A stretch of 29,236 nucleotides of DNA from IMG/VR virus record IMGVR_UViG_3300042691_041402, positions 1 through 29,236 of that record. One strand, written 5' to 3'. Positions 1-29,236 of the stretch are shown here, in pieces (the stretch's first letter is position 1; the number at the start of each line of letters is the position of its first letter). Below the pieces are notes generated by a model, which made no database searches, was not told the DNA's origin, and was given only the letters and a program-made list of their open reading frames with translations. This DNA comes from a virus. A program made the translations under genes and the position numbers.

Positions 1-30
1 TGTTTTTATTCCAAATAATCTCACACTCAT
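1..30 (-). CDS. Start of a further gene, cut by the window edge
   Basis: An ATG at 30..28 on the minus strand opens a frame reading MSVRLFGIKT up to the window edge. It lies 8 bases after the stop of the preceding gene in the same direction, the spacing expected inside this operon. Only ten codons are visible, so no family can be named. The call rests on position and spacing alone. Confidence 0.45.
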   Translation of the reverse strand, partial: MSVRLFGIKT

Positions 31-38
31 ATCCTAAT

Positions 39-815
39 TTAGAAATTCGATTCAGTTCCTTTATCATCATCTAATAACTTATTAATTATTTCGTCTCTTC
101 TTTCAGATTTAAATCTATGATAATTTGTAGAGTTCTCACTGTCCACAATATAAATGATACTTGGGTTCAAAATGTTAGTGAAGTACTTAAACTCTACTTT
201 CAATTGAGCATTACCAGGTACTGAAGTACTAATATAAGGTGTAATTTCTTTTATATCAAAATAAACATCATCAAATGTCAAAACAAATTCTTCATTATAT
301 TTCATAAATGAATCCATAAAAACATTTATTCTACCTAAAAGACTACCATGTTTTGAGAAAGTGGATGATTGTAGTACTTTACCAATCTTTTCACAATTAT
401 AGGCAGTGGAATCAGAAATATATTCAGATAGAATTTTACCATTCGATATAATGTTTTTAACACTCATCATGGATAATTGTTGAACTAACCTTCTAGACAT
501 ATTCTGAATGGATTCGTAATTGGTAAGTGAATTTGAATTATCAATAATATTAATAAAATTAACATTAGTACCTTTTTTAATTTCACTAAATATTACCCCC
601 TGAACATGTTGTTGTATTTCATTCTTGATAACACCAGAAACTTGCTTTAAATAATCTTGTTCAGGATATGATGAGACATTATTTGGTAGATTAATTGAAA
701 CATTACCTTTTATATAATTTGAATCTTCAACTTTTGTCTTCTTAAAGTATTTAAGTGATTCAAATTCAACATTGTTAAAATATAGTTGAAAAAATTTTTC
801 AAATTCAATTGTCAT
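39..815 (-). CDS. Unknown protein, 258 residues
   Basis: No family is recognised. The protein is soluble, with no signal peptide or membrane segment. The N-terminal third (EFEKFFQLYF, then an Asn/Ser-rich stretch) leads into alternating helical and beta-rich segments, and the C-terminus is charged (KSERRDEIINKLLDDDKG). Its ATG overlaps the TGA stop of the sigma-factor gene by the four-base ATGA arrangement, so it is translationally coupled to that gene and is the fourth member of the NADAR-methylase-sigma operon. The coupling makes the start at 815 firm. A virion or regulatory role is equally possible. Confidence 0.8.
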   Translation of the reverse strand: MTIEFEKFFQLYFNNVEFESLKYFKKTKVEDSNYIKGNVSINLPNNVSSYPEQDYLKQVSGVIKNEIQQHVQGVIFSEIKKGTNVNFINIIDNSNSLTNYESIQNMSRRLVQQLSMMSVKNIISNGKILSEYISDSTAYNCEKIGKVLQSSTFSKHGSLLGRINVFMDSFMKYNEEFVLTFDDVYFDIKEITPYISTSVPGNAQLKVEFKYFTNILNPSIIYIVDSENSTNYHRFKSERRDEIINKLLDDDKGTESNF

Positions 816-1426
816 GAGTTAAATAATTTACCATTTTGAGAGATATTTTTTAACATTTGCCTTCCTTTTTTTAGTTTGTACCAAACATCACCAGGTTTGC
901 AACCTATTTCCTCAGCTATTTCTTCATTAGAGAGACCTTTAAAATATCTCATAGTTATGGCCTTAGAAATATCTTCTGGTAATTTACTAATAAGAAGTCT
1001 TACCAATCTTGAGACTTGTTCTCTATCATAATCTTCTGTAAAATCAAAATCATGATTTACAGCAAAACTACCAGCCTCTTTCAAGGGAACTGATTTGTCA
1101 GGTGTCATCAATTTACCTCTACTATAAAGGCCATTTATATGATTATGTAAGCAAGCGACTATCCACCAAAAGAACTTTGCCTTTTCTGGATTATACTGTC
1201 TTATTTTTACAAATGAGTTACCAAGGACGGTCATAACAATATCTTCTAAATCCTCGTCATCGTAATAAGATAATCTTCTTTTTGCGGCAGTATAGAGTAT
1301 TGGTTTGTACTTCTGAAGCAGAATATCCCAGGAATTTTGATTACCATCAATTGCACTAGCAACTAATTTTTTATCTTCCTCATGTGTAGTATATTTAGGA
1401 CCTTTACGACCTCTTTTATTATTCAT
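812..1426 (-). CDS. ECF-like RNA polymerase sigma factor
   Basis: A 204-residue sigma-70 family protein of the two-domain type. Residues about 35-105 look like region 2, with the motif YYDDEDLEDIVMTVLGNSF and then the aromatic KFFWWIVACLHNHI helix that in sigma factors melts the -10 element. Residues about 145-197 look like region 4, a helix-turn-helix (LPEDISKAITMRYFKGLSNE, then EEIAEEIGCKPGDVWYKLKK) that would contact the -35 element. The N-terminus is basic (NNKRGRKGPKY). It is distinct from the gp55-like sigma at 17481, so the phage has two. Its ATG shares one base with the stop of the methylase gene (TAATG), indicating translational coupling. It probably redirects host RNA polymerase to a subset of phage promoters; which ones cannot be told from sequence. 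Confidence 0.85.
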   Translation of the reverse strand: MNNKRGRKGPKYTTHEEDKKLVASAIDGNQNSWDILLQKYKPILYTAAKRRLSYYDDEDLEDIVMTVLGNSFVKIRQYNPEKAKFFWWIVACLHNHINGLYSRGKLMTPDKSVPLKEAGSFAVNHDFDFTEDYDREQVSRLVRLLISKLPEDISKAITMRYFKGLSNEEIAEEIGCKPGDVWYKLKKGRQMLKNISQNGKLFNS

Positions 1427-2379
1427 TAATTTAATTTGTTAAAGTTCTCATCATAATTCATAATCAACAATTCAATGCCTTTTGCCTGTTCTTTCTTAAT
1501 ATCTGAGTTGTTACCACCTTGTGCAGAACTACGAAATACTTCTTTTTGTGTCCACCTATATTTATCTCTTGGAAGTAATTCTTCAAGTAATGGAAAATAA
1601 TAATATGAAAGTGACCATCTACACTTAGTTTTCTTTAAAAGTTCTAACAATCTTCTGTGAGAGGCGGGTCCAAAAACACCTTCATCATCAGCACCATACC
1701 AAAATAGTCTCTTTGCGTCATCTTCACCTTTATTTTCATTAAATCTAGCATATGGTGGATCTAAATATAGATATGTATCTTCTGAATCATATTTTGAAAT
1801 AAGTTCTTCAAAATCGATATTATAAAACTCAGTAATTGATTGTAATTTACTTGTGTAGGTATTACTTTTTAACTTTTTAATAAGAACTTCTAACTTTAGC
1901 CTATCCTTATCTTTTTTGTATCCATTAAATCCAGCACCTCTTGGATAAACTGAGTTATGAGCCGATGTAATTAAAAATGCATAAACCGCGGCTTTTTCAA
2001 AGTCACCTATCTCAAAATTCATATTATCAAGAAAATCATTCTTTGTATATGTCTTATAAACACCTTTATAAAAATCCCATTTTTCTAATGGAGACTTTAA
2101 ATCTGTATAAAGAATATTAAAAGGTTTTGATAGATTTTCCAAATATGGAATAAACTTCTCAGGTTCTGAACAACACTTATATAAATTGACTTGGTGACGA
2201 TTTTTATCATTATAGATTACTTGTTCAAACTTTAAGTTATCGTCATCCATATACGTTCCCATTGATCCAGAAAACGGTTCTAAATAGGTTTTGATGGTAC
2301 CATCTTTAGGTATTTGTTTATTGATAAAGTCAATAAATGTGTTTGAAGACTTGCCTCCGAAATAACTTATAACAGACAT
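1426..2379 (-). CDS. dam: DNA adenine N6-methyltransferase (Dam / T4 Dam type)
   Basis: A 317-residue class I SAM-dependent methyltransferase of the D12/Dam family, which methylates adenine N6 in a short recognition site. Visible landmarks are the N-terminal FGGK (residues 7-10), the SAM-binding motif EPFSGSMG (34-41) and the catalytic motif YLDPPY (205-210). The order SAM motif before DPPY is that of alpha-class enzymes. It sits between the NADAR gene (8 bases upstream) and the sigma gene (one-base overlap). No restriction endonuclease is next to it, so it is more likely an orphan methylase protecting phage DNA from host restriction or marking DNA for packaging. The target site cannot be deduced; GATC is the default guess for the family. 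Confidence 0.92.
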   Translation of the reverse strand: MSVISYFGGKSSNTFIDFINKQIPKDGTIKTYLEPFSGSMGTYMDDDNLKFEQVIYNDKNRHQVNLYKCCSEPEKFIPYLENLSKPFNILYTDLKSPLEKWDFYKGVYKTYTKNDFLDNMNFEIGDFEKAAVYAFLITSAHNSVYPRGAGFNGYKKDKDRLKLEVLIKKLKSNTYTSKLQSITEFYNIDFEELISKYDSEDTYLYLDPPYARFNENKGEDDAKRLFWYGADDEGVFGPASHRRLLELLKKTKCRWSLSYYYFPLLEELLPRDKYRWTQKEVFRSSAQGGNNSDIKKEQAKGIELLIMNYDENFNKLN

Positions 2380-2387
2380 ATTTATAC

Positions 2388-2885
2388 TTATTTTTTTAAA
2401 TTTTTTATAAAATCCTCTAGTGAAGGTTTTTTATCAACTTTTTTTGACTCATCTCTTACACGCATTAATATTTTACCAAGATGATTCTCACCTTCACCAT
2501 TACTAACTCCCCAGAATTTATCACCCCACCAGTTTGATTCAATTAACTCTTGATCTTCTGTTGATAATAACATTTCTTTTAGATCCTCATTTTTAAACTT
2601 CTCTCTGATACCCCAAAGCATTACATCTAATTTAACATCTTCCCAATCTTTTCTAAGCTTAAGAATTTTACCAAACTGTTTAACTTTAGCAGGATCAGTC
2701 ATTTTTGCAATCAACTCACGACAATCGATGTATGATACATATTTACCATCAATCTGTTGGTCATTTTTTATTTTCATAGCTACATAATAATGCTCTACTG
2801 AAGGATATTTAATACCTTGATGTTCGATTGTTACTGGATGAAAATTTGAAAGAAATCTCCACCTACCTGTAAAAGAGTTTATCAT
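2388..2885 (-). CDS. NADAR-domain protein (YbiA-like), probable ADP-ribosyl-guanine hydrolase or N-glycosidase
   Basis: A 165-residue protein covering one full NADAR domain. The N-terminal block INSFTGRWRFLSNFHPV, the YPSVEHYYVAMK block (27-38, with conserved E31) and the C-terminal block WWGDKFWGVSNGEGENHLG (119-137) followed by MRVRDE are diagnostic. Known members act on N-glycosidic bonds: YbiA/RibX-type proteins cleave riboflavin-pathway intermediates, and several NADAR proteins remove ADP-ribose from guanine in DNA, reversing DarT-type toxins. Clustering with a DNA methylase favours a nucleic-acid repair role; that is inference. The C-terminal 20 residues are lysine-rich. It is the first gene of its operon, downstream of the tmRNA terminator. 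Confidence 0.9.
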   Translation of the reverse strand: MINSFTGRWRFLSNFHPVTIEHQGIKYPSVEHYYVAMKIKNDQQIDGKYVSYIDCRELIAKMTDPAKVKQFGKILKLRKDWEDVKLDVMLWGIREKFKNEDLKEMLLSTEDQELIESNWWGDKFWGVSNGEGENHLGKILMRVRDESKKVDKKPSLEDFIKNLKK

Positions 2886-2916
2886 AGTGTTTATATGTAA
2901 AATATTTTGGTTGTTT

Positions 2917-2952
2917 ATAAAAAAAGAAACACCAACCTTTTGAGTTGGTGTT
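2917..2952 (-). terminator. Intrinsic terminator of the tmRNA gene
   Basis: On the minus strand a perfect 9-bp stem (AACACCAAC / GTTGGTGTT, arms 2928-2936 and 2944-2952) with a 7-base loop is followed by CTTTTTTT. It lies about 30 bases past the 3' end of the tmRNA. A second hairpin, CTAAAGAT / ATCTTTAG (arms 2956-2963 and 2967-2974), stands between the tmRNA 3' end and this terminator and may guide 3' processing. Confidence 0.85.
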
Positions 2953-2984
2953 GGTCTAAAGATACTATCTTTAGAGAGGTTCAG

Positions 2985-3356
2985 TGGAGATGTCCGGTAA
3001 CGAACCGGAGTCTTCCTCAGTTAAAAACGTTTAATCGTCACAAGCTTAGAAAGTTTTTCTATAACTTACAAAATAGATAGTTGTTTCGACTCAAAAACAC
3101 TCTAACAAAAAACTATCACTATTTATACTGTTGTGATTCAGTGTGAATTTTTAGAATGTATCCTAAGATTAGGCTACTTCAAGCTCATTCACAGTGAGCA
3201 AGTTGTTTTGTAGAGCAGCTACTAAATCTTCACTGGTTCCTACTTCAGTTGTAACGTTGCCGTTTACTAATTTTGATAATTTATTTTAATCGGACTTTAC
3301 CAAACCGATGCCTGCTTAATCATCTTTACTCTGCGAATCTATTCAAAATCATCCCC
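2985..3356 (-). ncRNA. ssrA: tmRNA (ssrA), phage-encoded
   Basis: The 5' end reads GGGGATG and the 3' end CATCTCC plus discriminator A (2985). They form a 7-bp acceptor stem with a G3-U70 wobble pair, the alanine identity element. The T-arm follows the family pattern: stem TCCGG/CCGGA with loop TTCGTTA. The 5' text GGGGATGATTTTGAATAGA, then ATTCG, matches the conserved tmRNA start with a small insertion. TTAAGC near the 5' side pairs with GCTTG near the 3' side as helix P2. After TTAGTA an open tag frame (3264 down to 3169) begins AAC GGC AAC and encodes 31 residues, NGNVTTEVG...LTVNELEVA, ending at TAA inside a small hairpin (CCTAA/TTAGG). CCA is not encoded, so it must be added. The role is rescue of stalled ribosomes by trans-translation with host SmpB. 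The total of 372 nt is normal for tmRNA. Family membership is firm; the resume codon is inferred. Confidence 0.9.
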
Positions 3357-3369
3357 AGATTTGATTTTA

Positions 3370-3390
3370 CAAATATACACTTTATATATT
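3370..3390 (-). promoter_or_regulatory. Probable promoter of the tmRNA gene
   Basis: On the minus strand an AATATATA box (3390-3383) and a TATATTTG box (3377-3370) stand 26 and 13 bases before the mature 5' end. TATATTTG fits the Bacteroidota housekeeping -7 consensus TAnnTTTG. AATATATA is the box that recurs before many genes in this window. Either or both could drive the tmRNA. Confidence 0.5.
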
Positions 3391-3418
3391 AGAAAAAAAA
3401 ATAGTTTAAAATCTATTT

Positions 3419-3844
3419 TTAAAAAGGAACATCTTCATAATCATCCTTGATACCATCTGCAAAAAATGAAAAAGAAAAAATATTATCACCTTCTTTAGTT
3501 TCATATAGTTCTGTCTCCAATTCATATCCCTCAAACATTTCTACTTGCATATGATTAATCATGACATCAAATATCTTCGTTAGATTTCTAATTTTTTCTT
3601 TTTTTTGAAGATAGACATAAACTACTACATCCTTACCACTTGTTTCAACATATGACTTTATACCTCTAGCTGTGAGGAATGTTCTTATTAGATATTCTAA
3701 ATTACTCTCTTCATCTTCTGATGATAAATCATTCTCACCATAATTATTATAGTCATCGTCATAAAAATCATCATCTTCATAACCATCCTGAAAAGTTCTA
3801 TTATTCTCTAATAATATATTCATTAATTTGACATTCTTAATCAT
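3419..3844 (-). CDS. Unknown acidic protein, 141 residues
   Basis: No family is recognised. The N-terminal part (residues about 18-48) is strongly acidic and tyrosine-rich (DGYEDDDFYDDDYNNYGEND). A compact alpha/beta-looking domain follows, with a VVVYVYLQKKEKI strand and a C-terminal FSFSFFADG strand. Charge and size would suit a small nucleic-acid mimic or virion protein, but nothing proves it. It starts one base after the stop of the peptidase gene and is probably co-transcribed with it. The tmRNA gene follows on the same strand. Confidence 0.75.
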   Translation of the reverse strand: MIKNVKLMNILLENNRTFQDGYEDDDFYDDDYNNYGENDLSSEDEESNLEYLIRTFLTARGIKSYVETSGKDVVVYVYLQKKEKIRNLTKIFDVMINHMQVEMFEGYELETELYETKEGDNIFSFSFFADGIKDDYEDVPF

Positions 3845-3845
3845 A

Positions 3846-5210
3846 TTATTTTAATTCAATTTTTATATAGTTATCATCAAATATTATATCTGGATCCATA
3901 TTGTGTTTACTCAAAAGCTCTTCAAGAGTTCTCAAATCCTTATGTATTATAATTGGGTCAGGATCATCTACATCTATTTTTATAAAGGCAATACCGTACT
4001 CATTAACCATTTTAGTTTCCAAATTGAATATATTAGATTTAAAATCTGAAATAAATGTTTTATATTTTCTCATAATCGCCTCATCAAATCCTACTTTTTT
4101 AACTGTAGGTAATTCTTCCCAATTTACCTTGAGACAAGCATTTGCTAATCTTTCAAGATATGATATATTTTGACTTTCATTTCTGGTATGTTCAGAAAAA
4201 TATCCAACTGATATATTGGTACATTCTGGAATCTCATCTATGAAAGAAGCTGAGTCAGTGTATACACCTGTTGAATCTAGTGAAATAGAGAGACCTGATT
4301 TATTTAATTCTTTAGCTAAAGATTCCGCAAACTGATTTGAACAACACTGTCTACCCAATTGATGAGTTATAACTGAATGATAATTTCTTCTATCAAATGA
4401 CACACACCTTTTAACACCTTGTAAGTGTACAATTTCTTCAAAGACACCAGCTACTTGATGCGAACCGATACCACCTCTTTCCTCACCTATAAAGAAATAA
4501 TAAATACCTGGTATATTATGAGCCATCATATAAAGCATTACTGATACACCCGATTTATCATCAGCTCCTAAAATAGAAGTTTCATCAGTTGTCAACATTT
4601 CATCACCATTAGCCAAAATTGTACTATATACAGTAACATTTGATTGAGTCCTATCTGCAGTATCTAAATGTGATGTAAACATGGTCTGAGATTTTCCAAT
4701 TATCTTATAGTAATTACCAAACTGATCTTTTTCTAAGCTAGGTAGAAATTTAACTACTTCCTCTTCATGTCCGTGCGGATATGTCTTTGTTGTAAGTGAC
4801 AAAAATGTTGACCTAACATCTTTAGGATTATATGAGAAAGTACTAACTTCTACTTTTTTAGAACTATTTTTACGAGACTGTATTATAGGAAGACCTCTTT
4901 TCAAACGATTATAGGCCATGGTAAAATCTTTAATCTCATTTTGAGTAAATGTTTTTTCTCCAAAAACAAGTCGTAAAAACTTACCAACTTTCATTCTTTG
5001 TACATTTTTACCTATAGTAACATCAAAATGCCAATCAGTTTTAGAAACATCAATTCTTTCTATATTCAACTCATTTTTCATTAAATAGTTGCCATCCAGA
5101 GTTCTTATAAGAGCATCAGGAATAGGGCCGTTTATATTATCTACAATATCGTGTAATCTTTGAGAAAGAAAGGGAATAGCACTTTTTTGAACTGGGTCTG
5201 TATCCGCCAT
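3846..5210 (-). CDS. Di-zinc metallopeptidase of the M20/M28/M42 type
   Basis: A 454-residue protein whose middle has all five metal-ligand positions of co-catalytic di-zinc exopeptidases: H181 in TSHLDTAD, D217 in LGADDKSG, the E243-E244 pair in GEERGG, D273 in SFDRRNY and H341 in SEHTRNE. The first glutamate of the pair is the expected catalytic base. Residues 1-135 form an extra N-terminal domain (WHFDVTIGK, KVGKFLRLVFGEK) not part of the peptidase core, and residues 375-454 form a C-terminal extension. No signal peptide, so it is cytoplasmic or packaged. Family enzymes are aminopeptidases, di/tripeptidases or deacylases; the substrate is unknown. It lies between the NFACT-R gene and the acidic protein and may share their transcript. 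The ATG at 5210 is the first in frame. Confidence 0.85.
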   Translation of the reverse strand: MADTDPVQKSAIPFLSQRLHDIVDNINGPIPDALIRTLDGNYLMKNELNIERIDVSKTDWHFDVTIGKNVQRMKVGKFLRLVFGEKTFTQNEIKDFTMAYNRLKRGLPIIQSRKNSSKKVEVSTFSYNPKDVRSTFLSLTTKTYPHGHEEEVVKFLPSLEKDQFGNYYKIIGKSQTMFTSHLDTADRTQSNVTVYSTILANGDEMLTTDETSILGADDKSGVSVMLYMMAHNIPGIYYFFIGEERGGIGSHQVAGVFEEIVHLQGVKRCVSFDRRNYHSVITHQLGRQCCSNQFAESLAKELNKSGLSISLDSTGVYTDSASFIDEIPECTNISVGYFSEHTRNESQNISYLERLANACLKVNWEELPTVKKVGFDEAIMRKYKTFISDFKSNIFNLETKMVNEYGIAFIKIDVDDPDPIIIHKDLRTLEELLSKHNMDPDIIFDDNYIKIELK

Positions 5211-5234
5211 ATTATAAATTTGTTTTATTATATA

Positions 5235-5630
5235 TTAATTTTCAATTATAACTTCTTCTGCATTTTTATAGTCTACAGAAACTTGACCAGGTTTCATGTC
5301 AGAAGACTTCTTAACAAACTCTGCTTTACAATAAACAACTTTTACCTTACTTCCCTTTAATGCCTTTGAGTTCTTAGCGGCGAGTTTTGCAACTTCTTGT
5401 ATAACATCACTCATTGGTAAATTTTCCTTTACTCTTATTATTATATGACTACCCGGAACACCTGAAGCATGAAACCATAAGTCATCATTATTTGCCATAT
5501 TTGTTGTTAGAAAGTCATTTGATTCAGCGTCTCTTCCTATAAGTACTTCAAATCCATTAATACTTTTTATCTGTATGTTAGGAAATTTATCCTTTTTGGA
5601 TTCTAAAAACTTTTTAAATCTTTTTACCAT
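5235..5630 (-). CDS. Stand-alone NFACT-R domain protein (RqcH/Rqc2-related)
   Basis: A 131-residue protein with a short basic leader (MVKRFKKFLESKKDKF) and then one NFACT-R (DUF814) domain. The blocks are GFEVLIGRDAESND (25-38), the signature DLWFHASGVPGSHIIIR (about 50-66) and the tail VVYCKAEFVKKSSDMKPGQV (about 98-117). In RqcH/Rqc2, NFACT-R is one of the modules of a factor that binds obstructed large ribosomal subunits and recruits tRNA-Ala for alanine tailing. The NFACT-N, HhH and coiled-coil parts are absent, so this is a single-domain relative, possibly RNA- or ribosome-binding. It is the first gene after the capsid terminator and 2 kb from the phage tmRNA. Domain identity is secure, function is inference. 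Confidence 0.85.
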   Translation of the reverse strand: MVKRFKKFLESKKDKFPNIQIKSINGFEVLIGRDAESNDFLTTNMANNDDLWFHASGVPGSHIIIRVKENLPMSDVIQEVAKLAAKNSKALKGSKVKVVYCKAEFVKKSSDMKPGQVSVDYKNAEEVIIEN

Positions 5631-5651
5631 AAGATATATATTCTTTTACAA

Positions 5652-5681
5652 AACAAAAAACCCTCCATATGGAGGGTTTTT
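5652..5681 (-). terminator. Terminator after the major capsid gene
   Basis: A perfect stem CCCTCC/GGAGGG (arms 5661-5666 and 5671-5676, loop ATAT) extended by flanking A/T pairs, followed on the minus strand by a run of T. It lies about 20 bases past the capsid stop and ends the head transcript. The flanks are symmetric, so it may act in both directions. Confidence 0.9.
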
Positions 5682-5699
5682 CTATAAATAACTTGACTA

Positions 5700-7445
5700 T
5701 TAGTTTAATAGTTGATTGTTATCTGTAACAACAATTGTCATATATTGTTTTTCTGGGAAGAAACCAACATCTGCAACTGCGTAACGAGAACGTAACAACA
5801 TTCTTGGAGCGAAAGTAGCCTCAGAAATTACACTGATAGACTGAGCCATCAAGTAAGGAATGAAGATTAAACCTGGTTGATCAGGGTTATTCTTTCTACC
5901 AAGAAGAATTCTGTTATCGTTATACTTCATGTATGGGTCAACATAGATAGAAATATCACCGATTTGACCTACAGGGTACAACTGACCTTGACCAGAAATC
6001 TTAGATTTAACTGGGTTAATTGTATAACCAGCGATATCCATAAGAGCTGCTGCAAGACCTCCGTTTGTTACAGCGAATTGAGCTGGACCAACACGACCTT
6101 CTGTTGCAATATAGTTTGAAGCGTGAACCATTTTAGTAATCAACTTACGTTGAACAGCGTGTGTAGTTTCACCTGTTACTGAACTTCCAGCATAAGCTGT
6201 ATTCAAGTCAAAGATTGTTGATGCAGTAGCAAGAACTGAACCACCACCTGACAAAGTAGTATTAACAGGAGAGTTGTTTCTGTTAGTAGTACCAAGTGCG
6301 AACAATCTATCAACTATTTGTCTTGAAATAGTCTGAGAAAGTTCATTTACAAGGATAGATTCCATTTTCTGAACGATATCCATACCTGTGTTAGCTTTGA
6401 TATCTTCTATTTCACTTCTTCTAAGTGCAGTTGATACTTCAATAGTACCTACAGCAACTGATTTAGAAGAAACTTTTGGTCCGATAACACCAGCGTAAGT
6501 ATTATCATCAGTCTGACGACTCATTGGATAATCACCTGAAGCAGATGATGCAGCCCAATTAGCTGAGAACCCAGGAAGATGGTCTTCAAGAGCAGATACC
6601 AAGTCTATAGCTACAGAAGATATAGCTGCTGTACCTAAAGTAGTAATTTGAGCAGTCATTGATGCTGTTGCATTAAATGTATTCAATTGTTGCTCAAATG
6701 AGTAAGTTGATAAAGATGAGTAACCACCAGCACCATAAGCGTTAACTTGTCTGTAAGTTTTCAACATTGGAGAACCATCGATACGAGAGAATCCTAAGAA
6801 TTCAACCCAACCACCACGATTAGCACTTGGTGTATTCTCAGCAACTGAGAAAGTACCTGTTGTTGAAGTGTAAGAACCAGCAGCGCCTGTAGCAACTGTC
6901 AAGAAAACTCTACCACCTCTAAGACCACCAGTAGTTTGAGTAATAGCACTTTGACCAGCAACATATGAAGTCAATGCTGCAACTGCTGCAGTATATCCTG
7001 TTGTACCACTAGTGATTTTAAATACCTGTGGTCTTTGATTTCCAGACTCAGTATTTACATCATCATATTGAAAATCAATATAAAGTAAGTCGATTTTTGG
7101 ACCTGGTGTAGGTTTAACAGCAACAAGGTCTAAACCAATTGTTTGAGCTGCAATTTTCATAGCTACTGGAAGAAGGTTTTGACCTAAATCACCAGAACCA
7201 ATGTTACCAGCTGCATTCGCAGTAGTTGTAGTGTAACCTAAAAATCCAGGAGTACTACTTGGATTTGGAGAAAGTACAGCACCCATACCAGCTGTAGTAG
7301 CGTTAGCGTAAGCATTTTCGTTGATTGAGTGGAACTCAGCATATTCAGCCATCCATTCTACTCTGTCACCGGTAACACCCATGTTCTCCAATACTGGAGA
7401 CCACTTCTTAACCGCTTTTTGTTTGTCTATTCTAATGTGTGACAT
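5700..7445 (-). CDS. 23: Major capsid protein (T4 gp23-like)
   Basis: A 581-residue HK97-fold capsid protein of the gp23 type, somewhat longer than T4 gp23 (521). The N-terminus (KKWSPVLENMGV, then EWMAEYAEFHSINENAY) is the typical propeptide region. INE (41-43) followed by N44 fits the gp21 cleavage rule [IL]-x-E, so about 43 residues should be removed. The core includes DLVAVKPTPGPKIDLLYIDF, a Thr/Ser/Gly-rich insertion at about 145-290, and the C-terminal FIPYLMAQSISVISEATFAP, AVADVGFFPEKQYMTIV. Codon choice is richer in G/C-ending codons than in neighbours, as expected for the most highly expressed gene. It stands last in portal > protease > capsid order, with 41 bases to the protease gene and a strong terminator behind it. 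Confidence 0.95.
   Translation of the reverse strand: MSHIRIDKQKAVKKWSPVLENMGVTGDRVEWMAEYAEFHSINENAYANATTAGMGAVLSPNPSSTPGFLGYTTTTANAAGNIGSGDLGQNLLPVAMKIAAQTIGLDLVAVKPTPGPKIDLLYIDFQYDDVNTESGNQRPQVFKITSGTTGYTAAVAALTSYVAGQSAITQTTGGLRGGRVFLTVATGAAGSYTSTTGTFSVAENTPSANRGGWVEFLGFSRIDGSPMLKTYRQVNAYGAGGYSSLSTYSFEQQLNTFNATASMTAQITTLGTAAISSVAIDLVSALEDHLPGFSANWAASSASGDYPMSRQTDDNTYAGVIGPKVSSKSVAVGTIEVSTALRRSEIEDIKANTGMDIVQKMESILVNELSQTISRQIVDRLFALGTTNRNNSPVNTTLSGGGSVLATASTIFDLNTAYAGSSVTGETTHAVQRKLITKMVHASNYIATEGRVGPAQFAVTNGGLAAALMDIAGYTINPVKSKISGQGQLYPVGQIGDISIYVDPYMKYNDNRILLGRKNNPDQPGLIFIPYLMAQSISVISEATFAPRMLLRSRYAVADVGFFPEKQYMTIVVTDNNQLLN
7317..7445 (-). other. Predicted capsid propeptide
   Basis: Codons 1-43 of the capsid gene, ending at the motif INE with Asn-Ala following. 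T4 gp21 cuts after [IL]-x-E, and gp23 is cut in the same place in the fold. The exact bond is an inference from the motif. Confidence 0.6.
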
Positions 7446-7486
7446 ATTTTTTAAATTTCTTTTGTTTTATCTCTTTTGACCTGAGA

Positions 7487-9676
7487 TTAAAGGTTTTTGA
7501 ATCTTTCCATGATAGCTGTCAATTCATTTTCAGATATTTTATCTTCTTGAATCAAACTCTCATGTGAAACTAATTTCTTAGTTACAGATTCATTTTTCTT
7601 GAGATTTCTAGTCATCCAGAAGTGTTCAACTTGTGAATCAGTTGACATAACCTCGGTAGGATACAATCTAGCTTGAGATAAGATAGATTTTCTAGCATTC
7701 TCATTTAATTGGTTCCAGATTGGCTTGATGTTTTCAGGCATCAATCTGATTACTCTTTCCTCAAGAGTTTCATTTTTAGTTGTTAAGGCGTCAGATATTA
7801 ATCTCAACACATCTTGTTGTGTAAAGAAACTTTTTTCGCTTATGTAAAGTTTAACAGCGTCCTGCTCTTCATTAGTTAAAGAATAGTAACTGTCTACCTG
7901 ACTCTTGTTTAAAAATGTTAAAAAGTGTAGATCGGATGTTTCAACAGCTTTACGTTTTTTAGCTTCTTCGATCAATTTATCAATAGATTTAGATAATTCT
8001 GTATCAGAGTTTCCTTCATATTTAGGAGCCTCATCTGCTTCAGATGATGTTTCTTCTGCTTCAGATGATGTCTCTTCTGCCTCAGATGATGTCTCTTCTG
8101 CCTCAGATGATGTCTCTTCTGACTCTTCTGCCTCATATGAACCTAACTCGTTAGACTCCATTTTTGGAGTTTCTTCAGCACTTGGTGACTCATTAGAATC
8201 ATTCCAAGAGTTCTCTTCTTCCTCTTCGTACTTGTCATTTTCTTCTTCTTCGTAAGATTCAATACCAACTACATTTAAAGAAGGAAGTCTTTCTTCCTCT
8301 TCATTACTCTCAAATAATTTACCACCATTTAGTTTTTCAACTATTAGACTTTGGTAAGAAATTGATTTGTCTAAGTTTTCAGCGATATATTCTGAATATG
8401 CGATGTTATCATCAAGATTTTCTGCAATATATTCTGAGTAAGCGATATTTCCTTCAACATGCTCAGCTAAATATTCTGAGTAAGCGATTGAATTATCAAG
8501 GTGTTCTGCTAAATATTCTGAATAAGAAATGTTCTTATCAAGATTCTCAGCGATATATTCAGCGTAAGCGATATTCTTATCAATATTTTCAGCCAAATAC
8601 TCTGAATATGCAATGTTCTTATCAAGATTTTCAGCCAAATACTCTGAATAAGAAATGTTCTTATCAAGATTCTCAGCAATATATTCTGAATAAGAAATGT
8701 TCTTATCAAGATTTTCAGCCAAATACTCTGAGTACTCAATATTTTTATCAAGATTCTCAGCAACATATTCAGTATAATTTATTGCCTTTTCAAGATTTTC
8801 AGCCAAGTAATCATTATGCTTGATCAACTTCTCAGCTGTAGTTTTAAGTGTTGTGTTTTCATTAACAACAACCTGTACCTTCTCTGCTAAATAATCTAAG
8901 TATTTAACAATTTGTGAATTTGTATCATTCAAATTCTCATAGTACTCAAGTAACTGCTCTAATTTCTTAGGATTAAGATTACCCTTCTTAATGGCGCTGC
9001 GAACTTCTTTCTTAGTAGAAGCCAACTCATTAATAAGATACTTAGAATAATCAGTTAATTGTTGTTTAGTAACTAAATCATTAGTGTTCATATTAAACAA
9101 ATCATTTATTTTTGACTCATCGGACATTTCATATATCCTAAAGTTAGCTTTATTAGAGAATCCGAAAGATTCATTAAGAGTTTTGATATTCATCTTCGCA
9201 GATGCAAAACCCGGATCAGCCACAATATCATAAGTAAATAACTTTTTTAATGTAACTGTACCATCAGACTCAGTAATACCAGCTGCGCGTGAAGAAACAA
9301 AAACTGGACAACCATCGTTGACCAGTGCTTGGGCTTCTTTACCCCAGTGTGTATTAAGTAATCTAATTTCACCTTCGACTCTATTATTTTCTTTTACATA
9401 TTCTGCTTTAGTAACTAAGTGTGATGCTCTAGCCAGAGATGTATCAAATACATCTGGATGATCAAACTCACCATAAACAGAACCCATATTTGTAATCCTT
9501 TCATTCATTTCTTCCAAACAAGGAAGAAATCTATCAGCAGTATAGATTCTCTCATTACGATTTTTAATATCGAATTCTGTGAAAATTCCGCCTAGAATAT
9601 TATTGGACTTATTATTGCTCTCATTTATCTTAGAGAGAGAATTTGTTGAATTTTCAACAATAAGAACTGATTTCAT
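7487..9676 (-). CDS. 21: Prohead protease fused to scaffold (gp21 + gp22-like)
   Basis: A 729-residue fusion. Residues about 22-170 are a T4-type prohead protease (peptidase S77): ILGGIFTEFD, GSVYGEFDHPD with candidate catalytic H73, VEGEIRLLNTHWGKEAQALV and the FVSSRAAG loop with candidate serine 128/129, then FTYDIVADPGF. Residues 259-450 are helical 14-residue repeats of the type YSEYLAENLDKNIS. Residues 455-550 are very acidic, with four SSEAEET units. Residues 560-729 form a second helical domain ending in TAIMERFKNL. In T4 the protease and the core scaffold are separate genes; here one chain does both. The [IL]-x-E cleavage motif occurs in nearly every repeat, so the protein would shred itself after assembly. 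Portal precedes it and capsid follows, as in T4. Confidence 0.9.
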   Translation of the reverse strand: MKSVLIVENSTNSLSKINESNNKSNNILGGIFTEFDIKNRNERIYTADRFLPCLEEMNERITNMGSVYGEFDHPDVFDTSLARASHLVTKAEYVKENNRVEGEIRLLNTHWGKEAQALVNDGCPVFVSSRAAGITESDGTVTLKKLFTYDIVADPGFASAKMNIKTLNESFGFSNKANFRIYEMSDESKINDLFNMNTNDLVTKQQLTDYSKYLINELASTKKEVRSAIKKGNLNPKKLEQLLEYYENLNDTNSQIVKYLDYLAEKVQVVVNENTTLKTTAEKLIKHNDYLAENLEKAINYTEYVAENLDKNIEYSEYLAENLDKNISYSEYIAENLDKNISYSEYLAENLDKNIAYSEYLAENIDKNIAYAEYIAENLDKNISYSEYLAEHLDNSIAYSEYLAEHVEGNIAYSEYIAENLDDNIAYSEYIAENLDKSISYQSLIVEKLNGGKLFESNEEEERLPSLNVVGIESYEEEENDKYEEEEENSWNDSNESPSAEETPKMESNELGSYEAEESEETSSEAEETSSEAEETSSEAEETSSEADEAPKYEGNSDTELSKSIDKLIEEAKKRKAVETSDLHFLTFLNKSQVDSYYSLTNEEQDAVKLYISEKSFFTQQDVLRLISDALTTKNETLEERVIRLMPENIKPIWNQLNENARKSILSQARLYPTEVMSTDSQVEHFWMTRNLKKNESVTKKLVSHESLIQEDKISENELTAIMERFKNL
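8033..8116 (-). repeat. Four 21-bp tandem repeats encoding ETSSEAE
   Basis: Codons 521-548 of the scaffold contain four near-identical 21-bp units (ETSSEAE three times, then ETSSEAD). The nucleotide copies differ by one or two bases, suggesting recent expansion by slippage. They extend an acidic linker. Confidence 0.9.
8357..8818 (-). repeat. Eleven 42-bp tandem repeats encoding a 14-residue scaffold unit
   Basis: Codons 287-440 of the protease-scaffold gene are eleven in-phase 14-residue units (consensus YSEYLAENLDKNIS). A degenerate copy follows (441 on), and one lies exactly two periods upstream (259-272, YLDYLAEKVQVVVN). Fourteen residues are two heptads, fitting a long coiled coil or amphipathic helix. 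Ten of the eleven full units contain [IL]-A-E; the second has VAE instead. Confidence 0.92.
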
Positions 9677-9677
9677 G

Positions 9678-9693
9678 AAATTAACGTTAATTT
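9678..9693. promoter_or_regulatory. 16-bp perfect palindrome at the protease start codon
   Basis: AAATTAACGTTAATTT is its own reverse complement. It ends one base before the ATG of the protease-scaffold gene, where the ribosome must bind. It could be an operator or an RNA hairpin controlling translation. AT-rich palindromes also arise by chance, so the role is open. Confidence 0.35.
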
Positions 9694-9828
9694 TAGATAT
9701 ATATGGATATTAAAAAACCAAAAAAAATTAAAGGTGGATTTTTTATATCAATCCTGAAGTTCAATATTGACAATTATTGTTAGGAAGATGAAAAAAAAGA
9801 TATATACATTAAAATTAATCGGTTTTTT

Positions 9829-10188
9829 ATGATTCTTACCAGAGAAATTAAAATAAAAATCAACGAATCCAATTTTTCATATTTTGAAAATTTAGGATAT
9901 GATATTTCTATTGGTGATGAGTTAGTTATCCCAACTGAACTTTTATCAAAGGGATCACATCATAAAATTGAGTGTGAATGTGATAGTTGTGGATTAAGAA
10001 GAGAAGTAATCTTCAAAAACTACATAAAATATGGCAATCCATGGGGAGTTTATTATTGTAGAAAATGTTCCGAAAAGAAAAGAAAAGAAACTCTCAAAAA
10101 AAATTACGGATGTGAATATCCCATTCAGAATAATAAAATTCTAAAAAAAATGAAGCAAACTATCGCTGAAAAGAAAAAAAATCTATGA
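9829..10188 (+). CDS. Zinc-ribbon protein related to homing-endonuclease DNA-binding domains
   Basis: A 119-residue protein with two CxxC pairs (C51-C54 and C77-C80) forming a zinc ribbon. A basic helix segment follows, KKNYGCEYPIQNNKILKKMK (about 90-109), resembling the YGVxxPxQ repeats found at the DNA-binding ends of phage homing endonucleases. The N-terminal part (REIKIKINESNFSYFENLGY) is also typical of such phage proteins. No HNH or GIY-YIG nuclease core is present, so it is either a remnant or a free DNA-binding regulator. It lies on the opposite strand inside the conserved portal-protease-capsid block, an expected place for a mobile insertion. Its stop overlaps the next gene's start (ATGA). 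Confidence 0.7.
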   Translation: MILTREIKIKINESNFSYFENLGYDISIGDELVIPTELLSKGSHHKIECECDSCGLRREVIFKNYIKYGNPWGVYYCRKCSEKKRKETLKKNYGCEYPIQNNKILKKMKQTIAEKKKNL

Positions 10189-10625
10189 TAGTAGATGTTA
10201 AGTTAAATGATTTTCACAATCTTGAATGTTTCAGAAGCATTCTGGAAAAATATAGAGACTATAAATCATTTTATAGAGAATTAAAAATAAATTCTTTATT
10301 AGGAAATAAATCACAGTTTGATATAGAAGAGATAAATCCACCAATAATTGGTGGATTTGAAGATGATCAATTAAGCTTTGGATCCTTTAGATTAAAAGAC
10401 TCAGCATTTTCTATCAAATCCATGTCATTTGTAGTTGATAAAGATCTTAATGTGATTAAGATTAGTTTAGATATTGATATACTAGAAACACCAAATGGTA
10501 AATTACTATTAGACTTACTAAACATAGGACACACAATAGATTTTAGAGTTGTGATAATACAATATTATGATTATTATGAAATAACAGGGTTTCAAGCCTG
10601 TAGTAAAGATAAATTAGCTTCTTAG
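10185..10625 (+). CDS. Unknown protein, 146 residues, with a prohead-protease-like segment
   Basis: Coupled by an ATGA overlap to the zinc-ribbon gene. No firm family. Residues about 65-125 (FGSFRLKDSAFSIKSMSFVV, then LDIDILETPNGKLLLDLLNI) resemble the pattern seen in the prohead protease of this same phage (ASHLVTKAEYV, then GEIRLLNTHWGKEAQALVND). However, the following SSR loop and the histidine block are missing (here HTIDFRVVIIQYY). It may be a catalytically dead relative of the protease fold, but similarity is short and judged by eye. It ends 7 bases from the convergent portal gene. Confidence 0.7.
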   Translation: MIVDVKLNDFHNLECFRSILEKYRDYKSFYRELKINSLLGNKSQFDIEEINPPIIGGFEDDQLSFGSFRLKDSAFSIKSMSFVVDKDLNVIKISLDIDILETPNGKLLLDLLNIGHTIDFRVVIIQYYDYYEITGFQACSKDKLAS

Positions 10626-10632
10626 AAATATA

Positions 10633-12336
10633 TTAAAACTCAAATTCAGATGATTCTCCACCACCAGTCTCTTCACCACCAGCCTCACCACCTCCAGTTT
10701 CTGGAGCAGGTGCTTCCGGTGTCTCAGGAGTTGTCTGTGCACCTGCCTCACCACCAGCTTCTTCACCAGCTTCTTCACCAGCTTCACCAGGAGTAGCCTC
10801 AGATGTCGCTGCACCAGCAGCATCTTTAACCCAATATCTTCTATTTTCTTCTTTTTCTTCCGAAGATAGTTTCAAAACATGGTCTATTAAGTAGTCTATA
10901 TGGAAATAAGGGGTACCATCTGCTTTTTGAATACCAGTATAACTTCCCAGAACTTCTATTTTCTTAGACATGTTTCCTAATTTTTTCCACTCTTCAAAGA
11001 GTTGATTAGAAATAAATTCTATATCCAATTGGTTCAAAAATATCTCATCATCTTTAAGCTCTGGAAACTCAACCAACATCTGTAATTTAAGTGGTTTTAC
11101 AACCAACTCTTTAAAATTAGCTCTTAGTCGGTTTATAAAATTACTAAATTTAGCCTCATCTCTTGTCATCTCAGCGGCATCTGTAAAAACATTACCACCA
11201 CCATTATCACCCTCAAATCTTTGAACAGGTATTTTAGAAGCTCTTTTCAAAATATTATAAAACCACTTCAAAATATCATCCTCATTAAGATTATGACCTT
11301 GAGGAGATATAAGTTCCATATTCGGTGTGCCAGCATCTCCTTCAGGAAACCATATTTGCTTATTATAAGGTAGATGTTTGGTACCATTAATTTGCAAGGT
11401 TCCTAAAGAATCATCCCATTCTACTTCCTCTGAATAATCATTGATTAATTGACCTATTTGCTCCTCTGCCTTCTGCCTTGATAGCCCCTTTACTGGTATT
11501 GTAAACTTCTGATAGACAGTAGCATTTATAATATTGAACATAATTTTAGTTTGTTCAATAATTTTCATTTGATTGTATGGTTTGATTAGACCCTCAACAT
11601 ATGAAGTCTCTGAGTAATCATTTTGTGTCGAGTATGAAACAAAGACTATCTGTGAATCTAGAAATATTCTTCTAAGTTGCGGATCTTCTGGATACTGAAT
11701 CCATAAATTACCAATCGATGGTTCAAAAGCAGGTACTAATGTTTCAGGTCTCAGTCGATTAAAGTGAATTATATTTTTCTTTTTATCATCCCATACAATT
11801 TCCATAGCCAAGTAACCATCTATTAGGAAATCTTTCATAAGACTCCATGCTGATACTGAATCTGAGAATCCATATCTATTATAAATTTTTTCAAAAAACT
11901 CTTGGTACTTATCTCTTAAATCCTGTGAATAGTCATTTGAAATATTTTTTGGTTTACAAAAATCTTTATCTGAATAAATAACAGCTTCATCACAAACCGT
12001 AGAAACAAAATCTCTAATTTCATCTTTTATAGAATACTCTCTTAGAATTCTTCTCTTATCAGCATAAGATCTATCCAAATAAGGAATAGACTTTCTATTT
12101 AAAACCGAAGCAACGGCTTTCCTACTAAAGAAGTCATACATAGAGTTACCTTGCATTGAATAAGGATCCTCATTAATACCAACACCAACTTGATTTCTCA
12201 TAACCATATCATCATAGTTCATTCCCCAGGAAGATAGATTACGAAGAATTCTACTAAAAAGGCCTCTATTTTCAACAGCAGTATTTCCCAATTGACTGTT
12301 TCTATTTTGATTAAGAGGATTATAAGTTTCTGCCAT
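10633..12336 (-). CDS. 20: Portal vertex protein (T4 gp20-like)
   Basis: A 567-residue portal, close in length to T4 gp20 (524) plus a tail. Recognisable parts are the N-terminal NRGLFSRILRNLSSW and the core DGYLAMEIVWDDKKKNIIHF, then RLRPETLVPAFEP. The strongly conserved stretch ILKRASKIPVQRFEGDNGGG, then TDAAEMTRDEAKFSNFINRL (about 390-430), lies before the clip/crown region. Twelve subunits form the DNA entry channel and the site of head assembly initiation. Residues 504-567 are a low-complexity Gly/Ala/Glu/Pro tail (TPGEAGEEAGEEAGGEAG and on), which T4 gp20 lacks. The gene heads the head cassette; an AATATATA box lies 23 bases before its ATG. Confidence 0.93.
   Translation of the reverse strand: MAETYNPLNQNRNSQLGNTAVENRGLFSRILRNLSSWGMNYDDMVMRNQVGVGINEDPYSMQGNSMYDFFSRKAVASVLNRKSIPYLDRSYADKRRILREYSIKDEIRDFVSTVCDEAVIYSDKDFCKPKNISNDYSQDLRDKYQEFFEKIYNRYGFSDSVSAWSLMKDFLIDGYLAMEIVWDDKKKNIIHFNRLRPETLVPAFEPSIGNLWIQYPEDPQLRRIFLDSQIVFVSYSTQNDYSETSYVEGLIKPYNQMKIIEQTKIMFNIINATVYQKFTIPVKGLSRQKAEEQIGQLINDYSEEVEWDDSLGTLQINGTKHLPYNKQIWFPEGDAGTPNMELISPQGHNLNEDDILKWFYNILKRASKIPVQRFEGDNGGGNVFTDAAEMTRDEAKFSNFINRLRANFKELVVKPLKLQMLVEFPELKDDEIFLNQLDIEFISNQLFEEWKKLGNMSKKIEVLGSYTGIQKADGTPYFHIDYLIDHVLKLSSEEKEENRRYWVKDAAGAATSEATPGEAGEEAGEEAGGEAGAQTTPETPEAPAPETGGGEAGGEETGGGESSEFEF
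10636..10827 (-). repeat. Low-complexity Gly/Glu/Ala/Pro coding tail of the portal
   Basis: Codons 504-567 are built from short imperfect repeats; on the plus strand CCAGCTTCTTCA recurs head to tail. GC content rises sharply against the surrounding gene, and the encoded tail is disordered and acidic. Confidence 0.8.
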
Positions 12337-12359
12337 CGATTTTTTTTAAAATTTTAAGG

Positions 12360-12367
12360 TATATATT
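12360..12367 (-). promoter_or_regulatory. AATATATA box before the portal gene
   Basis: AATATATA on the minus strand, 23 bases before the portal ATG. Identical octamers stand at similar distances before several other genes in the window; it is a candidate late-promoter element. Confidence 0.4.
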
Positions 12368-12384
12368 AAAAATTAACTATCCCC

Positions 12385-12735
12385 TTAGTCTCTATAGATA
12401 GAAACACCACTCTTAGGAAGAGTATCTAGTGGGAATTTCTCTAATAGCACTTGAAGTTCATTCTTAAAATTTTCAAATCCAGATTTTCCCATCTCACTAT
12501 AGATAAGAGACTGCACAACTAAATGGGTTAATTCCTGCCTCTCTTTATATAGAGATTCTTTTTTTCTTTGTTTCTCAGACTCATCAGCTAGTTGAGAAAG
12601 TCTCTTACCAGCCAAGTCCTGTCTTACCTTTTCTATTTCTTCTTGTTTAGCCCTATCAAGTTCACTTTTGAGTTTTGCTTGTTGAGCCAGTAGCTCTCTA
12701 TAGTCCATTTCTTCAAATTTTCTTAAATGCTTCAT
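12385..12735 (-). CDS. Unknown coiled-coil protein, 116 residues
   Basis: No family is recognised. After MKHLRKFEEMDY the sequence is an almost continuous charged helix up to residue about 70 (LAQQAKLKSELDRAKQEEIE, SEKQRKKESLYKERQELTHL), then a small C-terminal segment (LEKFPLDTLPKSGVSIYRD). The first residues match a short N-terminal motif (MK-x-[IL]-[KR]-[KR]-F-[NE]-E) found in other proteins of this window. In T4 the small core proteins gp67 and gp68 are coded between portal and protease; this gene, directly before the portal, could be a small core or assembly protein. An AATATATA box lies 23 bases before the ATG. Confidence 0.75.
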   Translation of the reverse strand: MKHLRKFEEMDYRELLAQQAKLKSELDRAKQEEIEKVRQDLAGKRLSQLADESEKQRKKESLYKERQELTHLVVQSLIYSEMGKSGFENFKNELQVLLEKFPLDTLPKSGVSIYRD

Positions 12736-12758
12736 ATTTAGTATGAGAAATTTTATAA

Positions 12759-12766
12759 TATATATT
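12759..12766 (-). promoter_or_regulatory. AATATATA box before the coiled-coil gene
   Basis: AATATATA followed by TTATAAAATTT on the minus strand, 23 bases before the ATG at 12735 and just past the glutamine synthetase terminator, so it would start a new transcript running into the portal gene. Confidence 0.45.
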
Positions 12767-12770
12767 AAAG

Positions 12771-12799
12771 AAAAAAGTCCGATATTTTATCGGACCTTT
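12771..12799 (-). terminator. Terminator after glutamine synthetase
   Basis: An 8-bp perfect stem GTCCGATA/TATCGGAC (arms 12777-12784 and 12788-12795, loop TTT). It is followed on the minus strand by TTTTTTC and starts 7 bases past the glutamine synthetase stop. Confidence 0.9.
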
Positions 12800-12802
12800 T
12801 TA

Positions 12803-13840
12803 TTAGTTTTCAACTTCGGCTGTTATACATATTGTTTTGACCATAACATTACAAATCTCATAAGGATTAGCATTTGAAGCCGGTCTCCTGTCCTCTAAGT
12901 AACCAGGTGTGTAATCATCATTGACTGAAAACGGAATTCGAATAGACGCTGTTCTATCACCTATCCCATATTTAAATTCTTTGATTGAACAAGTCTCATT
13001 AGCCCCAGTCAATCTGAATTCATTATCGACTCCATAAACACTAATATGTTCATCGATAGATTGTCCAATTTTCTCACAAGCCTCTATGATAAGTTGTTTT
13101 TTATTTTTCAAGTCCTCTCTCATTGACTCCGTAGAAAAGTTCACGTGCATACCACTACCATTCCAATCATTACCACGATATGGTTTAGGATGTAACTCAA
13201 TAAAATAATTAAATTCTTCAGAAACTCTCTCTAATAACCATCTTGAAATCCAAAGTTGATCAGAACCATCTAAAGCATAAACAGGACCTATTTGATATTC
13301 CCATTGTCCTAACATCACTTCAGCATTAATTCCAGTAAACGCCAATCCAGCCTCTAAGCATAATTCAGCGTGTCTTTCTACAAATTTTCTTCCAGAAACA
13401 TTATTACCACCAACACCACAATAATAGTCACCCTGTGGTCTAGGATAACCTTCTTTAGGCCAACCGAGTGGTTTATTTGTTTCTCTATCATAAATAATAT
13501 ATTCCTGTTCAAAACCATACATAGTATTTTCATCAGAAATATTCAATGTTTCTTGTAATATAGAGCGATGGTTTGATGAGTGAGGTGTCATGTCAGTATT
13601 ATAAACTTCACACATCACCAGAAATCCATTTTCCCTGAATGGGTCTTTAAATCTATTGACAGGAACAAGTACCATTTCAGACTTTGAAGTCTCAGCTTGA
13701 TTTGTAGATGATCCATCAAAACCCCAATTAGGAACTTTGATTTTGTCTTCATTTTTTGCAGTCACGATTTTAGTTTTGGATCTCAACTTCTGAGGATTGT
13801 TACCATCTAGCCAGATGTATTCAAGAAAAAAAGTTTTCAT
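12803..13840 (-). CDS. glnA: Glutamine synthetase, type II (short, eukaryote-like form)
   Basis: A 345-residue enzyme making glutamine from glutamate, ammonia and ATP. It has the short GSII architecture: N-terminal beta-grasp with WGFDGSSTNQAE (39-50), then the catalytic domain with YGFEQEY (108-114; metal-binding glutamates), GINAEVMLGQWEYQIGP (170-186), NGSGMHVNFST (227-237; the His that contacts glutamate), the nucleotide/phosphate-binding GDRTASIRIP (294-303) and YLEDRRPASNANPY (314-327). All the expected motifs are intact, so it should be active. Flavobacteria commonly encode GSII of this length, so transfer from a host is likely. It has its own terminator and sits among virion genes; an A/T-rich stretch precedes the ATG. 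As an auxiliary metabolic gene it could keep glutamine for nucleotide synthesis available during infection. Confidence 0.95.
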   Translation of the reverse strand: MKTFFLEYIWLDGNNPQKLRSKTKIVTAKNEDKIKVPNWGFDGSSTNQAETSKSEMVLVPVNRFKDPFRENGFLVMCEVYNTDMTPHSSNHRSILQETLNISDENTMYGFEQEYIIYDRETNKPLGWPKEGYPRPQGDYYCGVGGNNVSGRKFVERHAELCLEAGLAFTGINAEVMLGQWEYQIGPVYALDGSDQLWISRWLLERVSEEFNYFIELHPKPYRGNDWNGSGMHVNFSTESMREDLKNKKQLIIEACEKIGQSIDEHISVYGVDNEFRLTGANETCSIKEFKYGIGDRTASIRIPFSVNDDYTPGYLEDRRPASNANPYEICNVMVKTICITAEVEN

Positions 13841-13876
13841 ATAAATTTTAATTTTTCTATTATATTTTATTTAAAT

Positions 13877-14572
13877 TTACTTGTTTTTAAATTTGTCAAA
13901 ACTTTCTTGCAATCTTTTAATATGTCCAAAAAGAACATCATATTTTTTATTTATTAATGATTCAGCTTCATAAAAATCTTTAAGAGTAGAAGATATTAAC
14001 TCTTTATGTCTTTGTTCTCTTTTATCTAATTTTGACTTCCATATCTGTACGAGTTTTTGAGGATCGTATGTATTTTTTGGATGAGAAGAGTAAAGAAATC
14101 TTGGAAGTAATTCCAAATTTATCTTATGCACCAGTTTTAGTTGTATAGCGTTATACTCAACTATACCATACTCAAAACCATACTTTAAAAGTTCAGTGTA
14201 AATTCCTTTAAAGTCAACCTCTAAAGTTGCATTTTTTTCAAACATTTCTTCTGAAATAAATTTATCAAAAAGTTTAGAACGAATTTCTATTGGTAGAAAA
14301 TTAAAATTTAGAGCTAAAACTATTTTCATACCATTGAAGTCCTTATATTCTATGGTGAATACAGGTGAATACCTCATCCAATTAGATGGATCTTCGTATT
14401 GAAAAAAGTAAAACTTACCCATCGATATATTTGAAAGAGGAATTGCTTCACACATATCATCACTTTTAGAATATTTATCAACCATGTATATTGAATTATT
14501 TTTAAAGTAATCAATTATGTCTGTGCCAAAAACTTTTTGACTTAGATTAATTCGTTCTTGTAAAGCTCCCAT
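13877..14572 (-). CDS. Unknown protein, 231 residues, probably virion-related
   Basis: No family is firmly recognised. A beta-rich middle (MRYSPVFTIEYKDFNGMKIV, ALNFNFLPIEIRSKLFDKFI, about 80-120) is followed by a helical C-terminus (LDKREQRHKELISSTLKDFY to the lysine-rich end) that looks like a coiled coil. It is divergent from the gp4-like gene with start codons adjacent. In T4, gene 4 has genes 2 and 53 as neighbours, but no convincing match to either product is visible by eye. A structural or head-completion role is a guess from context. Confidence 0.75.
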   Translation of the reverse strand: MGALQERINLSQKVFGTDIIDYFKNNSIYMVDKYSKSDDMCEAIPLSNISMGKFYFFQYEDPSNWMRYSPVFTIEYKDFNGMKIVLALNFNFLPIEIRSKLFDKFISEEMFEKNATLEVDFKGIYTELLKYGFEYGIVEYNAIQLKLVHKINLELLPRFLYSSHPKNTYDPQKLVQIWKSKLDKREQRHKELISSTLKDFYEAESLINKKYDVLFGHIKRLQESFDKFKNK

Positions 14573-14576
14573 ATGA

Positions 14577-14586
14577 AATATATATT
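14577..14586. promoter_or_regulatory. Bidirectional A/T box between two divergent genes
   Basis: AATATATATT can be read as AATATATA on both strands (14577-14584 and 14586-14579). It lies 6 bases before each of the divergent starts at 14591 (plus) and 14572 (minus). So close a box would give leaderless or nearly leaderless mRNAs. Confidence 0.35.
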
Positions 14587-14590
14587 ATAT

Positions 14591-15124
14591 ATGATTAATA
14601 ATATACCAAAAAATAATAATTACCATCAAGGAAACTTCATTCCGAAAAATAAAGATAAAGTCTTGAAACTTAATTCACAAGGTGGTATCTACTATAGGAG
14701 TTCTTGGGAATTTAAAATTATGAACTGGTTAGATAAAAGTGAAAAAGTAGTAAAATGGGGATCCGAGTGTATTGTTATACCTTATCAAATGACTCACTTT
14801 GATAACGGTGATGTAAGAGTTAAAACACATAACTACTATCCAGATTTCTATTATGAACTTTTATCTAATGGTGGTGAAGTAAAAAAGGTCATAGCTGAGG
14901 TCAAACCAAAAAAAGAGTATGATATGGTTGTGGCTTTGCAAGAAAAAAAATTACAAGTTCCAGATTCATCGTCAAAGTTAAAAAAATTAAAAAATTTTGA
15001 ATATGACTTAAAAATGGCTCAGAAAAATAGAGATAAATGGAATACTATGATCAAATATTGTAATAAAAAAGGTTGGGACTTTATAGTAATAACTGAAGAA
15101 CATCTAAAAAAATTTAACTTATAA
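14591..15124 (+). CDS. 4: Head completion nuclease-like protein (T4 gp4-like)
   Basis: A protein of 177 residues from the start chosen here. The T4 gp4 family pattern is clear: GGIYYRSSWEFKIMNWLDKS (YRSxWE block), then VVKWGSECIVIPYQ, then YYPDFYYELL and VIAEVKPKKEY. WE, PDF and EVKP form a PD-(D/E)xK nuclease-like active site (D of YPDF, E and K of EVKP). In T4, gp4 acts after packaging so that tails can join heads. The C-terminal AQKNRDKWNTMIKYCNKKGW, then FIVITEEHL, is also typical. An in-frame ATG at 14573 would add six residues (MKYILY) but starts one base from the divergent gene and inside the A/T promoter box, so ATG 14591 (MINNIPKNNN) is preferred. Confidence 0.82.
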   Translation: MINNIPKNNNYHQGNFIPKNKDKVLKLNSQGGIYYRSSWEFKIMNWLDKSEKVVKWGSECIVIPYQMTHFDNGDVRVKTHNYYPDFYYELLSNGGEVKKVIAEVKPKKEYDMVVALQEKKLQVPDSSSKLKKLKNFEYDLKMAQKNRDKWNTMIKYCNKKGWDFIVITEEHLKKFNL

Positions 15125-15428
15125 AAAATAAAATAAGACAAATTAATTTAAGTATGATAAATATCAGATCAAGTCTATATACATCAGGCTTAAGAAAAAA
15201 CCATCTTAATATCATAAGTGAAATAAATAAAAATCCAAATTTTAAATTTATAAATAATAGACTTATTGACCATAGAATATAGAAAAGTTCTATTAAGTAG
15301 AATAATAGATCAAAATAAACCAAAAATATATTTCGATATATTCTATCTTTAGGTTTTAATTTTAATCTATTACTATTAAAGTAGTAATAAATTGTAGTAA
15401 ATAAAAAAATTATACTAAAAATCTTCAT
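15114..15428 (-). CDS. Small membrane protein, 104 residues
   Basis: Very hydrophobic: an N-terminal segment (FSIIFLFTTIYYYF), a loop rich in lysine (RLKLKPKDRIYR), then two or three further membrane segments (about 33-78) and a C-terminal one (LIFIILKLICLILFFIS). No family is recognised. It overlaps the start end of the next upstream gene by 14 bases, and its 3' end overlaps the convergent gp4-like gene by 11 bases. A holin or a superinfection-related membrane protein is possible, but three to four spans and the lack of a charged tail make this uncertain. The base composition is extremely AT-rich, so a spurious frame cannot be fully excluded. Confidence 0.55.
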   Translation of the reverse strand: MKIFSIIFLFTTIYYYFNSNRLKLKPKDRIYRNIFLVYFDLLFYLIELFYILWSISLLFINLKFGFLFISLMILRWFFLKPDVYRLDLIFIILKLICLILFFIS

Positions 15429-15720
15429 ATGGTTTAAAAATAATTTCTTGTAGACTTATTAAATTATTTTTTTCGACCTCTAATAACTTTATAGATTTTT
15501 TTTCAACTAGTCTATCATATATTTCATCAGAGACAAAACAATAAATCTCCTTACCAAGTATTCTTTCATACTCATTAGGAACCTTATTACTGAGTCTATT
15601 GTAGAAGTCATTTAAAAATCTTTCTCTCTCGTCTAAATCTATATGTATTGAACATCCATCTGGAGTAACCCCTTTATTTTTATCAGATTCTTCCCAAAAT
15701 TGAAAGACACACTTATTCAT
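15415..15720 (-). CDS. Unknown protein, 101 residues
   Basis: No family is recognised. Soluble and mixed alpha/beta, with FQFWEESDKNKGVTPDGCSI followed by HIDLDERERFLNDFYNRLSN and a KEIYCFVSDEIYDRLVEKKS segment. No catalytic motif can be assigned. It follows the dehydratase gene by about 50 bases on the same strand and overlaps the small membrane protein gene. Length, coding pattern and the overlap with a neighbour support a real gene. Confidence 0.7.
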   Translation of the reverse strand: MNKCVFQFWEESDKNKGVTPDGCSIHIDLDERERFLNDFYNRLSNKVPNEYERILGKEIYCFVSDEIYDRLVEKKSIKLLEVEKNNLISLQEIIFKPYEDF

Positions 15721-15772
15721 AAAATTATATTTTTAGATGAATTTTATATAAAAAAATTAATTTGTTTTATAA

Positions 15773-16813
15773 CTATTTCAAATTTCTTGATATTTGTTCA
15801 AAGTCAGAGTAGACCATTTCTTTACATAGTTCTTCAACACTATACTTAGTTGTCCATCCTAGTGTCTCTCTGGCCTTAGAAGAATCACCTATAAGTAAGT
15901 CTACCTCAGTTGGTCGAAAATATTTCTCATCAACTTCTACTAAAATGTTACCAGTCTTTGAGTCTATACCCTTCTCATTAATACCGTCTCCAATCCATTC
16001 AACTTCAATATCTAAAAATTTAAAAGCCATTGTGGTGAAGTCTCTGACTGAAATTTTCTCACCGGTTGCTAAAACATAGTCATCTGGTTTATCTTGTTGC
16101 ATCATTAACCACATTCCTTCAACATAGTCCTTAGAGTGCCCCCAATCTCTTTCAGCGGAAAGATTACCTAAAAGAAGTTTATCTTGAATTCCTAATTTAA
16201 TTTTAGAAACGGCCTGTGTAATTTTTCTAGTCACGAAAGTTTCACCTCTTAATGGTGACTCATGATTGAATAATATACCACTACACGCAAATATGCCATA
16301 AGCTTCTCTATAATTAACAGTTATCCAGTGTGAGTATAACTTAGCAACCCCGTATGGACTTCTCGGATAAAATGGAGTAGTTTCTTTTTGAGGAACTTCT
16401 TGTACCAATCCAAACATCTCTGATGTAGACGCCTGATAAAATTTTGTTTTTTTCTCAAGACCTAATATTCTAATCGCTTCTAATATTCTTAGAGTACCAA
16501 TAGCATCAGCATTAGCGGTATATTCAGGTGTTTCAAATGAGACCTTAACATGTGATTGAGCTGCTAGATTATAAATTTCATCAGGTTGAACTTCTTGTAT
16601 TATTCTAATTAAATTAGTAGAGTCTGTTAAATCCCCATAATGGAGAAAAAAAACATCTTTCCTGTTTTCGTAAATAGAATCTATTCTTGAAGTATTAAAG
16701 GATGAACTTCTTCTTTTTATCCCATGAACTTCGTAGTCTTTATTTAAAAGAAACTCAGCTAAGTAAGAACCATCTTGTCCAGTTATACCAGTAATTAACG
16801 CGATTTTTTTCAT
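15773..16813 (-). CDS. gmd: GDP-mannose 4,6-dehydratase
   Basis: A 346-residue extended SDR enzyme converting GDP-D-mannose to GDP-4-keto-6-deoxy-D-mannose, the branch point to GDP-fucose, GDP-rhamnose and related sugars. The NADP-binding [15 protein letters not shown] stands at the N-terminus, followed by [13 protein letters not shown] (typical of GMD), NLAAQSHV, the STSEMFG block with catalytic Thr/Ser and Glu, and [10 protein letters not shown] with the catalytic Tyr-Lys pair. [20 protein letters not shown] and [13 protein letters not shown] complete the GMD signature. Full length and intact. No second sugar-pathway gene is visible here, so host enzymes or genes outside the window would finish the sugar. 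Likely uses are modifying host surface glycans or decorating virion or DNA. Confidence 0.95.
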
Positions 16814-16864
16814 AATTTTTATACAAAAAAAACATCATCTTGTTTTTTTTTTATTTTTTTTTAT

Positions 16865-16872
16865 AATATATA
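16865..16872 (+). promoter_or_regulatory. AATATATA box before the transpeptidase-like gene
   Basis: TATAATATATAAAAATAAAA stands 17 bases before the ATG at 16890, in the 76-bp divergent region with gmd. Confidence 0.4.
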
Positions 16873-16889
16873 AAAATAAAAACACACAT

Positions 16890-17480
16890 ATGAGTTATAC
16901 GAGAGAACAAATTGAAAAAGCTGTAAAGGCAAAAGGATACGCTTGGTTTGAAGGAGCTAAAGACTTTGATGTAAACATAGTAGGAGTTAGAAACTCCTCT
17001 ACAGGTAATAAAGTTACAAATGTATTTGATGATCATTTGACTTTATCATATAAAGAAAATGGTGAATGGAAATTTCACATATGGCCAGCAACAACTGATC
17101 CTGGAAAAAAAGGAGTTATGGAATATCACAATGCGGCTGGAGTTGCAAGATTGGTAGAAGGTCAGTATAGAGGTTCACACGGAATTGGACTACATCAAGG
17201 AAAATATGAAGCACTGAAGCAAGCAAAACCAGTAAAAGTATACAGAGATGCTAATAAAGATTTAGTTTATGATGAAAATAAAATAGCTGAGGGAGTTTTT
17301 GGTATAAATATACATAAAGCCGGTGCTGACTCTACATATGTAGAAAATTGGTCAGAAGGATGTCAGGTTTTTAAGAAAGCTGCAGACTTTGAATCATTCA
17401 TGTCAATTATCAGAAAATCTAGAGATATACATGGTAATTCATTTACTTATACTCTAATAGAGTCAAGTGATCTTAAATAA
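16890..17480 (+). CDS. L,D-transpeptidase-like (YkuD-type) protein, possible lysis or cell-wall enzyme
   Basis: A 196-residue protein. Residues 137-160 read VFGINIHKAGADSTYVENWS, then EGCQVF. H142, S155, G157 and C158 reproduce the L,D-transpeptidase signature of a His, 12-17 residues, then [ST]-x-G-C, with C158 the candidate nucleophile. Upstream, HLTLSYKENGEWKFHIWPAT and SHGIGLHQGKYEAL would provide the strands and second His of the fold. No signal peptide or membrane anchor, as for cytoplasmic endolysins released by a holin. Such a domain in a phage could cleave or edit peptidoglycan crosslinks. No other endolysin is seen in the window, so a lysis role is plausible but inferred. It ends one base before the convergent gp55 gene. 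Confidence 0.65.
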   Translation: MSYTREQIEKAVKAKGYAWFEGAKDFDVNIVGVRNSSTGNKVTNVFDDHLTLSYKENGEWKFHIWPATTDPGKKGVMEYHNAAGVARLVEGQYRGSHGIGLHQGKYEALKQAKPVKVYRDANKDLVYDENKIAEGVFGINIHKAGADSTYVENWSEGCQVFKKAADFESFMSIIRKSRDIHGNSFTYTLIESSDLK

Positions 17481-17846
17481 TTACAGACTGTGTAATCCCA
17501 TACCATCATTAGAACCTTCAATGGAGATAACTTTAATTAAATTATCGTTATCTCCTTTTTTCTTGTACAACTCATTGAATCCTTTTGCAATTCCTCTTTT
17601 AAAGACCTCGGTAAAATATGCAAATGCATTTACAGACTTTTCCTCATTAAAATTATACCAATTTTGAAACATATCTAATAGACCTGATTGGTAACAATCC
17701 ATTTTATCATCATTAGACCAGTATCTCATTTTTTTTATTGTCTCTTTAGCCAAAAGTTCTAACATTTTTTCAGCTTTAAAAGTAAGCCTACCTTGTGCCT
17801 TGGATATAATCATCTCGACATACAAATCTTTATTATTTAAATACAT
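17481..17846 (-). CDS. 55: Late-transcription sigma factor (T4 gp55-like)
   Basis: A 121-residue protein, shorter than T4 gp55 (185), retaining the family core. The visible blocks are DLYVEMIISKAQGRLTFKAE, KMLELLAKETIKKMRYW and DDKMDCYQSGLLDMFQNWYN, then NAFAYFTEVFKRGIAKGFNE. This corresponds to sigma region 2, which recognises the single -10-like element of late promoters. T4 gp55 also binds the sliding clamp through its C-terminus; here the end is LHSL and clamp binding cannot be judged. A gp44-like clamp loader is encoded 3 kb away, in keeping with replication-coupled late transcription. Upstream lies an imperfect inverted repeat at 17852-17890. Confidence 0.88.
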   Translation of the reverse strand: MYLNNKDLYVEMIISKAQGRLTFKAEKMLELLAKETIKKMRYWSNDDKMDCYQSGLLDMFQNWYNFNEEKSVNAFAYFTEVFKRGIAKGFNELYKKKGDNDNLIKVISIEGSNDGMGLHSL

Positions 17847-17851
17847 TCATT

Positions 17852-17890
17852 AAGCATTTATTTTTTAGAGTACAAAACTCTTTAATGCTT
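17852..17890. repeat. Inverted repeat upstream of the gp55-like gene
   Basis: AAGCATT (17852-17858) and AATGCTT (17884-17890) enclose a second pair AGAGT/ACTCT (17867-17871 and 17877-17881). It lies just before the gp55-like start and could be an operator or an RNA hairpin in its leader. Confidence 0.35.
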
Positions 17891-17914
17891 TATTATTTAT
17901 TATAGTATAAAAAT

Positions 17915-17949
17915 AAAAAAAGACGAAATTAAAAAATTTCGTCTTTTTT
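17915..17949 (-). terminator. Terminator after the 427-residue protein gene
   Basis: A 10-bp stem AGACGAAATT/AATTTCGTCT (arms 17921-17930 and 17935-17944), extended by A/T pairs, with a T run on the minus strand. It follows the stop at 17969 by about 20 bases. The A and T flanks make it potentially bidirectional. Confidence 0.85.
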
Positions 17950-17968
17950 ATAAAAGTAAAATAAAATA

Positions 17969-19252
17969 TTAAAGTTTAACTCTCTCTTTATATTGTAATT
18001 CTTTAACAGCTTGAAGCTCTAAAGAAAGACTTTTTTCTCTCTTTTCTAGATTTTCTAACGCTTGAACTAAAACTTCAGACTCACCTATCATTTTAATAGA
18101 ACCAGACACCTTTGAAATGTTGAATTGAACATCTTCTAATTTAAGTGTTATTTCTCTCTCCTTATCTTCCAATTTTTTCTTAGTTACCAATTCTTTAGAA
18201 AGTTTGTTTTCATAAAAATAAGTCAGATCATAATTTAACTCATTTCTAACTTCATTAACTAATTCTAATGCTGACTCATACTTGAAAAACGAGTGTCCAT
18301 ATCTTTCATCACATCTATAGATAAAAGTATTATTTTTATAATTAAATGCAAATACTTCTAATGTTGGATTAATCAAATTACTAACTCTCTTAACAACATC
18401 TAATTCAATAAAGGAATCAATATTTTTTGAAACCTCTACAAGAAGTGGATAGAAATTTTTATTAACAATCGGAACAACAGGAGAAGAAAATAAACTTTCT
18501 AAAGTTGTATCATCATTTAATTCATCATCATTTATAAAAATACCACCTTTAGATGAAACAGAAAGTCCAACTGTCAAATACTCTGAAATTCTAAAATCTA
18601 TTCTAGACTCTGATATTGTTGCAAAACTCATAGAAGTTTGCAAAGCTCTCAATGTACGAAGTCTCTCCTCATCTTTTATATGATTTTCTAAAAGTGTCTT
18701 TTCAATTGAACTTTCACTTAAAAGAAACCAAGAATCTCTTACGTAAGCTAAATGACCATCTTCAACTTGTTCAACTATTGTATATACTGATTCACCTTTA
18801 CCACCACTAAGAAGGTTATTTTTCTTTTCTGGAGACTTTGATAGATTGTGAACAAATAGTTTAATTTCAGGAACCCAATCATAAACAGCTAGCTCATTAA
18901 GAATTTTAGACATTCTATCTTGATCTGATTCAAGATTAATAGTTTGTAATAAAACATTTATTGGTTGACGATATAATTCACCCTGATTTTTAGAGTTTAG
19001 AACATTATACAAATTTTTCAACTCATATAAAAGTTCATAATTTTTAATATCATCATTGAGACTTTCTAGAAAAGATTTAACTTGTTTATCATAGGTAAAT
19101 GATTTTAGTTTCTCATTCAATGATAACACTATTTGCTTTTCTGATAATTCATTTGTAGAATTCAAATGTCCCTCTATTACATATTCAATGTCGGATTGAT
19201 CATATGTCAACGACTTTTTGAAGTTAAACAGTTCAAGTTTAAGATTCTTCAT
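17969..19252 (-). CDS. Unknown protein, 427 residues, probable virion protein
   Basis: No family is recognised. The N-terminal half is helical (LSLNEKLKSFTYDKQVKSFL, VYDWVPEIKLFVHNLS), the middle mixes strands (GESVYTIVEQVEDGHLAYVR, FRISEYLTVGLSVSSKGGIF), and the last 80 residues form a long coiled coil (KKKLEDKEREITLKLEDVQF to LENLEKREKSLSLELQAVKE). It lies between the candidate gp15-like gene and the gp55-like gene, has its own AATATATA box and a terminator. Similar helix-plus-coiled-coil proteins in large T4-like phages are usually internal head proteins, but this is analogy only. Confidence 0.8.
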   Translation of the reverse strand: MKNLKLELFNFKKSLTYDQSDIEYVIEGHLNSTNELSEKQIVLSLNEKLKSFTYDKQVKSFLESLNDDIKNYELLYELKNLYNVLNSKNQGELYRQPINVLLQTINLESDQDRMSKILNELAVYDWVPEIKLFVHNLSKSPEKKNNLLSGGKGESVYTIVEQVEDGHLAYVRDSWFLLSESSIEKTLLENHIKDEERLRTLRALQTSMSFATISESRIDFRISEYLTVGLSVSSKGGIFINDDELNDDTTLESLFSSPVVPIVNKNFYPLLVEVSKNIDSFIELDVVKRVSNLINPTLEVFAFNYKNNTFIYRCDERYGHSFFKYESALELVNEVRNELNYDLTYFYENKLSKELVTKKKLEDKEREITLKLEDVQFNISKVSGSIKMIGESEVLVQALENLEKREKSLSLELQAVKELQYKERVKL

Positions 19253-19282
19253 ACTTTTTGTATTTTATTTTTTTATATAAAC

Positions 19283-19290
19283 TATATATT
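19283..19290 (-). promoter_or_regulatory. AATATATA box before the 427-residue protein gene
   Basis: GTAATATATAGTTTATATAAA on the minus strand carries the octamer 30 bases before the ATG at 19252. It has the same form as the boxes before other genes of the window. Confidence 0.4.
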
Positions 19291-19323
19291 ACAATTAAAA
19301 AGTCTATTTTTTTCATTTTCATT

Positions 19324-20370
19324 TTAGCCTAAATTTCCGGAATTATTATTAGTATTTGAAGTGTTCTTAATTAACATTGGTTGTAAATTATTAAACCACC
19401 TTGTTCTATATGGTTGTATGACTGTACCAGGTTGAGCCTCTTCTACTAAAAACTGTACGCTAAAAACTGCAGAACCAGAGTTCTCACTAATCCATGTCTC
19501 AGAATCAAAATTTATAATCTTAGAAAGTGTAACTTCGAAAGAGCCATAATTAATTTCAGTTATTACAGAACCACTTGGAATATTTGGACCTATCATTTGT
19601 TGACCGACCTTTAATTCTTGCATACTTGAAACTTTTCGACCACTTAAACCTCCGCTGCAATTTTTTACAAACATAGGTCCCAATTTGACTATATTAGATC
19701 CAGCTGTCGTTTTACACTGTGTCTCTATCTTACAAAACTTTGCACCAGTAAACGCTGGGTAGTATGTCTGCACTTCTAGAGAAATTGCTAATTTTATAGT
19801 ATTATCACTTTTTAAATTCTTTTCTCTAGTTATCTCTATAGTCTCCGTGTCTGGAATTGTCATGACCGCATCAATATTCATATAATTATGTTCAAAGTAT
19901 ATAAATTTATAAAGCCATAAAGTATTCATTATTTCTTGAGCACACTTAAAAACATCTATTTCAGTTTTCAATAAAATTGATAAGTCATAATTTACAGTAA
20001 TTGGAATTGCTCTTACTTGTTTAAGTAACTTTTTTACTTCTACATTATCTTCGACAACCGCTCTAAGCCAAACATTTGGATTTCTAAACTCGTCACTTCT
20101 GATATTAAAATTTGATAGTGTTAAATGACCTCTAGGAATTTGGTCAGTATTTAGTTCAACATATCGATTTTCGGATACTATATCATCTTGAAATGAATCT
20201 AAAAGAAATCTCTCGTCTCCTGACAGACTATAATAAATCGGCACATCTACACTTACATCACCAGCAGAAAATCTATTTATCCAGTTTAATCTACCTTCTA
20301 AAGTATCTAAAACGCTAACTGTTAAATCTCGAAAGAAAACCTCATCAAAATTAAACTTTTGTCCTATCAT
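19324..20370 (-). CDS. Probable tail completion / sheath stabiliser protein (T4 gp15-like candidate)
   Basis: A 348-residue protein. The N-terminal 150 residues fit the general shape of T4 gp15 relatives: an opening FFRDLTVSVLDTLEGRLNWI, then VPIYYSLSGDERFLLDSFQD, then VELNTDQIPRGHLTLSNFNI, DEF, and later PITVNYDLSILLKTEIDVFK. This is the V-P-I/Y, D, P-R order of that family, but the match is by pattern only. Residues about 240-300 contain an inserted beta domain with LKVGQQMIGPNIPSGSVITE, the G-x-x-I-P-x-G-S motif found in many virion surface domains. The Asn/Ser-rich end is disordered. It is divergent from the clamp loader gene with 37 bases between starts. Confidence 0.6.
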   Translation of the reverse strand: MIGQKFNFDEVFFRDLTVSVLDTLEGRLNWINRFSAGDVSVDVPIYYSLSGDERFLLDSFQDDIVSENRYVELNTDQIPRGHLTLSNFNIRSDEFRNPNVWLRAVVEDNVEVKKLLKQVRAIPITVNYDLSILLKTEIDVFKCAQEIMNTLWLYKFIYFEHNYMNIDAVMTIPDTETIEITREKNLKSDNTIKLAISLEVQTYYPAFTGAKFCKIETQCKTTAGSNIVKLGPMFVKNCSGGLSGRKVSSMQELKVGQQMIGPNIPSGSVITEINYGSFEVTLSKIINFDSETWISENSGSAVFSVQFLVEEAQPGTVIQPYRTRWFNNLQPMLIKNTSNTNNNSGNLG

Positions 20371-20375
20371 GTAAG

Positions 20376-20383
20376 TATATATA
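20376..20383 (+). promoter_or_regulatory. TATATATA box between the tail and clamp-loader genes
   Basis: GTATATATAAAAAC in the 37-bp divergent region, 24 bases before the clamp-loader ATG at 20408. The same TATATATAAAAAC string recurs at 28425. Confidence 0.35.
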
Positions 20384-20407
20384 AAAACATTTTCTTTTTC
20401 TTAAATT

Positions 20408-21376
20408 ATGTCTATAAAAAATCTATTACTCTGGGAAAAATACAGACCAAAAACTATTGAAGATTCTATCTTACTACCAAGAATTAAAGAACAATTTCAG
20501 AATGGTGTTAGTAAAAATTATATTTTTTATGGACACTATGGTACTGGGAAAACATCATTAGCTAGAATACTAATAGGAAAATATTCAAAGGACAAAGCAT
20601 TTCTTGAAATTAATAGCTCATTATATACCTCTATTGATACACTAAGAAGTGATGTTGAGAAGTTTTGTAAAACTCAACCTATGATAGAATCTGAAGATCC
20701 AATGAAATATGTATTTTTAGATGAGTTCGAAAGAGTTTCATCAAACTATCAAGATGCTCTCAAGGCCTTCATAGAACAATATCACAAAACGGTTAGATTT
20801 ATATTAACAACCAATCATATAAATAAAATCTCTGATGGAATAAAGTCGAGATTCACATCATTAAACTTTGACTGTCAGGATTTAACTGAGGAAAAGTATC
20901 TCAAACAAGAAATATACAAAAAAATAATAAATGATGTTTGTGTAAAAGAAGATATAAGAATTACGAAAGATCAATTAGTAAGCCTGATTACTAAAAGATT
21001 TCCTGATTTTAGGGGTATGTATGTTGAAATACAAAATTTTAAAGAAACTGGTAAATTATCTACTGAAACTTCAAATGTTTCTAATAAGCTAAAAAGTGAC
21101 TTATATAATTTAATATTTAACAAGAATATAGATTATGAGTATATTTATCACTTTCTCATGTCTAACATAGGACCAGATAAAATTCATATACTTTTTGATT
21201 TATTAGGTAAAGGATTCATAGAATTTTACATATCTGAGAAAAGAGGTGATATTGATAAACTATTTAAATTAAATTATATAATATCAGATTACACCTCAAA
21301 ACTTGAATCAAATACGGACCCAATCATTTTAGGAATGACAGTTATCGGTAAATTTAGGGACATTCTTATTTACTAA
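20408..21376 (+). CDS. 44: Sliding-clamp loader large subunit (T4 gp44-like)
   Basis: A 322-residue AAA+ ATPase, matching T4 gp44 (319). The opening LLWEKYRPKTIED is the standard clamp-loader start. Walker A is GHYGTGKTS (42-50), Walker B is VFLDEFE (102-108), sensor 1 is TTNHINK (134-140) and the arginine-finger SRC-type motif is KSRFTSLNF (146-154). Four such subunits with one gp62 load the gp45 clamp on DNA for the phage polymerase, and in T4 the clamp also activates late transcription. The C-terminal helical domain (DLYNLIFNKNIDYEYIYHFL) forms the collar. No gp62 or gp45 gene is adjacent in this window. The next gene, gp25, follows after 10 bases. Confidence 0.93.
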   Translation: MSIKNLLLWEKYRPKTIEDSILLPRIKEQFQNGVSKNYIFYGHYGTGKTSLARILIGKYSKDKAFLEINSSLYTSIDTLRSDVEKFCKTQPMIESEDPMKYVFLDEFERVSSNYQDALKAFIEQYHKTVRFILTTNHINKISDGIKSRFTSLNFDCQDLTEEKYLKQEIYKKIINDVCVKEDIRITKDQLVSLITKRFPDFRGMYVEIQNFKETGKLSTETSNVSNKLKSDLYNLIFNKNIDYEYIYHFLMSNIGPDKIHILFDLLGKGFIEFYISEKRGDIDKLFKLNYIISDYTSKLESNTDPIILGMTVIGKFRDILIY

Positions 21377-21386
21377 TATATAGTAA

Positions 21387-21764
21387 ATGGCAGTATTTGA
21401 CTTCAAAGATCACTACATAGGGTACCAAGGACACCCAAGATTCATAGTAAATAAAATAGTTGAAGATGACATAATTAGAGTCATTATTCAAAAATATGAA
21501 ATGTTGATTTTTACTAATAAAGGTGAGCTATTAGGAGATCCTGATTTCGGGTGTGATTTGCCTAAATTACTTTTTCAAACAAAAGTATCAGCCGAAAGTG
21601 TAAGAAAATTAATTCTTCAACAGGTTAAAAAGTATATTCCCGAGTTGTCCACAACAAATTTCACACTTCAGGCTCAGTTTTTTCAAGATCCGGAAAATTA
21701 TCAAGATGTTCTTCAGATTGATTTTCAATTAGCCGACTACGAAGTATACGCACTAATAACTTAA
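21387..21764 (+). CDS. 25: Baseplate wedge subunit (gp25-like)
   Basis: A 125-residue protein of the GPW/gp25 family, the small subunit of the baseplate wedge that contacts the sheath start. The family signature YEMLIFTNKGELLGDPDFGC, then DLPKLLFQTK, is evident, as are the helix VRKLILQQVKKYIPEL and the final strands (DVLQIDFQLADYEVYALIT). It sits 10 bases after the gp44 gene, an unusual pairing of replication and baseplate genes. Its TAA stop shares three bases with the stop of the convergent giant gene. An AATATATA box (21375-21382) overlaps the gp44 stop, only 4 bases before the ATG. Confidence 0.92.
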   Translation: MAVFDFKDHYIGYQGHPRFIVNKIVEDDIIRVIIQKYEMLIFTNKGELLGDPDFGCDLPKLLFQTKVSAESVRKLILQQVKKYIPELSTTNFTLQAQFFQDPENYQDVLQIDFQLADYEVYALIT

Positions 21765-24700
21765 TCTGGGTAATAATAATTTATTATTGTAAATGCAGGT
21801 GAACCAGCAGTAGAGCTTGTTCCTAAAAGGAATCCTGGTACATCATTATTAAAAGCTCCTGTAACAGTCTGCAAAAGACTCGCACCATCATATCTCTTAA
21901 ATATTCTCGTGCCTGTCATACTGTAATATGTAGCAAAAAGTAATACACTTTGCCAGCTACTACTACCAAGACGAGTATGATAGTAAGAATATCCAAACTT
22001 GCCTAAAGCATCATTAAACAATGTACTGACACTACCAAAGTTTCCACCAATTTTAACATTATCCGAATTCTCTATTATATAGACACCAGTATCAGTCAAT
22101 AATTGCTCTAAATCCAACTCGGCAGCCGGTTGGTAGTAAGCACCAAATTGACCAGCCCCAGTACCAGGTGTTCCAAAAGATTGGGTAGATGTAGTAGGGT
22201 AAGAAGTCAAGTTTACAATATTTCTAGTATAAATTACGTTATAATCAACACTGAGCTGACAATTAGTTGAAAATGTAACACCATAGTTAAGACCAGAAGC
22301 TAATTTAGATAAAATCTGATAGTTTAATGGAACATAGGCATTATTATTTTTAGAATTTCTTGCTTGTCTCCAGTTAGCCTTACCCCCACTAGTAACATCA
22401 CCTCTAACAGTGACGGTCACTGAATTACCAGCTAGTAAAGTTCCGGACCAGTTTACATCTTTACCATTTACTGTAGCACTACCTTGTGTACTTATAGCGT
22501 ATGCATTTTGCACAAATTCAAAATCACCACTTAATTCAATTCTAAAGCTCTTAGCAGTAAAGCTAGAGTTATTCGTAATCGTGAAAGGATATCCATGTTG
22601 AATAGATGGTAAAACTATACCATTGTCTGTTTTATAAGGTTGTGTAGTAGGATTACCATTTATATCCAAGAATCCTTGAGTAAATAGACCAGCTGTCATT
22701 GCCAAGTCAGGAACTTTATCAACATCCGCATAAACCACTGGAAGTGTAGCATCTCTGTATTGTTTAGTCGTAAGATTTGTGAATGCCTCAATCTCTTGTA
22801 TATCAAGTATACCTTTTATTTCAAAGTTTTTTCTATCTCTATAAATAGCACCATATCCATTTTCAGATGTAACCTCTATGACAAGATAAGGTGTTATATT
22901 AGAATCGACTGTGAAATTAAAAGGATTCAGATTATCGATATGTCTATATTCAGAAAATTTGTCAACAGGCACAAGATCGATTTCTTTCCAGTCAGTAATG
23001 TCGAGCCAATTATATCCAACACCCTCGTCTATTACAGGTGATGTAATTGACATAGTTGCACCAGATTGTCCGGTCCAGACATAAATAAGTCTATTCCACT
23101 TAACAACATCTCCCAATTTATAAGCGGTTCCATACAACCAATCTTGAGCATTTTCAAACTTTCTTGGATTGTTAGTTTTATTGTTATTAGTAACTGACTC
23201 ATATAACTTGTCATAGTATACTACTCTCTCTCCTACTTGATAATTTCTGAAAGCGTACCACTCTCTATAAATCTCATAAGTTCTTATATCGACTGTGTAA
23301 TAATCAGGTAATAAACTTGATGTTGGTGAACCTTCCACATAAAAATCTAAAACACAATTATATACAGTTGAACCACTATTCACCGGTAGTAAATATGCCT
23401 CATTAAGATCAAAAAGTATCGGTGTGAAATTCTGTCTCAAATTAATTATCTGAGCATCAAAAGTCTGATGACTAACTACTGTTCCACCAACAAAGTCAGC
23501 TCTACCAGTTATATCAAGTATCTTATGTGTTATAGGGATGATATTCTTTTGTAACCAATATTTTAAACCTTGTAACTTTTTCTGAACTTCTTCAAGTGTA
23601 TAATAAAGAATATTATTTCCTTCTTTATCTGTAATTCTAAATGTCAGATTAAATAGATTTGTATCTTCATAATTTTTGTTTGGAAATGTATGCTTTATAA
23701 AATCATTGTCTTTCCAACCCTCAACAGTGTTATCAAAAATATCTGGAATTTCAACTTTGAATAATTTAAAATAATTATCTGAATTTACATCAACATTTCT
23801 GTAATATTCATAAAGTTCCAAGTCATTGTAACCAAAGTAATTTATTGCATTAATAATTGATTTGTAACTACCGATGTAAGGATATATCATATTCTTCATC
23901 ATAAGCATCTCCTTTCTCTTCATGTTGAGGTAGTTCCAATCTATTCCCTCTTCTTTGATATCATATTCTTTAAAAATATAAACATCGTCTGACGAAATTA
24001 ATTTACCGATATTATTTAGCTCCACATGATACCTTATATCCTCAATTTCAGTTTGACCAAAAACATTAAATCTACCAATTTCAATAGGCCAGACTTTGAA
24101 TCTACAAGATAAGTATGTAGTCAAATTTGTACTTGGGAAATTCTCTATTATGGTATCTTCCGTTTCCAACATATCTACAGATTTAAAATAATCTACAATT
24201 ATTTCTCTACTAAAAATTTCTCGTATTTTTAAAAGATATCCATTGTTATTTGAAATATATTGTTTTTTCTTATTAGTAACATCAGTAACGAAAATAGCTA
24301 AATGCTGTCCTACTTTCAATCCTCTTGTATTTCCCAAACTATCTACTGTAAAATAACTTGTTGAATCATTACTTAATACTATCTTTCCGTATCTACTACC
24401 ACTAAACTCGTCTGTAAAACTTTGAAAACTTATTACATCATTATTTATTGATGTTGTGGTTATTGTGAAATCAACTTCTTCTTTTTTATAAAGTTGCAAT
24501 ATACTTCTCAATCCTCCTTCATCTGGTGAGTTGTATCCTAAAAACAGCTGTATGGGTTCTGGTACTATACTTATATCCTCATTATCATCAACAAATTCTA
24601 AATCATGTTCAATGTAATCGAAAACAGTTTGTTGATATTCAGGTAAAGATCTTTTTCCAATATCTCTGTTCGAACTCTTATTTAATATAATAGTAGTCAG

Positions 24701-27700
24701 CGGCTTTGGTCCATTATATGCCAACGCCCCAGTAGTCGGTAATTGATTTCCACTAAAATCATACATAAAAAACTGTGGAACATTATCTGAGAACCATTTC
24801 CAGTAAATACTCACGGTTGGTCCTCCATTGAAGTTTTCTCTTGGCCTTCTGATATATTCCCTTACATTTAACCAAAGGTAATCTCTATCAACATAGTCAG
24901 GATGTAGAGTACCGTAAAAGTCATCATTCGAGGATGTTGTGGATATTGTTTCAATGCCGAAATTACTACTTAATTGTACTTGTAACTCAACTACCTTTTT
25001 GGTAGAAGGTTGTATTGACCAAACACTTTTTCTATCCGGATTGTAAATTATCTTAGTCAGACTACCACCGACAAATGGCTCTATATGCTTCACTTGACCA
25101 GTAGGAGTATCTATAGATATGATTTGACTATTACCAGCGATATACATATCACCATCGAACTGATTTAAAGCCAATATACCATAATCACCAGGTGATGTAG
25201 TATAAATTATTGAGTCATCATCTACAAACACTGAATCAAAAGATAAATTTGTAGAAGAGTTCATACTACTATTGAAGTTATTAAATAATAAACTATTGAA
25301 AGTTCCTGTGGAAACTGAAGAAACAGATGTTACCACATTATTATCAATCTTTCTTAAAGAAATTCCATTTTCCCAAGTATATACAGCCTCATTTTCTGGA
25401 TCATAAGCCATTGAGTGACTAAAAGCCAGTATTGAAAAAGTAGTGTCTAAAGTTCTAGAACTACCATTGACTCTTGTGACATTGCCAAGTGTACCAATGT
25501 ACATTTTTGATTCAAAATCATTGAAAACCATATTAAATGAATTGAATCCTATATTTAATGTGTGTTCTGTATCTGTTACATCAAAAATAGATATAGTCGT
25601 TGAGTTTTTATATGATACATAGATATCACCATTAGAATTATTAAGTTGAATTGCAAATGGAGATGCAGGTAATGAAAAAGAAGCGATTAGTAAATTTATA
25701 TATGGGTCAATTTTATATAAAGCTGACTCACTTATTGCAAAAACATAGTTTGAAATAAAATTATAACAGAGTTGAATGCTTTGAGTCAATCCATCAATAG
25801 ATAAGTCACCAAGTGATAATCCATAAATTGAGTCATATATTCTTAGTTTATCACCTAGCACAAATATAGAATTAGTTGGCTCTATATAAACCAAGTCGAC
25901 CATGTTATCAACACCATCAAATTGATATGGTAAATAAGTATTTGACCAGACATATTCAATACTAAAAGATTGGTCAAATTGTTCATTACTATACATACCT
26001 TGTAAAAGACTCGGTGCAAAAGCGGGTGGACATCCTGTTTGGCCAAATCCAATAGTAAAAGCTACTGTTGTAAATGCAGATTGGTTACAAAGTGAATCTG
26101 TAAGTCCCCAAAAAGGTCCCTCATAACTCAAATTAATAACATCGGGATTCAGATAAAGTGAGTTGTACTCAATATTCTGTAATGTATAAAATGTCTTGTT
26201 TATACCTATTACTTGTCCAGTTGCAAATCCCATATCTTCAAGTGATTCACCACTAGCAGTACCAAGGAGAATCTCATTTGAGGTTATTAAAGCACCATGA
26301 TTGCCGCTATATTTTTTAATTATTCTATAGTTTTCAATACCAGGAAGACTCAATTTACCAACATTTATCTTTAAATTTACTCTCTGTTTTTGTTTTTTCA
26401 CATTAATCTTCAACGCATTTGCTGCTTTACTAACATAAATACCAAAATCATTTATAGTTTCAGACCAACTTTCTACCCAGTTCGATAATGTTGTTGAGAT
26501 ATCTGTATCAAATAACTCTTCATAAACTCTACCATTAATTGTAATTGTGAGAAGTTTACCAATATCATTGAAGACCACAACACTATGCTCTATATAAAAG
26601 TCAGCTGTCGAACCTACTTGTACGATAAAGTCTATTGGCACATTAGGGAAATCTGTTTTTAGTTTAATTGTATTATAATAAACTGAAGAGTAACCAACAG
26701 TCAAAAGTGTCGGTTGAATTCCTAAAGTACTCAGTTTTAAAAAGTGTCTAGTGAGCCAATTTCTTATTGTTTTATCAATAGTCCTTTGCATATCAACTAG
26801 TCCAGATGAATAAACCCACGCGACTCTTTCACTATAGACCATTTTATTGACTTTTAAGACTATTCCATATTCATCAATATCAGTAAATACTATATTGTAT
26901 TCCCAGTTATTAGATAAATCATAATTAAATTCTCTAACTAACCGGTCATAGGTTTCTATAGCCTTCTCATATACTTTCTTAACACTACCTATGCTGTGAG
27001 TGGATAATATCTGATCATAATAGTAATTTACTATTGCATAATTTTCCGGGTATACTAAGTCAGCTTTCAATTTATAATCATCATAATATAGATCAATATT
27101 AAATAACTTTAACTCTGATTTAAATCTCTCTGCTGCCAAAGCTAATGTTATATCAGATGACTGTGTATATGATTGTGTGAAATATATGTGGTCATTAGTT
27201 AGATAAATTTGACCCAGACCTAAATATTCATTTGTAATCAAACCTGTCGAAGTAGAAGGTTGAATCGGTAGATATGATGGAGATCCCCAGTAGAGTGATG
27301 AACCACTACTACCGATTGGAAAAATAGAATCCGTAGCACCAGACCAAGTATATGATTGAATACATTGATATATTTGATTCTGATATATAACTTGACTACC
27401 AGTCGCATAGTAAGTGAGTCTATTATTACCTTCAAAAGTTTTGATAGAACTTACTCTATAAAAATCTTTATTAAGTGCAGAATTTGGAACCTTAAACTCT
27501 ATACCTGGTACAAGTATATCCGGTATAGGGTCACCGAACTGTAGAACTTTCGAGTTTGAATCAAAAGTAATTGGACCTCTATATACTCTTGGTAAGTCGG
27601 TCCTTGTTATTACTTCAATTATCAGGGTACTATTAGTAGGTAAATTTTGAAGCTGATATTCATAATGAGTAATATCTAAAATATTTGGATTCTTGATTGT

Positions 27701-28402
27701 TACAACATCAACATCATCATATCTACCAGTAGTTCGAAAGTTATCATTTTTTTGTGTATTTACTAAATTCAATTTTCTATATTGATATAGCCTATCATAA
27801 AATGTTGGTTCATTCCAAAGAGAAAGGTTATCCTTTAATTGAGGTGTTATATAGTTATAAATTCCAATAATATCAACACCAGTGATGGTGACGCCTATAT
27901 AACTAGAAGGTGTATTATATGCTGTACTAAAATTACTTTCAAATGAATAATTATTCATCATCGATAATATCATAATAGCATTTTTCTTAGATGATATAAC
28001 ACAATAGACTCTATTAGTATCATTGAATTCAAATATTGATTTATTAAACCTAATAAAAGTTCCTAATTTGTATTTAGACTCTATATTTTTACCATAAACC
28101 CATTTAGAATAGTAGGACTTCTCTTGATTAACGGGTTCAATTTTAGTCACTGAATAAGTTGCAGCACCCTGATAAAAATGTAAACCATACTCATTAAATA
28201 ATTGAAATCTCCTAAGTGTGAGATGTTGTTCATTCTCATATTCGAAAGAGGGAATTTTTTCAAACAAGTAAAGAGCTTGTGTTTTGAAAGTATCACTAGA
28301 ATTTTCAGGAAATAAAATATCTCCCTCATATCTGTCTGATGTATCATTGTAACTAAAATTTAATGGATTTCCCTCTTTATCAAAGAATATCAAATTTTGC
28401 AT
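21761..28402 (-). CDS. Giant modular baseplate/tail protein, 2213 residues (gp7-like wedge plus propeller and binding modules)
   Basis: The largest gene here, 6.6 kb. Residues 1-700: beta-rich, including a chitin-binding-type-3-like patch at 330-385 (TGSQVIYQNQIYQCIQSYTW). Residues about 830-1150: a beta-propeller of YVTN/NHL type (YIEPTNSIFVLGDKLRIYDS, NNSNGDIYVSYKNSTTISIF, QFDGDMYIAGNSQIISIDTP). Residues about 1440-1640: a wedge-like helical region (MKRKEMLMMKNMIYPYIGSY, LQGLKYWLQKNIIPITHKIL) resembling large baseplate wedge proteins of T4-like phages. Residues 1715-1805: two further CBM5/12-like patches (YQVGERVVYYDKLYESVT and YKLGDVVKWNRLIYVWTG). Residues 1925-2010: a DUF11-like Ig domain. 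The C-terminus is Gly/Tyr-rich. Position next to gp25 supports a baseplate role, while the binding modules suggest host-surface contact. No frameshift is seen. Confidence 0.8.
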   Translation of the reverse strand: MQNLIFFDKEGNPLNFSYNDTSDRYEGDILFPENSSDTFKTQALYLFEKIPSFEYENEQHLTLRRFQLFNEYGLHFYQGAATYSVTKIEPVNQEKSYYSKWVYGKNIESKYKLGTFIRFNKSIFEFNDTNRVYCVISSKKNAIMILSMMNNYSFESNFSTAYNTPSSYIGVTITGVDIIGIYNYITPQLKDNLSLWNEPTFYDRLYQYRKLNLVNTQKNDNFRTTGRYDDVDVVTIKNPNILDITHYEYQLQNLPTNSTLIIEVITRTDLPRVYRGPITFDSNSKVLQFGDPIPDILVPGIEFKVPNSALNKDFYRVSSIKTFEGNNRLTYYATGSQVIYQNQIYQCIQSYTWSGATDSIFPIGSSGSSLYWGSPSYLPIQPSTSTGLITNEYLGLGQIYLTNDHIYFTQSYTQSSDITLALAAERFKSELKLFNIDLYYDDYKLKADLVYPENYAIVNYYYDQILSTHSIGSVKKVYEKAIETYDRLVREFNYDLSNNWEYNIVFTDIDEYGIVLKVNKMVYSERVAWVYSSGLVDMQRTIDKTIRNWLTRHFLKLSTLGIQPTLLTVGYSSVYYNTIKLKTDFPNVPIDFIVQVGSTADFYIEHSVVVFNDIGKLLTITINGRVYEELFDTDISTTLSNWVESWSETINDFGIYVSKAANALKINVKKQKQRVNLKINVGKLSLPGIENYRIIKKYSGNHGALITSNEILLGTASGESLEDMGFATGQVIGINKTFYTLQNIEYNSLYLNPDVINLSYEGPFWGLTDSLCNQSAFTTVAFTIGFGQTGCPPAFAPSLLQGMYSNEQFDQSFSIEYVWSNTYLPYQFDGVDNMVDLVYIEPTNSIFVLGDKLRIYDSIYGLSLGDLSIDGLTQSIQLCYNFISNYVFAISESALYKIDPYINLLIASFSLPASPFAIQLNNSNGDIYVSYKNSTTISIFDVTDTEHTLNIGFNSFNMVFNDFESKMYIGTLGNVTRVNGSSRTLDTTFSILAFSHSMAYDPENEAVYTWENGISLRKIDNNVVTSVSSVSTGTFNSLLFNNFNSSMNSSTNLSFDSVFVDDDSIIYTTSPGDYGILALNQFDGDMYIAGNSQIISIDTPTGQVKHIEPFVGGSLTKIIYNPDRKSVWSIQPSTKKVVELQVQLSSNFGIETISTTSSNDDFYGTLHPDYVDRDYLWLNVREYIRRPRENFNGGPTVSIYWKWFSDNVPQFFMYDFSGNQLPTTGALAYNGPKPLTTIILNKSSNRDIGKRSLPEYQQTVFDYIEHDLEFVDDNEDISIVPEPIQLFLGYNSPDEGGLRSILQLYKKEEVDFTITTTSINNDVISFQSFTDEFSGSRYGKIVLSNDSTSYFTVDSLGNTRGLKVGQHLAIFVTDVTNKKKQYISNNNGYLLKIREIFSREIIVDYFKSVDMLETEDTIIENFPSTNLTTYLSCRFKVWPIEIGRFNVFGQTEIEDIRYHVELNNIGKLISSDDVYIFKEYDIKEEGIDWNYLNMKRKEMLMMKNMIYPYIGSYKSIINAINYFGYNDLELYEYYRNVDVNSDNYFKLFKVEIPDIFDNTVEGWKDNDFIKHTFPNKNYEDTNLFNLTFRITDKEGNNILYYTLEEVQKKLQGLKYWLQKNIIPITHKILDITGRADFVGGTVVSHQTFDAQIINLRQNFTPILFDLNEAYLLPVNSGSTVYNCVLDFYVEGSPTSSLLPDYYTVDIRTYEIYREWYAFRNYQVGERVVYYDKLYESVTNNNKTNNPRKFENAQDWLYGTAYKLGDVVKWNRLIYVWTGQSGATMSITSPVIDEGVGYNWLDITDWKEIDLVPVDKFSEYRHIDNLNPFNFTVDSNITPYLVIEVTSENGYGAIYRDRKNFEIKGILDIQEIEAFTNLTTKQYRDATLPVVYADVDKVPDLAMTAGLFTQGFLDINGNPTTQPYKTDNGIVLPSIQHGYPFTITNNSSFTAKSFRIELSGDFEFVQNAYAISTQGSATVNGKDVNWSGTLLAGNSVTVTVRGDVTSGGKANWRQARNSKNNNAYVPLNYQILSKLASGLNYGVTFSTNCQLSVDYNVIYTRNIVNLTSYPTTSTQSFGTPGTGAGQFGAYYQPAAELDLEQLLTDTGVYIIENSDNVKIGGNFGSVSTLFNDALGKFGYSYYHTRLGSSSWQSVLLFATYYSMTGTRIFKRYDGASLLQTVTGAFNNDVPGFLLGTSSTAGSPAFTIINYYYPD

Positions 28403-28423
28403 CTAAATTCAAATAGCATTTTG

Positions 28424-28431
28424 AATATATA
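28424..28431. promoter_or_regulatory. A/T box before the giant gene
   Basis: GAATATATATAAAAAC in the 83-bp divergent region. On the minus strand TATATATA lies about 22 bases before the ATG of the giant gene; on the plus strand it could also serve the gene at 28486. Confidence 0.35.
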
Positions 28432-28459
28432 TAAAAACTTTAATTCTTGGTGGAGAGTT

Positions 28460-28467
28460 AATATATA
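28460..28467 (+). promoter_or_regulatory. AATATATA box before the basic virion protein gene
   Basis: GTTAATATATAATAAAAATC, 18 bases before the ATG at 28486. It matches the box before the peptidase gene (TTAATATATAATAAAA at 5240-5225, minus strand) over 16 bases. Confidence 0.45.
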
Positions 28468-28485
28468 ATAAAAATCAAAAAAATT

Positions 28486-29064
28486 ATGAAGTATATAAAA
28501 AGGTTCAATAATGAAGAGGTTATATCAGAACATCTCCAATATCATATTGATAACAATATGTCAATTACTGAAAACATATTTAGATACGGATCAGAATCAT
28601 ACTTCAATTTATTAAAAGAATCGAGAGAACTTTTTGATAAAGGCTCAATTGAACTTTTAGGACATGATAAGGAATTATTCGAAGGATCTGATATTGGTAG
28701 GTTTGAATACTTTGAAGGTGAACTAGTTCCACTTGACCTACCTTTAGAAATCATAGAGCAATTAAACGAGGCCGAATATCACGGCAGAGAGGTTCAACTT
28801 AATCATCCAACAAGAAGCTCAGGTCCTAAGAAGTATAAGGTATATGTTAAGAATCCAAAAACAGGTAAAGTTATATGTGTTAATTTTGGTGATGTTTCTG
28901 GAGGATTAACTGCTAAAGTGTCTGATCCAAAAGCTAGAAAGTCATTTGCAGCTAGACATCAATGTCATTTGAAGAAAGATAAAACTAAACCAGGTTACTG
29001 GGCATGTAGAGCAAATAGATATGGTCACCTTTGGGGTGGTAAAACGTATCCTGGTTATTGGTAA
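28486..29064 (+). CDS. Basic protein of a phage-specific family with a likely cleaved propeptide
   Basis: A 192-residue protein in two parts. The N-terminal 95 residues are acidic and helical and begin MKYIKRFNNEE. Residues 96-192 are strongly basic and contain REVQLNHPTRSSGPKKYKVY, NFGDVSGGLTAKVSDPKARK, then SFAARHQCHLKKD, PGYWACRANRYGHLW. This C-terminal pattern (FGD, DP-x-[AR]-R-KSF-x-ARH-x-C, YW-[AS]-C-[RK]) is, from memory, widespread in marine and T4-like phages with unknown function. The junction QLNE|AEYHG fits the prohead protease rule [IL]-x-E perfectly, so a DNA-binding internal head protein released from a targeting propeptide is plausible. C160 and C174, with H158 and H181, might bind zinc. 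Divergent from the giant gene. Confidence 0.8.
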   Translation: MKYIKRFNNEEVISEHLQYHIDNNMSITENIFRYGSESYFNLLKESRELFDKGSIELLGHDKELFEGSDIGRFEYFEGELVPLDLPLEIIEQLNEAEYHGREVQLNHPTRSSGPKKYKVYVKNPKTGKVICVNFGDVSGGLTAKVSDPKARKSFAARHQCHLKKDKTKPGYWACRANRYGHLWGGKTYPGYW

Positions 29065-29077
29065 AAATTTATTTATT

Positions 29078-29236
29078 ATGAAAATAAGAAAATTTAACGA
29101 ATCAAATTCGGAATCAATAGATCCAAAATATTTTAATTTCGTATTTGATGAATTTATCGATAATGGCGCAAATTCAGATTATGACCTAATAGGATCAGAA
29201 GATGCATATTGGGAAATATTTATACCTGAGCCAAGA
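29078..29236 (+). CDS. Start of a further gene, truncated by the window end
   Basis: An ATG 13 bases after the previous stop opens a frame of 53 codons to the window edge: MKIRKFNESNSESIDPKYF, then an acidic region with DEFIDNGANSDYDLIGSEDA. The opening repeats the MK...KFNE motif of its upstream neighbour, suggesting a related N-terminal signal. Function unknown. Confidence 0.75.
   Translation, partial: MKIRKFNESNSESIDPKYFNFVFDEFIDNGANSDYDLIGSEDAYWEIFIPEPR

What the first reader, a model, noticed from the sequence alone, without database searches (positions are those of the whole stretch)
2985..3356. Phage-encoded tmRNA with an atypical 31-residue tag
Seen: a complete tmRNA outline with a 7-bp acceptor stem carrying G3-U70, a T-arm, a P2 pairing, an open tag frame and a terminator. 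Known: most bacterial tags are 8-15 residues long and end in ALAA or a close variant, read by ClpXP. Here the tag is 31 residues (3264 to 3169), starts at an apparent AAC resume codon and ends in NELEVA. Inference: a phage tmRNA may keep ribosomes cycling during host mRNA decay, or attach a tag with a fate different from the host one, such as stability or a different protease. tmRNA genes are rare in phages.
Basis: partly seen in the sequence, partly recalled or inferred. Interest (0 to 1): 0.85.

Follow-up and report, generated by a model that had tools for sequence, protein, structure and literature searches.

The report
Megaphage tmRNA with long structured tag
This virus of (probably Bacteroidota) bacteria carries its own version of tmRNA, the RNA that frees stuck ribosomes and labels their unfinished proteins; its label is three times the usual length and its coding part contains conserved RNA hairpins, so standard gene finders overlook it although it is conserved across a whole group of giant phages.

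Summary
The tmRNA is real. Rfam RF00023 aligns full length to window 3356-2982 (E=1e-10), but its 30.9 bits fall below the gathering score of 47, and ARAGORN misses it. Homologues lie at the same place (capsid - NFACT-R - peptidase - tmRNA - NADAR) in 34 of 39 capsid-matched viral loci with enough downstream DNA, including complete 634- and 642-kb Mahaphage genomes. Across 39 distinct sequences, acceptor, P2, PK1 and T-arm covary strongly.

Correction: by comparison with 105 Bacteroidota tmRNAs (UAA[A/C/U][C/U]|GGC, tag GENNYALAA), the resume codon is GGC at 3261, not AAC at 3264. The tag is Ala + GNVTTEVGTSEDLVAALQNNLLTVNELEVA (30 codons; 31 residues with the charged Ala). Relatives encode 27-30 codons, always open, always ending in A or V.

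Not noticed before: the tag frame holds a covarying hairpin with a nearly invariant 12-nt loop (GAAGAUUUAGUA) and a second variable hairpin; most relatives also have a remodelled T-arm (6 bp, loop GGCAGUA). Large relatives encode SmpB, usually ClpP and a ClpX- or ClpA/B/C-like ATPase.

Best reading: an active phage trans-translation system whose long tag is a C-terminal degron matched to Clp proteases. Tag fate is inferred, not shown. A new variant of a known kind.

The parts
2985..3356 (-). tmRNA gene (372 nt, 5' end 3356, discriminator A at 2985; CCA not encoded)
   Evidence: RF00023 full length 1-374, E 1.2e-10, 30.9 bits; 39-sequence covariation
3350..3356 (-). acceptor stem 5' strand GGGGAUG (G3 of G3-U70)
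2986..2992 (-). acceptor stem 3' strand CAUCUCC (U70)
2993..3009 (-). T-arm UCCGG-UUCGUUA-CCGGA; position 58 is U instead of A
3310..3337 (-). P2 5' strand
   Evidence: RNAalifold and pair counts
3014..3045 (-). P2 3' strand
3272..3309 (-). pseudoknot PK1: P3 AUCGG/CCGAU, P4 UUUGGUAA/UUAUCAAA
   Evidence: sequence; pair counts across 39 homologues
3262..3266 (-). resume signal UAAAC (U -5, A -4)
   Evidence: matches 105 Bacteroidota tmRNAs; -4 A in 42/42 homologues
3172..3261 (-). tag reading frame, 30 codons: GNVTTEVGTSEDLVAALQNNLLTVNELEVA; resume codon GGC at 3261-3259; stop UAA 3171-3169
3210..3243 (-). hairpin H-A inside the tag frame (GUAGG...CAGU / GCUG.UCUAC)
   Evidence: covariation 0/500 shuffles, 94% cells paired
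3220..3231 (-). 12-nt loop of H-A, GAAGAUUUAGUA, 41 of 52 identical, nearly all others within one base; contains UUAGUA|GCN, a possible second in-frame resume signal
3183..3199 (-). hairpin H-B inside the tag frame (GCUCA CUGUGAA UGAGC); stem sequence differs between relatives
3370..3377 (-). Bacteroidota-type -7 promoter box UAnnUUUG (TATATTTG)
   Evidence: TAnnTTTG upstream in 33 of 50 homologues vs 4.5% in shuffles; consensus PMC9723704
2918..2952 (-). intrinsic terminator AACACCAAC/GTTGGTGTT + T run
   Evidence: sequence
5235..5630 (-). stand-alone NFACT-R protein (RqcH RNA-binding domain), syntenic with the tmRNA
   Evidence: Pfam PF05670 E 2.9e-17; RqcH structures 3e-19; 51 of 85 loci
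3846..5210 (-). peptidase (phrog_4191; weakly PepT-like), syntenic
2388..2885 (-). NADAR-domain protein downstream of the tmRNA, syntenic
   Evidence: PF08719 E 2e-27; 39 loci

Best explanation
The locus is a working phage tmRNA. It is transcribed from a host-type promoter, charged with alanine through G3-U70 and carried by SmpB into ribosomes stalled on broken mRNA. Translation then switches to the GGC at 3261 and adds Ala-GNVTTEVGTSEDLVAALQNNLLTVNELEVA. Ribosomes are freed during the long infection of a giant phage, when host and phage mRNAs are being cut. The tag is most likely still a C-terminal degron, but one matched to Clp proteases of the phage and/or host rather than to the host's YALAA preference. 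Hairpin H-A is an RNA element carried inside the tag frame, perhaps to pace decoding, hold the long tmRNA loop compact or bind a factor. Shown: gene, fold, frame, conservation, and SmpB/ClpP/Clp ATPases in relatives. Inferred: charging, use in rescue, degradation, role of the hairpins.
For: RF00023 full-length match. Homologues in 34 of 39 loci with at least 7 kb downstream of the capsid gene, and in complete 642- and 634-kb genomes. Structure: 57 pairs, 93.8% of cells paired, 264 double changes vs 84.5 shuffled, 0/500. G3-U70 kept. Resume signal and position as in 105 Bacteroidota tmRNAs. Tag frame: 0 stops in 36 distinct CDS while both other frames have stops in 36/36; tag lengths differ by whole codons. 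Last residue A or V in 52/52, with third base free. Phage SmpB in 7 of 15 records, with GxE(V/I)KS and the (D/N)K(R/K) C-terminal tail motif. ClpP in 6 of 9 records, ClpX in one, ClpA/B-like ATPases in the five checked. Promoter box 33/50 vs 4.5%.
Against: No expression, charging or tagging data. The record is a 29-kb fragment, so SmpB or Clp genes of this very phage were not seen. Unusual T-loops could weaken SmpB or EF-Tu binding. PK2-PK4 were not resolved. dN/dS over the tag is only about 0.55, and much of codons 6-17 is explained by RNA pairing.
Confidence: 0.72

Rival explanations
1. The tag is not a degron: it labels products so that they escape host ClpXP or go elsewhere (stability, localisation), so the phage uses tmRNA for ribosome recycling only.
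For: No ALAA in this clade; acidic residue third from the end in many (ELEVA, PELV, ELEL[AV]); 3x host length.
Against: Terminal A/V in 52/52, the class known to keep degron activity at lower strength (LVA, AAV, ASV; PMC9097571, PMC11003136); relatives encode ClpP and Clp ATPases; the long Mesoplasma florum tag is a degron read by Lon (PMC9097571).
Confidence: 0.2
2. The conserved loop of H-A is the real or a second resume site: UUAGUA|GCN starts a 14-16-codon tag in the same frame.
For: U at -5 and A at -4 as the frame rule asks (PMC2481249); same frame; loop nearly invariant at codon third positions although the phage prefers GUU for Val; ARAGORN calls the tag just after this loop in 2 of its 5 hits.
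Against: The first site keeps host sequence, host distance from the 5' end and about 10 nt from PK1; the putative resume codon of the second site lies in the H-A stem and is GCN, UUU, AGC or UCG.
Confidence: 0.1
3. A decoy: the RNA titrates host SmpB or blocks host trans-translation, like the TLD-only RNA of mycobacteriophage DS6A.
For: Precedent that a phage TLD inhibits tmRNA (PMC4131195).
Against: A decoy needs no 27-30-codon frame, resume signal or conserved A/V end; large relatives bring their own SmpB.
Confidence: 0.05
4. Relic or chance tmRNA-like sequence in an AT-rich intergenic region.
For: Below Rfam gathering, missed by ARAGORN.
Against: Synteny, covariation and open frame in dozens of distinct homologues.
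Confidence: 0.01

Closest known systems
Bacteroidota tmRNA (ssrA), tag GENNYALAA
   Same: Acceptor with G3-U70, P2, PK1, UAA[A/C/U][C/U]|GGC resume signal at nt 94-100, tag beginning G-x-x-N; TAnnTTTG-type promoter upstream of the phage gene.
   Different: Host tags 9 codons ending ALAA; phage 27-30 codons without ALAA, with hairpins in the frame; T-loop remodelled in most phage copies; the phage tag pattern was absent from 395 Bacteroidota genomes.
tmRNAs of huge phages (Al-Shayeb et al. 2020, PMC7162821)
   Same: Reported tmRNA and SmpB in huge phages; two 634-642-kb complete genomes (LR756502, LR745206) carry this same tmRNA.
   Different: That survey used ARAGORN, which finds 5 of 42 of this clade; the passages I read do not describe a long structured tag (supplements not readable here).
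Mesoplasma florum tmRNA tag (AANKNEENTNEVPTFMLNAGQANYAFA)
   Same: A 27-residue tag, so tags of this length are not unprecedented; degraded by a non-Clp protease, Lon (PMC9097571).
   Different: Bacterial; sequence unrelated apart from a short NEV; in-frame hairpins were not examined here.
Two-piece tmRNA of marine phages (Melnitz, PMC9004378)
   Same: Complete phage-borne ssrA in a T4-like myovirus.
   Different: Two-piece permuted, alphaproteobacterial origin, with a glutamine riboswitch; here one-piece and Bacteroidota-like.

Membership tests
tmRNA (RF00023) | 7-bp acceptor with G3-U70 and discriminator A | tested here: met
   GGGGAUG/CAUCUCC + A; kept in homologues with double changes at two pairs
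tmRNA (RF00023) | T-arm, D-loop without anticodon stem, P2 helix | tested here: met
   helices 2, 3 and 8; T-loop sequence is atypical
tmRNA (RF00023) | PK1 upstream of the tag | tested here: met
   P3 99.5% and P4 77.6% of cells paired across 39 sequences
tmRNA (RF00023) | PK2-PK4 | tested here: inconclusive
   3' half is poorly aligned by the Rfam model; not resolved here
tmRNA (RF00023) | tag frame with resume signal (A at -4) and stop | tested here: met
tmRNA (RF00023) | score over the Rfam gathering threshold | tested here: not met
   30.9 vs 47 bits; an annotation threshold, not a biological feature; homologues G001 and G004 and the more distant W03 and W05 exceed it
tmRNA (RF00023) | charging with alanine and rescue with SmpB | not testable with these tools
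   SmpB genes present in large relatives
ALAA-type ssrA degron | C-terminal ALAA (host GENNYALAA) | tested here: not met
   ends ELEVA; clade ends [L/V/T/A/F/M][A/V]
two-piece (permuted) tmRNA | circularly permuted gene | tested here: not met
   5' acceptor strand precedes the tag and the 3' strand follows it

The most novel reading that the evidence does not exclude
These giant phages run a largely self-contained ribosome-rescue and disposal pathway: a tmRNA with a rebuilt D-loop/T-loop elbow matched to its own SmpB, a long structured tag read by phage-encoded ClpP with Clp ATPases, and an NFACT-R factor, with the invariant tag-frame hairpin acting as a regulatory or second resume signal.
Probability: 0.2. 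Interest if true: 0.85.

Novelty: new variant of a known kind. Interest (0 to 1): 0.62.

Why it matters
It shows that phage tmRNAs are under-counted: a conserved clade-wide gene is mostly missed by ARAGORN and by Rfam's threshold. It offers a natural tmRNA whose tag frame is also a conserved RNA structure, which makes the old question of what fixes the resume codon and limits tag length testable. It also points to giant phages carrying tmRNA, SmpB, ClpP, Clp ATPases and an NFACT-R protein, i.e. taking over translation quality control. The long tag could be useful as an orthogonal degron.

Tried and rejected
AAC as resume codon: rejected, signal not conserved. Frame +1 (GCA...UAG): the conserved UAG is explained by pairing in H-A, and frame 0 alone is open throughout. 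Loop of H-A pairing with a distant segment (e.g. CUAAAU): checked by eye only, no consistent partner seen; left as unexplained. 5'-end DNA pattern in viral contigs: no hits. blastn of a distant homologue in the phage collection gave only chance pieces besides LR756502. The first automated end-finder (TTC T-loop only) failed for most relatives and so led to the 6-bp T-arm finding. Mycobacteriophage records with known tmRNA (AY129337, DQ398053, DQ398052) were not in the collection, so their tags were not compared.

Full report
OBSERVATION. The stretch 3356-2985 on the minus strand is a complete one-piece tmRNA gene. Default searches miss it: ARAGORN finds nothing in the window and no Rfam family reaches its gathering score. 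With an E-value threshold, RF00023 aligns over its full length at 3356-2982, 30.9 bits, E=1.2e-10, below the gathering score of 47. Folding energy is lower than all 100 shuffles, z=-2.9.

CONTEXT. The window is a 29-kb IMG/VR virus record with T4-like head genes (portal, head maturation protease, major capsid) and a clamp loader. The capsid protein is 64.5% identical to those of two complete Mahaphage genomes, LR756502 (642 kb) and LR745206 (635 kb), and these also carry a matching tmRNA. Al-Shayeb et al. (PMC7162821) place all their >634-kb genomes in the Mahaphage clade and predict Bacteroidetes hosts. A TAnnTTTG promoter box, the sigma-A -7 consensus of Flavobacterium (PMC9723704), lies upstream of 33 of 50 distinct homologues against 4.5% expected.

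HOMOLOGUES. Eighty viral loci were fetched by capsid. blastn of the tmRNA region finds it in about 50 records including the two Mahaphages. Of the 39 loci with at least 7 kb downstream of the capsid gene, 34 have it; for one of the other five (L052) the same contig has it farther away, just outside the stretch held. The order capsid - NFACT-R - peptidase - tmRNA - NADAR is largely kept. A tag-frame pattern found 85 stretches in viral contigs; in total 52 distinct full-length sequences with long tags were delimited. The pattern occurs in 0 of 395 Bacteroidota genomes. ARAGORN detects 5 of 42 regions.

STRUCTURE. On 39 sequences RNAalifold recovers acceptor, P2, P3 and T-arm. Counting 57 named pairs gives 93.8% of cells paired (81.9 shuffled), 264 double changes (84.5 shuffled), 0/500 shuffles; partners slid by 1-3 columns drop to 34-49% paired. 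Most relatives have a 6-bp T-stem with loop GGCAGUA or similar, while others keep 5 bp with UUCGAAU; the window has UUCGUUA. Copies with a canonical UUC T-loop mostly have GG in the D-loop and GGC copies mostly AG; this was read by eye, not tested statistically. The 52-sequence set was delimited with a script that required GGG...UCC ends, so G3-U70 there is partly by construction; in the blast-defined set it was not required but was favoured by the score.

RESUME CODON. In 105 Bacteroidota tmRNAs called by ARAGORN, nearly all resume at nt 94-100 with GGC after UAA[A/C/U][C/U]. These loci were fetched by a pattern for GE[N/T]NYAxAA-like tags, so they do not sample tag length, but the signal upstream of the tag was not part of the pattern. 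The phage copies have the same signal at nt 92-102. E. coli genetics shows that A at -4 sets the frame (PMC2481249); it is A in 42/42 phage regions for GGC.

TAG. The window tag is GNVTTEVGTSEDLVAALQNNLLTVNELEVA. Thirty-six distinct CDS have 27, 29 or 30 codons with no internal stop, whereas both other frames have stops in all 36. The last residue is A or V in 52/52 full-length sequences, with first base fixed, second C/T and third free, which points to protein-level selection. dN/dS over the whole tag is only about 0.55, as expected if RNA structure also constrains it. The most frequent bacterial tag length is 10 aa (PMC11915505); the Mesoplasma florum tag of 27 is a precedent for length and for a different protease (PMC9097571). 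More distant Mahaphages have other tags, read here from sequence: W05 GNNAEMRMAA (10), W03 DNVNSFEQSILNELFAPVEMAVAA (24), W04 GDYKMNAEDMMSIPTSLTGKVATESFVEDLVLA (33); W03 and W04 were read by hand.

HAIRPINS IN THE TAG FRAME. H-A (3243-3210) has stems such as CAGU/GCUG, CAAA/UUUG, CGCU/AGCG and CCGU/GCGG, 94% of cells paired, 36 double changes against 8.8 shuffled, 0/500. Its 12-nt loop GAAGAUUUAGUA is identical in 41 of 52 and nearly all others are within one base. The Val codons at the stem base and in the loop are GUA in 35/36 and 36/36, although the phage's Val usage is GUU 0.55 and GUA 0.29, so an RNA-level constraint overlies the coding. H-B (3199-3183) keeps position in most while its stem changes: GAUCUCU/GGAGAUC, GCUCUU/AAGAGC, GGAG/CUCC, GUUCUU/AAGAAC; this was not put through the shuffle test. 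I found no description of such in-frame hairpins in the papers that could be searched here; the standard P5 helix of tmRNA also overlaps the end of the tag (own knowledge), so overlap as such is not new.

PARTNERS. ClpP is found in 6 of 9 records, a ClpX over the cut-off in W03, and ClpA/B-like double AAA+ ATPases in W01, W02, W04, G002 and G004 (below equivalog cut-offs and several cut by the locus end, so the subtype is open). None of these is in the window, which is a fragment.

MECHANISM. Most likely ordinary trans-translation with a phage tmRNA. Whether the tag is destroyed, by which protease, and what H-A does are inference. C-terminal variants LVA, AAV and ASV remain degrons of graded strength (PMC9097571, PMC11003136), which is why a degron is preferred over a stabilising tag.

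VERDICT. It is a new variant of tmRNA, conserved across a clade of giant phages and poorly seen by current tools.

Noticed in passing
window 5235-5630 (-): Stand-alone NFACT-R protein (RNA-binding domain of the RqcH ribosome quality-control factor) encoded next to the capsid gene, in 51 of 85 loci; a full-text search for NFACT-R with phage found no paper describing one.
   Followed up: partly
window 2388-2885 (-): NADAR-domain protein directly downstream of the tmRNA in many relatives; NADAR enzymes act on ADP-ribose derivatives (own knowledge), possibly counter-defence.
   Followed up: partly
window 3846-5210 (-): Peptidase gene (phrog_4191, weakly PepT-like) kept between NFACT-R and tmRNA; could recycle peptides of tagged proteins.
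   Followed up: partly
L332 (LR756504.1, about 37.6-38.7 kb): A ClpX over the NCBIfam cut-off in the 636-kb phage, whose tmRNA tag ends AVAA, unlike the window's clade: tag ending and phage unfoldase may co-vary.
   Followed up: partly
window 3220-3231 (-): The nearly invariant 12-nt loop of the tag-frame hairpin has no identified partner or ligand.
   Followed up: partly
window 21761-28402 (-): A 2213-aa ORF without any PHROG match.
   Followed up: no
window 812-1426 and 1426-2379 (-): A sigma factor with ECF-like region 4 and a D12 adenine methyltransferase beside the tmRNA module.
   Followed up: no
LR756500.1 at 44340-44891 and LR756504.1 at 146269-146691: ClpP matches with one in-frame TAA or TGA: frame breaks or stop recoding in these phages.
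   Followed up: no
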